Shown here: one piece after another, positions 1 to 64,000 of the stretch
Layout: each line of letters starts with the position of its first letter
Numbering within the stretch: position 1 is the first letter of the stretch
Source: Aerococcus urinaehominis
GTDB taxonomy: Bacteria; Bacillota; Bacilli; Lactobacillales; Aerococcaceae
Direction: 5' to 3'
Assembly: GCF_001543245.1 (NCBI RefSeq)
Contig: NZ_CP014163.1
Location: forward strand, 372,001-436,000
Length of the DNA stretch: 64,000 nucleotides
Position numbers and translations under genes: made by a program
The notes under the pieces: model-generated
Seen by the model: only the letters and a program-made list of their open reading frames with translations
Told to the model about the DNA's origin: nothing
Database searches by the model: none

Positions 1-1014
1 AAATTCTGACGTTTTATATTTTCCACCAAGATCACTGGTTTTAATTCCTGTTTCAATCAAAGCATACGCCGCTTTCTCAACCGTCTCTGCTTCTTCTACA
101 AGTCCAAAACTTTCCCGCAACATAGCTGTCACAGATAAAATCATCGACATCGGATTAGCTAGGTCTTGACCAGCAATATCAGGTGCTGAGCCGTGAATCG
201 GCTCATATAAACTTAATCCTGATTGGCCCCGGGAACTCGAAGGGTTCATTCCCAATGAACCAGTCAAAACGGAGGCTTCATCTGACAAGATATCGCCAAA
301 TAGATTCTCAGTTAAAATGACATCGTAGGCATTCGGTTTTGTAACCAATTTCATCGCCATAGCATCAACATACTCATGACTTAATTCAACATCAGGATAT
401 TGACTAGCCATTTGACTGACAGTGTGTCGCCATAAGCGCGATGAAGCGAGCACATTTGCCTTGTCAACTGAGGTTAGTTTACACCGCCTAGATTGGGCCA
501 TTTCAAAGGCTACTTTAGCCACTCGTTCAACTTCAGTTTTAGAATAAGGCATTAGGTCGCTGGCGTAGTCAGTACCCTCTTCTTTATGACCAAAATAAGC
601 CCCGCCAGTTAATTCACGGACAACTACGAAATCAGTACCAGATACAATATCAGCTTTCAATGGAGATAAACCAACTGTAGCTTGAGGTACTTTAATGGGT
701 CGGAGGTTACAGAAAAGTCCTAAATCTTGGCGTAACATTAAAATACCTTGCTCTGGAGTTACAGCTGATTGATCATACTGGGGGCCACCAATCGCCCCTA
801 ATAAGATGGCATCTGCCTGATGGACTGCACGTTTAGTTGCTTGCGGATAGGGATGACCCTGACTATCAATAGCAGCCCCTCCAAAATCTTTTTCTTCTAT
901 CGTGAACTGATGACCATAGCGATCTGCAACAGCTTTTAAAACAGCCAAACCACTTGCCATAATTTCCGGTCCGATGCCATCACCAGCTAAGGCGACAATA
1001 TGTGCTTGAACCAT
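1..1014 (-). CDS. leuB: 3-isopropylmalate dehydrogenase LeuB (3' end cut by window edge)
   Basis: LeuB oxidises and decarboxylates 3-isopropylmalate with NAD in cytoplasmic leucine synthesis. I translated 338 codons from the ATG at 1014-1012; the frame stays open to base 1, so the C-terminus is missing. The start reads MVQAHIVALAGDGIGPEIM. Family motifs include LLGAIGG, VVVRELTGGAYFG, the metal-binding LFGDILSDEASVLTG, and YEPIHGSAPDIAGQ. The visible length is close to the 345-365 residues usual for the family, so little is lost. The ATG lies 1 base past the leuA stop and uses an AAAGGAG inside the leuA end, so the two are translationally linked. leuC and leuD probably follow outside the window. 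Confidence 0.95.
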   Translation of the reverse strand, partial: MVQAHIVALAGDGIGPEIMASGLAVLKAVADRYGHQFTIEEKDFGGAAIDSQGHPYPQATKRAVHQADAILLGAIGGPQYDQSAVTPEQGILMLRQDLGLFCNLRPIKVPQATVGLSPLKADIVSGTDFVVVRELTGGAYFGHKEEGTDYASDLMPYSKTEVERVAKVAFEMAQSRRCKLTSVDKANVLASSRLWRHTVSQMASQYPDVELSHEYVDAMAMKLVTKPNAYDVILTENLFGDILSDEASVLTGSLGMNPSSSRGQSGLSLYEPIHGSAPDIAGQDLANPMSMILSVTAMLRESFGLVEEAETVEKAAYALIETGIKTSDLGGKYKTSEF

Positions 1015-1015
1015 A

Positions 1016-2548
1016 TTACTGAGCTCCTTTCCGACCTGCTTCAAATTTTCCATAGGCTTGCAAGTAAGCATAGGCTGAAGCGGTAATGACATCATAGTCA
1101 ACCCCCGTACCATTGTAGTGATTACCCTGGTCATCAGCGATTGATGTATAGACAGTAGCCTGAGCGTCAATTCCCTCAGTAACTGCATCTAGGCGATATT
1201 CCATCAATTTTGCTTTAACTGGCATGAGGGAATCAATGGCATTGAAAATTGCTTCAACTGGACCTTCTCCTATAGAGGTCGCTTGTTGGATAGGAGCTTC
1301 CTCCTCATTACGACAAATTTCAACTACTGCTGTAGGTATACCATGAGTAGCAGTCATCAATTGCAAGGTGTTTAGTCGATAGGCCGACTGACGAATATCC
1401 CGACGTCCAAGTACTAAAGAAACTAGATCTTCATTAGTTACCTGTTTTTTCTTATCTGCTAAAACCTTGAATTTAGTAAAGGCCTCATTTAACTCATCCT
1501 TAGCTAATTCGTAACCAAGTTCTTTCAAGCGTTCATCAAATGCATGACGACCTGATAATTTACCCAGTGGTAAAGAGTTTTTCTCGACGCCAACCAGACT
1601 CGGTGTAATAATTTCATAAGTTTCAGCATGTTTCAAGACACCATCTTGGTGGATACCTGATTCATGAGCAAAAGCATTATCCCCGATAATCGGTTTATTA
1701 CGGGGAATAAACATACCAGATAGGTGGGAAACTAAATCAGAAGTAATCTTAGTCTGGCTCAGATTAATATTCGTTTCCATATCATAGTAATCACGACGAA
1801 TATAGAGAGCTGTGGCTACCTCTTCTAGGGCAACATTACCGGCCCTCTCCCCGATTCCATTAACAGAGCCCTCGACCCGGCTCGCCCCATTTTCTAGAGC
1901 TGCGATTGAATTAGCTGTCGCCATGCCCAAATCATTGTGACAGTGGCAGGCAAAAATTGCTTGATCAAACTTTGGACAATTTTCCTTAAGATAGGCGAAT
2001 AAGCGACCAAACTCACTTGGGTTGGTATATCCAGTTGTATCAGGCACATTAATCATAGTAGCCCCTGCGTCAATGGCGACGTTAATTGCTTCGACCAGGA
2101 AATCCCATTCAGTTCGTGTCGCATCCTCAGGAGAAAATTGTACCTGGTCAAAATATTGTTTAGCGTAGGAAACATGTTCCTTAATCGAAGCTAGAACCTC
2201 TTCTTTTGACATCTGCAACTTATATTGACGATGAATAGGACTAGTTGCTAAAAAGACATGAATTTGAGGATTAACAGCATTGACTAAAGCATCACGGACA
2301 GCATCGATATCCTTTTTTACACATCGGGCTAAGCCCACAACTTGGGTCTGTTTCAAAGTATCTGCGATGGCTTTGACTGCTTCAAAATCACCAGGACTGG
2401 TAATCGGAAAACCGGCCTCGATTGCATCTACCCCCCACCGTTCTAACTGCTTGGCAATCTCTAATTTATCAGCAGTGTTAAAATTAACACCCGGGGTTTG
2501 TTCGCCATCACGCAGGGTGGTATCAAGAATTTGAATTTTTCTAGTCAT
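1016..2548 (-). CDS. leuA: 2-isopropylmalate synthase LeuA
   Basis: LeuA condenses acetyl-CoA with 2-oxoisovalerate, the committed step of leucine synthesis. The 510-residue protein has the TIM-barrel signature [13 protein letters not shown] near residues 9-21, the metal-binding HCHNDLG near 201, and GNVALEE near 237. A C-terminal regulatory domain (about 370-510) is where the family senses leucine. Length matches full-size bacterial LeuA. The ATG at 2548 follows a GAAAGGAAG site. A strong -35 (TTGACA) and TATAGA lie just upstream, so leuA has its own promoter. leuB follows after 1 base. Confidence 0.96.
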
Positions 2549-2580
2549 TTGCCTGACTTCCTTTCTTTGGACTCAGATAA

Positions 2581-2610
2581 TCTATATTTAGGAACCGAGC
2601 TAATTGTCAA
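2581..2610 (-). promoter_or_regulatory. Promoter of leuAB
   Basis: On the minus strand TTGACA (2610-2605) is followed after 18 bases by TATAGA (2586-2581). The leader to the leuA ATG is only about 27-30 bases. It lies downstream of the terminator at 2636-2683, so leuA need not depend on the promoter at 2865. Confidence 0.7.
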
Positions 2611-2635
2611 ACTATTCAAAACATTATACCTAAAT

Positions 2636-2683
2636 TAAAAGAGGGCCTCTTTTGGTGCTAAAAATATAGCCCAAGGCCCCCTT
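2636..2683 (-). terminator. Intrinsic terminator between the 41-codon gene and leuA
   Basis: On the minus strand a 10-bp stem (AAGGGGGCCT with AGGCCCTCTT, one G-U pair) carries an inner helix (TGG/CCA and GCTA/TAGC) and ends in TTTTAATTT. It closes the transcript of the small ORF at 2710-2835. It could act as a leucine attenuator only if readthrough from the upstream promoter contributes to leuA expression. Confidence 0.75.
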
Positions 2684-2709
2684 ACATTAGGTATTAAAAA
2701 ATAAACGTC

Positions 2710-2835
2710 CTACTTAAACCGTTGGACGATCTGGTTGGCAGTTGTTGCGAGACCTATTAAACTATTAACTTTTTTTAAGTTTGCTAATAAAGCTAATAAT
2801 CCTAAGCCTGATAAAAACATCAAAATGTTACGCAT
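2710..2835 (-). CDS. Small Leu-rich membrane peptide, 41 aa, unknown function
   Basis: I do not recognise this gene. It starts at the ATG at 2835, with GGGAGG 10 bases upstream, and ends in TAG at 2710. The product begins MRNILMFLSGLGLLALLANL, one likely membrane helix (about residues 4-18), followed by a polar, basic tail ending QRFK. Ten of 41 residues are Leu, nine in TTA or TTG codons. It has its own promoter (2865-2892) and its own terminator (2636-2683), and lies just before leuA. It could be a leucine-sensing leader peptide, a free-standing small membrane protein, or a type I toxin-like peptide. Translation is plausible; the role is open. Confidence 0.55.
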   Translation of the reverse strand: MRNILMFLSGLGLLALLANLKKVNSLIGLATTANQIVQRFK

Positions 2836-2864
2836 AACAAGTCGCCTCCCTTATTGATGTATTC

Positions 2865-2892
2865 ATTATACACTAAATTCTGAATATTTAAA
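2865..2892 (-). promoter_or_regulatory. Promoter of the 41-codon ORF
   Basis: On the minus strand there is a perfect TATAAT (2870-2865) directly preceded by TG, with a weak TTTAAA 16 bases upstream. The RNA would have about 25 bases of leader before the ribosome binding site and ATG at 2835. Confidence 0.6.
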
Positions 2893-2943
2893 GTCTTTTT
2901 AATAATTTTTTTATTATAAATTAATTTGCAAATTTCAATCACA

Positions 2944-2972
2944 TTGAGCATTTCTCTATTATGTGATACAAT
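2944..2972 (+). promoter_or_regulatory. Promoter of the alcohol dehydrogenase gene
   Basis: TTGAGC (2944-2949), a 17-base spacer and TACAAT (2967-2972), about 30 bases before the ATG at 3004. An AGGAGG ribosome binding site lies at about 2989-2995. Confidence 0.7.
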
Positions 2973-3003
2973 GAGCATATAAATTTTTAGGAGGTCTATC
3001 ACT

Positions 3004-4023
3004 ATGGTTAGAGCAATTGTTGCAACTGAAGATAAACGTGCCCAAGTTATTGATAAGGAAATCCGGCCAATTAAGGCTAATGAAGCCTTGCTGGATATGG
3101 AAGTTTGTGGTGTTTGCCATACTGACCTGCATGTTAAAAACCAAGATTTCGGGGATGTTACGGGGCGAACCCTAGGTCACGAAGGAATTGGTATTGTAAA
3201 AGAGGTGGGTGCTGATGTCACATCGCTCAAGGTTGGTGATAGGGCCTCTGTAGCTTGGTTCTTTGAAGGCTGTGGCCACTGCGAATATTGTACAACCGGA
3301 CGTGAAACTTTCTGTCGCCAAGTTAAAAATGCTGGTTATACGGCTGATGGTGGTATGGCAGACCAATGTATTGTTACTGCTGATTACGCTGTTAAGGTGC
3401 CAGATGGCTTATCATCTGAAGCAGCTTCATCTATTACCTGTGCCGGCGTAACCTGCTACAAGGCCATTAAAGTAGCTAATTGTAAACCAGGCGACTGGAT
3501 CTTAATTTCAGGCTTAGGTGGCCTAGGAAACCTTGCTTTGCAATATGCTAAAAATGTTTTTAACTTAAAAGTCATTGCTGTGGACATCAATGATGGTCAA
3601 CTTGAATTTGCTAAAAAGTACGGCGCTGACCTTACGATTAATCCTTTACATGAAAATGTTGGTGAACGGGTTCAAGCTGAAGTAGGTGGCGCACAAGCAG
3701 CTGTTATTACAGCAGTCGCTAAATCTGCTTTTAACCAAGCGGTTGACTCACTGAAAGCTGGTGGACGGGCAGTCGCTGTTGGACTACCTAGCGAAGCCAT
3801 GGATCTATCAATTCCGCGTTTAGTATTGGATGGTATCGAAGTTATCGGTTCGCTTGTCGGCACCCGCCAAGACTTGGTAGAAGCCTTCCAATTTGGTGCT
3901 GAAGGTAAAGTCGTGCCGCAATGTGAATTACGTCGTCCTGAAGAAATCAATGACATCTTTGATGAAATGAATGCTGGTGAAATTCGTGGTCGGATGGTAT
4001 TAGATTTTAGAAATAAAGATTAA
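3004..4023 (+). CDS. adhP: Zinc-dependent alcohol dehydrogenase (AdhP type)
   Basis: This is a medium-chain NAD-dependent dehydrogenase that interconverts primary alcohols and aldehydes in the cytoplasm. In the 339 residues I see catalytic zinc ligands C38 (VCGVCHTD), H59-E60 (GHE) and C146. The structural zinc cysteines are C90, C93, C96 and C104. The nucleotide-binding GLGGLG is at 170-175, followed by a typical acidic residue (VIAVD). Length is normal for propanol-preferring AdhP. It is monocistronic, with its own promoter and a near-perfect terminator. The exact substrate is not shown by the sequence, and the symbol rests on overall resemblance. Confidence 0.88.
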
Positions 4024-4076
4024 CAAGAAGCTAGGCTATAGACACTTATTGGTCTAATCAAGACAAAAGTTTAGCT

Positions 4077-4119
4077 AAAACCCAGCTGTATCACTAGTGA
4101 TACAGCTGGGTTTTCTTTT
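4077..4119 (+). terminator. Terminator of adhP
   Basis: A perfect 30-base palindrome at 4081-4110 (arms CCCAGCTGTATCACT) is flanked by AAAA and TTTTCTTTT, so it works in both directions. Confidence 0.9.
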
Positions 4120-4171
4120 CCTGAACGTTTCATATGAATTCATAATCTAACAAGCTGACTCATTTGTCTGC

Positions 4172-4177
4172 TATAAT
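4172..4177 (+). promoter_or_regulatory. Extended -10 promoter of mscS
   Basis: TGCTATAAT gives a TG-extended -10 about 30 bases before the ATG at 4206. No good -35 is seen. AAGGAG lies at about 4193-4198. Confidence 0.5.
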
Positions 4178-4205
4178 AGTTGCTAAAAAGACAAGGAGAA
4201 ATACT

Positions 4206-5277
4206 ATGCAGGATATTTTTTCCGAATGGTTGAACTACTTAAGTAGCAATGGTATCGGCTATTGGTTAGGGGGGCTTTATTTCATTATTAGCGCTAGCTG
4301 GTGTCTATATTTTTCTAAAAAATTTAATTCGGCGCCGTCAGGGGCAAGGCTCCCTTTCCTATTTATTGCGATCAATTTTAAATTGGCTAGCTTCCTTTAT
4401 TTTTATTATCTTTATCATATCTTATTTTTCTCACAGCCCTTGGTTTTTCAGACCCCTCTTTAAACTGGGAAATACAGGCGTATCGACCTTTTTAATTGTC
4501 TCGCTGCTCTTTGCATTGGTTCTAGCTTTTAAATTTATCAATGCTGTTAAACGTTTCCTCCTACCTGCTATTTATCGACGCTATGATATTGACAGAGGAG
4601 CTCAAGCCACCATTTCAACCCTTTTCACCTATGTCGTCATTGTACTTGTTGTCTGGATTACCCTAGACCAGTTGCACTTTGATTTAACCAGCCTAAGTGT
4701 CTTTGCCGGAGTGGTTGGTGTCGGCGTTGGTTTTGGTATTCAAAATATCATGAATAATTTTATTTCCGGTTTAATTATTCTCTTTACCCGTCCCATTCGA
4801 GTAGGAGACCGGATTGATATTGATGATGTCGTTGCGACTGTTGAAGAAATTCGCATTCGCGAAACAATTGTGCGTACGCGTCGCAATGAGCGAATGCTTA
4901 TCCCCAATTCTTATTTCTTAGAAAATGCTTTTACTAATCGGTCTTTTGCTGACCAAGAATTACGGGTCACAGCAAATATTGGTGTTGATTACGATTCAGA
5001 TTTAGAATTGACAAAGGCGCTAATGATACAAGCTTTAAAAAACACTCAAAGAGCTTATCCAGAAATTTTAGATTCCCCCGAGCCACGAGTATTTTTAACA
5101 GAATTTGCTGACTATGCCATCAATTTCGAAATGTGGTTTTGGATTAGCCAGCAAGATAATGAAAGAGAATTTATCGTCAAAAGCCAGGTCTATTTTGAAA
5201 TCAATCGACTTTTTAAAGAACACGGCATCAATTTCCCATTCCCTCGCCAGGATATTCATTTATTAAATCAAGATTAA
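4206..5277 (+). pseudogene. mscS: MscS-family mechanosensitive channel, frameshifted
   Basis: MscS channels release solutes during hypo-osmotic shock. Translation starts at the ATG at 4206 (AAGGAG upstream) and reads MQDIFSEWLNYL..GYWLGG. At a run of six G (4269-4274) the coding potential moves to another frame. Removing one G continues into a sensible membrane helix (FISLLALAGVYIFLK), then the pore helix (VGVGVGFGIQNIMNNFISG), the RPIRVGDRI beta domain and a complete C-terminus ending at 5277. The unshifted frame ends at 4463. The downstream frame has no well-placed start. The repaired protein is about 357 residues, normal for this family. It may be a real null allele, a phase-variable G tract or a base-calling error. 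Confidence 0.75.
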
Positions 5278-5488
5278 AAAAACCCCGTATCCATCTTATA
5301 CGGGGGTGGTTAAACCACTAAACGCAACTTTGGTGATTTTTTATTTCCAAACTGGCAAACACCCGCTGGCTTATAAAATATCATCCTTGTACAGGTCACA
5401 TTGACTCAAAATAATATCCGCTGGCCATACGGGTGTACAGCTAGTGGATAAATGAACCTAACCTAGTTTTGTAGAAAATAGTGATTTT
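5277..5488 (-). ncRNA. Candidate structured RNA with its own promoter and terminator
   Basis: This 326-base gap between mscS and the phosphatase gene has no ORF. On the minus strand TATAAT (5500-5495) would start an RNA near 5488. The RNA can form P1 (CCACTA 5447-5442 with TAGTGG 5320-5315). P1 encloses P2 (ACACCCG 5436-5430 with CGGGTGT 5365-5359) and a small TTTGG/CCAAA hairpin. It ends in a terminator whose T tract exists only on this strand (CCCCGTAT/ATACGGGG, then T6, 5305-5277). The 3' strand of P1 can instead pair with AACCAC next to it (5306-5318), a switch-like alternative. No minus-strand gene lies close downstream. I could not match it to a known RNA family. Confidence 0.4.
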
Positions 5489-5564
5489 TACCTAATTATA
5501 TTTTAGCCTATTATCAGCCAAAAAGCTAAACAAATTATCATTGTATACTAAACTTTTAAATTAT

Positions 5565-5600
5565 ATATAAAGCCAAGGCGTTGACGTCTTGGCTTTATAT
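5565..5600 (-). terminator. Terminator of the fbp-phosphatase operon
   Basis: A stem TAAAGCCAAG/CTTGGCTTTA with A/T-rich flanks on both sides sits 4 bases past the phosphatase stop. The T tract is imperfect (TTTATATATAATTT). Confidence 0.7.
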
Positions 5601-5603
5601 ATT

Positions 5604-6335
5604 TTATTCTTCTTCAACTCGACGGCTAGCCTCCTCTATAGCAAAATGGTCGGTTTGGTTATAGGCCTCTAGATGGTAGAGGCCATCTTGATAACGTACG
5701 ATGGAAACTGAAGCATTATCTAACATTGAATCAATTTCAAATTCAGGTACCAGTTCATTTATCATATTACGAATTGTCATACCATGAGATACAATTAAAA
5801 TATTTTGATCAGTTTCACGGTGTTTAGTAATAACATCGATGAGACCTAATTCAACTCGTAACCAAAATTCCTTAAAGTTTTCAGCATCATGAGTGGGATC
5901 TAATTCCTTCATGATATCCATTTCTTTTTTAACAATTGATCCCCCATCCTTCAACTGGTTAGAGGCTGCAAAAATACCATCAGCATTATCCCCATGAACG
6001 CGCTTGGCTACTTCAGCCCAAATAGGACCTGCTTCAAGTCCCTCGAATGATCCAAAGAACAACTCACGGAAGGCTTCTTTTTTGATTATTGGCAAGTCGG
6101 GGTCTGAAGCATGATTTTCTTGTAGAATTAACTCTGCAGTAGCTACAGTTCGCTGTAAATCACTGGTATAAACCGAATCAAAGCGAACATCAGATAGGCC
6201 ACGACCAGACCGAATTGCATCTCTTTTCCCTTTTTCAGTCAGGGGAGCATCCGCCCAACCCTGCATGCGATGGTAGTGGTTGAGATAAGTTTCACCATGG
6301 CGCATAAAATAAATTGTCACACCTTTTGAAGCCAT
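5604..6335 (-). CDS. Histidine phosphatase family protein
   Basis: This is a cofactor-independent phosphohydrolase of the phosphoglycerate mutase-like superfamily. The RHG motif is at residues 12-14 (FMRHGETYLN); the phosphohistidine is H13. The second histidine is in LIVSHGMTIRNM (about residue 175). At 243 residues it is a little longer than typical single-domain members because of an insert around residues 90-150. It starts 10 bases after fbp, with an AGGAGG site, so the two are probably co-transcribed. The substrate is unknown; a role in sugar-phosphate turnover alongside fbp is only inferred from position. Confidence 0.85.
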   Translation of the reverse strand: MASKGVTIYFMRHGETYLNHYHRMQGWADAPLTEKGKRDAIRSGRGLSDVRFDSVYTSDLQRTVATAELILQENHASDPDLPIIKKEAFRELFFGSFEGLEAGPIWAEVAKRVHGDNADGIFAASNQLKDGGSIVKKEMDIMKELDPTHDAENFKEFWLRVELGLIDVITKHRETDQNILIVSHGMTIRNMINELVPEFEIDSMLDNASVSIVRYQDGLYHLEAYNQTDHFAIEEASRRVEEE

Positions 6336-6345
6336 TTAATTCCTC

Positions 6346-8328
6346 CTAGTGGTATTTAGCTGTTGTATTTTGCTTAATTTTACCTTCCCGGTAAGCATGA
6401 AGCAATTTTTTTAAGTCTAGCACTTGTAATTCTAGACGGTCACCGACATCGGTTTCTCTAACTGTCATTCTTTCCAGTTCCCTATCCACAATTCGCCTAG
6501 TCGAAACAATGTCAGTCTCATTATTAATAGCATCTTCTACGCTGGTAAAGGCTTGGTGAGAAACTAGTTGCATGCCAAAAGAATTATATAGCAGGGTATA
6601 GCCAGCCAGGCCAGTTGTTGGTTGATAAGCTTTTGAAAAGCCACCGTCAATGACTAATAGCTTACCATTGGCTTTAATTGGATCTTCACCTTTTTTTTCC
6701 TTTACTGGTGTATGACCATTTACAATATGCCCAATTTCAGGATTAACGCCAAATTCAAGCATAATTTTTTCAGCTACTTCTTCTTTTTCTCTTAGCTGGT
6801 AATATATATTCTTATTCTCATCATGGGTTGCCTTATCTTTGATGTAATAACGCTCAAAAGTTGTCATCTTACCTTTACCAAAGAGTGAAGAGGCTTCCCC
6901 CTGCCAAATATACCAGAAATAATCAATATCAGGATTTTTCCTTTCTTTGGTAGAGCGATTGATATAACCTCGTCTAAGCACAAGTTCAAATTGATCTAGC
7001 AAGGCCCGTCCAGAATACTCCTGACCATTGACAACGGCTGACATAAAACTACCGTCGTTATTCATCGGAATACAGCCATGGTAAAGCAGGTTATCATTGT
7101 AAATTGTATATAAGTTACCCTTACTATACAAGAAGTCAATGTGTTCATGGAGACGTGGGCTATTCAAGAATCCTTGTTGCAGACGGTTCATAATATACTC
7201 TTCATCTGCTGTTAATTTATAAGGGTCTTTAGGATCAACAGTAGGGAAACTAGTGTTTTCAAGTGGGTAGGTCTTAGAGCCAATGGTAATTGTCATCTTG
7301 TCATAGTCAATCTTATCTAACAAGAGACGATTGTCAGTTTTAAATTCAGGGTGGCGTTTAATGACATCCGCTTCTAATTTAAATTGGATAATCGCAATTG
7401 CCTGTTGAATTTTACCAATTTGCTTAGCCTCTTCAGGGAAATGGGTGGTATCCGGATCAAGCTTGGGCATGAATCCTTTTAGCCCATTATCAGGGTACAT
7501 TTTTTCAGCAAAGGCTACCAAGGGACGTAAGGAAATACCATAAGCATCTTCAATAATTTCAAGATTATCATAACGGGCACAAATCCTTAAGACATTTGCA
7601 ATAAGCACCCGTGACCCCGCCGCAGCGCCCATCCAAATGACATCATGGTTGCCCCACTGAATATCGATGGAATTTTTTTCCATCAAGAGATCAATAATTT
7701 TATCAGGCGCTGGCCCCCGATCATAAATATCACCTAAGACATGTAGGTGGTCCACAACTAATTCTTGAATCAGTTCAGCCAAGGCAGATATCAAACGTGG
7801 TGCAGCATCAAGCTCGATGACATTCCTGATTATATTCTTATAGTAGTCTTCCTTATTAGACAGAATGGTATCTTTAAAAAGTAGTTCTTCCATAATATAG
7901 GACATATCAGGGCGCATGGCCTTTCTAACCTTCGACCTAGTATATTTAGACACCACAAATTGAGCCAGTTCTACTAAACGACTAATCGTCAAGGTAAAAA
8001 ATTCAGCAATTTCTGCCTGGCTATCAAAGGTCTTAACTACCTGTTTAATTTTACGATCAGGATAGTAGACGATGGTTGCTAGTTGGTTCATTTCGCGCAT
8101 AGATAAGCGACCGAGAAAAATTTCTCTGATTTTTTCTTTAACATTACCAGACCCATTTTTTAACACGTGTGACACCGCATTATATTCACCATGCAGATCA
8201 CTAATGAAGTGCTCTGTTGCTTTAGGCAATTCCATGATGGCTTCAAGGTTGATAATTTCAGTCGTCACATCAGAGATAGTGGGAAATTGTTTGGCTAACA
8301 ATTCAAGATATTTTTGATTTATGGCCAT
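6346..8328 (-). CDS. fbp: Fructose-1,6-bisphosphatase class III
   Basis: Fbp hydrolyses fructose 1,6-bisphosphate to fructose 6-phosphate in gluconeogenesis. The family is restricted to Firmicutes and close relatives, with a calcineurin-like metallophosphatase fold. Metal-binding motifs are visible: FISDLHGEY (about 48-56), LGDIYDRGP, QWGNHDVIWMGAAAG and IVNGHTPVKEK. Length is 660 residues, close to 670 for the family. I place the start at the ATG at 8328 (MAINQKYLELL), which has AAGGAGGAG at the right distance. An in-frame start 9 codons further up lacks one. A TATGAT with TG extension lies near 8380. Confidence 0.95.
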   Translation of the reverse strand: MAINQKYLELLAKQFPTISDVTTEIINLEAIMELPKATEHFISDLHGEYNAVSHVLKNGSGNVKEKIREIFLGRLSMREMNQLATIVYYPDRKIKQVVKTFDSQAEIAEFFTLTISRLVELAQFVVSKYTRSKVRKAMRPDMSYIMEELLFKDTILSNKEDYYKNIIRNVIELDAAPRLISALAELIQELVVDHLHVLGDIYDRGPAPDKIIDLLMEKNSIDIQWGNHDVIWMGAAAGSRVLIANVLRICARYDNLEIIEDAYGISLRPLVAFAEKMYPDNGLKGFMPKLDPDTTHFPEEAKQIGKIQQAIAIIQFKLEADVIKRHPEFKTDNRLLLDKIDYDKMTITIGSKTYPLENTSFPTVDPKDPYKLTADEEYIMNRLQQGFLNSPRLHEHIDFLYSKGNLYTIYNDNLLYHGCIPMNNDGSFMSAVVNGQEYSGRALLDQFELVLRRGYINRSTKERKNPDIDYFWYIWQGEASSLFGKGKMTTFERYYIKDKATHDENKNIYYQLREKEEVAEKIMLEFGVNPEIGHIVNGHTPVKEKKGEDPIKANGKLLVIDGGFSKAYQPTTGLAGYTLLYNSFGMQLVSHQAFTSVEDAINNETDIVSTRRIVDRELERMTVRETDVGDRLELQVLDLKKLLHAYREGKIKQNTTAKYH

Positions 8329-8536
8329 AACTAACTCCTCCTTATAATTTATCACTTAAGTCTTTCTTAATACCACTATCATAGCACGCTTTAGGCCAAA
8401 AATCATTTTAATTCAGTCAAAAAAGACAAATTTTTAGGCTAAGCTAAAAGGTGTTCTCCTGCAAACTCTTCTATTAACCATAATGATGACACCGAGATAG
8501 TAAGGCTAGCATCTGCATCTATAAAGCCAAGATACT

Positions 8537-8570
8537 TAAAAGCCTGTGACTAAAGCCACAGACTTTTTCC
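8537..8570 (-). terminator. Terminator of smpB
   Basis: A stem GTCTGTG/CACAGGC with a CTTTAGT-type loop is followed by TTTT on the minus strand, with A5 on the other side. The gap 8378-8536 towards fbp shows only the fbp promoter region and no ORF. tmRNA (ssrA) is not here. Confidence 0.75.
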
Positions 8571-8576
8571 AGATAT

Positions 8577-9044
8577 TTAATATTTAAGTGCTCTTTGAGC
8601 TTCTCTCTTCATATCTTTTTCCTTTAAGCTCTGGCGTTTATCATATTTTTTCTTACCTTCGCCAACGCCTAGTAGCAACTTAGCAACGCCATTTTTGATA
8701 TAAACCTTCAAGGGAATCAGAGTGCGACCAGCTTGTTGGACTTCTTTTTCCAAACGACTAATTTGTCGCTTATGTAAAAGTAGTTTTCGTGTCCGTAAGG
8801 GATCATGATTAAAAATATTACCTTGGTCAAAAGGAGAAATATGCACATTATGCAACCATACTTCACCTTGATTGATGCGCGCAAAACCATCTTTAAAATT
8901 AAGACGAGCTGCCCGTACTGATTTAATCTCAGTCCCCTTGAGAACTATCCCCGCTTCAATGGTATCAAGAATATTGTAATCATGAGATGCCTTACGATTA
9001 TTAGCCTTGACATTATTATCTTGGGATTTTTTCTTTTTAGCCAT
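8577..9044 (-). CDS. smpB: SsrA-binding protein SmpB
   Basis: SmpB binds tmRNA and delivers it to stalled ribosomes in trans-translation. The 155-residue protein has [21 protein letters not shown], the HNVHISPF motif, and the basic C-terminal tail ([17 protein letters not shown]) that mimics a decoding stem. The start is the ATG at 9044 (MAKKKKSQ) with GGGAGG 4 bases upstream; a TTG 4 codons earlier would lie inside that site. It follows rnr by 22 bases, the usual order secG-est-rnr-smpB, linking mRNA decay with ribosome rescue. Confidence 0.96.
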
Positions 9045-9066
9045 ATGTCCTCCCAACTTTCAACAC

Positions 9067-11478
9067 TTATTTTTTCTTACGCCTGTTGTTTTTACTCTGC
9101 CTAATAACAAATTTTTTATTTTGTCTTTTTTGTTTATCTATATTTTTTTCAGCTTTTGTTCTTTTTCCTTGTTTCTTATGGGTTCTCTTTGCTGATTGAC
9201 GGCCAGGTTTAGCTTTTTTATCATGGTTAGCTTCCTGACTATTACGATGCTTCTTACGCTTAACTTTACCCTTGTTAGTTTTTGTCCTTGCTTGACTAGC
9301 TAGCTGATTTTCTTGATCTTCACTATATACTAAATTAAAGTCTATTTCTCGGCTATCCACATCTGCTTTAACTACCTTAACAGTTACCACATCACCAATT
9401 GAAAAACGTAAACCAGTTCGCTCACCAATTAGGGTCATTTGACTATCAATATAATTAAAATAGTCTCCCTTCATAGTTGAAATGTGTACCAGCCCTTCAA
9501 CTGTATTGGCAAGCTCTACAAATAAGCCAAAACTAGTTACTGAAGATATAATGCCCTGAAAGGTCATGCCGATCTTATCTTGCATGTATTCTGCTTTTTT
9601 CAAGCTGTCTGTCTCACGCTCTGCGTCAACCGCACGACGTTCCATATTCGAAGAATGTTCAGCAATATCTGGTAGGTCCGCTACCAATCGGGACTGTTTT
9701 ACTAATTGACTATTTTCTTCTTTATATCGCCTGATTAATCGGTGAACGATTAAGTCTGGGTAGCGACGAATTGGAGAGGTGAAGTGGGTATAATCTTCGG
9801 CGGCTAAGCCAAAGTGGCCTAAGGCTTGCGTATCATAGCGGGCTTGTTTCATCGAGCGTAGTAACATAGTAGAAACCATTTGCTCATATGGCTCACCATC
9901 AATTTTAGTCAGAGCCTGTTGTAATTGCTTAGGTTTTATTGTTTCACTAGATCCTGTTAATCGCAGGCCGAATGTAGACGAGAACTCTAGAAACGATTGC
10001 ATACGTTTTGCATCTGGCTGTTCATGGACACGATACATAAAGGGCAGATGCCCCTGGTCAAAATGGCGGGCAACCGTCTCATTGGCACACAGCATAAAGG
10101 ATTCGATTAAACGCTCACCAATTCCTCTTTCCCGCACTAAAATATCGAGCGGATGACCCTCATTATCAACAATAATTTCCGCCTCTTTAGTGTCGAAATC
10201 AATAGCACCACGACGTTGCCGCATCTGTGCTAAAATTTGATGTAGTTCGCCCATCTCCCTTAGCATCGGCACAACTGCCTTGTTTTCATCAATGGCTACG
10301 GGGTCTTCGTCTTCTAAAATTGCATTCACAGTATCATAAGTGAGCCTATATTTGGATTCAATCACTGAAGGACCAATGCGATAATCTTCAACCTGCCCTT
10401 GCTGATTCACAAGCATAACACAAGACATTGTTAAACGGTCGACGCGAGGATGTAGGGAGCAAATACCATTAGATAATCTCTGTGGTAGCATTGGTACAAC
10501 CCGGTCAGTTAAATAAACTGATGTCCCACGTTCATAGGCTTCTGCATCCAGCTGGCTACCTTCCTTCACATAATATGAAACATCGGCAATATGAACACTC
10601 AATTCATATTTTTGGCCAACTTTACGCAAGGATATCGCATCGTCTAAGTCTTTAGCATCAGCACCATCAATTGTGATGACTAATTGATTACGAAAATCTT
10701 CGCGGCCTTGCAAGTCCTGATTACTAATTTCATCAGCTACTTGGTCAGCTTCATTCAATACCTGGTCGGGGAATTCATGCGGGATATCGAACATATTTAA
10801 AACGGCTAAAATATCGACACCAGGTTCATCTTTGTGTCCCAATTTTTGAATAATCGGACCAGCTATCTTAAATGGAGAATCACTTGTTGGATATTCATCA
10901 ATACTTACTACGACAATCTCTCCATCAACAGCCTTTAATCCTTGGTCTTTCACCATGGCAGTAACCTGTTCTAACCCTTTATTTAAAAGCTTGACACCAC
11001 CAACAAAGCCTGTTTCTGCTTGTAAGTCACTGGTAAAGGGTGTATATTCACCGGTAACCTGAGTGAGATGTCGCTGGTCAATGGCTATAATTTTACCCTC
11101 AGCACTTTTATCCTTCCAAGCCTGCTCCTCACGAATAATCTTAACTTTAACGCGATCTCCATTCATGGCGCCGCCAGTTTTCCCTCTAGGAATAAAAATA
11201 TCATTGGCTAGTTCCCCAACACTGACAAATCCAAAGCCTTTTTGATTTTGATGAAAATCACCAACTAGGACTTCTTGATGATGAGAGAGACTGAGACTAC
11301 CATCATCTGCAATGACTATTTTTTGTTGGCGTTCTAATTCAGCAACAACTTTTACAAACTCAGCGAAGTCATCGCTAGCTATATAACCTAATTCGCTAGC
11401 ATAATCTTGCAGAGTAGCTGGTTGACCATGCTGACTAATTGCAGTTAATATTTTTTCTTTTACTTGATTTTTATTCAA
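9067..11478 (-). CDS. rnr: Ribonuclease R
   Basis: RNase R is a processive 3'-5' exoribonuclease that degrades structured RNA. In the 803 residues I see an N-terminal helix-turn-helix-like segment and cold-shock domains (about 60-220). The RNB catalytic core has DGADAKDLDDAISL (about 268-281) with its metal-binding aspartates. An S1 domain (about 640-720) and a lysine-rich tail (about 735-803) follow. The start codon is TTG at 11478, supported by GGAGG 7 bases upstream; there is no nearby ATG. It begins 1 base after the esterase stop and is translationally coupled to it. Confidence 0.95.
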   Translation of the reverse strand: MNKNQVKEKILTAISQHGQPATLQDYASELGYIASDDFAEFVKVVAELERQQKIVIADDGSLSLSHHQEVLVGDFHQNQKGFGFVSVGELANDIFIPRGKTGGAMNGDRVKVKIIREEQAWKDKSAEGKIIAIDQRHLTQVTGEYTPFTSDLQAETGFVGGVKLLNKGLEQVTAMVKDQGLKAVDGEIVVVSIDEYPTSDSPFKIAGPIIQKLGHKDEPGVDILAVLNMFDIPHEFPDQVLNEADQVADEISNQDLQGREDFRNQLVITIDGADAKDLDDAISLRKVGQKYELSVHIADVSYYVKEGSQLDAEAYERGTSVYLTDRVVPMLPQRLSNGICSLHPRVDRLTMSCVMLVNQQGQVEDYRIGPSVIESKYRLTYDTVNAILEDEDPVAIDENKAVVPMLREMGELHQILAQMRQRRGAIDFDTKEAEIIVDNEGHPLDILVRERGIGERLIESFMLCANETVARHFDQGHLPFMYRVHEQPDAKRMQSFLEFSSTFGLRLTGSSETIKPKQLQQALTKIDGEPYEQMVSTMLLRSMKQARYDTQALGHFGLAAEDYTHFTSPIRRYPDLIVHRLIRRYKEENSQLVKQSRLVADLPDIAEHSSNMERRAVDAERETDSLKKAEYMQDKIGMTFQGIISSVTSFGLFVELANTVEGLVHISTMKGDYFNYIDSQMTLIGERTGLRFSIGDVVTVKVVKADVDSREIDFNLVYSEDQENQLASQARTKTNKGKVKRKKHRNSQEANHDKKAKPGRQSAKRTHKKQGKRTKAEKNIDKQKRQNKKFVIRQSKNNRRKKK

Positions 11479-11479
11479 A

Positions 11480-12238
11480 CTAATTCCTCCAGGCTAAATG
11501 GTCTAAAAATGTAATAAGGTCGGCCTCTAATTGACGACGGGTGGGCCCAACCGTCACAACATGACCAGATTCTGGATAGTGGTGATAATCCGTTTGGGCA
11601 TTAACTAAGACCTTGTTTAAATCAGCCCCCGATTGATGAGAAATTAATTCATCCTGACCAGCATCAGCAATAAAGAAGGGACAGCTAATTTTTTCCAAAT
11701 CTTGCCGGATCTGCGCTTGCAAGCTGTTAATAGAATTCAAGGTTTGCTCTAATCCCGGCTGTATTTTCTCTAAGGCTCTTTCTATATCCATTTGATTAAA
11801 TTCCTGAGCCTTCAATACCTGCTTGGTATATTGAACAAACTGGCTTGGCACCTGGGTCTGTTTTAAGTCTTCAGTCATAATTGGTGAGCAGAATACACCA
11901 CCTGCAAGAACTTCCGGATTATTGATCACAAGCTGAGTAGCAATTACACCACCCAAGGACAGACCAAAAATTGCTATTTCCTGATAACCTTGGTTCTTAA
12001 GTTTCTCATATGCTGCTTGACCATCTGCAACCCATTGACTAGCTGAAAAATCCACTAGGTCAAAAACATCAGCGGTTGCATGACCTGACAAATGAGGCGC
12101 ATAAACGGTATAACCTGCCCGATTTAATGCTCTTCCTAGCATTCTGACATCGTTAGCTGATCCAGTATAAGCATGTAAAAGTAAGATAGCCCGTTTAGCA
12201 TCCTCGCTATTAAATAAAAAAGGTTGAGGTAATTTCAT
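11480..12238 (-). CDS. est: Carboxylesterase (Est30-like alpha/beta hydrolase)
   Basis: This serine hydrolase probably acts on short acyl esters in the cytoplasm. The 252 residues include the oxyanion segment LLHAYTGSANDVR, the nucleophile elbow GLSLGG with S94, the acid IADAGQDELI (about 203) and the histidine YPESGHVVT (about 232). This is a full catalytic triad. The start ATG at 12238 has AAGGAGG. The gene sits between secG and rnr as in many Bacilli. A TACAAT at about 12270 may be its promoter, since secG ends in a terminator. The natural substrate is unknown. Confidence 0.9.
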   Translation of the reverse strand: MKLPQPFLFNSEDAKRAILLLHAYTGSANDVRMLGRALNRAGYTVYAPHLSGHATADVFDLVDFSASQWVADGQAAYEKLKNQGYQEIAIFGLSLGGVIATQLVINNPEVLAGGVFCSPIMTEDLKQTQVPSQFVQYTKQVLKAQEFNQMDIERALEKIQPGLEQTLNSINSLQAQIRQDLEKISCPFFIADAGQDELISHQSGADLNKVLVNAQTDYHHYPESGHVVTVGPTRRQLEADLITFLDHLAWRN

Positions 12239-12315
12239 AGATATAGCCTCCTTTTCTCATACTTCTATTGTAACTAATTTATCTGTTATTTAATAATAAA
12301 AGCAATCTAGACTAT

Positions 12316-12346
12316 AAAAAAAGAATTGGCGAACCAATTCTTTTTT
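12316..12346 (-). terminator. Terminator of secG
   Basis: A stem AAAAAAGAATTGG/CCAATTCTTTTTT with loop CGAA gives good T tracts on both strands, 5 bases past the secG stop. Confidence 0.85.
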
Positions 12347-12350
12347 CTGT

Positions 12351-12596
12351 TTAAGCTGATAATTTAGCTAAGATTAAAGCCAAAACCATGAATGTCGCAC
12401 CTAAAATAGCAGTCATTCGATCAAGAGCACCATCAAGACCACGATTTTTTCGTGAATTAGAGCCCCCAAACAGGGCTTCAGAACCGCCTGTAAGATTGCT
12501 CGCTGAATTGTTTTTAGATGACTGTATCGCTACTACTAAAATGAGTAAAACTGCAATAACAATCAGGGTAATTAATAAAATATTATATAAGTCCAC
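12351..12596 (-). CDS. secG: Preprotein translocase subunit SecG
   Basis: SecG is the small helper subunit of SecYEG and speeds membrane passage of secreted proteins. The 81 residues hold two membrane helices (about 4-23 and 60-80) joined by a glycine- and asparagine-rich loop with the typical GGSEALFGG segment. The start codon is GTG at 12596, with GGAGG 7 bases upstream. It is followed by its own terminator, so est-rnr-smpB is probably a separate transcript. Confidence 0.95.
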   Translation of the reverse strand: MDLYNILLITLIVIAVLLILVVAIQSSKNNSASNLTGGSEALFGGSNSRKNRGLDGALDRMTAILGATFMVLALILAKLSA

Positions 12597-12645
12597 TCTT
12601 ATCCTCCATTCTCTTCTTTAGCATGCTATCACAAATGAAGGTTGA

Positions 12646-13827
12646 CTACAAGTTGTCTTGATTATTTTTAATCAGGCGGACGCGGACAATACCCTCAATT
12701 TTATTTAAATCGGTGATTACTTGATTTAGGAGTGTTTCATCCGTATTGTCAATATCAATCAGGGTATAAGCATAATCTCCTGCAGATTTATTAATAATAT
12801 TTGCAATATTCATTTGGTGAGCCGCTAATCCAGTTGACATTAAGCCAACCATATTAGGAATATTGCGATTAATAATAGATAAACGGTATGGGGAATTGAA
12901 ACTCAACTCTACATTAGGAAAGTTAACAGAATTAGTAATTTCACCAGTCTTTAGGAATTTATCTAATTCTTGCGCTGCCATCATGGCACACTGCGCTTCA
13001 GCTGGACCTGTTGTTCCACCGATATGCGGCGTCGTTAAAACATTTTCATAACCATCTAAACTAGGAATACGGAAATCTGTCGCAAAAGCTTTAATTTTGC
13101 CGTTATCGATATACTCCTTCACCGCATCGGTATCACAGACCTCCTCGCGGGCAAAGTTAATGACTGTAACACCTTTTTTCATTTTCTCAAAAGCTGATGC
13201 GTCTAACATATTTTCAGTCTCATCAGTAGCAGGTGTGTGAATCGTTATATAATCTGCATAGCGGAAAAGGTCAGTAATATCCTCAACCTTGCGTACGGCT
13301 GAATCTACTTCCCAAGCGTTCTTCATTTTAATATATGGATCGTAACCGATAACTTCCATACCTAAATCTACACCAGCATTAGCAACTTTGGAACCGACAT
13401 TCCCTAGACCAATAACGCCTAAAGTTTTGCCAATTAACTCTGATCCTCTAAATTGCTTTTTGCCCTCTTCAACTTGGACATCTTGATCAGGACCAGTTAA
13501 GCCTCGTGTCCAAGTCACTGAAGGGAAGATATTCCGTGATAAATTAATCATCATGGCAATGGTAATTTCTTTTACTGCATTAGAATTAGCACCAGGTGCG
13601 TTAAAAACAATTATTCCCTCATTAGAACAACGGTCAACTGGAATATTGTTAACTCCTGCCCCAGCCCTACCAATCGCCAGCAAGCTGTTTGGAAATTCCA
13701 TATCATGAATAACCTGGCTACGCATCAACAAGCCATCTGGTTGATCACTTTGATCAAGTTTATAACCTTTTCTTTTTAAATAATTAATACCTTCTTGAGC
13801 AACAGTATTATAAGTATTTATGTACAT
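12646..13827 (-). CDS. serA: D-3-phosphoglycerate dehydrogenase with ACT domain
   Basis: SerA oxidises 3-phosphoglycerate to 3-phosphohydroxypyruvate, the first step of serine synthesis. The 393 residues show the NAD-binding GLGNVGSKVA (about 143-152). Catalytic R, E and H lie in FAREEVCD, the following acidic stretch and TPHIGGTTG. A C-terminal ACT domain (about 320-393) in the family binds serine. The ATG at 13827 directly follows the serC stop (TAA then ATG), with AAAAGGAAG about 10 bases upstream. Substrate drawn off here comes from the glycolytic genes next door. Confidence 0.93.
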   Translation of the reverse strand: MYINTYNTVAQEGINYLKRKGYKLDQSDQPDGLLMRSQVIHDMEFPNSLLAIGRAGAGVNNIPVDRCSNEGIIVFNAPGANSNAVKEITIAMMINLSRNIFPSVTWTRGLTGPDQDVQVEEGKKQFRGSELIGKTLGVIGLGNVGSKVANAGVDLGMEVIGYDPYIKMKNAWEVDSAVRKVEDITDLFRYADYITIHTPATDETENMLDASAFEKMKKGVTVINFAREEVCDTDAVKEYIDNGKIKAFATDFRIPSLDGYENVLTTPHIGGTTGPAEAQCAMMAAQELDKFLKTGEITNSVNFPNVELSFNSPYRLSIINRNIPNMVGLMSTGLAAHQMNIANIINKSAGDYAYTLIDIDNTDETLLNQVITDLNKIEGIVRVRLIKNNQDNL

Positions 13828-14910
13828 TTATATAACTTCCTTTTCGTATTTCTTCATAAAGTCTATTAAAGCTTGTACACCAGCCAGAGGAAATGCGTTA
13901 TAAATCGAAGCACGCATGCCACCCACAGACCGATGTCCTTTTATATTCAAAAATCCAGTTTGGACTGCCGCCTCAACAAAAGCAGCATCCTTAGCTTGAT
14001 CACCTGTAGTAAAGGTGACATTCATCTTGGAGCGATCTTGAGGCTTTATATGATTGGCAAACAAAGCTGATTGGTCTAGATAATCATATATAAGTTTTGC
14101 TTTGTCCAAATTTAGACCTGCCATTGCCTCTAAGCCTCCCTGACCTTTCAGCCAGCGACAAACCAGCATAGCTGCATAAATAGCAAATGTAGGTGGTGTA
14201 TTATACATAGACCCTTTATCGGCTTGAAGTTGGTAATTTAGATAAATAGGAAGCTCCTGGCTAGATCTTCTTAACAGGTCCTCCCGAATAATAACTAGCG
14301 TCAAACCTGATGGCCCGATATTTTTTTGTGCACCTGCATAGATTAAGCCAAACTGGTTGATATCTATTGGCCGTGACAAAATATCTGACGACATATCTGC
14401 TACTAGTGGTGTGGCTCCAGTTTGAGGAAAACTACTATATTGACTACCAACAATAGTATTATTAGAAGTGATATGCACATAGTCATAACCAGAAAAATCT
14501 AAATCACTGAATTGCGGAATATGGTCATAATTTTGCTCTTTGCTAGATGCTAAAATGTCAACATCATAGCCTAAGCGTTCTGCTTCAATAATTGCCTTGG
14601 TCGACCAAGAGCCAGTATCAATATAAGCGGCCTTAGCTCTTTGTTTTAAGTTCATGGGGATAGCTGAAAATTGTAATGTCGCACCGCCTTGCATGAAGAG
14701 CACTTTATAATTATCAGGTACTTTTAATAATTCGCGGATAAGCATCTCAGCTTCATCAATAATTGCTTGAAAGCAGGAGGAACGATGACTCATCTCCATT
14801 ACCGACATGCCGGTATTTTTATAATCGAGTAAATCGGCTTGAATTTCCTTTAGGACCACATCTGGCATAATAGCCGGTCCTGCAGATAAGTTCCAAATTT
14901 TTTGGCTCAT
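13828..14910 (-). CDS. serC: Phosphoserine aminotransferase
   Basis: SerC transfers an amino group from glutamate to phosphohydroxypyruvate using pyridoxal phosphate. The 360 residues begin MSQKIWNLSAGPAIMP and include MEMSHRS, GGATLQFSA and the PLP lysine in YAGAQKNIGPSGL (about 195). RGGMRAS-like VGGMRASIYNA is near the end. I chose the ATG at 14910, which has GGGTGG upstream and gives the family length; the ORF extends 14 codons further but without support. A TG-extended TATAAT lies at 14938-14943. serA follows with no gap. Confidence 0.95.
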   Translation of the reverse strand: MSQKIWNLSAGPAIMPDVVLKEIQADLLDYKNTGMSVMEMSHRSSCFQAIIDEAEMLIRELLKVPDNYKVLFMQGGATLQFSAIPMNLKQRAKAAYIDTGSWSTKAIIEAERLGYDVDILASSKEQNYDHIPQFSDLDFSGYDYVHITSNNTIVGSQYSSFPQTGATPLVADMSSDILSRPIDINQFGLIYAGAQKNIGPSGLTLVIIREDLLRRSSQELPIYLNYQLQADKGSMYNTPPTFAIYAAMLVCRWLKGQGGLEAMAGLNLDKAKLIYDYLDQSALFANHIKPQDRSKMNVTFTTGDQAKDAAFVEAAVQTGFLNIKGHRSVGGMRASIYNAFPLAGVQALIDFMKKYEKEVI

Positions 14911-14937
14911 ATGTTCCACCCTTTCTATATGACTTCT

Positions 14938-14943
14938 ATTATA
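14938..14943 (-). promoter_or_regulatory. Extended -10 promoter of serC-serA
   Basis: Minus-strand TTGCTATAAT gives TG-n-TATAAT. The -35 match is poor (TATCAA at 17 bases). The start would lie about 20 bases before the serC ATG. Confidence 0.6.
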
Positions 14944-15024
14944 GCAAAACAATTTCTCATTTGATAGAGATGATCAAGTCTTTTAGTCAGCAACTTTTAA
15001 GGTTTGTAGGCAAATTTACTCATT

Positions 15025-15052
15025 TAAAAAACCAGGTCACAAGGACCTGGTT
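15025..15052 (-). terminator. Terminator of eno
   Basis: A stem AACCAGGTCC/GGACCTGGTT with loop TTGT is followed by TTTTAAA on the minus strand, about 40 bases past the eno stop. Confidence 0.88.
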
Positions 15053-15093
15053 ATCGATTCGAGCAAGATAAATTTATATGTTTGTAAGTAGAA

Positions 15094-16419
<1,326 letters not shown>

Positions 16420-16440
16420 TTATTAACATCTAACATGTTT

Positions 16441-16446
16441 ATTATA
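16441..16446 (-). promoter_or_regulatory. Internal promoter of eno
   Basis: Minus-strand TGTTATAAT (TG-n-TATAAT) lies in the 73-base gap between gpmI and eno. There is no terminator between them, so eno can be made from both the operon and this promoter. Confidence 0.5.
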
Positions 16447-16465
16447 ACATATTTGCTTTTAGCTT

Positions 16466-17995
16466 TTAATGCTTGATTAAGCTTTCGCCAGTCATTTCTT
16501 CCGGTTTGTCTAAACCTAATAAGTCTAGCATGGTTGGAGCGACATCAGCCAGACGGCCATCGGTGCGTAATTCAACACCTTTTTCAGTAACAATTAGCGG
16601 AACTGGTACAGTTGTATGGGCTGTATGAGGTTTTCCGTCTTCTGTCAACTCAGTGTCAGCGTTACCGTGGTCAGCAAAGATTATAGCTTTACCGTCTTTA
16701 GCTAAGATAGCATCAACAACCTTGCCTAGACATTCGTCAACTGCCTCAATAGCCTTAATCGTCGCCTCTAAATCGCCAGAATGTCCGACCATATCAGGGT
16801 TGGCAAAGTTAAGGATAATAGCGTCTTGCTTATCAGCTTCAATTTCAGCTACTAAAGCTTCAGTCACTTCGTAAGCAGACATTTCAGGTTTTAAATCATA
16901 GGTTGCAACTTTAGGTGAATCAATTAAGATACGAGATTCACCAGCAAACTCTTCATTCGAGCCACCATTCATAAAGAAGGTAACATGAGGATATTTTTCA
17001 GTTTCAGCAATCCGTAATTGTTTTAGACCATTATCTGATAATACTTCACCTAATACATTTTTAAGCGCTATTGGTGGGAAGGCGATATCAGCCTTAATAT
17101 TATCGTTATACTTAGTCAAAGTGGTAAAGTATAAGTCTTGTTGACGTTCACCACGATCAAAGTTATCCCAGATATCAGCAGTAGCTGCCTCGGATAATTG
17201 AATCGCCCGGTCAGGTCGGAAGTTAGCGAAAATAATCGCATCATGGTTATTGACCGTACCAACTGGTTGACCATCTTTAGTAATGACTGCCGGCACAACG
17301 AACTCATCAGTCACATCTTTGCCATAAGAAGTTTCAACAACTTCTTGAGCAGAGCCAAATGCTTCACCCTGACCGTGGAAGATTGCATCATAGGCTAGTT
17401 TAACACGGTCCCAACGGCGGTCACGGTCCATCGCATAATAGCGACCAGAAACCGTAGCAATCTGACCTAGGCCAACTTCTGCCATTTTATTTTCAATGGC
17501 TTCGATATAGCCCGGTGCCGCATGCGGATCAACGTCACGGCCATCAAGGAAGGCATGTAAGTAAAGCTTTTTAACACCCTTATCCTTGGCGTCTTCAATT
17601 ACACTAAGAATATGGTTCAAATGGCTATGAACGCCACCATCAGATAGTAAACCGAAGATTTGAACAGCTGAATCATTTTCAATAGCATGTTGGTAAGCAT
17701 GGTTGAGGGCTTCATTTTCCTTGAATTCACCGTCAGCAATAGCTTTATCAATCCGAGTTAAACTTTGGTAAACAATACGGCCAGCACCAATATTAGTGTG
17801 ACCAACTTCAGAGTTACCCATTTGCCCATCAGGCAGTCCGACATCTAGCCCAGAAGCCTTCATGGTTGCATGTGGGAACTCATTCCAGTAACGGTCAAAA
17901 TTTGGTTTGTTTGCCTGGTTAACCGCATTACCATAATTTTCTTCTCGCCAGCCAAAGCCATCTAAAATAATTATAGCTACAGGTGATTTAGACAT
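16466..17995 (-). CDS. gpmI: 2,3-bisphosphoglycerate-independent phosphoglycerate mutase
   Basis: GpmI interconverts 3- and 2-phosphoglycerate with two Mn ions. The 509 residues begin [18 protein letters not shown] and hold the phosphoserine segment [17 protein letters not shown] (serine about 62). Other motifs are [52 protein letters not shown] and [10 protein letters not shown]. This is the alkaline-phosphatase superfamily enzyme, not the histidine-phosphatase type. Its ATG overlaps the tpiA stop by one base (TAATG), with GGAGGG upstream. Confidence 0.97.
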
Positions 17996-18750
17996 TATTT
18001 CCCTCCATTTAATAATGCGACATAATCTTCAACTTCGAGGCTAGCGCCGCCAACTAGGGCCCCGTCAATATTTTCTTTAGCAATTAGCTCTTCAATATTA
18101 GCTGGTTTAACTGATCCACCATACAAGATACGAATAGCATCAGCTGATTCTTGACCAGCGATTTCAAAGACTACTTCACGGATTTTAGCACACATTTCTT
18201 CAGCATCTTCAGCTGAAGCAGTTTTTCCTGTACCAATAGCCCAAATCGGCTCATAAGCAATAACAGCCTGCGATACTTGATCAGCAGTTAGACCTGCCAA
18301 AGCAGCACGAATTTGACCAGAAACCCATGTTTCTGCTTGTCCCGCTTCACGTTGGTCTAAAGTTTCACCACAGCAAATAATAGGAATCATTTGGTGGTTA
18401 AAAATTGCGTGAGCCTTTTTGTTAACATCCTCATCAGTCTCACCAAACAACTCACGTCGTTCAGAGTGTCCAATAATAACGTATGGCACTTGCATATCCG
18501 CTAAAGCAGCTGGACTAATTTCACCTGTGTAAGCGCCTGAGTCTTCATAGAAGCAATTTTGAGCACCGATTTGAATTTGGGTGCCCACAGCTACTTCTTG
18601 CATACTAGCAATAAAAAGGCTCGGTGGGCAGACTAGCATTTCACTATCTACGCCGTCCTGAACTTTTTTGGTTAACTGCTCGATAAAATGGTTAGCCTCT
18701 TCGGCTGTTTTATTCATCTTCCAGTTTCCAGCAATCAAAACTTTTCTCAT
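17995..18750 (-). CDS. tpiA: Triosephosphate isomerase
   Basis: TpiA interconverts dihydroxyacetone phosphate and glyceraldehyde 3-phosphate. The 251 residues include AGNWKMNK (lysine), IGHSERR (catalytic histidine), [11 protein letters not shown] (catalytic glutamate with loop 6) and the phosphate-binding YGGSVKPAN and GALVGGASL. Two ATGs stand 6 bases apart. I chose the second (18750, MRKVLIAGN) because AAAGGAG is 9 bases upstream of it and only 3 from the first. The product then has the standard length. Confidence 0.97.
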
Positions 18751-18788
18751 CTTCATTAGCTCCTTTCGCTAAAAGTGACCCTGTCGAC

Positions 18789-19979
18789 TTATTTATCAGA
18801 AAGGGCCGCTACAGCTGGTAACTCATTTCCTTCTAAGAATTCTAATGAAGCACCACCACCAGTTGAAATATGGGTAATTTGATCAGCGAAGCCGAGTTTT
18901 TGTGCAGCCGCAGCTGAGTCCCCGCCACCAACAATAGTGGTTGCATTATCTAGATTGGCTAAGGCCTTAGCAATACCTTTTGTACCGTTAGCGAAAGCTG
19001 GGATTTCAGAAACACCCATTGGCCCATTCCATACAACGGTTTTAGCATCCGCTAATTCTTTAGCGTATAATTCAACTGTTTCTGGACCACAGTCTAAACC
19101 TTCCCAATCAGCTGGGATTTGGTTACTAGGAACCACTTTCGTATTAGCATCGTTAGAGAAATCATCTGCCACTACAATATCCACTGGCAAGAATAACTTG
19201 TCTCCTGCACGTTCCATTAGACTTTTAGCTAAATCAATTTTATCTTCTTCTAGTAAAGATTTACCAACTTCATAACCTTTTGCCTTGAAGAAGGTATAGG
19301 CCATACCGCCACCGATTAAAACTTTATCAGCTTTATCAAGTAAGGCTTCGATAACATTAATTTTATCAGACACCTTAGCACCACCGAGAATCGCAACAAA
19401 TGGCCGTTCAGGATCGTTAACTGCATCACCTAAGAATTTAATTTCTTTTTCCATTAGATATCCAGCTACTGCTTCTAAATGAGAAGAGATACCTACATTT
19501 GAAGCATGAGAACGGTGGGCAGTCCCAAATGCGTCATTCACAAATACATCACCTAAAGATGCCCAGTATTTGCCCAATTCAGGATCATTCTTACTTTCCT
19601 TTTTACCGTCTAAATCTTCAAAACGGGTGTTTTCAAACAATAGCACTTGGCCTTCGCCTAATTCTTCGATTGCATCTTCTAACTCAGGGCCACGGGTAGT
19701 TGGCACAAATTTTACTTCTTGATCCAATAATTCTTGTAAACGCTCTGCAACAGGGCGAAGAGTTAGTTTTTCTTTATCACTCTCTTCCTTAACTTTACCC
19801 AAGTGAGAGAAAAGAACTAAACGGCCGCCATTTTCAAGTACGTATTTGATAGTTGGTAAAGCTTGGACAATTCTATTATCATCAGTGATTGTGCCATTGT
19901 CCATTGGTACGTTGAAATCAACCCGCATCAGCACTTTCTTACCTTGGACTTGAATATCTTCTACTGTTTTTTTAGCCAT
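18789..19979 (-). CDS. pgk: Phosphoglycerate kinase
   Basis: Pgk makes ATP from 1,3-bisphosphoglycerate. The 396 residues hold [49 protein letters not shown] and [10 protein letters not shown] with [13 protein letters not shown] at the hinge end. I chose the ATG at 19979 (MAKKTVED), which has AAAGGAG. The open frame extends 20 codons upstream into the terminator hairpin between gap and pgk and is not likely to be translated. That hairpin (19994-20025) probably sets the gap to pgk ratio. Confidence 0.97.
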
Positions 19980-19993
19980 ATTGGTCTCCTTTA

Positions 19994-20025
19994 TAAAAAA
20001 GGCGAGAAGCGCGCAGCTCCCCGCC
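19994..20025 (-). terminator. Internal terminator between gap and pgk
   Basis: Minus strand: stem GGCGGGGAGC/GCTTCTCGCC (10 bp, two G-U) with loop TGCGC, followed by T6. It lies between the gap stop (20057) and the pgk ribosome binding site. It probably ends most transcripts after gap, leaving partial readthrough into pgk-tpiA-gpmI-eno. Confidence 0.8.
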
Positions 20026-20056
20026 ATTAAATTGGTCAATCAAACGTTAGTCTTAA

Positions 20057-21049
20057 TTATAGAGTCGCAAAGTGCTCTAAAGTGTTCACCATGTTACCAG
20101 TGAAGCCGTACTCGTTGTCATACCAAGCAACAGTCTTAACTAATTGGCCGCCGTTAGCTTCCATAATTTTAGTTTGAGTTGCATCGAATACTGAACCACG
20201 AGGGTCACCAATAACATCAGAAGATACGATTTCGTCTTCAGTGTAACCAAAGGCTACGCTTGAAGCTCCTTTCATCGCTGCGTTAATTTCTTCAACAGTT
20301 ACTTCTTTAGCTAATACAGAATAAAGTTCAACTTCTGAACCAGTAATAGTAGGTACACGTTGTGCAGTACCGTCAATTACACCATTTAATTCAGGAATAA
20401 CTTTACCTACAGCTTTAGCAGCACCTGTTGAGGCAGGGATGATGTTAGCTGCACCCGCACGGCTCTTACGGCCACCTGGTGCATCTTGCATAGATTGTGT
20501 TGCAGTGTAAGCGTGAATTGTAGACATTAAAGCACGTTCAACACCGAATTTTTCGTTTAATACATTAGCCATAGGAGCTAAACAGTTTGTTGTACATGAA
20601 GCAGCTGAAACGATGACATCATCAGCACCAATTGTATCATGGTTTACACCGTAAACAATTGTCTTCACATCACCTTTGGCAGGTGCAGAGATTAAAACTT
20701 TCTTCGCGCCAGCTTCGATGTGTGCTTGAGCTTTTTCGTCAGAAGTGTAGAAACCAGTACATTCTAGTACAAAGTCAACACCTAATTCACCCCAAGGTAA
20801 TTTAGAAGCATCTTTTTCTTCGTAGGCTTTGATTTCTTTACCATCTACGATTAAAGCATCTTCTTTAGCTTCTACTGAATAAGGGAAACGTCCTTGTGCA
20901 GTATCATATTTTAATAAGTAAGCTAAGTCTTCGTTTGAAGTTAAGTCGTTAATAGCGATAACTTCTAATTCAGAACCACTTTCTAAAATACGACGTAAAG
21001 CTAAACGACCAATACGACCGAATCCGTTAATTGCAATTTTTTTACCCAT
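20057..21049 (-). CDS. gap: Glyceraldehyde-3-phosphate dehydrogenase
   Basis: This NAD-dependent glycolytic enzyme makes 1,3-bisphosphoglycerate. The 330 residues show [20 protein letters not shown] (aspartate favouring NAD), [10 protein letters not shown] with the active cysteine (about 152), the HAYTATQ segment with the catalytic histidine, and WYDNEYGF. It is the GapA type, not the NADP-dependent GapN. The ATG at 21049 has AAGGAGG. It follows cggR by 33 bases and is followed by a strong terminator. Confidence 0.97.
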
Positions 21050-21082
21050 ACAACAATTCCTCCTTGTGGAATGTAAATTATT

Positions 21083-22120
21083 TTAATGAGTTTCCTCATT
21101 TAAAACCAAATTAGCAGCACCCTCATCAGTGATTAATACGGTCTGACTGGGAGCAAGTTTCGCAAAAGCAGCTAAAGCTCTTGCCTTATCTGATCCACCA
21201 GAAATCAAAATTGGTAGATCAATTGAAGCGAGGTCCTCAAGTTGTAGGCCAACCCTCGGCACCCGGTATACGATTTGACCAGCTTCATCAAAGAAGCATC
21301 CAAATGCTTCACCAATCGCAGCAGAATCAGAAATAATTTGCTTGCTCTTATCATCTAATCCACGTCGCTTCGCCATAATTGTAGCATCTCCAACACTAAA
21401 TAGTAAAACATTTACCTCTGATAAAATAGCTAAAGTTTTTTTGATTGACGGTTCTTCAATCAACATATCAAAAGCATCTTGAGATAAAGTTTCTGGAGCA
21501 TAGAGAGAAATATTTCTCCCAGATAGACGATTAGCTAAGCGGTCAGATATTGTATTGGCTTGGGTAGCAGCAGCATCACCGATGCCTCCCCTAGCTGATA
21601 CGATTGTAAAGGCTCTATCTAAAGCAAGCTTAGGTTGAATATATTTCATGACATTCATCATTGTCGTTCCACCAGTAACCGCCATTAATTGGCGACCCTT
21701 GGCTAGATGCTGGTCAAGATACTGGGATAATATTGATCCCATTTGAAAATAAACAAAGCTATCCTCGTCTAAATTGCCAGTTACAATGCGTGAATCATGG
21801 AAACCCAACTGATTGGCTAATTTTTGTTCATGCCTGTGAAACTGGGACAGTTCCCTTTTGAATTCACGTGCATCAGCAATTGCCAATTCACCTTGACTAG
21901 TTAGCCTCATCCCTTTAGGGGTTGATTCCAACAGCTGTTGGTTTTTTAATATATCCACTTCTGTTCTCAAACGCCGCTCAGTAATAAACATTAACTCAGC
22001 AAGCATTTTTCGGCCAATAGGCTGAAGTCTAAAAATAGTTTCTAAAATAAGGATGCGTTGCCGGTAGGTTGCCACAATTTCTGGAACAACCTGGGAAAGT
22101 TTTTCAAAACTGTCAACCAT
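21083..22120 (-). CDS. cggR: Central glycolytic genes regulator CggR
   Basis: CggR is a SorC/DeoR-family repressor that releases the glycolytic operon when fructose 1,6-bisphosphate binds. The 345 residues have an N-terminal winged helix (about 15-75, RQRILILETIFRLQPIGRK). The sugar-binding domain follows, with AVTGGTTM, ARGGIGD, GDATIMAKRRG and SGGSDKA, the expected phosphosugar loops. It is first in the operon before gap, as in Bacillus subtilis. A perfect inverted repeat (22137-22163) sits just before its start and could be the operator. The ATG at 22120 has AGAAGGATGG upstream. Confidence 0.95.
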   Translation of the reverse strand: MVDSFEKLSQVVPEIVATYRQRILILETIFRLQPIGRKMLAELMFITERRLRTEVDILKNQQLLESTPKGMRLTSQGELAIADAREFKRELSQFHRHEQKLANQLGFHDSRIVTGNLDEDSFVYFQMGSILSQYLDQHLAKGRQLMAVTGGTTMMNVMKYIQPKLALDRAFTIVSARGGIGDAAATQANTISDRLANRLSGRNISLYAPETLSQDAFDMLIEEPSIKKTLAILSEVNVLLFSVGDATIMAKRRGLDDKSKQIISDSAAIGEAFGCFFDEAGQIVYRVPRVGLQLEDLASIDLPILISGGSDKARALAAFAKLAPSQTVLITDEGAANLVLNEETH

Positions 22121-22136
22121 CTATTACCATCCTTCT

Positions 22137-22163
22137 CTACCTGGACTTATTTTGTCCAGGTAG
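22137..22163 (-). promoter_or_regulatory. Inverted repeat before cggR, candidate CggR operator
   Basis: Arms CTACCTGGAC and GTCCAGGTAG are perfectly complementary with a 7-base spacer, 17 bases before the cggR ATG and about 55 bases after the promoter. The TGGAC/GTCCA halves resemble the GGGAC/TGTCC halves of the known B. subtilis CggR operator. It could equally act as a 5' mRNA hairpin. Confidence 0.55.
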
Positions 22164-22220
22164 TCTTTTTTCGACCAGCCTTACTTAAAAAATATATAAG
22201 GGCTATCCCTTACATGGTTA

Positions 22221-22248
22221 ACTATATCAAAATAAATAAAATATGCAA
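22221..22248 (-). promoter_or_regulatory. Promoter of the cggR-gap glycolytic operon
   Basis: Minus strand TTGCAT (22248-22243), a 16-base spacer and TATAGT (22226-22221). A decamer TGGTCGAAAA occurs on each side of this promoter (22260-22251 and 22177-22168), reason unknown. Confidence 0.65.
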
Positions 22249-22332
22249 GCTTTTCGACCAATAAATTTTATAAATAGACTGTTTTAACTAAGATTTAAGT
22301 ATTCAAGCTAAGACTTGTTTTGAGCAAGTAGC

Positions 22333-22360
22333 TAAAAAAGCTGGACACAAAGGCCCAGCA
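22333..22360 (-). terminator. Terminator of clpP
   Basis: Minus strand GCTGGGCC and GTCCAGC arms are followed by T6, 7 bases past the clpP stop. A further weak hairpin (AGCTA with TAGCT, 22306-22333) overlaps it. Confidence 0.85.
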
Positions 22361-22366
22361 TCTTTA

Positions 22367-22966
22367 TTAACCATTATTCAGCTCTTTAGAATTAGTCATG
22401 ATGTGATCAATTAAACCATATTCTTTAGCCTCTTCAGCAGACATGTAGTTATCGCGATCAGTATCACGCTCAATGACTTCTATCGGTTGACCTGTCCGCT
22501 CAGATAAGATTTGATTTAATTTTGCCTTAGTTTTTAAAATATGGCGGGCAGCAATTTCAATTTCAGTCGCTTGTCCTTGGGCGCCACCTAGGGGCTGGTG
22601 AATCATGATTTCAGCATTAGGTAAAGCGTAACGTTTACCTTTAGTTCCAGCTGTTGATAAGAATGAGCCCATCGAAGCAGCCATTCCCATAACAATCGTT
22701 ACTACGTCAGCTTTGACAAAATTCATGGTGTCATAAATGGCCATACCAGCCGTTACAGAACCACCTGGTGAATTAATATATAGGTATATATCTTTTTCTG
22801 GATCTTGAGCGTCTAGGAATAATAATTGAGCAATCACTGAGTTTGCAACATCATCATTGATTTGTGAACTTAGCATGATAATACGATCTTTTAGCAGACG
22901 CGAGTATATATCATATGCACGTTCACCGCGGGCAGATTGCTCAATAACTGTAGGCACTAGATTCAT
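22367..22966 (-). CDS. clpP: ATP-dependent Clp protease proteolytic subunit
   Basis: ClpP forms the barrel protease that degrades proteins fed by ClpX, ClpC and ClpE. The 199 residues show the start segment [21 protein letters not shown], the active serine in [14 protein letters not shown] (about 97), the histidine in MIHQPLGG (about 122) and the aspartate in [10 protein letters not shown] (about 171). Length is normal. AAAGGAGG precedes the ATG at 22966. The promoter is overlapped by a CtsR box, so it is probably induced by heat and misfolded protein. Confidence 0.98.
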
Positions 22967-22998
22967 AGCTTTGTGTCCTCCTTTAACTTTGTAGCCTT

Positions 22999-23028
22999 AT
23001 TTTACAATAAAGGTCAATAAAGGTCAAT
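22999..23028 (-). promoter_or_regulatory. clpP promoter with CtsR box
   Basis: Minus strand TTGACC (23027-23022), 17 bases, TAAAAT (23004-22999). Over the -35 and spacer lies the tandem repeat GGTCAAT-AAA-GGTCAAT (23012-23028). This fits the CtsR consensus RGTCAAA-NNN-RGTCAAA, with T instead of A as the last base of each half. Confidence 0.85.
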
Positions 23029-23120
23029 TATTTAGGCCTCTATTTCTACCTTTTTCATTTTAACCTAACCTGGTCAGACTACAAATTAAAAGCTTCAGTA
23101 ATTTTTATTAATAAAAATCC

Positions 23121-23149
23121 TTGCAATTTTATATCAGTCAAGTTATAAT
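23121..23149 (+). promoter_or_regulatory. Promoter of the tRNA-Arg/tRNA-Leu unit
   Basis: TTGCAA (23121-23126), 17 bases, and a perfect TATAAT (23144-23149), ending 15 bases before tRNA-Arg. Confidence 0.8.
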
Positions 23150-23164
23150 AAATTTTGTTGTTTT

Positions 23165-23236
23165 GCACCCGTAGTGTAATGGATATCACTCAAGATTCCG
23201 GTTCTTGCGATGGGGGTTCGATTCCCTCCGGGTGTA
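23165..23236 (+). tRNA. tRNA-Arg (CCG)
   Basis: It is a 72-base cloverleaf. The acceptor is GCACCCG with CGGGTGT (G1-U72 wobble). The D arm contains GTGTAATGGATATCAC. The anticodon stem CAAGA/TCTTG has loop TTCCGGT, giving anticodon CCG (reads CGG). The T arm has GGTTCGATTCC. CCA is not encoded. Confidence 0.93.
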
Positions 23237-23265
23237 TTGAAGCACATGCTTCAAGCTACAAAAAA

Positions 23266-23350
23266 GCGATCGTGGCGGAATCGGCAGACGCGCCAGCTTG
23301 AGGGGCTGGTGGGAGTTACTCCCGTGGAGGTTCAAGTCCTCTCGGTCGCA
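23266..23350 (+). tRNA. tRNA-Leu (GAG)
   Basis: It is an 85-base class II tRNA with a long variable arm (TGGGAGTTACTCCCGT). The acceptor is GCGATCG with CGGTCGC, and the anticodon stem CCAGC/GCTGG has loop TTGAGGG, giving anticodon GAG. The T arm is GGTTCAAGTCC. CCA is not encoded. Between it and tRNA-Arg lies a short perfect hairpin (TTGAAGCA/TGCTTCAA, 23238-23255), possibly a processing signal. Confidence 0.95.
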
Positions 23351-23365
23351 TTAACTACTTAATTA

Positions 23366-23399
23366 TGAAAGCTACCCTAAACGGTAGCTTTTTATTTTT
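23366..23399 (+). terminator. Terminator of the tRNA unit
   Basis: AAAGCTACC/GGTAGCTTT with loop CTAAAC, followed by TTATTTTT. Confidence 0.88.
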
Positions 23400-23424
23400 A
23401 ATTCTTTGCTTTAAGTCAGACAGA

Positions 23425-23453
23425 TTGAATTGCTGGTTTAATTAAGGTATTAT
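23425..23453 (+). promoter_or_regulatory. Promoter of the amino-acid ABC transporter
   Basis: TTGAAT (23425-23430), 17 bases, TATTAT (23448-23453). GGGAGG lies 10 bases before the ATG at 23484. Confidence 0.65.
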
Positions 23454-23483
23454 CAAAACATATTTTTAAGGGAGGAATTCCAA

Positions 23484-25142
23484 ATGAACAAGTTTATCAA
23501 CTGGCGAATGGTCCCCACTATAGCCATGATATTCATGCTGGTATTTAACTTTCCAACACCAGCTATTAATGCAAGTGAGCCCCAAACCCAAATTGAGATT
23601 GACCAATCTACACTAAATCAAGAACTAGAAACCCCTGGCGTTTTGAGAGTAGGTATGGAGGCTAATTATGCGCCCTTTAACTGGTCGCAAACGAATGACA
23701 ATGACGGCGCTATCGCCATCAGTAATTCTAATGGTGAATATGCTAATGGTTATGATGTCCAAATGGCTAAGTTAATTGCTGATCGTTTGGGTCTAAAGTT
23801 GGAAATTGTTAAGTCAGAATGGGATGGCCTACCTCCTGCTGTTCAATCTGGTAAAATTGATGCCATTATCGCTGGTATGTCCCCTACCCCTGAGCGATTG
23901 GAACAAATTGATTTTTCAAATTCTTATTATGATTCAAATATTGTTCTAGTTGTAAGAAAAGACAGTCCTTATGCTCAAGCTAAGAGCTTAGCGGACTTTA
24001 ACGGGGCGAAAGTAACTGGTCAATTAAATACCTTCCATTATGATCTTATCGAACAAATTCCGGGAGTCGACCAGCAAACCGCCCTTGATTCCTTCCCGAC
24101 AATGATTTCTAGTGTCCTCAGTGGCAAGTCCGATGCCTACGTATCAGAAAAACCAGGCGCTCTGGCTGCTGTCGCTGCAAACGATGAACTAAGCTTTGTC
24201 GAATTTCCTCCTAACCAAGGCTTTGATTTAGGACAATTAACTACTGATATTTCGGTAGGGCTACGTAAAAACTCTAAACTTACCCCCGTGATTAACGAAG
24301 TATTAGCAACTATCCCACAAGCTGATCGCGACCAACTGATGGAAGATATGGTAGCCCTTAACGAACGTGGTGAAAGCAAGGGCTTCTGGTCAGATGTAAG
24401 TAATATTTGGTCTAACTTCGGTAGCCAGTTTATTCGTGGGGCTGCCAACACTATGTTTATTGCCCTCAGCTCGACTGTAATTGGTTTCTTATTAGGTTTA
24501 GTGATTGCTATTATTAGGTCACTAAAAGTTAAAAAACAAGAGAACCCTGTAAGTTATTATCTTTACCGCTTAATTGACTTTATTATTGCCGCCTATATCG
24601 AAATCTTTAGAGGAACCCCGATGATGGTACAGGCTATGCTGATTTTTTATGGATCAAAATTATTTTTCAATTTTGACTTATCCTCTATGAAGGCTGCCCT
24701 ACTAATTGTTTCAATTAACACTGCTGCTTATTTGGCTGAGGTTATTCGAGGCGGTATCAACTCAGTTGACCAAGGTCAAACTGAAGCGGCTAAAGCAATC
24801 GGTATGAACCATGTCCAAACTATGTCCTATGTTGTCTTACCCCAAGCAATCCGATCAATATTACCTTCGATTGGTAACGAATTTGTTATTAACATTAAAG
24901 ATACCTCAGTCTTGAACGTAATTGCTGTTACCGAACTCTTCTTCGTAACTCGTTCCGCTGCTGGTTCTACCTATCAAACTTTCCAAACCTTCTTTATTGC
25001 TGCTGTAATCTATTTTGTTTTAACATTTACAACGACACGCATCTTAAATCTTGTCGAGAAGCATATGTACAAGGATACTAGCAGCCTGGTTTTAGAATCC
25101 TCCACCTTACCACATCCTAGAAAGGACCAGGACCAAGTATGA
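23484..25142 (+). CDS. Amino-acid ABC transporter, fused substrate-binding and permease protein
   Basis: This importer subunit for polar amino acids is related to GlnP of lactic acid bacteria. The 552 residues contain a signal peptide or anchor (about 1-30) and one type 3 solute-binding domain (about 45-300, [43 protein letters not shown]). A HisM-type permease domain follows (about 315-530, [50 protein letters not shown]). Some GlnP homologues have two binding domains; this one has one. Its stop overlaps the ATPase start by 4 bases (ATGA). The substrate (glutamine, arginine or similar) cannot be read from the sequence. Confidence 0.92.
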
Positions 25143-25879
25143 CAATTTTAGAAGTATCTCATCTGAAAAAAGCCTACGGTGATAATATCGTGCTCCACGA
25201 TATTGACTTCCAGGTGACCCAGCAAGAAGTTATCTCAATTATTGGCTCTTCTGGTTCTGGTAAGTCCACCCTACTACGTTGTCTTAATTTACTAGAGGAA
25301 CCTAGTGATGGTGATATCAGCTATCACGGTCAGTCTATTTTAAGTCATAAATTTGACCGCAACCATTATCGAGCTAGAGTTGGTATGGTTTTTCAATCAT
25401 TTAACCTTTTTAAAAATATGTCTGTCCTAGAAAACTGTACAATTGGACAAGTCAAGATTCTGAATCGCCCTAAAGAGGAAGCTCGTCACATTGCCCTTAG
25501 CAACCTGGAAAAGGTAGGTATGGCTGCACACCAAAACAAAAAACCCCACCAGCTATCAGGTGGGCAACAGCAGCGGGTAGCTATTGCCCGCGCCCTATCT
25601 ATGGAACCAGAACTGCTACTCTTTGATGAGCCAACTTCTGCTTTGGATCCTGAAATGGTTGGTGAAGTTTTAGAAATCATGACTAGCTTGGCCAAGGAGG
25701 GCTTGACTATGGTTGTTGTTACCCACGAAATGGCCTTTGCGCGCGACGTCTCTAGTCGGGTCATCTTTATGGATAAAGGCCTAATCGCCGAACAAGGCAG
25801 ACCTGATCAGGTAATTAACCAGCCTCAAAACCCACGAACTCAAGCCTTCTTAAGTCGATACTTAAATGAAGGAAAATAG
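25139..25879 (+). CDS. Amino-acid ABC transporter ATP-binding protein (GlnQ type)
   Basis: This ATPase drives the adjacent fused permease. The 246 residues hold Walker [10 protein letters not shown] (about 37-45), the Q-loop MVFQSFNLF, the signature [15 protein letters not shown], Walker [15 protein letters not shown] and the switch histidine in VVVTHEM. This is a complete, normal-length polar amino-acid ATPase. It is the last gene of a two-gene operon and ends at a strong terminator. Confidence 0.95.
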
Positions 25880-25889
25880 CTAAAATTAT

Positions 25890-25925
25890 AAAAGCCAGTT
25901 GGTGATTGACCAACTGGCTTTTTGC
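25890..25925 (+). terminator. Bidirectional terminator between convergent genes
   Basis: AAAGCCAGTTGGT/ACCAACTGGCTTTTT with loop GATTG. It serves the ABC operon on the plus strand and the DUF368 gene on the minus strand. Confidence 0.92.
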
Positions 25926-25928
25926 TTG

Positions 25929-26798
25929 CTATGAATATTTTTCTTCAATACGACTAAACCATAAGGAAAAAATTACACCAGCAATGAATAGTGCGATGCA
26001 CCATAGCAAACTACTAGTAAAACTTAATCCAGAGGCTGCCAACCCTTGAGGACTGAAGGCAGGAAAAACTACCGTCGGGAAAATAGCCAACGACGAGCCA
26101 ATTACTGTTCCCAGAATAAAATGATACATCTGGCTATAGAAATGTTCGAATAACCACTGGGCAATCTTAGCAAGGACCAACACACAGATAACCGCTCCCA
26201 ATGCTAGAGGGATAATTACTGAAAAATCCAATTGACTAATCCCAGTTGACATTTTTTCATACAGGCCAAAGTAAATCAGAAAATTGGAAGGACTCATACC
26301 CGGTACAATCACACCCAAACCTATTAAAGCACCTGATCCCATCCATACTAAGAAATTAGGTTCTACAGCGGTTAAGTTTTGACCACCCACAACCATCAAG
26401 ACGAAAATCATCAAGGCTGCGCCAGTCATAATGGTGAGGTCAAGGCTAGAGCGACCCGCTTGTCCAGCTTGTTTAAATAAAAGCGGTAAGGTCCCAACTA
26501 CAAAACCAATGAAAAGACAAGTAAACAAAGCTTCATAACTACCAAAGGCCTCACTGACAAAAAAAGAAAAGATAATAATGCCAATAATGAAGCCAATACC
26601 CACTGGAGTAAAATACTTAACATTCTTCCAAAAATTCTTGGTGATGTCGCTGAGAAAACCAATAATCTCATCATAAAGACCGAAAATTACTGCTAGCACG
26701 CCACCAGATAAGCCGGGTAAGATACCCCCGATACCAACTGCTGCCCCTTTAAATATCCTTAGCCACCAATCTTTTGAAAACAAACTATCGTTTGCCAA
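25929..26798 (-). CDS. DUF368 membrane protein, undecaprenyl-phosphate flippase family
   Basis: DUF368 proteins (PopT family) were reported to return undecaprenyl phosphate across the membrane for reuse in wall synthesis. The protein has about 289 residues and about 8-9 membrane helices. The family pattern GGILPGLSGGVLAVIFGLYDE stands near the N-terminus, and the related GVIVPGMSPSNFLIYFGLYEK in the middle suggests an internal inverted repeat. I place the start at TTG 26798 (MANDSLFSKDWW) because AGGAG lies 7 bases upstream. A TTG 10 codons earlier has no such site. It is alone between two terminators or promoters. Confidence 0.85.
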   Translation of the reverse strand: MANDSLFSKDWWLRIFKGAAVGIGGILPGLSGGVLAVIFGLYDEIIGFLSDITKNFWKNVKYFTPVGIGFIIGIIIFSFFVSEAFGSYEALFTCLFIGFVVGTLPLLFKQAGQAGRSSLDLTIMTGAALMIFVLMVVGGQNLTAVEPNFLVWMGSGALIGLGVIVPGMSPSNFLIYFGLYEKMSTGISQLDFSVIIPLALGAVICVLVLAKIAQWLFEHFYSQMYHFILGTVIGSSLAIFPTVVFPAFSPQGLAASGLSFTSSLLWCIALFIAGVIFSLWFSRIEEKYS

Positions 26799-26927
26799 AA
26801 TAACACTCCTATCTGTAAAATATCTCAATAAGTATAAATATTATTGTAAATAATAACAAGCTTAAAAGCCTATTTCCCTCAAAAAGTTTAGCATAAATTT
26901 AGCTGTGAGCGTAAGAGAGCGACTGCA

Positions 26928-27017
26928 ATGGCAATTAAACTTATTCTAAAAACTGGTGGTATATTCAGCCTAGTCATGCTGGCTTTGATCTTATGCAACT
27001 ACCACAAACTTGACTGA
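26928..27017 (+). CDS. Possible 29-residue hydrophobic peptide
   Basis: The 319-base gap 26829-27147 holds one short plus-strand ORF reading MAIKLILKTGGIFSLVMLAL and ending in a polar tail. It has one potential membrane helix. The upstream AAGAGAG is a weak, distant ribosome binding site, and no clear promoter or terminator frames it. It may be chance. Confidence 0.15.
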   Translation: MAIKLILKTGGIFSLVMLALILCNYHKLD

Positions 27018-27069
27018 CGACCAAACTGCTACTAATTTGCCCTTTTATTTTTCTTAACTTTTTGAGTAA

Positions 27070-27098
27070 TTGTTAATTGCTAAAGTGTAAGCTATAAT
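27070..27098 (+). promoter_or_regulatory. Promoter of the CofE-like gene
   Basis: TTGTTA (27070-27075), 17 bases, and TATAAT (27093-27098). AAGGGA lies upstream of the ATG at 27148. Confidence 0.75.
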
Positions 27099-27147
27099 TA
27101 CCAGGTACTCCTGATGGAGCCATAAAAATTTGAAGGGACGATCATTT

Positions 27148-28347
27148 ATGTCTAGAGCTGTTGGTACTGTTGTTAGAGGTTTACGTGCCCCAATTATCAA
27201 GGAAAACGATGACCTAGCAGGAATTGTTGTCGACACTGTCATTAATGCTAGTGAAAGCGAAGGTTATGAACTACGTGACCATGATATTGTAACAATTACT
27301 GAATCAATTTTAGCACGTGCGCAAGGAAACTTCGCCCAATTAGAAGCGGTAGCCAAAGATATCCGCAGTAAAACAGATGCTGAAACAATTGGGATTGTTA
27401 ATCCAATTTTGAGCCGTAATCGTTTCTATGCTATCTTAAAAGGGATTGCTATGTCAGCTAAGAAGGTTGTTATCCAGCTCAGCTATCCGTCTGATGAAGT
27501 TGGTAACCGCTTAATTTCCCGTGATGAATTAGAAGCTTCTGACATCAACCCATACACCGATGTCCTATCTGAAGCAGAATTCCGCAGCCACTTTTCTGAT
27601 CTTTCACATGAATTTACTGGTGAGGACTATGTGGCCCTCTACAACAAGTGTGTTGAAGAAGCTGGTGCTGAGTGTGAAATTATTTTTGCTAACCATCCGC
27701 AAGCAATTCTAGACTATGTTGATACCGTGATTATTGCTGATATCCATGATCGTAAGTATACGCGCCGCACCCTTGAAAAACACGGTGCAAAAGAGATTAT
27801 CGGCCTAGATGAAATCCTAAACCAACCAGTGGATGGGTCTGGTTATAACGAATCTTATGGGCTATTAGGCGCAAACCTTTCAGGAAACGATAGCCTAAAA
27901 CTTTTCCCACGTGATTGCCAAACCTTTGTAGAAGACGTACAAAAACGTCTACTTGATAAAACTGGTAAAGTTATCGAAGTCATGATTTATGGTGATGGTG
28001 CCTTCCAAGATCCAGTTGGCCATATCTGGGAGTTAGCTGACCCTGTTGTCTCACCTGGCTTTACTAAAGGCTTAAGTGGCACACCTGATGAAATTAAGAT
28101 TAAATATGTTGCTGATAACCAATTTGGTGACCTATCTGGTGAGGAATTAGCTGAAGCCATGCGTGCTTATATTAAGGACCATGACAAAGTTGATGAGGCT
28201 GGTCACAATACCTCATTAGGTACAACCCCTCGGAACATTACCGATTTAGTTGGCTCATTATCTGATTTAACTTCTGGATCAGGAGATAAAGGTACACCAT
28301 TTATTTATATCCAAGGCTACTTTGATAAATATTCTGATGAAGACTAA
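27148..28347 (+). CDS. CofE-like (coenzyme F420 gamma-glutamyl ligase family) protein
   Basis: The N-terminal part matches the CofE/FbiB ligase family: TVVRGLRAPIIKENDDLAGI, then RDHDIVTITESILARAQGN, where the family binds nucleotide and metal. CofE adds glutamates to coenzyme F420-0. Lactobacillales are not known to make F420, so the true substrate is unknown. The protein has 399 residues, about 150 more than archaeal CofE, with an extended C-terminal half (GDGAFQDPVGHIWELADP). The start at 27148 (MSRAVGT) has AAGGGA. It is monocistronic. Its terminator T tract is the target of the ISL3 insertion. Confidence 0.75.
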   Translation: MSRAVGTVVRGLRAPIIKENDDLAGIVVDTVINASESEGYELRDHDIVTITESILARAQGNFAQLEAVAKDIRSKTDAETIGIVNPILSRNRFYAILKGIAMSAKKVVIQLSYPSDEVGNRLISRDELEASDINPYTDVLSEAEFRSHFSDLSHEFTGEDYVALYNKCVEEAGAECEIIFANHPQAILDYVDTVIIADIHDRKYTRRTLEKHGAKEIIGLDEILNQPVDGSGYNESYGLLGANLSGNDSLKLFPRDCQTFVEDVQKRLLDKTGKVIEVMIYGDGAFQDPVGHIWELADPVVSPGFTKGLSGTPDEIKIKYVADNQFGDLSGEELAEAMRAYIKDHDKVDEAGHNTSLGTTPRNITDLVGSLSDLTSGSGDKGTPFIYIQGYFDKYSDED

Positions 28348-28360
28348 TATTTAAATTTAT

Positions 28361-28401
28361 AAAAAAATCCGGTCCTGCGAATTCGGCAGACCGGATTTTT
28401 T
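28361..28401 (+). terminator. Terminator of the CofE-like gene, split from its partner by ISL3
   Basis: AAATCCGGTC and GACCGGATTT arms, with A7 before and T7 after. The last 8 bases (GATTTTTT) are the ISL3 target duplication. Before insertion this hairpin would also have ended the minus-strand gene at 31526. Confidence 0.9.
28394..28401. repeat. ISL3 target-site duplication, left copy
   Basis: GATTTTTT, repeated exactly at 31516-31523 on the other side of the element. Confidence 0.88.
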
Positions 28402-28416
28402 GGTTCTATACTTTTT

Positions 28417-28453
28417 GGTGTTGGTGAGTAAAAACTCACTGACACCTTTTTTT
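28417..28453 (+). terminator. Terminator at the ISL3 left end
   Basis: Arms GGTGT..GTGAGT and ACTCAC..ACACC around AAAA, followed by T7. It lies before the transposase gene and would stop host transcription from entering it. Confidence 0.75.
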
Positions 28454-29352
28454 ATTTGGAATCACAAAAAGCCAGTGAATTCTTTATAATTAAGTTGTCA
28501 GACAAAACTACAAAGGAGAATTCACATGGCTCAAAATGATTGTATCAAAAACCTATTAAGTATTACAGACGAAAATATTAAATTAGAGGACAAGGTAACG
28601 ACTAAAAAGATTAAACAAGTGACTCATAAAGTAATCTACGGCACACTAACTTATCAACCAGACAGCTGTCCGAATTGCCTCCATAAGGAGGCTGACCAAG
28701 CTAGTGTTATTAAGCATGGTTATAAACTATCGCGCATTTTAATAGGTGAATTCAACACACAACCAATCTCTTTAGTATTAAAAAAACAGCGATTTTTCTG
28801 TAAAAATTGCCAAATTACGTTTACAGCCTCTTCTAATCTAGTTGCTAAAAATTGCTTTATTAGTCGCCAAATCAAGTGTTTAGCGATACAAGAATTATCA
28901 GAGTCGCAAAGTATGTCCTTAATCGCTAAAAAACTTAATATTTCAAATTCTACGGTTATTCGTCTGCTTGAATCGACTGCTAAACAATTCAAACAAAGTT
29001 ACCGGCAACTACCTAGGCATTTATCTATTGATGAGTTTAAATCTGTTAAAAATGTCTCAGGCGCTATGTCTTGCATCCTAGTGGATGCAGCTAATCATCG
29101 TTTATTTGATATATTAGAAGATCGGACGCAAGCTTATTTAAGAGATTATTTTATGCGTTTCCCTCTGGAAAAGAGAAAGCTAGTTGAAACGATTACCATG
29201 GATATGTACTCACCTTATTATGATTTTTTACAACAAATCTTTCCAAATGCGAAAATTATTATTGACCGATTCCATATTGTTCAACTACTGAATCAGACTT
29301 TGAATAGCCAACGGATTCTTGTGATGAATCAACAACCTAAGCAATCAACACA

Positions 29353-29360
29353 CTATCGGA
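29353..29360. repeat. IS256-family target-site duplication, left copy
   Basis: CTATCGGA, repeated exactly at 30686-30693. Confidence 0.9.
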
Positions 29361-30685
29361 GATTAAGTCCATATAATTGTGTAAAAAGAAAAACCATAAT
29401 AATCTTTTTTGGTTACAATGTAATTGGCTAAAACACATTGAAAGGAAGATTATTATGGCTCAACTAAATATTACCCTAAACTTAGAAGAAATTACAGAGG
29501 CAGTTCTAAACAGTGATATGGATCAGATGATGAAGTCCCTAACTGTAACCATCTTTAATGCCTATATGCAAGCAGAGCGTGAGGAATTTATTAATGCTAA
29601 GCGCTATGAGCGCACAGATGACCGGAAAGATTATCGTAATGGCTCCTATAAAAGAAACTTTAAAACAAAGGTAGGGACTGTTGAACTGGATGTCCCTCGG
29701 ACACGATCAGGAGAATTTGATACCAAGCTATTCGATAAATATCAACGTATGGACAAGGCCTTTGTGGCTGTTTTAACCGAAATGTATATTAATGGGGTCT
29801 CAACACGCCGTATTAAGAAGGTTGTTGAAACACTCTGTGGCGAAGGTGTTTCTAAATCATTTGTCTCTTCAGTAAATAAAAACTTGGACCCTGCTGTTTT
29901 CGAATTTAAAGGGCGTTCCCTAACACATACGAATTTTCGATATGTTTATGTCGATGCCATGTATATTAAAGTTCGCGAAAACCATCGTTCTGTCTCTAAA
30001 GGTGTTTATATTGCTCAGGGTATTAACGATGATAATCGTCGCGAAATTATCGGCTTTATGATTGCTGATAATGAATCAGAAGAAAACTGGAAGAACTTCT
30101 TCCTTGATTTAAAGGCCAGAGGCCTAACTAAACCAACATTAATTATATCTGACGCCCACAAGGGACTAAAATCAGCGATTAGTAATCAATTTTTAGGCAC
30201 TACCTGGCAACGGTGTACGGTTCATTTTCTACGTAATATTTTAGCTCATTTTCCAAAAAAGGATTGCAGTCATGAGAGAAGTCTTCTAAAGAGAATATTT
30301 AATGCTGATAGTCAACAAAGAGCGCGAGAGTTAAAATTTGAATTTGTAGAATACGTTAGTGGCAATGAGAAATATGACAAAGCTGTTAATACGCTAGAGG
30401 AAGGCTTCGAAGATGCTATCCCATACTTATTAGAACCCACACCTTATCGCGTTTCACTGAAAACAACTAACAGTCTAGAAAGGCTAAATCGAGAAATTAG
30501 AAGAAGAGAGAAAGTTGTCGGCCTCTTTCCTAATATAGAGGCTGCGGAGCGACTTATAGGAAGTGTATTGCTTGATTTGCATGAATATTGGGAGACATGT
30601 CCTCATAAATTCTTTAATAACATAGTCTAAATATTTATACCCACCAATTACATTCTATAATTTACACAAGATTGTGGACTTGACA
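29361..30685 (+). mobile_element. IS256-family insertion sequence, complete, 1325 bp
   Basis: Left end GATTAAGTCCATATAATTG and right end (minus strand) TGTCAAGTCCACAATCTTG share AAGTCCA and TTGTGTAAA, giving imperfect inverted repeats of about 25 bp. The 8-bp duplication CTATCGGA is exact. Only one ORF is present and it is intact, so the element may be active. It inserted into the ISL3 transposase after ISL3 had arrived. Confidence 0.93.
29455..30630 (+). CDS. IS256-family (mutator type) transposase
   Basis: It is a 391-residue DDE transposase. The catalytic acids are in YVDAMYIKVRE (D about 180), IISDAHKGLKSA (D about 246) and NSLERLNREIRRRE (E about 350). The HFLRNIL and WQRCTVHF segments typical of IS256 sit between them. 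The ATG at 29455 has AAGGAAG. No frameshift or stop is seen. An open frame extends upstream into the left end but without a ribosome binding site. Confidence 0.95.
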   Translation: MAQLNITLNLEEITEAVLNSDMDQMMKSLTVTIFNAYMQAEREEFINAKRYERTDDRKDYRNGSYKRNFKTKVGTVELDVPRTRSGEFDTKLFDKYQRMDKAFVAVLTEMYINGVSTRRIKKVVETLCGEGVSKSFVSSVNKNLDPAVFEFKGRSLTHTNFRYVYVDAMYIKVRENHRSVSKGVYIAQGINDDNRREIIGFMIADNESEENWKNFFLDLKARGLTKPTLIISDAHKGLKSAISNQFLGTTWQRCTVHFLRNILAHFPKKDCSHERSLLKRIFNADSQQRARELKFEFVEYVSGNEKYDKAVNTLEEGFEDAIPYLLEPTPYRVSLKTTNSLERLNREIRRREKVVGLFPNIEAAERLIGSVLLDLHEYWETCPHKFFNNIV

Positions 30686-31229
30686 CTATCGGAAATTGAA
30701 ACAGTTATGGAAGCTGATTTTAAAGAACCAAGAAGCACTGAATAGTGTTAATTACCGCACACATCGCTTATTTGATGGCCTTATAACAGAAGTAGGTATA
30801 GTTGAATTTATGCTTAATATCGACAGTAAATTTAGAAAAGTCTATGATGTCGTGAACGAGCTCAAATATCACCTTAAAACAGGGAATATCAATGCTTTCA
30901 TACATACAATTAGTCGCAATAAGAGCCAACGGCTCCCAAAAAAATTGAGAAAAACGATGAATACTCTGCTCAAATACTTACCTGCTATTATCAATAGCTT
31001 TCGTTATACACTTTCCAATGGGCCAATTGAGGGTATGAATAATAAAATCAAGAATATTAAGCGATCCGGTTTTGGGTACCGCAATTTTTATCATTTAAGG
31101 GCACGGGCTTTTCTTTCTTTTAGATCCTATGAGGCAAAAAAGGAAAGTAAAACTACTGTAAAGAGAAAGATTGAAAAGTTAGATGCAGAATCTAGGGCCC
31201 TATGTGCTTAATTGATAAAATATTTCTTT

Positions 31230-31438
31230 GCTAGAGTCGGAGGGGAATGGGCATCTGTTAGCCATGTTGAGCACGCCAAAGAATTACAAGCTGTGACAAT
31301 CCTAGAGCCGTAGAAGCAACGCGACGTACGGATATAGCGATTGACTACAGCTTGTTTGAGGCTGGCGAGGTGAGAGACCTTGGCTCGAACCGGTGCCATG
31401 GCTGTTGAACAGATGACCAATTCTCTGGAGACTCTAGC
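31230..31438 (+). ncRNA. Large folded sequence inside the ISL3 right end, candidate structured RNA
   Basis: Between the transposase stop and the right inverted repeat, complementary segments nest in order. P0 is GCTAGAGTC 31230-31238 with GACTCTAGC 31430-31438. P1 is CATCTGTT 31252-31259 with AACAGATG 31408-31415. P2 is AGCCATG 31260-31266 with CATGGCT 31397-31403. P3 is CGCCA 31274-31278 with TGGCG 31363-31367. P4 is ACAAGCTGT 31286-31294 with ACAGCTTGT 31347-31355. P5 is CAATC 31297-31301 with GATTG 31339-31343. Inside are CTA/TAG and CCGTA/TACGG. A side hairpin AGGT-GAGAG-ACCT is at 31368-31380. The P0 3' strand can also pair with GGCTAGA (31443-31449). A terminator-like hairpin follows. 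Expression and function are unknown. Confidence 0.5.
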
Positions 31439-31450
31439 CTATGGCTAGAA

Positions 31451-31488
31451 AAATAAAAAAGACCGAAGTCAAAACTTCGATCTTTAAT
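31451..31488. terminator. Terminator hairpin at the ISL3 right end
   Basis: AAAGA-C-CGAAGT/ACTTCG-A-TCTTT with loop CAAA. On the minus strand it is followed by T6, so it can end transcripts of the Gate-domain gene that now runs into the element. On the plus strand it follows the folded RNA region. Confidence 0.7.
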
Positions 31489-31515
31489 ATCACCAACACT
31501 ATTTGACAAAGAGCC

Positions 31516-31523
31516 GATTTTTT
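31516..31523. repeat. ISL3 target-site duplication, right copy
   Basis: GATTTTTT, identical to 28394-28401. The stop of the Gate-domain gene lies only 2 bases beyond. Confidence 0.88.
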
Positions 31524-31525
31524 TA

Positions 31526-32668
31526 TCAAACTAATATATATATAAAATGAGCTGCTACGCCTGCTACGAGGCCTCCAATAGTATGGCTAATAAGGGCATA
31601 GCCAGTCGCTTCTTTTGTACCTAATGCATCCATCATAGCAATATGAGTTGAGAGGTAACCCGACCAGCACATACACATGGCTGTAAATACTGCAAGATCA
31701 TTACCATCTGCTAGGCCCTTAGTTACAAAATCAGCTGCAACACCTACTGCAGCACCGGCAGCGCCTAAAGCAGTAATTGGGACGGCAATGGCTTCAGGAT
31801 TTGAAAAACCAAATAGGGGCACTAAAATAAAAGAAAATTTTTCTCCTAACCAAGGTAAAAAGGCCACCCCTTGCCCTAAACCACCGTCATAAAGACCGCC
31901 AGGACCAGGACCATTAGTTAATAACATAACCATAGTACAGACGACAAGTACCCCGGGAATAATAGCCATTCCCATCTCTACGCCATTCATACCACCTTCC
32001 AACAAAGACGATAGTAGGCGTGAACCTGTCCCACCTTCACGAATGACACGCAAATGAGGGGGAATTTCTTTGCTTTGTTTAGTAGTAACATCAGCTTCAG
32101 TGCCATACAAACGCTTAGTAAAAAATAACATCATCCGCACACTCACTACTGATCCAACCACAGCCCCCAGATTACCAATTAAGGCAGACTGGACAGCGCC
32201 ATCAATTGGTAGCCCAATCATAGTTGCGGTGACAATCAATCCCATCCCAAATGAGGTACCGATATTAGTTAAGGCTGGTAGTTGGTACTGTTTAAAATAG
32301 CGCTTAAAATTATCCTCTTTAGCAAGTGTTAGAATTGCAGGGTTATCAGACATATAGCAATTCAGAATACCCAGAGAGGAAGCACCGGGCATATCATAAA
32401 TAGGTTTAATAACTTTTGATAAAACTAAATCAATTAAGGATACAAAACCGAACTCAGAAAATAAGGAGGATAGCGCCCCGGTAACGACAGAAATAGCCAT
32501 AATATAAAAAACCGTATTAATTAATAAGTCATAGGCAGTAGCCATAATAGTTGATAACATATTTACCGTGCCCATAACTGAACCGATACTGATAAAGATA
32601 CCAAAAAAGATGATCGTAAATAGAATTGTTTCGCGGCCAACAGCTGGCTTATATCTCACATACTTCAT
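31526..32668 (-). CDS. Gate-domain (nucleoside-recognition-like) membrane protein
   Basis: It is a multi-pass membrane protein of 380 residues with about 9-10 helices. The pattern resembles Gate-domain proteins of the SpmA/YjiH kind: GASSLGILNCYMSDNPAILTLAKE, then GVEMGMAIIPGVLVVCTMVML and GFSNPEAIAVPITALGAAG. Transport function is inferred; the substrate is unknown. The ATG at 32668 follows GAAGGGAAAA, with a TG-extended TATAAT about 30 bases upstream. Its natural downstream terminator was displaced 3.1 kb by the ISL3 insertion, and the hairpin in the IS right end probably replaces it. Confidence 0.7.
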   Translation of the reverse strand: MKYVRYKPAVGRETILFTIIFFGIFISIGSVMGTVNMLSTIMATAYDLLINTVFYIMAISVVTGALSSLFSEFGFVSLIDLVLSKVIKPIYDMPGASSLGILNCYMSDNPAILTLAKEDNFKRYFKQYQLPALTNIGTSFGMGLIVTATMIGLPIDGAVQSALIGNLGAVVGSVVSVRMMLFFTKRLYGTEADVTTKQSKEIPPHLRVIREGGTGSRLLSSLLEGGMNGVEMGMAIIPGVLVVCTMVMLLTNGPGPGGLYDGGLGQGVAFLPWLGEKFSFILVPLFGFSNPEAIAVPITALGAAGAAVGVAADFVTKGLADGNDLAVFTAMCMCWSGYLSTHIAMMDALGTKEATGYALISHTIGGLVAGVAAHFIYILV

Positions 32669-32724
32669 TATTTTTTCCCTTCAAAAAACTTAGTTGTTAT
32701 TATAACATATCTCTACAAACAAAT

Positions 32725-32753
32725 AAAAAGCTGAGACTGACCTCAGCTTTTTA
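32725..32753 (-). terminator. Terminator of the lemA-DUF2207 operon
   Basis: AAAAAGCTGAG/CTCAGCTTTTT with loop ACTGAC, T tracts on both strands. Confidence 0.85.
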
Positions 32754-32787
32754 TCAAGCATTTTGCTAACATGAGCGCAGTGATTAA

Positions 32788-34590
32788 TTAGCGTACGCCA
32801 CCACCACCGCCGCCACCGAAGGAACCACCACCACCGCCCATACTGGATGATCCACCAAAACCAGAAGAAGCGGTAATGTCAGGATGAGCTTTATTATAGG
32901 CTTGCCGGTATTGATCCTGCATGATTCGACTTAAAAGATAATAATTATATATAGGTACCTGGTTATAGCTAGTTAGCTGTTGATACTCTGGATAAATTTT
33001 ATTAAATTCTTGTTCAACTTGGTCGGCAATACCTAATCCCGCTGCAAATATCATCATCTGATCCCAAAGTGTGACCTCTGGTGTATGACGCTCATTTAAC
33101 AGTGAATAATCTAATAGATAATTATGGTAGCGAACCAAATCATCGCGCTTAGCAAAGCCAGCATCAGTGTATGATCGACCATTTAACTGGTCAGCACGAG
33201 CTCGCAACTGGTCGGCACCTTTTTCAGGTGCATAAAGGGGCTGGGCTAAACCGGCGCTAGACATAAATTCTTCACTCGCTTGGTCGACAGCTTCTAGATA
33301 GGCACTATAACGCTTATAATTGCCACGAATGGTTTGTGATAAACGGTCTTGGTTTATAACTAATTGGCCACCAGTATCCTGACTAGCCAGAACTAACAAA
33401 TCATATAATTTATCAAGCGGTGCTTCCGGTTCTCCGACACCTGCCGCTAAATAAAACATGGTTTTATTTAATTGGTTAGGATCTACATGCGCAGAAATAT
33501 AACCTTCTGAGATAAGACTAAGGATACCAGCAATAAAGATATTTTGTTCCACATCTTCGACCTGTAAATCTTCAAGAAAATGATAGGCTACAAAAACACT
33601 TGGAGTTGGTTGGTCGCGATAATATTCCCCTGCCAAATCCTTGGCGCGTTCGCTCAGCTTAGGATAAAAACGCCGGCGAGCCTTATGATTTTTCCAAGTT
33701 GTATACACGCCCCAGCCGCCAACACTTAGGCTAACTGCTACTGCCGAGCCTAAAATAGTAAAAATTTCTCCTTTTGACATCTTATTGTCCGGTTGGTTAG
33801 CAGTATTCATTTGTTGGATTTGGTCATAAGTCATATTAGGGTTATAATCCTGCCAATTATAGTCGGAGCCTTCAAAAGCTTGCTTGAGATAATCTTCGAA
33901 AGCGCGATTGGTCTGCATTTGGCTAGCATATGTGCCGGCAGGAATTTGTATTAGCATAGTACCATAATGACTACTATCAAGGGCTTGTGACTGAGCGATA
34001 ATTTTACCTTGACTAATTTCGATTTGCCCAGGAAAACCAAAGGCCCAAATTCTATTATGGTCATAGTCAAAAGGGCGGTAGTCCGACTGAATGCTAATCG
34101 AAAATTTTTCAATAGCAGGACTGAAGCCTTTATTGATGAATTCCCAAAAAATCATTTGGTCTGTCGTCGTATTCACCACAAAATTTTCTACCGTATAGGA
34201 TACCTGGTAGGTATTTTCACCGTATTGGCTAATACCCCAATTCAATTCCTGGCCATTCTGGCCGTAGTAGCCAGCCTTATCTTCGAAGGAAGCATCAACA
34301 TTCCAACTATCAGCTGCTTTTAGAGGCTGGCCATTTAAAGCAACCTGAAAGTCTCTAATCGCCATGGGAGCTTCAAGTTGCATACCTTTATATAATTCAG
34401 TCCCTTCCTCTAAGTCAGTATGCCAATTTTCAATAAAATGGGCATTACCTTGCTGGTCAATATTAACCGTAATGTCAATCCGCTTAATACGGTTCTCAGC
34501 CAATACTGACGGACTGACTAGAATAAGGCTTATTACTGCAAGTAGAAGGGATATATAGCCAATCCAGCGCCGACAAGCTCGGCCTACCAT
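32788..34590 (-). CDS. DUF2207 membrane protein
   Basis: It has 600 residues. A signal peptide (about 10-32, ISLLLAVISLILVSPSVLAE) precedes an extracellular beta-rich DUF2207 domain (about 33-235, IKRIDITVNIDQQGNAHFIENW). One membrane helix follows (about 275-295), then a cytoplasmic region and a glycine-rich tail (SSSMGGGGGSFGGGGGGG). Such tails are typical of this family. Its start overlaps the lemA stop by 7 bases, so the two are translated together. DUF2207 and LemA genes often pair; their joint role in the envelope is not settled. Confidence 0.85.
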   Translation of the reverse strand: MVGRACRRWIGYISLLLAVISLILVSPSVLAENRIKRIDITVNIDQQGNAHFIENWHTDLEEGTELYKGMQLEAPMAIRDFQVALNGQPLKAADSWNVDASFEDKAGYYGQNGQELNWGISQYGENTYQVSYTVENFVVNTTTDQMIFWEFINKGFSPAIEKFSISIQSDYRPFDYDHNRIWAFGFPGQIEISQGKIIAQSQALDSSHYGTMLIQIPAGTYASQMQTNRAFEDYLKQAFEGSDYNWQDYNPNMTYDQIQQMNTANQPDNKMSKGEIFTILGSAVAVSLSVGGWGVYTTWKNHKARRRFYPKLSERAKDLAGEYYRDQPTPSVFVAYHFLEDLQVEDVEQNIFIAGILSLISEGYISAHVDPNQLNKTMFYLAAGVGEPEAPLDKLYDLLVLASQDTGGQLVINQDRLSQTIRGNYKRYSAYLEAVDQASEEFMSSAGLAQPLYAPEKGADQLRARADQLNGRSYTDAGFAKRDDLVRYHNYLLDYSLLNERHTPEVTLWDQMMIFAAGLGIADQVEQEFNKIYPEYQQLTSYNQVPIYNYYLLSRIMQDQYRQAYNKAHPDITASSGFGGSSSMGGGGGSFGGGGGGGVR

Positions 34591-35141
34591 TGGGGCATCT
34601 CCTTTTTAGTTTCGGTCGCTTCAAAATAGTCTTCAGGACTAAAGCCTGTCATACCGGCAATCAAAGAATTCGGAAAGACTTTGATTAAGCGGTTATATTT
34701 GGTAACCGTATCATTAAATACCATCCGTGATTGTCTGACTTGATTTTCATACTTGTCTACACTGGTCATGGTTTGTTGGTAAACTTGAGAAGCTTTCAGG
34801 TCAGGGTATTGTTCAACCACTACATCAATAGCCCGCATGGCTTGGTTAAAGAGGGCATCATCACGCTCAACTTGTTTAACACTTGACTCACGATTAACCC
34901 CAGCACGTGCCTCAACAATATTAGTTAAGGTTTCTTGTTCATGACCTTGGTATTCCTTGGTTGCTGAAATCAAGTTAGTTAGAGCGTCCCAGCGAGACTC
35001 GACCTGAGTAGCAATCTGCGCCATAGCGTTCTCAACCATCTCTTTAGCGCCGACAAATTTGTTATAGGACTTTATCCCCCAGATCAACAGACCAACCCCA
35101 ATAATAACAACGACTATCAATAAAATTAATCCCGTACTCAT
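34584..35141 (-). CDS. lemA: LemA family protein
   Basis: The protein has 185 residues, with an N-terminal membrane helix (about 4-24) and a long helical domain. It carries KSYNKFVGAKEMVENAMAQI, VESRWDALTNLISATKEY, YPDLKAS and the C-terminal FNDTVTKYNRLIKVFPNSL. These are clear LemA hallmarks. The ATG at 35141 has AAGGAGG. It is first of a two-gene operon with the DUF2207 gene. The biochemical role of LemA is unknown. Confidence 0.92.
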   Translation of the reverse strand: MSTGLILLIVVVIIGVGLLIWGIKSYNKFVGAKEMVENAMAQIATQVESRWDALTNLISATKEYQGHEQETLTNIVEARAGVNRESSVKQVERDDALFNQAMRAIDVVVEQYPDLKASQVYQQTMTSVDKYENQVRQSRMVFNDTVTKYNRLIKVFPNSLIAGMTGFSPEDYFEATETKKEMPQW

Positions 35142-35180
35142 TAAAAATCCTCCTTATTATAATTTCCTAACACAACAAAC

Positions 35181-35861
35181 TTAACCCAATACTTCTTCAA
35201 TACTAATTACCTGAACCTGGTCATCCCTAACCCTAAAGCGTACATTGAAGCGATCATAACGCAAACCATATATACGCTCAGGATTATGCTTATAGGCTGG
35301 TCTTGGATCATGAGCTAGAATGTCACTAAGCGTCTGGATAACAGTCGGGTCTATATCTGCAAGTAAGCTTGCTGGCATATCTACTGCGAGCTTTGGAAAC
35401 TGATTTTGGTCAACAAAGCCATCGTGACTATCCATCACTTGGTCTGCCTCAGAAATATAGGGCTTGATATCATAAACGGGGGTACCATCAAGCATATCCA
35501 CTCCCTGAACAAGCAAGCTAACTTTACCCTTAACCTCTTTAAGTTCTTCTAATTTAACAGCCGTTAAGCCCAAGTGGTTAGGGCGAAAAGGCGACCGGCT
35601 AGCAAACACACCTAAACGCTGGTTCCCCCCCAAACGTGGCGGTCTAACAGTAGCTTTTTCACGGTCTTGATTAGCTGCATTAAACCCCCAGATTACCCAT
35701 ATATGGCTAAAATCAGCTAATCCTTCAAAGTAACTACTTTGGTTATAAGGTGGGTTAAAAATAATTTCGGCCTGACTACTTGCAACTAGCGCTCCCTGGC
35801 GTGGAATGCCGAACTTTTCTTTAAAAGGACTCTTAATATGGCCAATTGCAGTTAATTCCAT
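35181..35861 (-). CDS. trmO: tRNA (N6-threonylcarbamoyladenosine-N6)-methyltransferase, TrmO/TsaA family
   Basis: TrmO-family enzymes use S-adenosylmethionine to methylate t6A37 in tRNA reading ACY codons. The 226 residues show IGHIKSPFKEKFGIPRQG, the beta-barrel core LADFSHIWVIWGF, RPPRLGGNQRLGVFASRSPFRPN and GVDMLDGTPVYDIKPY. I chose the ATG at 35861 (MELTAIGH), which has AAAGGGAG. The frame continues 15 codons upstream into the preceding gene. It follows the lipoprotein gene by 13 bases. Confidence 0.88.
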   Translation of the reverse strand: MELTAIGHIKSPFKEKFGIPRQGALVASSQAEIIFNPPYNQSSYFEGLADFSHIWVIWGFNAANQDREKATVRPPRLGGNQRLGVFASRSPFRPNHLGLTAVKLEELKEVKGKVSLLVQGVDMLDGTPVYDIKPYISEADQVMDSHDGFVDQNQFPKLAVDMPASLLADIDPTVIQTLSDILAHDPRPAYKHNPERIYGLRYDRFNVRFRVRDDQVQVISIEEVLG

Positions 35862-35874
35862 ATATATTCTCCCT

Positions 35875-37290
35875 TTATTTTTCAAGTGCTTGCCAAATTT
35901 TGTCATCTACTGATGGAGCTAATACATTTATATTTGTGGCATTAAAATTATTAAAGGTTAAGGCTAGGGTTTCATTAATTTCAGTTTGACCAGCTGTTGC
36001 AGCCCAGAGATAAACACCAACTAACCGGCCACTCTTAGCATCTATCAAATAATCCAAAGCATAGATAGCTTCTTCATTTTTCTCTAAGGATTTTACATCA
36101 ATACCTGGTGTATCCTTATCAAAATTAACAAAATCATTTTCATATAGCTTACGATAGTTATAAACACCATCTTGGCTACCATCAATCGCAACCAGGTCAT
36201 CACTTGCTAATTGGTCCATAAACAGATTTACAAAGTGACCATAATAGTCAGTCGTTGATCGATCTGTAACCTTCACCTGGCCTTGGTCTAGTGCATAGTC
36301 CCGACCATCATAGTTCAATTGGTATTGGCCAACTTTATTATTTTCAACCTTACTAGCTAATTCTGCTAAGGGCTGGTTATTAATTGCATTGACAATCACG
36401 ACTCGAGTCTCTCCCTCACCAGCCTGACTACCAATAGTATTCATAGTTGTCATTTCATAATACCGGGTAGCTGCAGCAGGATTAGCTTGTTTGAACTGGT
36501 CAGCTAGTTGGTTTTTATCAATATCTGCTTGTTTATTTTGATCAAGATCTGGATTAGCTAAAGGCTGGTCACCTAATTTAGAAAATGTCGGTGTTGCCTC
36601 CAGGCCAACGCGATAAGTTTTCCCTTGATCCTCTATCACATACTCAATATGTGCCTGCTTGATAGCGCCAGATTGGTCTAATTGATAGGTTAATAAAGCC
36701 TGGTCTTGGGCACTAGGTGTCACTAAAACAGGTGTATCAATTAAAACTCGTAATTGATCCAAAATTTCATCATCAGTAATCACTTTTTGCACGGTGACTT
36801 GGTCGTCCTCTTCAACCCCTTGCCATTGATCTTCTCCGGCAATGAGCCACTGAATCAACTGCAAGTAAGTAGGTGCCGTATTAGCTAAATCTGTTTCTTG
36901 GAAGCCCCCCTGGTCAACTTTAATGTAACCCTTGCCTTTTTCACCAGCTGAACCGTCATAATAATACTGGGTCTGACTTGTTTGGTCATCCACCTGGTCC
37001 GTTAACTCAACAGTATAGGCAGTAATATTCCCCTCTTTAAAACGCTCTTTATTAGTTTGCTGGCGACTAATTACTTCACCATTAATATCATAGTTAATAT
37101 TAAAGTCAGTGGCTACCTCCTCTAACTGTCCCAAATGCTGGGATACCAGAGCCTTATAAGCAGTTACATTGTTAGTATCACTTAGGGTGGCTTGGTCGAA
37201 CTGTTCCAAATTAGCCTGTTGGTCCTTAGTTTGGCACGCCGCCAATAAGCTAGCGGAAACTAAAGCTGTCAATAAAATTTTCTTTTTCAA
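35875..37290 (-). CDS. Lipoprotein of unknown function, 471 aa
   Basis: I do not recognise the family. The start is TTG at 37290, with GAGGAG 7 bases upstream. This gives MKKKILLTALVSASLLAACQ, a lipoprotein signal peptide with lipobox LAAC (lipidated Cys about 19). The mature part is rich in D, Q and N, with alternating hydrophobic strands, and no membrane helix is seen. It resembles secreted beta-rich lipoproteins that bind small ligands or stabilise surface complexes. trmO follows after 13 bases, perhaps as the second gene of an operon. Confidence 0.7.
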   Translation of the reverse strand: MKKKILLTALVSASLLAACQTKDQQANLEQFDQATLSDTNNVTAYKALVSQHLGQLEEVATDFNINYDINGEVISRQQTNKERFKEGNITAYTVELTDQVDDQTSQTQYYYDGSAGEKGKGYIKVDQGGFQETDLANTAPTYLQLIQWLIAGEDQWQGVEEDDQVTVQKVITDDEILDQLRVLIDTPVLVTPSAQDQALLTYQLDQSGAIKQAHIEYVIEDQGKTYRVGLEATPTFSKLGDQPLANPDLDQNKQADIDKNQLADQFKQANPAAATRYYEMTTMNTIGSQAGEGETRVVIVNAINNQPLAELASKVENNKVGQYQLNYDGRDYALDQGQVKVTDRSTTDYYGHFVNLFMDQLASDDLVAIDGSQDGVYNYRKLYENDFVNFDKDTPGIDVKSLEKNEEAIYALDYLIDAKSGRLVGVYLWAATAGQTEINETLALTFNNFNATNINVLAPSVDDKIWQALEK

Positions 37291-37396
37291 ACTAACACTC
37301 CTCACAATTATCTTACCCATATTTTACCAAATAATTAATAGTCTAACGAGTCATAAACTAAAATCGGTTAAATAAGCCCCTTATTAAAATGATTCT

Positions 37397-37424
37397 TTGT
37401 GACTAGCACTAACTTTGGTAGAAT
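37397..37424 (+). promoter_or_regulatory. Promoter of the 234-aa lipoprotein
   Basis: TTGTGA (37397-37402), 16 bases, TAGAAT (37419-37424). Confidence 0.6.
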
Positions 37425-37452
37425 GGATATGAAGAAATACGGGAGGTTTACT

Positions 37453-38157
37453 ATGAAATTTTCTAGACCTATTTTATTTTTAATTACAGGACTAGCCTTG
37501 GCGGCCTGTGGTAACGACCAGAGGGATTACCAAAGTAAAAAAGAAGCTAATCAGGAAGCTGACCAAACACAGCTCACAAGTGAGAATCAAGACCGGGTCT
37601 TTAAAATTAATGAATCGATTCCAATTATGGTGGACTATGATAATGGTCAAAGTTTGGATACCCATCCAGGTCAATTAGAATTAAAAGTTAATAATAGCTA
37701 CCTAGGCCAGGCGGCGGAGGACTACCTCGCCGACCAAAACCCAGCTAACGAGCCAGCTCCTGAAGGTTACCAGTGGCTTGTACTAAACAGTGCATTAAAG
37801 CTAGTCGATGGTACCAATGACTATCCCTACACTTATGACCTAACAGCTAGTGTAGAAGACCAAAATGGTCAAGCTATTGATCAATTTATGGCGACCGCTT
37901 TTTCTGACAATCCCTTGATTGGTCAGGAGCTTACTTTAGGCGAGACGATAACCGGCGATATAGTCCTTTTAGTGCCTGAAAATCTCAGTGGCGTACAGTT
38001 AACCCTGAGCTCACTAAATGGTGGCTCAGCTAGCCAAATTGACCTGTCAAGGATAAATGACCAAACTTCTTCTGACAACAATGAAGAAAATCAAGAACCT
38101 GACGTCAATCAGTCTGACCAAACTGGTGATGAATCAGCTAGCCAAACACCTGAATAA
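37453..38157 (+). CDS. Lipoprotein with DUF4352/DUF5067-like domain
   Basis: It has 234 residues. The start at 37453 (MKFSRPILFLITGLALAACG) has GGGAGG and yields a lipobox LAAC with Cys about 20. A D/Q/N-rich linker follows, then a beta-sandwich-like region (about 60-205). The strand pattern WLVLNSALKLVDGTNDYP..TYDLTASVED..GEL is similar to telokin-like DUF4352/DUF5067 lipoproteins. An acidic tail ends the protein. The family assignment is tentative and the function unknown. It is monocistronic with its own promoter and terminator, next to another lipoprotein on the opposite strand. Confidence 0.65.
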   Translation: MKFSRPILFLITGLALAACGNDQRDYQSKKEANQEADQTQLTSENQDRVFKINESIPIMVDYDNGQSLDTHPGQLELKVNNSYLGQAAEDYLADQNPANEPAPEGYQWLVLNSALKLVDGTNDYPYTYDLTASVEDQNGQAIDQFMATAFSDNPLIGQELTLGETITGDIVLLVPENLSGVQLTLSSLNGGSASQIDLSRINDQTSSDNNEENQEPDVNQSDQTGDESASQTPE

Positions 38158-38166
38158 ATGTAAGAA

Positions 38167-38198
38167 AAAAGCCAACTTCTGAAAGTTGGCTTTTTTTG
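38167..38198 (+). terminator. Terminator of the 234-aa lipoprotein and the GPH gene
   Basis: AAAAAAGCCAACTT/AAGTTGGCTTTTTTT with loop CTGA. Good tracts on both strands serve the convergent pair. Confidence 0.9.
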
Positions 38199-38213
38199 GC
38201 TGTTTATAAATTA

Positions 38214-39662
38214 TTAATAGTCATCTTCATCAAGGTCAACAAATGGATTTTGTTCTGCCCGTTCAATATTGTGAGCAGCCATTTTAGCCCGAAGTTCATC
38301 ATCAATATTCCAAATAAAGCGGAAGCATAAATATGAGCCTAGAGCAGCAAAAGCCGGTACAAGAACGTTCATCACAGTTAAACCAAAGATAGTGCCATCA
38401 GATTGGGCTAGACCTGCTTCAGCAGCAGCGGTATCATAGCCAATCCAACCAATCATTAAGATAACCAAGGATTGAGATAACATTTGACCTAAACGGCGGG
38501 TTAATGAGAAGTTACCATAAATCGTACCCTCAGAACGTTTACCAGTTAGGTACTCGTTATAATCAATAGATTCTGATACGAGACCCCATTGTAGGGAAAT
38601 AGACATGTTCATAAAACCAGCAGCTAGACCGTGCCATATCAGATAAACTAATGGCGATAAAGAAGTTACCTGCATTAGACCAAATAAGCTTAAGAACATA
38701 ATAACTGAAATAATCAAGAAAATACGGATAAGATGTACAGTAGAACCAACCACCCGCACCAAGGCTGGTGAAGCCAATAAGGCGACTAATGAAATAGCAG
38801 TTGTCACAATTGACATATAAGACATGATACCGAGATTACCGAAAACGTCAGCAAACATATACATTGAGGTTTGTCCAAACAATTGTTGGCCAAACACGAT
38901 GATAATTGAATGAAGCGCTAAGGCTAAGAAAGCACGGTTCTCTTTAATAGTGACAAAAATATCGGTAAATTTAGCGCCTTCTTCTTCCTCGCCTGATACC
39001 ATTTCTTGGACGGAGACATTCCGTTCCTCAGTCCATGCATAGTGGATAAAGATAATAAAACCACCTAAGATAGCAGCAATGACAGCACAGACAGCATAGC
39101 CTGTAGTGTTTTCTCCCAAGCGAGCTAATACTGCAGGTACCATAGCCTGAGTAATAAAAATACCAATAATAGAGCCTAGACCACGGGCTGAGGCTAGGGT
39201 AGTCCGCTCCTCATCATTAAGGGCCATCACCCCTAGGAGCGATCCCATCCCGATATTCATCATGGTATAACCTAATTCATAAATAACTTTAAATAGAAAA
39301 ATGGCTACTACTTGAACTGCGCCCGAAAAATAAGTTGGAGCAGCAAAGAAAGAGATTAATCCTACCACAATTAGAGGGATTGACCAAAGGATCCATGGAC
39401 GGAACTTGTCACGAGCGCCTGAATGATTAGCAAAGGCCTTGTCCATCAAGGTACCCATTAATGGGTCATTTATCATATCCTAAATATTCCATACTAATAA
39501 TAGGGCTGACAGGGTCGCAAACGAAACCCCTAATACATTAGTCACATAACGGTTCATATAACTTGAAACTAAGATAAGAGTGATAACCCCACCCATGTCA
39601 CCAGCTGCATAACCGATCCGGTGCTTCCAAGTCAATGTACTCTCTAAATTTTTTTCTTCCAT
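38214..39662 (-). pseudogene. GPH-family sugar:cation symporter with an in-frame stop
   Basis: Glycoside-pentoside-hexuronide transporters carry sugars with H+ or Na+ through 12 helices. The gene starts at the ATG at 39662 (MEEKNLESTLTWKHRIGY, AAGGGG upstream) and reads to VWNI, then TAG at 39482-39480, then DMINDPLMGTLMDKAF in the same frame to 38214. A tryptophan (TGG) is likely at the stop, since the family has W-D-x-x-N-D-P here. The stop falls at about residue 61, so no working transporter is made unless the stop is read through. Everything else looks intact (about 482 residues). It could be a sequencing error. Confidence 0.82.
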
Positions 39663-39751
39663 AAAAATATTCCCCTTAAATATTCTCACCTTAAAATCCT
39701 GTTTCCACTTAAACAGCCAGTTAAGCGGTTACATTCCCTCAAAGCTCATTT

Positions 39752-39780
39752 AATATAACATGTAAAACGCTTTCTTACAA
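39752..39780 (-). promoter_or_regulatory. Promoter of the GPH gene with cre-like site
   Basis: Minus strand TTGTAA (39780-39775), 17 bases, TATATT (39757-39752). The spacer contains AAAGCGTTTT, a catabolite-response-like core inside an imperfect palindrome (39761-39779). The fit to the CcpA consensus is inexact. Confidence 0.55.
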
Positions 39781-39820
39781 TAGTATTTTTAAGAATTTTT
39801 TATATTATTTTCCGAGTTTT

Positions 39821-39834
39821 TGAAAACGCTTCAC
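39821..39834 (+). promoter_or_regulatory. cre-like site before the PTS gene
   Basis: TGAAAACGCTTCAC resembles TGNAANCGNTNNCA except for one missing base near the end. It overlaps the -35 at 39830, where CcpA binding would repress. Confidence 0.5.
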
Positions 39835-39858
39835 ATTTTCAGCTTTTTTTCTTATAAT
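39830..39858 (+). promoter_or_regulatory. Promoter of the PTS permease
   Basis: TTCACA (39830-39835), 17 bases, TATAAT (39853-39858). A short hairpin CACCT-GCTT-AGGTG follows in the leader at about 39866-39879. Confidence 0.65.
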
Positions 39859-39903
39859 AGGTAAGCACCTGCTTAGGTGACAAAATTTTAAGGAGTGATT
39901 GTC

Positions 39904-42093
39904 GTGTCCAAAGCGACTACTAAGGCTGAACTTAGAGCGCAAACGGGGCAGAATAAAATTTTTGGTGCCCTACAAAAGCTCGGCCAAACATTTATGCTAC
40001 CCATTTCCCTCTTACCTGTAGCAGGTTTATTCCTAGGTATTGGTTCATCTTTTACTAACCCAACCAATATTGACATGTTCAACCTGTCAGGCATCCTATA
40101 TCCGGGTTCCATCCTTTACGGCTTATTATCGATATTAGCTGAGGCTGGCAATGTTATCTTTGCCCATCTAGGACTATTCTTTGGCATCTCTATTGCTGCC
40201 GGCTTGGCCAAGGCTGAGAAAGGTGTTTCAACACTATCTGCTATTATTGGTTACTTTGTAATTTATGCTGCCATGACTGCAACCTTACATAACTTCCGTG
40301 ACATGGAAGCTTTGGGGCAAGTCCAAGGCTTGTTATCAAATTATCTGGGCTTTGAAAACACTATGAATCTAGGAGTAATTGGTGGAATTGCTATCGGCTG
40401 TATTGTTGTCTACCTCCACAATCGCTACTATACAATCGAGCTCCCTGAAGCCCTCTCCTTCTTTGGCGGCACCCATTTTATTCCCATTGCTGCCTCTGTA
40501 GCAGGGGTTTTAATGGGTATTCTAATGGCTTTTATTTGGCCTTTGATTTCATGGGGCTTTTCAAGCCTAGGTGCTATAATTGCTGGTATGGGCGTATTTG
40601 GTATCTTCTTGTATGCCTATATTTACCGGGCCCTGATCCCTTTTGGTCTCCACCATGTTTTTTACTTGCCATTCTGGCAAACAGCCATCGGTGGTACCGC
40701 GGTTGTAGCTGGAAAAACTGTTGTAGGGGCTCAAAATATTGTCTTTGCCCAATTAGCTGCGGGTGAGCCAATTTCTCCTCATGCCGCTGCCCACTTCTCA
40801 TACATGTTCCCTGTTATGCTATTTGGTATTCCAGCGGCCTGTGCAGCCCTTTATCAAGTCGCCTACCCTGATCGCAAAGAAGAGGTGCGCGGTTTCTACA
40901 CATCTGCAGGCTTGACTTCGTTTGCGACTGGAATTACTGAACCAATTGAATTTGCCTTTGTGTTCGCCTCGCCAGCCATGTATTACGGTATTCATTGTGT
41001 CATGTATGGTATTGCTGCTATCCTCTGTTATGTTTTAGGAGCAGGGGTTGCTGTTGCCTTCTCAGGTGGGGTTATTGACTTTGTGCTCTATGGACTTTTA
41101 CCAGGTAATGCAATTTCAGGTTGGCTACCAGTTGCCTTGATTGGTTTGGCCTATATATTTATTTATTACTTTATGTTCCGTTGGGCTGCCGTAAAATTCG
41201 ATTGGAAAACACCTGGTCGAGAGGATAATCTAGCGGCCGGTCCTGTAAGCTTTGACGATAAACAATACGACCAACTCGATGAACGCCAACAAAGAGCCTA
41301 TCGAATAGTTAGTGGTCTAGGCGGTACTGATAACCTACAGGATTTTACTAACTGCGCGACACGTTTGCGGGTTACTGTTAAAGATGGTAATCAAGTCAAT
41401 GAAGGTATGCTAAAGACGACTGGTAGTTCTGCTGTAGTTAAGAATGGTAATAACATTCAGGTCGTATATGGGTCAACCGTACCAAATGTTAAGACTTCTG
41501 TTGACCAATTGATTAGTGATGGCTACGCACCTAGTCACGGTGAATCATCTGACCAATTGTCAGCTGAATCTGATGATAAGTTAGATAAAGACTTAGAGCC
41601 TAGTCATGCAGACAGTCAAGAAAAAGGATTACTTCTTGACTTCAAATCACCTGGTTATGGTGAAATTATCGCTTTAGACCAAGTAGATGATCCAGTCTTT
41701 GGTACTGGCATCATGGGTCAAGGTTTTGCTTTGCGCCCTAACCAAGCAGAAATCACTAGTCCAATAGCTGGTAAAATCATGATGGTCATGGACTCTAAAC
41801 ATGCAATCGGTCTAGAAACAGAGCAAGGTTTAGAAGTCCTTATTCATATGGGTATCGATACAGTTGCCTTAGATGGTCAAGGTTTTGAAGTTTTAGTTGC
41901 TGCAGGTGACCAGGTTGAAGCCGGACAAGCCCTGGCAAAAATGGACCTGGCTTATATCAATGACCAAGGCAAGGCTACCGATGTCATTGTTGTCGTAACC
42001 AATTCAGCTGATAAGGTGCTTACAGAAGAAACTTTTTCCAAAACTGAAGCAAGCCCTCAAGACAAAGCAGCTGAGTTTAAAACGAAAATATAA
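39904..42093 (+). CDS. PTS glucose/maltose-family permease EIICBA
   Basis: This enzyme II imports and phosphorylates a sugar using phosphate from HPr. The protein has about 729 residues in the order EIIC-EIIB-EIIA. EIIC (about 1-430) holds LPISLLPVAGLFLGIGS, the GLHHVFYLPFW segment and GITEPIEFAF. EIIB (about 455-545) has the phospho-cysteine in FTNCATRLRV. EIIA (about 580-725) has the phospho-histidine in VLIHMGIDTV. The start is GTG at 39904, 8 bases after AAGGAG; a GTG 3 codons earlier lies inside that site. The sugar cannot be decided, though the family handles glucose, maltose or N-acetylglucosamine. It is divergent from the broken GPH gene. Confidence 0.88.
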   Translation: MSKATTKAELRAQTGQNKIFGALQKLGQTFMLPISLLPVAGLFLGIGSSFTNPTNIDMFNLSGILYPGSILYGLLSILAEAGNVIFAHLGLFFGISIAAGLAKAEKGVSTLSAIIGYFVIYAAMTATLHNFRDMEALGQVQGLLSNYLGFENTMNLGVIGGIAIGCIVVYLHNRYYTIELPEALSFFGGTHFIPIAASVAGVLMGILMAFIWPLISWGFSSLGAIIAGMGVFGIFLYAYIYRALIPFGLHHVFYLPFWQTAIGGTAVVAGKTVVGAQNIVFAQLAAGEPISPHAAAHFSYMFPVMLFGIPAACAALYQVAYPDRKEEVRGFYTSAGLTSFATGITEPIEFAFVFASPAMYYGIHCVMYGIAAILCYVLGAGVAVAFSGGVIDFVLYGLLPGNAISGWLPVALIGLAYIFIYYFMFRWAAVKFDWKTPGREDNLAAGPVSFDDKQYDQLDERQQRAYRIVSGLGGTDNLQDFTNCATRLRVTVKDGNQVNEGMLKTTGSSAVVKNGNNIQVVYGSTVPNVKTSVDQLISDGYAPSHGESSDQLSAESDDKLDKDLEPSHADSQEKGLLLDFKSPGYGEIIALDQVDDPVFGTGIMGQGFALRPNQAEITSPIAGKIMMVMDSKHAIGLETEQGLEVLIHMGIDTVALDGQGFEVLVAAGDQVEAGQALAKMDLAYINDQGKATDVIVVVTNSADKVLTEETFSKTEASPQDKAAEFKTKI

Positions 42094-42113
42094 TCGATAG
42101 ATTTGTATGTAAG

Positions 42114-42145
42114 AGCTCGGGGCATTAGTCCCGGGCTTTCCGCTT
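42114..42145 (+). terminator. Terminator of the PTS gene
   Basis: AGCTCGGG/CCCGGGCT with loop GCATTAGT and a weak tract TTTCCGCTTTT. Confidence 0.7.
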
Positions 42146-42169
42146 TTATGCGAACACTTGCAACATAGT

Positions 42170-42267
42170 CGGGTGCCAAGAAGCTGGACTGAAGTCCTTT
42201 CACTAGCTAGTTCACATGTGCTTGATTAAAATAGCAGCAAATTTATACTAACCAGCTTAGCAGCCCG
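42170..42267. repeat. Imperfect long inverted repeat, possible structured RNA
   Basis: The 231-base gap before dnaJ has no ORF. CGGG-TGC (42170-42176) pairs with GCA-G-CCCG (42260-42267), and AAGCTGG (42181-42187) with CCAGCTT (42252-42258). Inside are GGAC-TGAA-GTCC (42186-42197) and the palindromes ACTAGCTAGT and CACATGTG. The strand is undecided. No promoter is evident. Confidence 0.35.
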
Positions 42268-42283
42268 TTCCTAAAAAACATAA

Positions 42284-42323
42284 AACCAGTCCAAGTTTTA
42301 ATAATAACTTGGACTGGTTTTTG
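42284..42323 (-). terminator. Terminator of dnaJ
   Basis: AAAACCAGTCCAAGTT/AACTTGGACTGGTTTTT, 2 bases past the dnaJ stop. Confidence 0.92.
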
Positions 42324-42324
42324 C

Positions 42325-43503
42325 TTAATCTTTAAATGCATTTTTTATTTTATCAAAGAAGTTTTCTTCTTCTTCAGAGACATTATCCCCAGACGCTTGC
42401 GCAAAATCACGCATGGCTTGTTTCTGGGCATCATTCATATTCTTAGGCGTAATGACTTTAACAGTCACATTTTGGTCCCCATTGGTCTTGGCATTTAATT
42501 GCGGCAAGCCCTTGCCTTTAAGTCTAAAGGTTCTACCAGACTGGGTCCCCGCAGGTATTTTCATGGATACTTTTCCATGAACAGTTGGAATTTCAACTTC
42601 ATCACCCAAAGCAGCTTGGGCAAAATTAATTGGCAACTCAAATTCAATATTAGCCCCATTGCGTCTAAAGATTTTGCTTGCTTTAACGCGGAAAACAACA
42701 TACAAATCACCAGCAGGACCACCATTTAAGCCGGCATTACCTTGACCTTGGACCCGCATGCGTTGGCCGTCATCCACACCTGCAGGTATAGTAACTTCAA
42801 CACTATGATTAACTGTTTCCCGACCTGATCCTTGACAGTTTGTACATGGCTCTTCAATCACCTGGCCTTGGCCATGACAGTTAGGACAAACACCCTGAGT
42901 CATCACCCGACCAAGGGGGGTATTACGCTCTTGTTGGACTTGACCACGACCATGGCAGGTTGGACAGGTTTTTACCGAAGAACCCGGCTTAGCCCCAGAA
43001 CCAGAACAAACATGGCAGTCTTGTTCTCGCTTGTAGCGAATCGTTTTAGTAACGCCCTTGACCACTTCTTCAAATTCTAAGTCGATGGTGTATTGGAGGT
43101 CATCGCCTTGCCGCGGAGCATTGGGATCAACGGTGCGACCGCCACCAAAGCCGCCAAAGCCAGCGCCGCCACCAAAGAATTGTTCGAAGATATCTTCAAA
43201 TCCAGCCCCGGAACCAGAGTAGCTATACGAGCCACTACCGAAGTCTGACCAGCCACCAGTGCCACCACCAAAGCCGCCATTAGCACCAGCATGACCATAA
43301 GCATCATAAGCCGCCTTCTTCTGGTCGTCGCTGAGCACTTCATAAGCCTCAGTCACCTCTTTAAATTTTTCATCTGCCCCTGGCTCTTTATTTAAGTCAG
43401 GGTGATATTTTTTTGATAGCTTACGATAGGCCTTTTTAATTTCAGCCTGGCTAGCATCCTTTGATAGTCCTAAGACCTCATAATAATCGCGTTTTTCAGC
43501 CAT
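42325..43503 (-). CDS. dnaJ: Chaperone DnaJ
   Basis: DnaJ delivers unfolded protein to DnaK and stimulates its ATPase. The 392 residues contain the J domain (1-70, HPD in [11 protein letters not shown]). A glycine/phenylalanine-rich linker (about 75-135) follows, then a zinc-finger region with four CxxCxGxG-type repeats ([32 protein letters not shown]) and the C-terminal substrate domains. Full length. It is the last gene of the hrcA operon, separated from dnaK by 120 bases containing a long hairpin. Confidence 0.98.
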
Positions 43504-43550
43504 CTAAGTCCTCCTCACTAATTAGATAAACTAGTTACAAATAAAGGAAA

Positions 43551-43594
43551 GCCAGGACGTGTGGCCTTGTTGTTAAGTGCCAACACATCCTGGC
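43551..43594 (-). terminator. Hairpin between dnaK and dnaJ
   Basis: GCCAGGA..GTGT..GGC and GCC..ACAC..TCCTGGC arms form about 14 pairs, followed by TTTCCTTTATTT. It probably reduces dnaJ relative to dnaK by partial termination or serves as a processing or stabilising site. Confidence 0.65.
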
Positions 43595-43623
43595 CAAAGC
43601 TTTATTTAACTTACTAGTTGCTA

Positions 43624-45456
<1,833 letters not shown>

Positions 45457-45488
45457 TTATTATCTCCTTTAATCTAAATTTTACCAGT

Positions 45489-46028
45489 CTACTGAGCAAT
45501 AATAACCATAGCCGGTCGTAAAATCCGGTCTTTTAATAGATAGCCCTTTTGGTAAACTTCTACAATTTCTTCAGGTTCTTGACCCTCTTCTAGGGGCACT
45601 GAAGAAACAGATTGGTGGAAGTTAGGGTCGAAAATATCACCTTTCGGATCAATCACTTCAACACCTTCTCCAGCCAAGGCTTCTAGTAAGCCTTTATAAA
45701 CCATCTCGACTCCCTTTTTCAGGTTTTCAGAGGCTTCATCATCAGCTTCAATCGCTAAAGCGCGCTCTAAATTATCCATAGATGGGATAATTTTTTCCGC
45801 TAGGCTTTGTGACCGATATTTTGCTAAATCTTGCCTTTCCTTACCAAAACGGTTATGCATGTTCTGGATTTCAGCAGATAGTCTTAAAATTTTATCATCT
45901 TTTTCATCCAATTGGGCCTGTAGCTCATCGGTGACCGGTTGGTCGGTGATTTCTTCAACCTGGTCTTCAGTAAGCTCAGGACCCTTTTGGTCTTGGTTTA
46001 CATCTTGATTTTTATTTTCGTCTTCCAC
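45489..46028 (-). CDS. grpE: Nucleotide exchange factor GrpE
   Basis: GrpE releases ADP from DnaK. The 179 residues comprise an acidic N-terminal tail, a long coiled coil (about 35-85, LDEKDDKILRLSAEIQNMHNRF) and the beta domain ending GYLLKDRILRPAMVIIAQ. The start is GTG at 46028, 9 bases after AAGGAGG. It lies 17 bases after hrcA in the same operon. Confidence 0.95.
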   Translation of the reverse strand: MEDENKNQDVNQDQKGPELTEDQVEEITDQPVTDELQAQLDEKDDKILRLSAEIQNMHNRFGKERQDLAKYRSQSLAEKIIPSMDNLERALAIEADDEASENLKKGVEMVYKGLLEALAGEGVEVIDPKGDIFDPNFHQSVSSVPLEEGQEPEEIVEVYQKGYLLKDRILRPAMVIIAQ

Positions 46029-46045
46029 TAGACATGGCCTCCTTA

Positions 46046-47092
46046 TTAACTTTTTCCGTTTTCAAAGCGAAACATTTCGCGCCGGAAACTTTGTAGTAAT
46101 TGAGCTAACTTCAAGTATGACATATTATCAGGTCCCAAAACCGCAAAGATCATATCTTTGTCTTTTTTTCCCAAATTCAATCGCATTGAAATTATACTCA
46201 AATTATCAAAATTATCATTCCCCAGTTCACCACCAACCTGGATTTGAATACCATCTTGGGGCGGTTCTAAGACTGACACTAGGTATTGCGGTTGATCTAA
46301 CAGTTGATTAATTTTTTTTATTTGTAAGTAATCATTACTGTTAGCTAGTTGGTTAAATAAGTTTTCTCGGCCTCTTATCCGCAAACGGTCGCCTTCTATC
46401 TTCTTCAAAAGATAATTGAAGATATTATTTTCATAGAAGACGTCACTATAGTTATCTGTAAAGAAGCGACGGGCATTATTCTGTAATTCTAGAATAACCT
46501 CTACCAGTGGTTTACCAACTAGGGCCTGGTTGATTGCCTGAACCATATCTTCGATTTGAGCGAAGCTGATTTCGTCATCAAGTTGAAAAACCTGACTTTC
46601 AACCATATTTTTATCAGTAACCATTATTGCCATTGCCTTATCAGAAGTTACTTGAACAACTTGAAAGCGGGCAAGGCGGTGGTTATCCATGGCTGGTCCC
46701 AAAGCAATTGCTACATACTGGGTTAAATCTGCCATGACGTCAGCGGCCTTGAGCATGACATCAGTCATCTCTACAAAAGGTGATGAAAAAATTTGTCTCA
46801 GTTCAGCTAAAGCATCCGGACTTAAATCTTCATCAATCATGCCACCCTGTTTGGGTAAAATGTAATTTATATAATAACGATAACCCAAATCATCAGGTAA
46901 ACGACCCGATGAACTGTGGGTTTTAGTTAGCATGCCAAGTTTTTCAAGACGAGCCATCTCAGCTCTAATTGTGGCTGATGAGGCATTAATATCCGCTAGC
47001 TCTGCTAAGGCTTTAGAACCGACTGGCTGCTCATCGACAGTATAGCGGTCGATAATCGCTTTTAATATTTTACTTTGACGATCGGTTAACAT
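46046..47092 (-). CDS. hrcA: Heat-inducible transcription repressor HrcA
   Basis: HrcA binds CIRCE elements and represses chaperone operons until heat or GroEL depletion releases them. The 348 residues have an N-terminal winged helix (about 1-75, LTDRQSKILKAIIDRYTVDEQPVGSKAL and SSATIRAEMARLEKLG). The GAF-like core follows, with HSSSGRLPDDLGYRYYI. The ATG at 47092 has GAGGTG. A CIRCE-like repeat stands immediately upstream, so it regulates itself; a CtsR box adds a second control. Confidence 0.97.
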   Translation of the reverse strand: MLTDRQSKILKAIIDRYTVDEQPVGSKALAELADINASSATIRAEMARLEKLGMLTKTHSSSGRLPDDLGYRYYINYILPKQGGMIDEDLSPDALAELRQIFSSPFVEMTDVMLKAADVMADLTQYVAIALGPAMDNHRLARFQVVQVTSDKAMAIMVTDKNMVESQVFQLDDEISFAQIEDMVQAINQALVGKPLVEVILELQNNARRFFTDNYSDVFYENNIFNYLLKKIEGDRLRIRGRENLFNQLANSNDYLQIKKINQLLDQPQYLVSVLEPPQDGIQIQVGGELGNDNFDNLSIISMRLNLGKKDKDMIFAVLGPDNMSYLKLAQLLQSFRREMFRFENGKS

Positions 47093-47105
47093 TTTATCAC
47101 CTCTT

Positions 47106-47132
47106 TTAGCACTTGCCTCCCTCGACTGCTAA
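47106..47132 (-). promoter_or_regulatory. CIRCE-like element
   Basis: TTAGCACTT (47106-47114), 9 bases, GACTGCTAA (47124-47132). This matches TTAGCACTC-N9-GAGTGCTAA with one change per arm. It lies between the promoter and the hrcA start. Confidence 0.88.
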
Positions 47133-47139
47133 CAACTAT

Positions 47140-47168
47140 ATAATAGCACGTAGCAGGGTAAAAGTCAA
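47140..47168 (-). promoter_or_regulatory. Promoter of hrcA-grpE-dnaK-dnaJ
   Basis: Minus strand TTGACT (47168-47163), 17 bases, TATTAT (47145-47140); the -10 is TG-C extended. Confidence 0.82.
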
Positions 47169-47179
47169 TAAAAGTCAAA
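47163..47179 (-). promoter_or_regulatory. CtsR box at the hrcA promoter
   Basis: AGTCAAT-AAA-AGTCAAA fits the CtsR heptamer repeat RGTCAAA-NNN-RGTCAAA with one mismatch. It overlaps the -35, in the same arrangement as at clpP. The remaining gap, 47180-47350, shows only weak hairpins and no ORF. Confidence 0.82.
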
Positions 47180-47350
47180 TGGTTTTCTGATTAAACTTGC
47201 TAATATCGGTCTCTAGTCGGAGATAAACTTGGCGGGATGATATGAATGCTGACTAATATCTTTGCATCTAATATTTTATATATATTGAGAGCGGCGAAGG
47301 CCTGTAACCATAGCCAGGCAGCGATGATGACATAAGAGCTAGTGAAAACG

Positions 47351-47377
47351 AAAAAACCTGTGGCTAATACCACAGGT
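47351..47377 (-). terminator. Terminator of hemW
   Basis: ACCTGTGG/CCACAGGT with loop TATTAG, followed by T6 on the minus strand. Confidence 0.9.
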
Positions 47378-47393
47378 CCTTAACAAATTTTTG

Positions 47394-48569
47394 CTATTCC
47401 TCATCTATTAGAAAGGCTTGAAAGACTTCATTGCCAATAAACATACCATGATGGGTTAAATAAAGTCGGTCTGCAGTTAGTACGACTAAATCCTGATCAA
47501 GTAAATGGTCAATGGTGTCTTTATAAATATCCTCATAAAAATCACAACCAAAGCGGTCTTTAAAAACTTGTCGACTAACCCCCTTGTGCTTGCGTAAACC
47601 TAGAAACATTTCCTCTTCAATTTCCTGCTTGCGATCTAAATATCGCTCGTGAATAATTGCATGCCCCTGGTCTTCAACAGCTTTTAGATAATGTTGAATG
47701 GGGCCATGGTTAGCATAACGGTAGCCATTTAAATAGCCGTGGGCACCGGCACCAAAACCGTAATAGTAACTATTATCCCAATAAGCCAAATTATGCTTAG
47801 ACTCATAGCCAGGCTTACCGTAATTCGAAATTTCATAATGATGGCGGCCACTCTTTTCCATAGACTGGATGGCTAGTTCAAACATATCAGCCTCTTCATC
47901 TTGACTAGGCAGTGGTAATTTGCCTTGGCGCATCAAATTATAAAAAACTGTTTTCTGCTCCAGAATTAAAGAATATATAGAATAATGAGGTAGGTCTAGG
48001 GCTAGGGCTTGGTCAAGGGAAGCTTTAAAATTGGCTAATGACTGACCCGGTAGCCGAAAAATTAAATCAACCGAGATATTGTCAAAACCAATTTCCTGGG
48101 CCAGTTTAACCGCATCAATAGCCTGTTGGGCACGATGGGTTCGGCCAATTTTTTCTAGCAAGTTATCATCAAAGGACTGGATACCCATACTTAAGCGATT
48201 AACACCGACTTTTTTTAGTGTTTCCAATTTATCAGCAGTTATATCATTTGGATTGGTTTCAAAGGTAAATTCATAATCCGGAGCTAGGGTAATTAATTGG
48301 TTAAGAGCTGTAAAAAGGCGTTCTAACTGGTCACTCGTTAATGTCGAGGGTGTCCCTCCGCCTATATAAATCGTCTCAATGGGCTGGCGCGCCAATGCAT
48401 CTCGATAGGCTTGCATTTCTCTTATCAGGCTATCGACATATTGGTCAACTGGTTGGCCCTCGATATACACCTTATTGAAATCACAGTAATAACAAATGTG
48501 GCTACAAAAAGGGATATGAATATAAATTGACCGACTATCTGCTTGGTGGGTTAATAGTTGATAGTCCAT
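47394..48569 (-). CDS. hemW: HemW, radical SAM heme chaperone
   Basis: HemW, formerly annotated as coproporphyrinogen oxidase HemN-like, binds heme and a 4Fe-4S cluster. The 391 residues show IYIHIPFCSHICYYCDFNK with the CxxxCxxC radical-SAM cysteines (about 22-29). They also show YIGGGTPSTL and RLSMGIQSFDD, and the C-terminal HemN domain (GFGAGAHGYLNG). True HemN has a CxxxCxxCxC variant that is absent here. The ATG lies 1 base after ribF with GGAGG. It is last in the truB-ribF-hemW unit. Confidence 0.92.
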   Translation of the reverse strand: MDYQLLTHQADSRSIYIHIPFCSHICYYCDFNKVYIEGQPVDQYVDSLIREMQAYRDALARQPIETIYIGGGTPSTLTSDQLERLFTALNQLITLAPDYEFTFETNPNDITADKLETLKKVGVNRLSMGIQSFDDNLLEKIGRTHRAQQAIDAVKLAQEIGFDNISVDLIFRLPGQSLANFKASLDQALALDLPHYSIYSLILEQKTVFYNLMRQGKLPLPSQDEEADMFELAIQSMEKSGRHHYEISNYGKPGYESKHNLAYWDNSYYYGFGAGAHGYLNGYRYANHGPIQHYLKAVEDQGHAIIHERYLDRKQEIEEEMFLGLRKHKGVSRQVFKDRFGCDFYEDIYKDTIDHLLDQDLVVLTADRLYLTHHGMFIGNEVFQAFLIDEE

Positions 48570-48570
48570 C

Positions 48571-49521
48571 CTATGCCTCCTCCAAATCAGCTATATAAAG
48601 ACGTCCTTTGTCTTCATCTTGATTCATCTGCACAATTAAGTCGTCAACGCTAGAAAATTTAAGTTCTGGTCGCAAGTAATGGTACCATGTAATACGCATC
48701 TCTTCTCCATAGATTTCCTGACTGAAATCGAGTAGATAAATTTCCAAACTCAAGCCATAATCATCGCCAAAAGTTACCTTGCGGCCAACTGAAGCCAGAC
48801 CCCAAACACTGGTCGCTAAGAGCTGACACTTAACCAGATAGACACCTTCTTTAGGTAGGATGACCTGGCAATGACTAGCTATATTGGCAGTAGGGAAACC
48901 CAGGGTCCGCCCCCGCTTTTCTCCATGAATGACCCGGCCATAAAAAAAGTAAGGATAACCTAAACTCTCATTAGCTAATTCAATTTGACCCGCTTCTAAT
49001 TGTTGACGAATATGACGAGAAGAAATCTTACCTGCCTGATTTTCAAAAGCTGGGACCTCGACTATTTCAAAGCGTCCCTGGCTATAAAAACCTAGTCTTG
49101 CCATATTAGCAATATCCTTCTTACCATAGGTGTAATCGAAACCTGCCACCAAATATTTAGCTCCCAAAGCTACCATATACTGGTCTACAAAATCTTGGGG
49201 AGCTAAACCAACAAACTGGCTGGTCATTTCAACCACATACAGGATATCAACGCCTGCTTGGTCCATCAGCTCTTCTTTTTCTCGCAAGCTGGTAATTTGA
49301 GGCAGACTGCTCGGATTTGCTTCCTGAAAAATAAAGGCAGCAGGTTGATTAAAGGTCATAGCTGCTAGTGGCAGACCTTTAATATCAGCTAACTGTCTAG
49401 CCTGTCTTAATACTTCTTGATGGCCTAGGTGCACACCATCAAAATAACCCATAGCTAATACTATTGGCTTATTATTAATTTGACTAGGATTATAAGGATG
49501 ATGTAAATGAATAACTCGCAT
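48571..49521 (-). CDS. ribF: Bifunctional riboflavin kinase / FAD synthetase
   Basis: RibF makes FMN from riboflavin and then FAD. The 316 residues have an N-terminal nucleotidyltransferase (about 15-185: AMGYFDGVHLGHQEVL, FDYTYGKKDIANM, SSRHIRQQLEAG). The C-terminal kinase (about 185-310) has GRVIHGEKRGRTLGFPTANI, the metal-binding PTAN, and a catalytic glutamate further on. The ATG at 49521 follows GAGG. It lies 11 bases after truB. Confidence 0.96.
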   Translation of the reverse strand: MRVIHLHHPYNPSQINNKPIVLAMGYFDGVHLGHQEVLRQARQLADIKGLPLAAMTFNQPAAFIFQEANPSSLPQITSLREKEELMDQAGVDILYVVEMTSQFVGLAPQDFVDQYMVALGAKYLVAGFDYTYGKKDIANMARLGFYSQGRFEIVEVPAFENQAGKISSRHIRQQLEAGQIELANESLGYPYFFYGRVIHGEKRGRTLGFPTANIASHCQVILPKEGVYLVKCQLLATSVWGLASVGRKVTFGDDYGLSLEIYLLDFSQEIYGEEMRITWYHYLRPELKFSSVDDLIVQMNQDEDKGRLYIADLEEA

Positions 49522-49532
49522 GGCTAACTCCT

Positions 49533-50438
49533 CTAAAACATTTTCATTGGTTTTATCTTACCAGACTTACTAGGATGGTCTTGATAAATTGCCTTCAAGT
49601 GCTGATCGATATAGATCCGACACGGGAACTTAAGCTCCTGAGGAAAATCCTGGCGGTCTAAAACAGCACCATTGATAATTAATTTTTCTAGGTGATTAGG
49701 GGCCTGATATTTATCCAGGTGACTGACCGCAGTCTCGAGTGGTAGTAAAAAAGAATGGTCACCCTGACCAGTTAAATCAGCGACCTGGTCCAAGGTCAGA
49801 CACTGGGCTGATTTAAAAGGTAGACAGGCTACCCGGGTTAATTGCGTCATGGTAGCAGGAACACCCAGCTCACGGCCCAAATCGTAGGCTAGTGTCCTCA
49901 CATAGGTGCCACGGCCACATTGGACTTCAAAGTTAAAAGTCTGTTGCCCCTTTTTGGCATCATAAACACTATCAGATAATCTTTTAAAATAGTCTATCCT
50001 TACCTGACGCTCAGGCCTATCCACACTAAGACCTTGGCGTGCATATTCGTATAGGCGTTTGCCATTAACCTTAACGGCTGAATACATGGGGGGAATTTGA
50101 CTAATCTCCCCTTTAAATCTAGCTAGGGCCTGGTCAATCTCGGAATCGCTAATCGCTTGCTTAATAAAACTTTCTTCTACTATTTGGCCATCCATATCCT
50201 CAGTATCGGTAGCAAAGCCTAGAGTAATTTGTCCCTGGTAGATTTTTGTTTTGTCCATAAAAAACTCTACCATTTTGGTGGCCTGACCCACACAAATAGG
50301 AAGCACCCCATCAACGTTAGGATCTAGAGTGCCAGTATGGCCAATTTTTTTTGTTTTTAATATTTTCCTCAACTTAAATACACAGTCGTGACTAGTCATG
50401 CCACGAGGTTTCCATAAAGGAATTATCCCATTTATCAT
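49533..50438 (-). CDS. truB: tRNA pseudouridine-55 synthase TruB
   Basis: TruB forms pseudouridine 55 in the T loop of tRNAs. The 301 residues have WKPRGMTSHDCVFKLRK and the catalytic aspartate in KIGHTGTLDPNVDGVLP (about 38). YEYARQGLSV and CGRGTYVRTLAYDLG follow. It stands downstream of a terminator that separates it from rbfA, so it may have its own promoter in the 93-base gap. Confidence 0.96.
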   Translation of the reverse strand: MINGIIPLWKPRGMTSHDCVFKLRKILKTKKIGHTGTLDPNVDGVLPICVGQATKMVEFFMDKTKIYQGQITLGFATDTEDMDGQIVEESFIKQAISDSEIDQALARFKGEISQIPPMYSAVKVNGKRLYEYARQGLSVDRPERQVRIDYFKRLSDSVYDAKKGQQTFNFEVQCGRGTYVRTLAYDLGRELGVPATMTQLTRVACLPFKSAQCLTLDQVADLTGQGDHSFLLPLETAVSHLDKYQAPNHLEKLIINGAVLDRQDFPQELKFPCRIYIDQHLKAIYQDHPSKSGKIKPMKMF

Positions 50439-50486
50439 AATATCGACTCCACACTATCTTTCTTAAAACTATTCCCAGTCTACATT

Positions 50487-50520
50487 AAAAAAGAGCCCTA
50501 AGGCAAGTCCTTGGGCTCTT
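50487..50520 (-). terminator. Terminator after rbfA
   Basis: AAGAGCCCAAGG/CCTTAGGGCTCTT with T6 on the minus strand, 12 bases past the rbfA stop. Confidence 0.9.
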
Positions 50521-50531
50521 ATATAGTCGCT

Positions 50532-50882
50532 CTAGTCTTCCTGATGTAAAGAAGCTAATAGTTCATCAATACGGTTACCGTAATCTACTGATTCATCGCG
50601 TTCAAAAATCAGCTCAGGTGTTTTGTAAATTTGCAAGCGTGAACCTAATTCACTGCGAATCAGGCCAGCTGCTTTATCCAAACCTTGTTGTTCTTTTTCA
50701 CGCTCACTTGCTAATTCACTGAGACTAGAGTAATACAAGGTCGCTTGTTGCAGGTCACCAGTTACTTTAATATCAGTAATTGTAATGCCTTGAACTCTAG
50801 GGTCTCTAACCTTTTTTTGCAAAATATCGTTAACTTCTCTAAGGATTTCTTGACCTAATCGTTCTGGTCTGTATTTAGCCAT
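50532..50882 (-). CDS. rbfA: Ribosome-binding factor A
   Basis: RbfA binds the immature 30S subunit and helps 16S rRNA 5'-end processing, mainly in the cold. The 116 residues show RPERLGQEILREVNDILQKKVRDPRV, ITITDIKVTGDLQQATLYYS and the KH-like LGSRLQIYKTPELIFERDESVDYG. I chose the ATG at 50882, 6 bases after GGAGG, rather than the ATG two codons earlier. It follows infB by 21 bases. Confidence 0.95.
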   Translation of the reverse strand: MAKYRPERLGQEILREVNDILQKKVRDPRVQGITITDIKVTGDLQQATLYYSSLSELASEREKEQQGLDKAAGLIRSELGSRLQIYKTPELIFERDESVDYGNRIDELLASLHQED

Positions 50883-50903
50883 AGTCATCCTCCTTAAGGA
50901 CCT

Positions 50904-53183
50904 TTATTTTCTCTCAATTTCTACCATTTCATAAGGCTCGATAACATCATCCACTTTAATATCATTGTAACCTTCAATCATAATACCACACTCGTAGCCC
51001 TTACTTACTTCGCGAGCGTCATCCTTGAAGCGTTTCAGTGAAGCTAATTCACCCTCATATACAACAATATTGTCGCGGATAACACGGACCTTAGAGTTAC
51101 GACGGATAACACCTTCAGAAACATAGGCACCAGCAATGGTACCAACCTTGGATACCTTATAGGTTTCACGTACAACCACTGATCCAGTAACTTGCTCTTC
51201 ATATTCTGGGTCTAGCATACCCTTCATAGCCGTTTCAATCTCATCAATTGCGGCATAAATGACATTGTGAAGACGGATTTCCACACCTTCTTCGCTGGCT
51301 TGTTCCTTAGCGGTTGGGGTCGGACGCACGTTAAAGCCAATAATAATCGCATTTGAAGCAGCAGCTAGGGTCACATCAGACTCATTAATGGCACCGACTG
51401 CATTATGGACGATATCGACACGCACACCTTCTACATCAATTTTCTGTAAAGAAGAAGCTAGTGCTTCAGCTGACCCCTGTACATCGGCCTTAATAATTAC
51501 ATTGACAGTTTTCATTTGACCTTCTTGGATAGTCTCAAATAAGTTGTCCAAGGTAACCTTGTGAGTTTGATTCCGTCGTCTTTGTTGAGCCTGGCTAGCT
51601 CTTTGCTCACCAATTTGACGCGCTGTTTTCTCATCTTCAAAGACAACAAACCGGTCCCCAGCTTCAGGTGAATCATTTAGCCCAGTGATTTCCACTGGTG
51701 TAGATGGACCAGCTTCTTTAATACGACGGCCATGGTCATTAGTCATGGCCCGCACCCGACCATAGGTGTCGCCTACTACTAGTGGGTCTCCTATTTTAAG
51801 CGTACCTTCCTGAACAAGTAGAGTAGCTACAGCACCACGATGAGGATCCAGACGGGCTTCAACCACGGAACCTAAAGCTAAACGGTCTGGATTAGCTTTT
51901 AATTCTTCTACTTCAGCAACTAGTAGAATCATATCAAGCAATTCATCAACATTTTGACCAAACTTAGCTGAGATATTGACAAAGATAGTGTCTCCACCCC
52001 AGGCTTCAGCAATAAGACCGTACTCGGTGAGTTCTTGCATCACACGATCCGGATTGGCAGTTGGTTTATCAATTTTGTTAACAGCTACAATAATTGGCAC
52101 TTCAGCGGCTTTTGCATGGTTAATCGCTTCAACAGTCTGTGGCATTACCCCATCATCAGCTGCGACGACGATGATAACAATATCAGTGATATCAGCACCA
52201 CGAGCCCGCATAGTAGTGAAGGCCGCGTGACCAGGTGTATCAACAAAAGTTACTTCCTGACCGTTGGCATCAACTTGGTAAGCGCCAATATGTTGGGTAA
52301 TACCGCCAGCTTCACCTTCAGTAACATTGGCCTGACGCAGGTAATCTAAAAGCGTCGTCTTACCATGGTCAACGTGACCCATAATGGTTACAACTGCTGG
52401 TCGACCAGATAATTTATCAGCCGCTTCATGAGCTGCTTCTTCAAAGTAATGATCAAAATCAGTCGGATCAATAATAACCTTTTCTTCAGCTTCGATACCG
52501 TATTCAGCTAAAACCAATTCAATCGCATCGGCATCCAAGGATTGATTTTGATTTGCCATTACACCCATCATAAAGAGTTTTTTAATGACTTCCGCTGGCT
52601 CTTTATGAATTTTTTTAGCTAAATCAGCAACCGTCATTCCAACCTCGTATTCAACCTTATCCGGTGTCTCCTTTTGCTTAGGCGCATTAGGTTGATGTTT
52701 GACTGGCTTACGCTTGTTATAATTAGGTTGATTATTATTATTTTTTTGTTGGTTATTACGGCGGTTTTTCTTCTTATTATTGCGACGATTTTGCGCATTT
52801 TGCTGGTTACGACCTTGACCGCGGCCGTGTTGGCGGTCACGTTCATTTTGTCGCTCTTCTGCTTCTTCTACAGTTGCCTGAGCCGAATCAGAGCGCTGAG
52901 CTTTTTTACTAGTCACCTTGTGGTGGCCATTTGTTTGTTTCTTTTCAGATTTTTTATGTTGATTATGACTAGTCACCTGTTTGTTATTTGAAGTCTTTTC
53001 CGCTTGTTTTTTATCAGCTTTACTAGGATTAGTAACTGCTTTAGCTAATCTCTCTTCATCTTCACTTTCTACTGAAGCCATATGACTGGAATAGTCTAAA
53101 CCAATTTCTTTGGCCCTAGTTAGTAAATCCTTACTACTTACATCTAATTCTTTTGCTAATTGATAGACACGCTTTTTGGACAT
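50904..53183 (-). CDS. infB: Translation initiation factor IF-2
   Basis: IF-2 is the GTPase that places initiator tRNA on the ribosome. The 759 residues have an N-terminal IF2N helix region (1-55). A long basic Q/N/K/R-rich linker (about 55-165) precedes a second IF2N motif (about 180-235). The G domain has [30 protein letters not shown] and NKIDKP, and domains II-IV follow, ending YEMVEIERK. Length is typical for low-GC Gram-positives. ATG 53183 is 70 bases after ylxQ. Confidence 0.97.
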
Positions 53184-53253
53184 GTCCTCACCCTTCCTAC
53201 TCCTTAGTTACTCATATCATACTTCTTCTCCTAAACCTGACTGGATTAATTAA

Positions 53254-53550
53254 CTAATCTTTTATAAAAGACTTGGCAAAGCCTTGATTGGTAAAAGCCA
53301 CAATCAACCGTTTTTTACCCAGGGCCTGGCTAATCTCTAGACTAGTGTAATCAAAATTAGTCGGTACATTATAATATGAACATTTATCTTTAATCTTCTT
53401 TTTAGTACGCTCACTGGCATCCTGGGCACAAATGACCAGACTAGCTTGGCCGGCTTGCAAGGCCTGGATCACGAGACCCTCACCAGAAACCAGTTGGCCA
53501 GCCGCTTGGGCTAATCCCAGCAAATTTAATTTTTTTACTTTATTACTCAT
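53254..53550 (-). CDS. ylxQ: YlxQ, L7Ae-family RNA-binding protein
   Basis: It is a 98-residue member of the L7Ae/L30e family that recognises kink-turn RNA. Visible are LNLLGLAQAAGQLVSGEGLV, ASLVICAQDASERTKKK and NVPTNFDYTSLEISQALGKK, the conserved alpha-beta-alpha pattern. Its start overlaps the ylxR end by 8 bases. The exact RNA target in this setting is not known. Confidence 0.92.
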   Translation of the reverse strand: MSNKVKKLNLLGLAQAAGQLVSGEGLVIQALQAGQASLVICAQDASERTKKKIKDKCSYYNVPTNFDYTSLEISQALGKKRLIVAFTNQGFAKSFIKD

Positions 53551-53839
53551 CAGGGAAAATTTCCTGGCGGGCTTTTTTATGAGCCACGTAATCTTTTAAT
53601 TCTTGGTAGAAATCATCAGAAATTTTTACATTTAAATGACGATCAAGCGCATGTTTATCCCAAGCAGACTGAACAATTTCCGGATCAAGACTAACGTATG
53701 CGCCGCGTCCATTCTGTTTACCACTTGGATCAATTACAACTTCTTGATCTGGTGTTCTGACGATTCGGACCAATTCCTTCTTGGGAAACATTTCGTTAGT
53801 CACAACACATTTCCGCATGGGGATTTTTCTTTGTTTCAT
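53543..53839 (-). CDS. ylxR: YlxR family RNA-binding protein
   Basis: It is a 98-residue protein with the family signature KIPMRKCVVTNEMFPKKELVRI, then VVIDPSGKQNGRGAYVS with its GRGAYV loop. YlxR proteins have been linked to RNase P or RNA binding. It is placed between nusA and ylxQ as in most Firmicutes, 14 bases after nusA. Confidence 0.93.
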   Translation of the reverse strand: MKQRKIPMRKCVVTNEMFPKKELVRIVRTPDQEVVIDPSGKQNGRGAYVSLDPEIVQSAWDKHALDRHLNVKISDDFYQELKDYVAHKKARQEIFPDE

Positions 53840-53853
53840 CAGTTCCTCCCTAA

Positions 53854-55281
53854 TTAGTCGTCCAAGCTTATTTCTTCTTGGTCATCCTCATATTGGGCAA
53901 GCTCTTCGTCAATTTGAAGCTCTTCGTAGTCAGTTTCTAGATCAAGCTCACGCTCACCGATTAAGTCTTCTACATCTTGCGCGCCAACATTGCCTTCATC
54001 TAGATTATCTTGCAATTTAATGTCCTGTTCACCGTTTAAGCCAGCGACTTCGTCTAAGCTAGCGTCAAGATCACTATAGCTATCCAGGTTTTCATATTCA
54101 GCAACCTCTGCAGCGTCTAAGGCTGTTTGGTCTAAATCATTCACTTCTTGATCAAGGTCCGTAAAATCGGCTTCATCACCAAATTCATCTATAGACTCAT
54201 CTTCCTTTTCAGCAAAACGTTCAGCATACTCAGGACTATCTACATACTCGGCAAAGTCAGATTCCGATTTAATATCAATTTTATAACCGGTTAGTTTAGC
54301 TGCCAAGCGGGCATTTTGACCGCGCTTACCAATAGCTAGAGACAAATGATTGTCTGGCACGACAACCACTACTGCATTTTCTCCTGGCACAAAATGGACG
54401 CTTTGGACATCAGCCGGATTTAAGGCTGAAGAGATGTACTCAGCTTCATCGGCTGACCATTCAATAATATCCATGTTTTCGCCTTTAAGCTCGTTAACAA
54501 TTGTTTGCACGCGTGAGCCCCGAGGTCCCACACAAGTACCAACCGGATCCACGTTATCATCGTGAGAAACAACGGCGATTTTAGATCGGTCTCCAGCCTC
54601 ACGAGCAATTGATTTAATTTCAACTGTACCATCATAAATCTCTGGGACTTCTTGCTCAAATAAGCGTTTCAAGAGATTAGGATGGCTACGGCTTACATAA
54701 ATTTGTGGCCCTTTAGTTGTATTTTCTACTCTTTCAACATAGACTTGAACCCGCTCATGGGGTTGGAAAATTTCATTAGGAATTTGTCCTTCTGGTGTTA
54801 AAACTGCTTCAATTTTACCCAGATTGACATAGACATAGCGCCGATCTTGCCGTTCCACAATACCCGTTAGCAAGTCATCCTCGTAGTCAATAAATTCTTC
54901 ATAAATAATGCCACGCTCTGCTTCACGTAAGCGTTGTGTGATTACTTGTTTAGCTGTTTGAGCAGCAATCCGGCCAAAATCTTTAGGTGTTACCTCAAAC
55001 TTAATCATATCACCCAATTCATAGGCGGGATGGATGTCATGGGCATCCGCTAAGGACACTTCAATAGTCGAGTCAAGCACAACTTCAACAACTTCTTTAA
55101 CTGAAAATACTTTTAAATCGCCAGTTTCTTGGTCGAATTTAACCTCAACATTTTGTGCTTGGTTATAGTTACGCCGATAAGCTGACACCAAGGCAGATTC
55201 CAAGGCTTCGATAATAATATCTCGCGAAATCCCCTTTTCTTCTTCAAGCATATCAAAGGCTTTTAATATTTCTTTACTCAT
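53854..55281 (-). CDS. nusA: Transcription factor NusA with a long acidic tail
   Basis: NusA controls pausing, termination and antitermination. The 475 residues contain the N-terminal RNA-polymerase domain (1-125), S1 (about 130-200, DLLTGIVERQDRRYVYVNLG), and KH1 and KH2 (about 205-345; ARLAAKLTGYKIDIKSESD). After residue about 350 comes a tail of roughly 120 residues, very rich in D and E, ending EEISLDD. B. subtilis NusA stops near residue 371, so this tail is unusual. ATG 55281 follows rimP by 12 bases. Confidence 0.96.
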   Translation of the reverse strand: MSKEILKAFDMLEEEKGISRDIIIEALESALVSAYRRNYNQAQNVEVKFDQETGDLKVFSVKEVVEVVLDSTIEVSLADAHDIHPAYELGDMIKFEVTPKDFGRIAAQTAKQVITQRLREAERGIIYEEFIDYEDDLLTGIVERQDRRYVYVNLGKIEAVLTPEGQIPNEIFQPHERVQVYVERVENTTKGPQIYVSRSHPNLLKRLFEQEVPEIYDGTVEIKSIAREAGDRSKIAVVSHDDNVDPVGTCVGPRGSRVQTIVNELKGENMDIIEWSADEAEYISSALNPADVQSVHFVPGENAVVVVVPDNHLSLAIGKRGQNARLAAKLTGYKIDIKSESDFAEYVDSPEYAERFAEKEDESIDEFGDEADFTDLDQEVNDLDQTALDAAEVAEYENLDSYSDLDASLDEVAGLNGEQDIKLQDNLDEGNVGAQDVEDLIGERELDLETDYEELQIDEELAQYEDDQEEISLDD

Positions 55282-55293
55282 GATGACCTCTTT

Positions 55294-55767
55294 CTAGAAT
55301 TCAATGGCTAGACGAATTAACGATACCTTATCTTTGTCAATAGTTACTTCTTTTCGTCTAGTCTTTTCCTTAATTTCTATCCGGTAACTGGCCTCATCAA
55401 CTGCGAGTAAGCGACCTTCAATAAAATCACTACCTGCCAGTTGCTGGTAGAAAGTCAGATGCACCCACTCCCCAATAGCTGCCTGAACAGCTTCCGGTGT
55501 CTTAAGTGGACGCTCAGCTCCTGGTGAAGAAACTTCTAGCATGTAGGCATGAGGAATTGGGTCTGGATCTAAATTATCTAACGCTTCAGAAACATGTTCC
55601 GTAATATCAACAATGTCTTCTAAAGTAATGCCTCCCGGTTTGTCAGCATAGATACGTAAAAACCAATCCTTACCCTCTTTAACATAGTCAATATCAAATA
55701 AACCATAGCCTAAACCGTCGATAATCGGTTCTACAACCGCTTGAATCTGGTCCTTAACTTTTCCCAT
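55294..55767 (-). CDS. rimP: Ribosome maturation factor RimP
   Basis: RimP assists assembly of the 30S subunit. The 157 residues show VEPIIDGLGYGLFDIDYVKEG, LRIYADKPGGITLEDI, YMLEVSSPGAERPL and the C-terminal SH3-like barrel. It is first in the operon. A promoter (55847-55875) is followed by a terminator hairpin (55794-55820) before the ATG, so readthrough seems to be required. Confidence 0.94.
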   Translation of the reverse strand: MGKVKDQIQAVVEPIIDGLGYGLFDIDYVKEGKDWFLRIYADKPGGITLEDIVDITEHVSEALDNLDPDPIPHAYMLEVSSPGAERPLKTPEAVQAAIGEWVHLTFYQQLAGSDFIEGRLLAVDEASYRIEIKEKTRRKEVTIDKDKVSLIRLAIEF

Positions 55768-55793
55768 AAAACTTCCTCACTTTCCTATTCATG

Positions 55794-55820
55794 AAAAAGA
55801 GTGAGCGTTGCCGCTCACTC
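55794..55820 (-). terminator. Terminator hairpin in the rimP-nusA leader
   Basis: GAGTGAGCG/CGCTCACTC with loop GCAA, then T5 on the minus strand. It ends the DUF1538-PII transcript, and also lies between the rimP promoter and rimP, so it is a candidate attenuator. Confidence 0.82.
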
Positions 55821-55846
55821 CTCCTACGTGTTCTTCTACACTAAAT

Positions 55847-55875
55847 ATGATAGCATCTTTAAACTGCGATTGCAA
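55847..55875 (-). promoter_or_regulatory. Promoter of the rimP-nusA-infB operon
   Basis: Minus strand TTGCAA (55875-55870), 17 bases, TATCAT (55852-55847), with TG-C before the -10. Start near 55840, about 73 bases before the rimP ATG. Confidence 0.7.
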
Positions 55876-55884
55876 GGCTAAGGC

Positions 55885-56196
55885 CTAAGCTTGATAGATA
55901 CCAGAAGTCTGGTTGACATCAATAGTAAATAAATAGCCCTTACCTACTTCATCCAAGGCTAACTTAGCAGTTAAATGTTGACAGATTTTATCGGTAATGT
56001 CAGCATCAACCACCATGAGAACCACTTCCTTTTCTGGTTCTATTTGTAAGTTGAATACCTTAGAAATTTCAGCTGAGCCAGCTCCATGACCATGAAGGAT
56101 GGTAGCACCCTGGCCACCAACTTCACGCGCATAGTCAACTACATCTGGGCCTATATCGCGACCAACAGTTACAACAATCATTTTATAATTTGTCAT
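55885..56196 (-). CDS. PII-like regulatory protein
   Basis: It is a 103-residue protein of the PII superfamily (ferredoxin-like fold, trimeric in relatives): MIVVTVGRDIGPDVVDYAREVGGQGATILHGHGAG, EKEVVLMVVDADITDKI. It lacks the uridylylated tyrosine region of classical GlnB. The GGQGATILHGHGAG loop is typical of PII paralogues paired with membrane proteins. It lies 17 bases after the DUF1538 gene and probably controls that transporter in response to an unknown small ligand. Confidence 0.78.
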   Translation of the reverse strand: MTNYKMIVVTVGRDIGPDVVDYAREVGGQGATILHGHGAGSAEISKVFNLQIEPEKEVVLMVVDADITDKICQHLTAKLALDEVGKGYLFTIDVNQTSGIYQA

Positions 56197-56213
56197 TATT
56201 TACTCCTTTATGA

Positions 56214-57671
56214 TTAGGCTTTTTTAGCTCGTATTTTAAAGACTAGCCCTAAAATCTGAATCGCAACTACTGGTACCATGGCTACCATGGCTATAATGCC
56301 AAAACCGTCTACTAAACTAGTATGGCTAAGTGAGCTAGCAACGCCTTGGGAAAAAGCAAGGATAAAGGTAGCAGTCATAGGTCCAGAAGCTACCCCACCG
56401 GCATCAAAGGCAATACCAGTAAAGAGATCAGGTACGGCAAATGATAGTATAATAGCCAAACCAAAACCAGGCAATAGAAAATGCCATAGTTCTAAGGCCG
56501 GTATTTCTAACCTAAGCATAGACATGGCTACAGCTAGACCAACACCAATCGAAAGCGTAGTCATTAAGAGCTTGTTGGGTATGTAACCACCAGTTACATC
56601 TTCAACTTGGTCACCTAATACATGGACTGCTGGTTCGGCCAAAACCACAAAAAAGCCCATAATAAAGCCAATAAATGGTAGCCAATTAGCATGCGAATTT
56701 GTTAATTCAGTTCCCAAAAACCTGCCCATATCCATAAAACCTGCATTAACACCGACTAAGAAGAGGGTTAGACCCAATAGGGTGTACACAATACCGATAT
56801 TAATATCTCTAATTTGCCGCCGTTTTAACTTAAAAAATCGCCAATTCATAATGATATAAACAACAACAATCGGTATTAAGGCCACCAAAGATTCTAAAAA
56901 GGTATGACCAATAGAGTTAACAAAGGGGGCTAATATACCAGTAGTATATATATAATCTTCTGTAGATCCCTGGAATTGTGTCCCTAAAAGGAGTGTCATA
57001 GCTAGCACCCCTATGATTGGTCCAGTTGACATGGCACCAACTAAACCAAAGGAATCATCCTCAGCACTGTCCCCACCCTTGCTATGGGAGACGCTAGCAC
57101 CTAGGGCTAAAATAAAAGGTGTCGTTAAGGCACCAGTAGTAGCTCCAGAGGCGTCAAAACCCATAGCAATAAAGACATTTTCAGAAAAGAGACAGAGGAG
57201 GAAGATGATACCATAAGCAATTAAGAAGAAATACTTAATCGGCAGGCTAATAATTACCCGATAAACGCCAAAGGCAATCATAATCCCAACCCCAATTGAG
57301 ACCACGCCAACAATCAAGCCAGTTGAGAGAGCACCTCCAGTCGCATCATTGATCTGCTGACCGAGAATCAAAAGATCAGGCTCAGCTACAGTTACTGCAA
57401 AACCCAGTATAAAACTCAGTATCACGGCAAAAGCTTTTGAGCCATTTTCAGCGACTGACCGACCCATTAACTTTCCAATCGGCTCCATCCCAATATCAAT
57501 CCCGAATAAGAATATGGTTAAGCCGATTACTAAAAATATCGCGCCAATAACAAATCGCCAAATCATATCAGCTGGTATATCGACAAAAAAGATGGCTAAG
57601 AGCGCTACTATAATGACGATTGGAACAACTGATGAAATGACTTCTTTAAACTTATCTATAAGTAAGTCCAT
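56214..57671 (-). CDS. DUF1538 membrane protein with internal duplication
   Basis: It is a multi-pass membrane protein of 485 residues, about 12 helices. The two halves repeat each other. VAEPDLLILGQQINDATGG (about 93-111) corresponds to LAEPAVHVLGDQVEDVTGG (about 340-358). IFLFGIDIGMEPIGKLMGRSV corresponds to LFLVGVNAGFMDMGRFLGTEL. This suggests a transporter with two-fold pseudosymmetry. The substrate is unknown. The PII-like gene follows in the same operon, implying allosteric control. ATG 57671 has AGGAGG. Confidence 0.78.
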   Translation of the reverse strand: MDLLIDKFKEVISSVVPIVIIVALLAIFFVDIPADMIWRFVIGAIFLVIGLTIFLFGIDIGMEPIGKLMGRSVAENGSKAFAVILSFILGFAVTVAEPDLLILGQQINDATGGALSTGLIVGVVSIGVGIMIAFGVYRVIISLPIKYFFLIAYGIIFLLCLFSENVFIAMGFDASGATTGALTTPFILALGASVSHSKGGDSAEDDSFGLVGAMSTGPIIGVLAMTLLLGTQFQGSTEDYIYTTGILAPFVNSIGHTFLESLVALIPIVVVYIIMNWRFFKLKRRQIRDINIGIVYTLLGLTLFLVGVNAGFMDMGRFLGTELTNSHANWLPFIGFIMGFFVVLAEPAVHVLGDQVEDVTGGYIPNKLLMTTLSIGVGLAVAMSMLRLEIPALELWHFLLPGFGLAIILSFAVPDLFTGIAFDAGGVASGPMTATFILAFSQGVASSLSHTSLVDGFGIIAMVAMVPVVAIQILGLVFKIRAKKA

Positions 57672-57785
57672 AACTTCCTCCTTTTAAATTTTTCATCATA
57701 TGTATCAAGTTTAACATAATTAAAATTTAATAAGGACTAATAGGCTATTATTTGCGTTAATTGCATATGTAGTTTGCATATTTTG

Positions 57786-57812
57786 AAAAAGAGGCCAGTA
57801 AAACTAGCCTCC
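57786..57812 (-). terminator. Terminator of polC
   Basis: GGAGGCTAG/CTGGCCTC arms around TTTTA, followed by T5 on the minus strand. Confidence 0.82.
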
Positions 57813-57865
57813 TTAACAGATATAAGTATTATCTTTCCTTGTCTCATCTGAGAAAGACCTTAGCA

Positions 57866-60800
57866 TTAGAAATCAAATAAGGATAATTGATTCTCGTCTG
57901 GTAAATGATCAAGGACATGATTTTCAGTCATATAATCAATAATTGTTTGTGAAACCCCTCCTCGCTTACGCAAGTCTTCTTTTGACAAAAAGTCCTGTTC
58001 TTCTCTAGCCTTAACAATTTGTCGGGCCACATTATTACCTAAACCAGGAATAGCTCTGAAAGGTGCAATAAGCGACTGCCCATCCTCACTAATAATAAAT
58101 TCCATAGCGTCAGATTTATTTAGGTCAACCATCTTGAAGGTCATCCCCCGTTCAAGCATTTCATTAGCTAACTCCATAACAGTCTGGACGTTCTTATCCT
58201 TTTGAGTTGCGTCATTACCCTTAGCTTGAATATCAGCAATCGCATTCTTAGTCGTTGATTTACCGTTAACCATGGCCACTAAGTCGAAATCATTGGCCCG
58301 CACTGAGAAATAGGCGCAATAGTACCAAATTGGATGGTGGACCTTAAACCAAGCCACCCGCATAGCATTCAAAACATAAGCGGCCGCATGGGCCTTAGGG
58401 AACATATACTTGATTTTTTCACAAGATTCTAAATACCACTCTGGCACACCATGCTCACGCATAATGGTCTTGTGTTCCTCCGATAGGCCCTTACCCTTAC
58501 GCACCTTTTCCATGATTTGAAAAGCATCAGAATTGTCTAGGCCCTGATGAATTAAGTAAACCATGATATCGTCACGACAACCAATAACCTCAGACAAAGG
58601 CAAACCGTGCTCACGGACTAACACTTCAGCATTTCCTAGCCAAACATCGGTCCCATGAGAAAGTCCAGAAATTTGTAGCAATTCCGCAAAGGTGGATGGT
58701 TTGGTCGCCTCTAACATTTGCCGAGTAAAACCAGTTCCAAATTCAGGAATCCCTAAAGTACCTGTCTTAGAATAAATCTGGTCAGGTGTCACACCCAATA
58801 TCTCTGTACCATTAAAGAGCGCATAAACATCAGGGTCATCAACCGGGATATCAGTTGGACTAATACCAGATAGATCTTGTAATTTTCTAATCATAGTCGG
58901 ATCATCGTGGCCGAGAATATCAAGTTTTAATACATTAGCATCAATGGAGTGGAAATCAAAATGAGTCGTTTTCCATTCTGCCTTCTGGTCATCAGCCGGA
59001 TACTGGATAGGGGTAAAATCATAGACATCCATATAGTCTGGAATAACAATAATTCCCCCTGGATGCTGACCAGTTGTCCGTTTAACCCCTGTTGCCCCTT
59101 TTGCGAGATACTCTTTTTCTGTCTTCCGCAAGTTTAAATTATTATCACGATCATAACCTAGCACGTAACCAAAGGCGGTTTTATCAGCAACCGTACCAAT
59201 CGTCCCAGCACGATAGACATAGTCTTCCCCAAAGAGTTCCTTGGTATAATCATGCGCCCGAGCCTGGTAATCACCGGAAAAGTTTAAATCGATATCAGGT
59301 ACCTTGTCTCCTTTAAAGCCTAAAAAGGTCTCGAAGGGAATATCTTGACCATCTTTATTCATTTGTGTCCCACATTCTGGACAGGGCTTATCAGGTAAGT
59401 CAAATCCTGAGCCAACTGAGCCATCGGTAAAGAAATGGGCATAATGACAATTTGGACAGACATAGTGTGGTGATAAAGGATTGACCTCAGTAATCCCCAT
59501 CATGGTCGCAACAAAGGATGAGCCAACTGACCCGCGAGAGCCAACAATGTAACCATCTTCATTAGATTTTAATACTAACTTTTGACTAATTAGATAAACG
59601 ACTGAAAAACCATTACCAATAATGGATGTTAGTTCTTTTTCTAAACGCTTTTCCACAATTTCTGGTAGTTGGTCACCATAAATAGCCCGTGCTTGCTTAT
59701 AAGAATAATCAGTGATTTCCTGTTCGGCTCCCTCGATTTCAGGCGGATAGAGTCGGTCTTGAATCGGTTCTACATGGTCAAACCAGCTAGCAACTTTTTG
59801 TGAATTAGTAACAACCAGTTCATAGGCCAGTTCCTCTCCCATAAAAGCAAAATCTGCCAGCATCTCATCTGTAGTTCTAAAATGGGCCTTAGGAAAATGT
59901 TTGGTCCGGTTAGATTTAATAGAATGAATTAAAATTTCCCGGTACTGTTTATCTTCAGGATTCAGGTAATGAACATCCCCAGTCGCCACCACTGGCTTGT
60001 CCAGTTCCTTACCGATATTTACTAACTCTTTCATTATATGCTCTAAGTCATTTTCGGTATGAATTTGATCATCAAGAATTAAAGGTTCATACACACCTTT
60101 GGGTTGAATTTCAATAAAATCATAAAATTTGGCCTTATCTAGGGCTTCTGAGCGCCCCTTTTGGACCAGGGTCTCGAAGACTTCACCATTAGCACAAGCA
60201 GACCCAATAACTAAATCCTTGCGATACTTTTTAACCATTGATCGTGGCAAACGCGGCACGCGATAGAAATAATCAACATTTGCTGCCGAGACTAATTTAA
60301 AAATAGCTTTTAAGCCCGCCTGATTTTTAGCATATAGTGTCATATGGAAGGGGCGGGCTTGCTTATAGCTCTCTTTGCCTCCTAGGTTATCATTCAGTTG
60401 ATCGTGATAGTGGTAATCGTGGTCTGCTTGGGCCTCTTGGATAAATTTCCAAGCCAAGACTGCAGTCGTCTCAGCATCATATATAGCCCGGTGGTGTTGC
60501 TCTAACTTGATGTTATAGCGTTTAGATAAGGGACCTAGACCATGGGTTTTAAACTCTGGGTGGAGAAAACGAGAGAGTTCCAAGGTATCAATGACCGGAT
60601 TATCTGCCTCATCCATACCATGCCGCCGATATGCCGCATTAATAAAACCCATATCGAAGCTGGCATTGTGGGCTACTAAAATACAGCCCTCACAAAACTT
60701 AGCATAGTCAGCCATAATTTCAGCTTCTGGCCGTGATCCCGCTACCATAGCATCTGTAATCCCTGTTAGCTCTGTGGTAAAACGACTAAGCGGATGGCCA

Positions 60801-62179
60801 GGATCAATAAACTCTTCAAAAGTATCAATTACATTACCCTTATGCATCTTGACACCGGCAATTTCAATGATTTTATCGTAAACAGAAGATAAACCCGTTG
60901 TTTCCACATCAAAAACCACATAAGTCGCATCACTTAATAACTCATGGGCTTCATTATAAGCGATAGGCGTACCATCATCGACGATATTAGCTTCTAAACC
61001 ATAAATCATTTCGATATTATTCGACTTAGCTGCAGCTGAAGCTTCAGGATAGGCTTGAACCCCGGCATGATCTGTAATGGCAATAGCCTGGTGTCCCCAA
61101 GCAGCTGCTTGTTTTACATAATCACTAATTGTATTGGTTGCATCTAACATCGACATATTGGTATGGAGATGAAATTCCACACGCTTCTGGTCATCCGGAG
61201 CTGTATCTTGGCGGGCAGGCTTTTTAATTTCCTGTAAATCGCGTGCAGTGACCACCAGATCGCGGACAAAGCGGTCATCCATCTGAATATCTCCCCGTAC
61301 TCTTAGCCACATTCCTGGCTTAATCGCTTCAAATATAGCAATATCCTGATCATTGCGGGAAAACATTTGGACTAAGAAGGCGGAAGTATAGTCGGTAATT
61401 TTAGCATTCAGAATACGGCGACCTGTCTTTAAAACCTTGACCTCGACCTCAAAAACAACCCCCTCCATAGCAGCATATCGCTGTTCCTCCAAGTAAGTGT
61501 TCATGGACCGTAATTTTTCATCAGCCGGTATGGTTTTTCCAATAGCGATTTGAACCGGCGGACCAACCTGGTCTGACTTAGCTTGTTTTTCGGCTTGCTG
61601 CTGGGCTGCTTGGGCTAATTTGGCTTGTTCATCAGCAATCCGTTCTTTGCGGGTTTCAAACTGGGCTTGACGGTCATCAGCTGTCGCTTGGTCGACCACA
61701 GTTTTTAATTGAATCTGGTCAAAACCAAGAGTGCTATAGGTTTGCTTAATAACACCGATATAGGAGTCATCAATATGTTTTTGAATAGTGGCATTTTCGA
61801 CACGAATTATGAAAAACTGATCACGATATTCAGGAATTTGACCTTGAAATACTTGGTTAGCTAAACCAGAAGAAATATCGGCTCTTTTAACGACAATTGG
61901 CCAATAATCTAGTAACTCTTCCTGACTATAAACCGCTTGGTCACAGCTAATCCGTATATCTACTCGAGCAATCGCTGCAAAAGCTTCATCTAAAGCCTGG
62001 CTGAAGATCTTAAATAAACTGGCTTGCAGGGGTTTAGGAAAACGAAAGACGAACTGCCAAATCCGTGATTGGGTATGAACTGTAACATTATCGATTTGGC
62101 CAGCTAAAAAATTGGCATCTTCAATTTGCCAATCAATGTGCGTTAATAAAGCTTTAAATAATTCTTGGGGTGATGACAT
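57866..62179 (-). CDS. polC: DNA polymerase III PolC
   Basis: PolC is the Gram-positive replicative polymerase with built-in proofreading. The 1437 residues have N-terminal domains and an OB fold (about 240-320). The PHP domain (about 330-420 and continued after the exonuclease) has EFHLHTNMSMLDATN. The 3'-5' exonuclease (about 420-590) has YVVFDVETTGLS and HNASFDMGF. The zinc-binding C..C segment has CPNCHYAHFF and PCPECGTQ, and the polymerase core has FKGDKVPDIDLNFSGDYQ and KAHAAAYVLNA. I chose the ATG at 62179 (MSSPQELFK) with AGGAGG. It follows rseP without proS between. Confidence 0.98.
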   Translation of the reverse strand: MSSPQELFKALLTHIDWQIEDANFLAGQIDNVTVHTQSRIWQFVFRFPKPLQASLFKIFSQALDEAFAAIARVDIRISCDQAVYSQEELLDYWPIVVKRADISSGLANQVFQGQIPEYRDQFFIIRVENATIQKHIDDSYIGVIKQTYSTLGFDQIQLKTVVDQATADDRQAQFETRKERIADEQAKLAQAAQQQAEKQAKSDQVGPPVQIAIGKTIPADEKLRSMNTYLEEQRYAAMEGVVFEVEVKVLKTGRRILNAKITDYTSAFLVQMFSRNDQDIAIFEAIKPGMWLRVRGDIQMDDRFVRDLVVTARDLQEIKKPARQDTAPDDQKRVEFHLHTNMSMLDATNTISDYVKQAAAWGHQAIAITDHAGVQAYPEASAAAKSNNIEMIYGLEANIVDDGTPIAYNEAHELLSDATYVVFDVETTGLSSVYDKIIEIAGVKMHKGNVIDTFEEFIDPGHPLSRFTTELTGITDAMVAGSRPEAEIMADYAKFCEGCILVAHNASFDMGFINAAYRRHGMDEADNPVIDTLELSRFLHPEFKTHGLGPLSKRYNIKLEQHHRAIYDAETTAVLAWKFIQEAQADHDYHYHDQLNDNLGGKESYKQARPFHMTLYAKNQAGLKAIFKLVSAANVDYFYRVPRLPRSMVKKYRKDLVIGSACANGEVFETLVQKGRSEALDKAKFYDFIEIQPKGVYEPLILDDQIHTENDLEHIMKELVNIGKELDKPVVATGDVHYLNPEDKQYREILIHSIKSNRTKHFPKAHFRTTDEMLADFAFMGEELAYELVVTNSQKVASWFDHVEPIQDRLYPPEIEGAEQEITDYSYKQARAIYGDQLPEIVEKRLEKELTSIIGNGFSVVYLISQKLVLKSNEDGYIVGSRGSVGSSFVATMMGITEVNPLSPHYVCPNCHYAHFFTDGSVGSGFDLPDKPCPECGTQMNKDGQDIPFETFLGFKGDKVPDIDLNFSGDYQARAHDYTKELFGEDYVYRAGTIGTVADKTAFGYVLGYDRDNNLNLRKTEKEYLAKGATGVKRTTGQHPGGIIVIPDYMDVYDFTPIQYPADDQKAEWKTTHFDFHSIDANVLKLDILGHDDPTMIRKLQDLSGISPTDIPVDDPDVYALFNGTEILGVTPDQIYSKTGTLGIPEFGTGFTRQMLEATKPSTFAELLQISGLSHGTDVWLGNAEVLVREHGLPLSEVIGCRDDIMVYLIHQGLDNSDAFQIMEKVRKGKGLSEEHKTIMREHGVPEWYLESCEKIKYMFPKAHAAAYVLNAMRVAWFKVHHPIWYYCAYFSVRANDFDLVAMVNGKSTTKNAIADIQAKGNDATQKDKNVQTVMELANEMLERGMTFKMVDLNKSDAMEFIISEDGQSLIAPFRAIPGLGNNVARQIVKAREEQDFLSKEDLRKRGGVSQTIIDYMTENHVLDHLPDENQLSLFDF

Positions 62180-62204
62180 AAAAACCTCCTGATATAAATA
62201 AGCC

Positions 62205-62232
62205 AAGGTCGAAGTAATCAAACTTCGACCTT
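62205..62232 (-). other. Hairpin between rseP and polC
   Basis: AAGGTCGAAGT and ACTTCGACCTT form 11 perfect pairs with loop TTGATT, followed by GGCTTATTTA. The poor T tract argues against full termination. It may tune polC or mark a processing site. Confidence 0.6.
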
Positions 62233-62241
62233 GCTAAAAAC

Positions 62242-63507
62242 TTATCCAAACAATCTTAAAATATCATTCCAGGTGATCATTACCATTAAAATAAATACTA
62301 AGGCCACACCGATCAAAGATACAATACTCTGAGTTTTTTCACTTACAGGCTTACCACGTATACCTTCAATAACATTAAACACCAGCTTGCCTCCATCCAA
62401 GGCTGGAATAGGCAGGAGATTAACGATACCTAGGTTTACACTAAGCGCGCCTAGCCAGGACAGCAGACCAGTAAATCCCAGTCCAACGACTTGACTGGTT
62501 GCTTGATACATATATACTGGACCACCAAAATAGTTGATATTAAAACCAGTAGTGAAAATCTCTTTAAATACTGCAAAAATGCCTGTAATAATTGCCCAAG
62601 TTTGGCTAAAACCAAAGGCTATCTTAGCCCAAAAAGACGTATTTTTAGGACGATACACACCAATTTGCTTAACTGTCTGGCCATTTTGGCCCTGCTCCAC
62701 ATCAGGTGTAACTGTGATGGATCTTTGTGACCCGTTTCTATCAATAGTTAAGTCAATCGTCTCCTGGTTGCTAGCCTGTACCTGGCTGATAAAGTTATCG
62801 AAACTGCTAATATCTTGACCATCTACGGCAAGCAGTTGATCTCCTGCTTGTAAACCAGCTGCTTGGGCCGGCGAATTTGCTACAATCTCACCAGCAACAG
62901 GCTGGTTAGTCATCACGCCACCTTGAACAAAAGCTAGAATAATAAAGGTAACAATCGCTAAAATAAAGTTATTCATGGGGCCGGCAAAATTTACCATCAT
63001 GCGCTGACCTAGGCTAGCCGCCTGGAATTGCCGATAACGTGGTGCAATTCGGACACGCGTGCCGTCAACTTCCTCGATAATCGCATCTTCGGCCAGATGA
63101 AATTTTTTCACTTGACTGTCGCCATAAGCAATACCAGCAATAAATAAGTCATCTTCTAAATCTGCCTGGTGGACCTCAAGAGGCAAACCTTCCGTATGAT
63201 TAGCTTCAGCATCCATGGAAATAAAATTAACTAGTCCTGAATCATTTTGGCGAATGAGTATTTGTTGACCAACCGCAAGTTCTTCGGCCATCTCTTCCAT
63301 ACCGGCCATCCGGACATAGCCGCCCAAGGGTAACATCCGCACAGTATACGTGGTTTCTTGGCCGCGATGGGAAAAAAGTTTAGGTCCCATACCAATTGCA
63401 AATTCTCTGACCAGAATACCGGCCCGTTTGGCAAAATAAAAATGGCCAAATTCATGAATAATAACTATTAAACAAAATATAAAAATAAAAGCAATAATTG
63501 CTTGCAT
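62242..63507 (-). CDS. rseP: Site-2 protease RseP (RIP metalloprotease)
   Basis: This intramembrane zinc protease cuts anti-sigma factors and leftover signal peptides. The 421 residues hold HEFGH in IIHEFGHFYFAKRAG (about 17-31), the NFAGPMNNFILAI segment, one PDZ domain (about 205-285, VANSPAQAAGLQAGDQLLAVDG) and the second zinc site NLLPIPALDGGKL. Four membrane helices are expected. It lies between cdsA (17 bases upstream) and polC. Confidence 0.96.
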   Translation of the reverse strand: MQAIIAFIFIFCLIVIIHEFGHFYFAKRAGILVREFAIGMGPKLFSHRGQETTYTVRMLPLGGYVRMAGMEEMAEELAVGQQILIRQNDSGLVNFISMDAEANHTEGLPLEVHQADLEDDLFIAGIAYGDSQVKKFHLAEDAIIEEVDGTRVRIAPRYRQFQAASLGQRMMVNFAGPMNNFILAIVTFIILAFVQGGVMTNQPVAGEIVANSPAQAAGLQAGDQLLAVDGQDISSFDNFISQVQASNQETIDLTIDRNGSQRSITVTPDVEQGQNGQTVKQIGVYRPKNTSFWAKIAFGFSQTWAIITGIFAVFKEIFTTGFNINYFGGPVYMYQATSQVVGLGFTGLLSWLGALSVNLGIVNLLPIPALDGGKLVFNVIEGIRGKPVSEKTQSIVSLIGVALVFILMVMITWNDILRLFG

Positions 63508-63524
63508 CAGTTCACCTCAAACTG

Positions 63525-64000
63525 CTAATTAAGATAAGAGAGGACAAAGTAAAAAAGGGGCATAACAATTAATAAATTGTCGAAACGGTCTACTAAACCA
63601 CCATGACCCGGCAAAATATGGCCGGAATCTTTAACCTGGTAGTAGCGTTTCATTGTAGATTCAATTAAATCCCCCATTTGACCAGCCAAAGCCAGAATTA
63701 AGACTAAAATAATATTTTGGCCTGCAGAAATATTGAGACTAGGCGTCAATAGGAGAAAAATTGTACTTAAGGTGTAGGCCCCCACGATGCCACCTATTGA
63801 ACCTTCAATTGTCTTATTTGGAGATACTTCAGGAGCTAACTTGTGCTTACCAACGGCACGACCAACTAGGTAGGCAAAACTATCATTTGCAAAAATAATT
63901 ATTAAGCCTAAAAATAAGTAGCTAAGCCCCATATCACGAATCATCAATAAATAATGATAACCCATGCCTAAATATATGGCAAAAAAACTAACAGCTGCTA
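63525..64000 (-). CDS. cdsA: Phosphatidate cytidylyltransferase CdsA (5' end beyond window)
   Basis: CdsA makes CDP-diacylglycerol for phospholipid synthesis in the membrane. About 158 C-terminal codons are visible; the frame is open to base 64000, so the start lies outside. The signature SPNKTIEGSIGGIVG and the downstream GDLIESTMKRYYQVKDSGHILPGHGGLVDRFD, with its metal-binding aspartates, are clear. An internal ATG at 63965 is not the true start because coding continues before it (AAVSFFAIYLG). The order cdsA-rseP is standard; uppS is expected upstream. Confidence 0.95.
   Translation of the reverse strand, partial: AAVSFFAIYLGMGYHYLLMIRDMGLSYLFLGLIIIFANDSFAYLVGRAVGKHKLAPEVSPNKTIEGSIGGIVGAYTLSTIFLLLTPSLNISAGQNIILVLILALAGQMGDLIESTMKRYYQVKDSGHILPGHGGLVDRFDNLLIVMPLFYFVLSYLN

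What the first reader, a model, noticed from the sequence alone, without database searches (positions are those of the whole stretch)
31212..31490. Large nested fold inside the ISL3 right end: candidate element-borne noncoding RNA
Seen directly: between the transposase stop and the right inverted repeat, six or more complementary pairs nest in perfect order (9, 8, 7, 5, 9 and 5 bp, positions in the feature list), with a side hairpin. The 3' strand of the outermost stem can pair instead with GGCTAGA just downstream, and a terminator-like hairpin follows. ISL3 elements normally have short 3' ends; this one is about 250 bp longer. Known: IS110 and IS200/605 elements carry guide or regulatory RNAs in their noncoding ends. 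Inference: this may be an RNA cargo or regulator of the ISL3 element, or a palindromic mini-element that landed there. I found no target duplication around it.
Basis: partly seen in the sequence, partly recalled or inferred. Interest (0 to 1): 0.75.

Follow-up and report, generated by a model that had tools for sequence, protein, structure and literature searches.

The report
Mobile structured RNA in ISL3 transposons
The tail of this jumping gene carries a folded RNA element that keeps its shape, while its letters change, across many lactic-acid-type bacteria, where it also jumps on its own in up to about a hundred copies per genome; its job is unknown.

Summary
The fold is real (z -6.6, 0 of 200 shuffles as stable) and not a quirk of one element. 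It is a conserved structured module between transposase stop and right repeat of three ISL3 lineages in the window's genus, and the bulk of small (258-282 bp) ISL3-type mobile elements without transposase. A model built without the window sequence finds the window (E about 1e-11) and 36 of 395 sampled genomes of the order (15 of 80 genera, four families). 29 of 31 pairs show double changes (639 cells, 160.5 in shuffles). A 3-bp helix missed by energy folding pairs fully in 83 of 94 copies with six triplets. G-U cells exceed A-C cells 51 to 12, pointing to RNA of the transposase strand. 14 of 19 delimited elements have perfect 8-bp target duplications. No Rfam family matches; the genome identified as E. 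faecalis has no match, so it is not EFAR. Transcript and function were not testable.

The parts
28394..28401 (.). left target duplication GATTTTTT, in the T-run that follows a terminator-like hairpin (about 28367-28396)
   Evidence: hairpin read by eye; same 8 bases at 31516-31523
28402..28424 (+). left inverted repeat of the ISL3 element
   Evidence: same end in intact copy L011
28526..29359 (+). ISL3 transposase, first part (interrupted)
   Evidence: Pfam PF01610 and PF14690
29360..30682 (+). IS256/Mutator-type insertion inside the transposase gene, flanked by ACACTATCGG on both sides
   Evidence: PF00872; direct repeat read
30696..31211 (+). ISL3 transposase, last part and stop
   Evidence: PF01610
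31230..31259 (+). outer part of stem P1, 5' strand (outermost stem 31230-31238)
31260..31266 (+). stem P1, conserved inner part, 5' strand (AGCCATG)
   Evidence: helix 96.6% paired over 100 distinct rows
31271..31273 (+). helix P2, 5' strand (GCA), pairs with 31394-31396
   Evidence: covariation; not in the energy fold
31274..31278 (+). helix P3, 5' strand (CGCCA)
31279..31286 (+). conserved internal loop, 5' side (ends GAATTA)
   Evidence: GAATTA columns 89-99% conserved
31287..31354 (+). variable arm P4 (unusually long in this element)
31355..31362 (+). conserved internal loop, 3' side (TTTGAGGC)
   Evidence: TTTGA columns 95-99%
31363..31367 (+). helix P3, 3' strand
31369..31391 (+). hairpin P5 GGTGAGAG-ACCTTGG-CTCGAACC
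31394..31396 (+). helix P2, 3' strand (TGC)
31397..31438 (+). stem P1, 3' strand (inner part 31397-31403, outermost 31430-31438)
31433..31449 (+). alternative hairpin TCTAGCC-TAT-GGCTAGA
   Evidence: read; by eye only in own-genome copies and G010
31458..31485 (-). terminator-like hairpin with T-run on the minus strand (weaker on +)
31493..31515 (+). right inverted repeat of the ISL3 element
31516..31523 (.). right target duplication GATTTTTT

Best explanation
The segment is a conserved structured RNA module (three-way junction: stem P1, short helix P2, arm P3/P4 with a conserved GAATTA/TTTGAGGC internal loop, hairpin P5, conserved GG linker) that lives in the right-hand tail of some ISL3 elements and makes up most of small transposase-less elements with ISL3-type ends. 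SHOWN: conserved, covarying structure; its place in three ISL3 lineages; small copies with ISL3-like ends and 8-bp duplications; absence from close ISL3 relatives. INFERRED: it acts as RNA of the transposase strand (from the G-U over A-C excess), most likely as the 3' untranslated domain of the transposase message in full elements, where a bound protein or the fold itself sets stability, 3' end or expression of the message. The minus-strand terminator next to it would block transcripts entering from the convergent neighbour gene. Small elements move in trans by ISL3 transposases and keep the module. The exact function is a guess (about 0.35 for a cis-acting mRNA domain); the identity as a mobile structured RNA module is the well supported part, and the confidence given is for that.
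For: R1 (10 solo copies typed from outputs, no window sequence) finds window 31306-31403 at E 1.3e-11; its 3' half is placed right, its 5' half falls inside the long P4 arm; R2, which did include the window, places it fully (31260-31403). 55 hits: 26 of 28 pairs with double changes, 365 cells against 93.5 in shuffles. 104 hits (100 distinct): 29 of 31 pairs, 639 cells against 160.5, 96.4% paired against 33-40% when slid. P2 pairs fully in 83 of 94 rows, six triplet types (10 rows dropped as misregistered or of the short G011 type). G-U 51, A-C 12 (87 rows; 13 rows of such or mosaic loci and 4 duplicates dropped); in the anchored stems P3 and P5, 18 to 2; per genome and pair 40 to 12, p 1.3e-4. 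Spread: 36 of 395 genomes of the order; 96 copies in G002 and 45 in G001 by pattern, reversed-pattern control 0. Mobility: 14 of 19 delimited elements with perfect 8-bp duplications; empty site in G001 for a G002 copy. Consensus of 23 right ends (G002, G001, G014) TCACCAGCACAATTT against ISL3 TCACCAACACTATTT. Presence/absence among ISL3. Solo copies and ISL3 share an orientation bias: right end facing a gene's 3' end in 52 of 65 solo copies, 14 of 16 ISL3 with module and 14 of 18 without.
Against: No transcript data. No promoter-like site within the module or in the one small element scanned. In tandem gene settings the putative RNA strand is mostly opposite to the neighbours (26 of 36, 6 of 8), so read-through from genes would mostly give the other strand. 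Plain MAFFT alignments gave no usable consensus fold (RNAalifold -2.3 and -7.3); the structure in R1 was set by hand from individual folds, and A4/A5 were fitted to the model, which leans towards it; no tree-aware test was run. The duplication at the empty site is imperfect (4 of 8 differ), the second site compared was not clean (195 against about 40 bp), and the outer half of the end is not conserved in those 23 copies. A copy that lost most of the module (L010) has a perfect duplication, so the whole module may not be needed for movement. No copy examined from the other families had a transposase in the carrier position within its locus.
Confidence: 0.72

Rival explanations
1. DNA-level element: the palindrome is a cruciform or single-strand signal for transposition or replication, not an RNA.
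For: Both strands fold well; it sits inside the element ends and is kept in small mobile copies.
Against: G-U cells exceed A-C cells (51 to 12; 40 to 12 per genome and pair), which a strand-symmetric DNA role does not predict; ISL3 copies without it are also multicopy; deletion copy L010 has a perfect duplication.
Confidence: 0.15
2. Passive insulator: a strong stem plus terminator that stops transcription into or out of the element.
For: Minus-strand terminator at 31458-31485; right end faces a gene's 3' end in most analysed cases; insertion sites overlap terminator T-runs in 6 of 18 against 24 of 2980 control positions.
Against: A passive terminator would not need conserved unpaired bases (GAATTA, TTTGA, GG) nor a covarying P2; in the small element L246 the scan found no terminator within the element; module-less ISL3 show the same orientation bias.
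Confidence: 0.2
3. Trans-acting RNA (regulatory or guide-like) encoded by the element, analogous in role to IS110 bridge RNA or IS200/IS605 omega RNA.
For: Conserved loops, element-borne, retained alone in high copy.
Against: No loop matching element ends or targets was noticed by eye (no search was made); carriers encode a DDE-type ISL3 transposase; target preference looks the same with and without the module.
Confidence: 0.12
4. Chance palindrome or debris of an unrelated repeat.
For: ISL3 copies about 81% identical lack it.
Against: Covariation over four families, recovery by a model trained without it.
Confidence: 0.02

Closest known systems
ISL3-family insertion sequences and their MITEs
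   Same: DDE_Tnp_ISL3 transposase, ISL3-type ends, 8-bp duplications
   Different: carry a conserved covarying RNA module in the tail; none of my literature searches (listings and abstract openings only) showed such a thing for ISL3
EFAR / Efa-1 repeats of Enterococcus faecalis
   Same: intergenic, 160-170 bp, structured, high copy (Efa-1: 163 bp, 65 copies, double hairpin: passages of PMC2267715; EFAR listed as a MITE: passage of PMC3733652; that the two are one family is my inference)
   Different: the multicopy repeat in the sampled 400 kb of the genome identified as E. faecalis (G318) has another sequence, and that genome has no R1 hit at E up to 10
IS110 bridge RNA, IS200/IS605 omega RNA, IS607 RAGATH-18-derived RNA
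   Same: structured RNA in the noncoding part of an insertion sequence (recalled; titles and abstract openings)
   Different: different transposase class; no guide segment recognised by eye
NEMIS, RUP, ERIC type structured MITEs
   Same: small mobile elements, transcribed and folding robustly (passage of PMC3733652)
   Different: those are mainly long hairpins (recalled); here a three-way junction with conserved loops

Membership tests
ISL3-family element (the carrier) | ISL3 transposase domain | tested here: met
   PF01610 in both halves, E 1.2e-25 and 5.1e-21
ISL3-family element (the carrier) | 8-bp target duplication | tested here: met
   GATTTTTT in the window; four of four full-length G000 copies delimited
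ISL3-type MITE (solo copies) | ISL3-like terminal repeats without transposase | tested here: met
   G076, G140, G098 copies; no transposase match within the G076 loci. Many G002 copies keep only the inner half of the right end
ISL3-type MITE (solo copies) | target duplication / empty site | tested here: met
   9 of 14 delimited copies outside G000 perfect (ends were chosen family by family after reading copies); one empty site, duplication there imperfect
Any Rfam 15 family | gathering score | tested here: not met
   window 30600-31700; 20 loci; only an unrelated glmS element; 4 loci, E up to 0.5
EFAR | same sequence family as the E. faecalis repeat | tested here: not met
   identification of G318 rests on a recalled ddl primer
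IS110 bridge RNA / omega RNA | IS110 recombinase, TnpB or IscB partner | tested here: inconclusive
   carriers encode an ISL3 transposase; flanks of solo copies were not scanned with profiles
IS110 bridge RNA / omega RNA | guide loop complementary to target or ends | not tested
   read by eye only
Functional noncoding RNA | covarying secondary structure | tested here: met
   not tree-aware
Functional noncoding RNA | discrete transcript | not testable with these tools
   no RNA-seq

The most novel reading that the evidence does not exclude
A new class of selfish RNA gene: a structured RNA that spreads as ISL3 mini-elements, is captured by full ISL3 elements, and acts in trans or in cis through its conserved junction (for example binding a host protein or the transposase, or controlling the transposase message), so that RNA and DNA transposon form a partnership of a kind not yet described for DDE elements.
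Probability: 0.3. Interest if true: 0.9.

Novelty: new variant of a known kind. Interest (0 to 1): 0.72.

Why it matters
Structured RNAs in transposon ends have turned out to be guides and regulators in several families. Here is a covarying RNA fold, without a match in Rfam 15, tied to a DDE transposon family, with up to about 100 copies in a genome, conserved unpaired bases and a large set of natural variants. It can be tested directly by RNA-seq, probing and transposition assays in laboratory hosts, and it gives a model for annotating unexplained intergenic repeats in Lactobacillales.

Tried and rejected
Rfam at gathering and at loose thresholds: nothing credible. Plasmid and phage BLAST with the window segment: one Aerococcus tenax record with 7 places (24% of the query), none in phages. 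Plain MAFFT alignments of 21 and 16 copies gave no usable consensus fold. EFAR as the same family: rejected. Class-wide search with R2: 4 of 398 genomes, all in the window's order, stricter filters in use. One pattern scan of viral contigs gave one hit, looked at by eye without the flanking stems and not pursued. A strict end-plus-duplication scan over 104 hits found only 2 (control mean 0.1, largest 1) because many copies have decayed or different ends; family-specific ends then gave. I expected five G011 ISL3 copies (L115-L119) to lack the module because the pattern had missed them; they carry it. Idea that the module steers insertion orientation: rejected, ISL3 without it has a similar bias. 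Idea of an open reading frame: no ORF of 80 aa or more there. Idea of a conserved switch with GGCTAGA: seen by eye only in own copies and G010.

R2 was built from all 104 hits, which include the window and sister copies in a wrong register for their long P4 arm; R2 still places the window correctly, but only R1 is an independent test, and R1 places only the 3' half of the window correctly.

Full report
OBSERVATION. The nested fold is there as described. Folded as RNA, 31212-31490 is far more stable than shuffled sequence on both strands (z -6.58 and -8.88, 0 of 200 shuffles). It lies between the stop codon of an ISL3 transposase (PF01610) and the right inverted repeat at 31493-31515. The whole element runs 28402-31515, has an intact left repeat and is flanked by GATTTTTT on both sides. 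This copy is split by an IS256/Mutator-type element.

OWN GENOME. The segment has 10 matches in the 1.83-Mb genome: nine near-complete copies (95-100% identical) and one partial copy. All ten lie in ISL3 right-end sequence. The partial one (L010) is a 238-bp internal deletion of ISL3 with a perfect duplication. Such identity says nothing about function, so relatives were needed.

RELATIVES. A BLAST search of 149 genomes found matches in 12; in most of them only a core of about 30-60 bases matched. Reading the loci showed many of these to be intergenic, multicopy and differently flanked. A pattern scan of 100 genomes found the core in 11, with 96 copies in G002, 45 in G001, 16 in G011, 9 in G000 and 5 in G003, and none for the reversed pattern. 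The 18 G011 and G003 loci that I fetched for these copies all have an ISL3 transposase frame, whole or broken, just before the core.

STRUCTURE. Unaided alignments gave no usable consensus fold, so I set the structure by hand from the individual folds and built a covariance model from 10 solo copies, without the window. It found the window at E 1.3e-11 and the G011 and G003 tails. In 395 genomes of the order it matched 36 at E up to 1e-5, in 15 of 80 genera and four families; one named carrier is Atopococcus tabaci. On 104 hits the structure has 29 of 31 pairs with double changes, 639 such cells against 160.5 in shuffles, and 96.4% paired cells against 33-40% when the partner is slid. A helix P2 of three pairs, not in the energy folds, emerged from comparison: GCA/TGC, GGA/TCC, GAA/TTC, GTA/TAC, AGA/TCT and CCA/TGG, 83 of 94 rows fully paired. 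Unpaired GAATTA, TTTGA, the A before P5 and the GG after it are 89-100% conserved.

STRAND. At paired columns there are 51 G-U against 12 A-C cells (87 rows, 13 misregistered or odd rows and 4 duplicates left out). Counted once per genome and pair it is 40 against 12 (p 1.3e-4). A-C on this strand is G-U on the other, so the excess points to RNA of the transposase strand. The alignment was made by the model, so I call this good but not final evidence.

MOBILITY. Solo copies have ISL3-like ends. A G002 copy is missing at the same place in G001, though its duplication is imperfect (4 of 8 bases differ), and a second site compared was not clean. The consensus of 23 right ends from G002, G001 and G014 is TCACCAGCACAATTT, close to the inner part of the ISL3 right repeat; the outer part is not conserved there. 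Delimited G076, G140, G098 and G126 copies are elements of 258-282 bp with ISL3-type repeats. Of 19 elements delimited by family-specific ends (five of them G000), 14 have perfect 8-bp duplications. Insertion points overlap terminator T-runs in 6 of 18 against 24 of 2980 random positions in the same loci (the control is not matched for T-runs or intergenic position). The window copy itself sits in such a T-run (by eye).

ORIENTATION. In 65 analysable solo copies only one lies between divergent genes, and in 52 the right end faces the 3' end of the neighbour (49 copies from 111 hit ids, the rest lacking flanks, being duplicates or being ISL3 carriers; 16 of 23). ISL3 elements show the same: 14 of 16 with the module, 14 of 18 without. 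So this looks like a property of the transposase, and it supports ISL3 transposases as the movers. It also means that the putative RNA strand is usually opposite to the adjoining gene, which argues against its being a host-gene 3' UTR.

PRESENCE AND ABSENCE. G011 and G003 ISL3 copies with transposases 93-100% identical to each other carry the module (for example L048, L058, L115-L119); six copies about 80% identical to them (L120-L125) lack it, with tails of 194-195 nt instead of 340-348. In a search of 42 loci with R2, among them ISL3 loci from other genera, carrier-position hits were found only in L115-L119; L111 has tandem small elements upstream of an ISL3, and two plasmid loci gave weak hits (E 0.03). 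The module is therefore an optional, separable part of ISL3 elements. Whether ISL3 gained it from small elements or the small elements arose by loss of the transposase is open.

KNOWN OR NEW. No Rfam 15 family matches. EFAR/Efa-1 of E. faecalis is a structured intergenic repeat of similar size (passages of PMC2267715 and PMC3733652; the original EFAR paper is recalled, not read), but the genome identified as E. faecalis by a recalled primer has another repeat and no hit. Literature searches on ISL3 with noncoding RNA, MITE or structure (listings only) showed nothing like it; that library lacks most subscription papers.

VERDICT. A mobile, structured RNA module of ISL3 elements, seen so far only in the window's order (Lactobacillales): structure and mobility shown, RNA strand inferred, function unknown. 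My working mechanism is a cis-acting 3' domain of the transposase message, with an adjacent terminator against convergent transcripts.

Noticed in passing
window 29360-30682: IS256/Mutator-type insertion inside the ISL3 transposase gene, with ACACTATCGG on both sides.
   Followed up: partly
L010/L016 (own genome, about 1058 kb): 238-bp internally deleted ISL3 with both ends and a perfect GTTTTTTT duplication next to a terminator: possibly a MITE in the making.
   Followed up: yes
ISL3 loci in many genomes (L002-L125): ISL3 elements sit with the right end facing the 3' end of a neighbouring gene (28 of 34), with or without the module.
   Followed up: partly
L066, L067, L071, L073, L077, L078 (G002): Mosaic solo copies with alternative 5' or 3' halves joined to the same core, as if modules were swapped.
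   Followed up: no
L215, L216, L111 (G133): Tandem small elements about 262 bp apart; in L111 a pair lies directly in front of an ISL3 element.
   Followed up: partly
L162, L163 2501-2720 (Enterococcus faecium plasmids): A degenerate copy with an ISL3-like right repeat lies in the spacer beside lnu(B)/lsa(E); 68 of 70 matching plasmid records are Enterococcus. Described only.
   Followed up: no
L047, L048, L119 (G011): Short form of the module in which the P4 arm is replaced by a second hairpin whose loop resembles that of P5.
   Followed up: no
L167-L186 (genome identified as E. faecalis): About 170-bp two-hairpin intergenic repeat, consistent with EFAR/Efa-1, different in sequence.
   Followed up: partly
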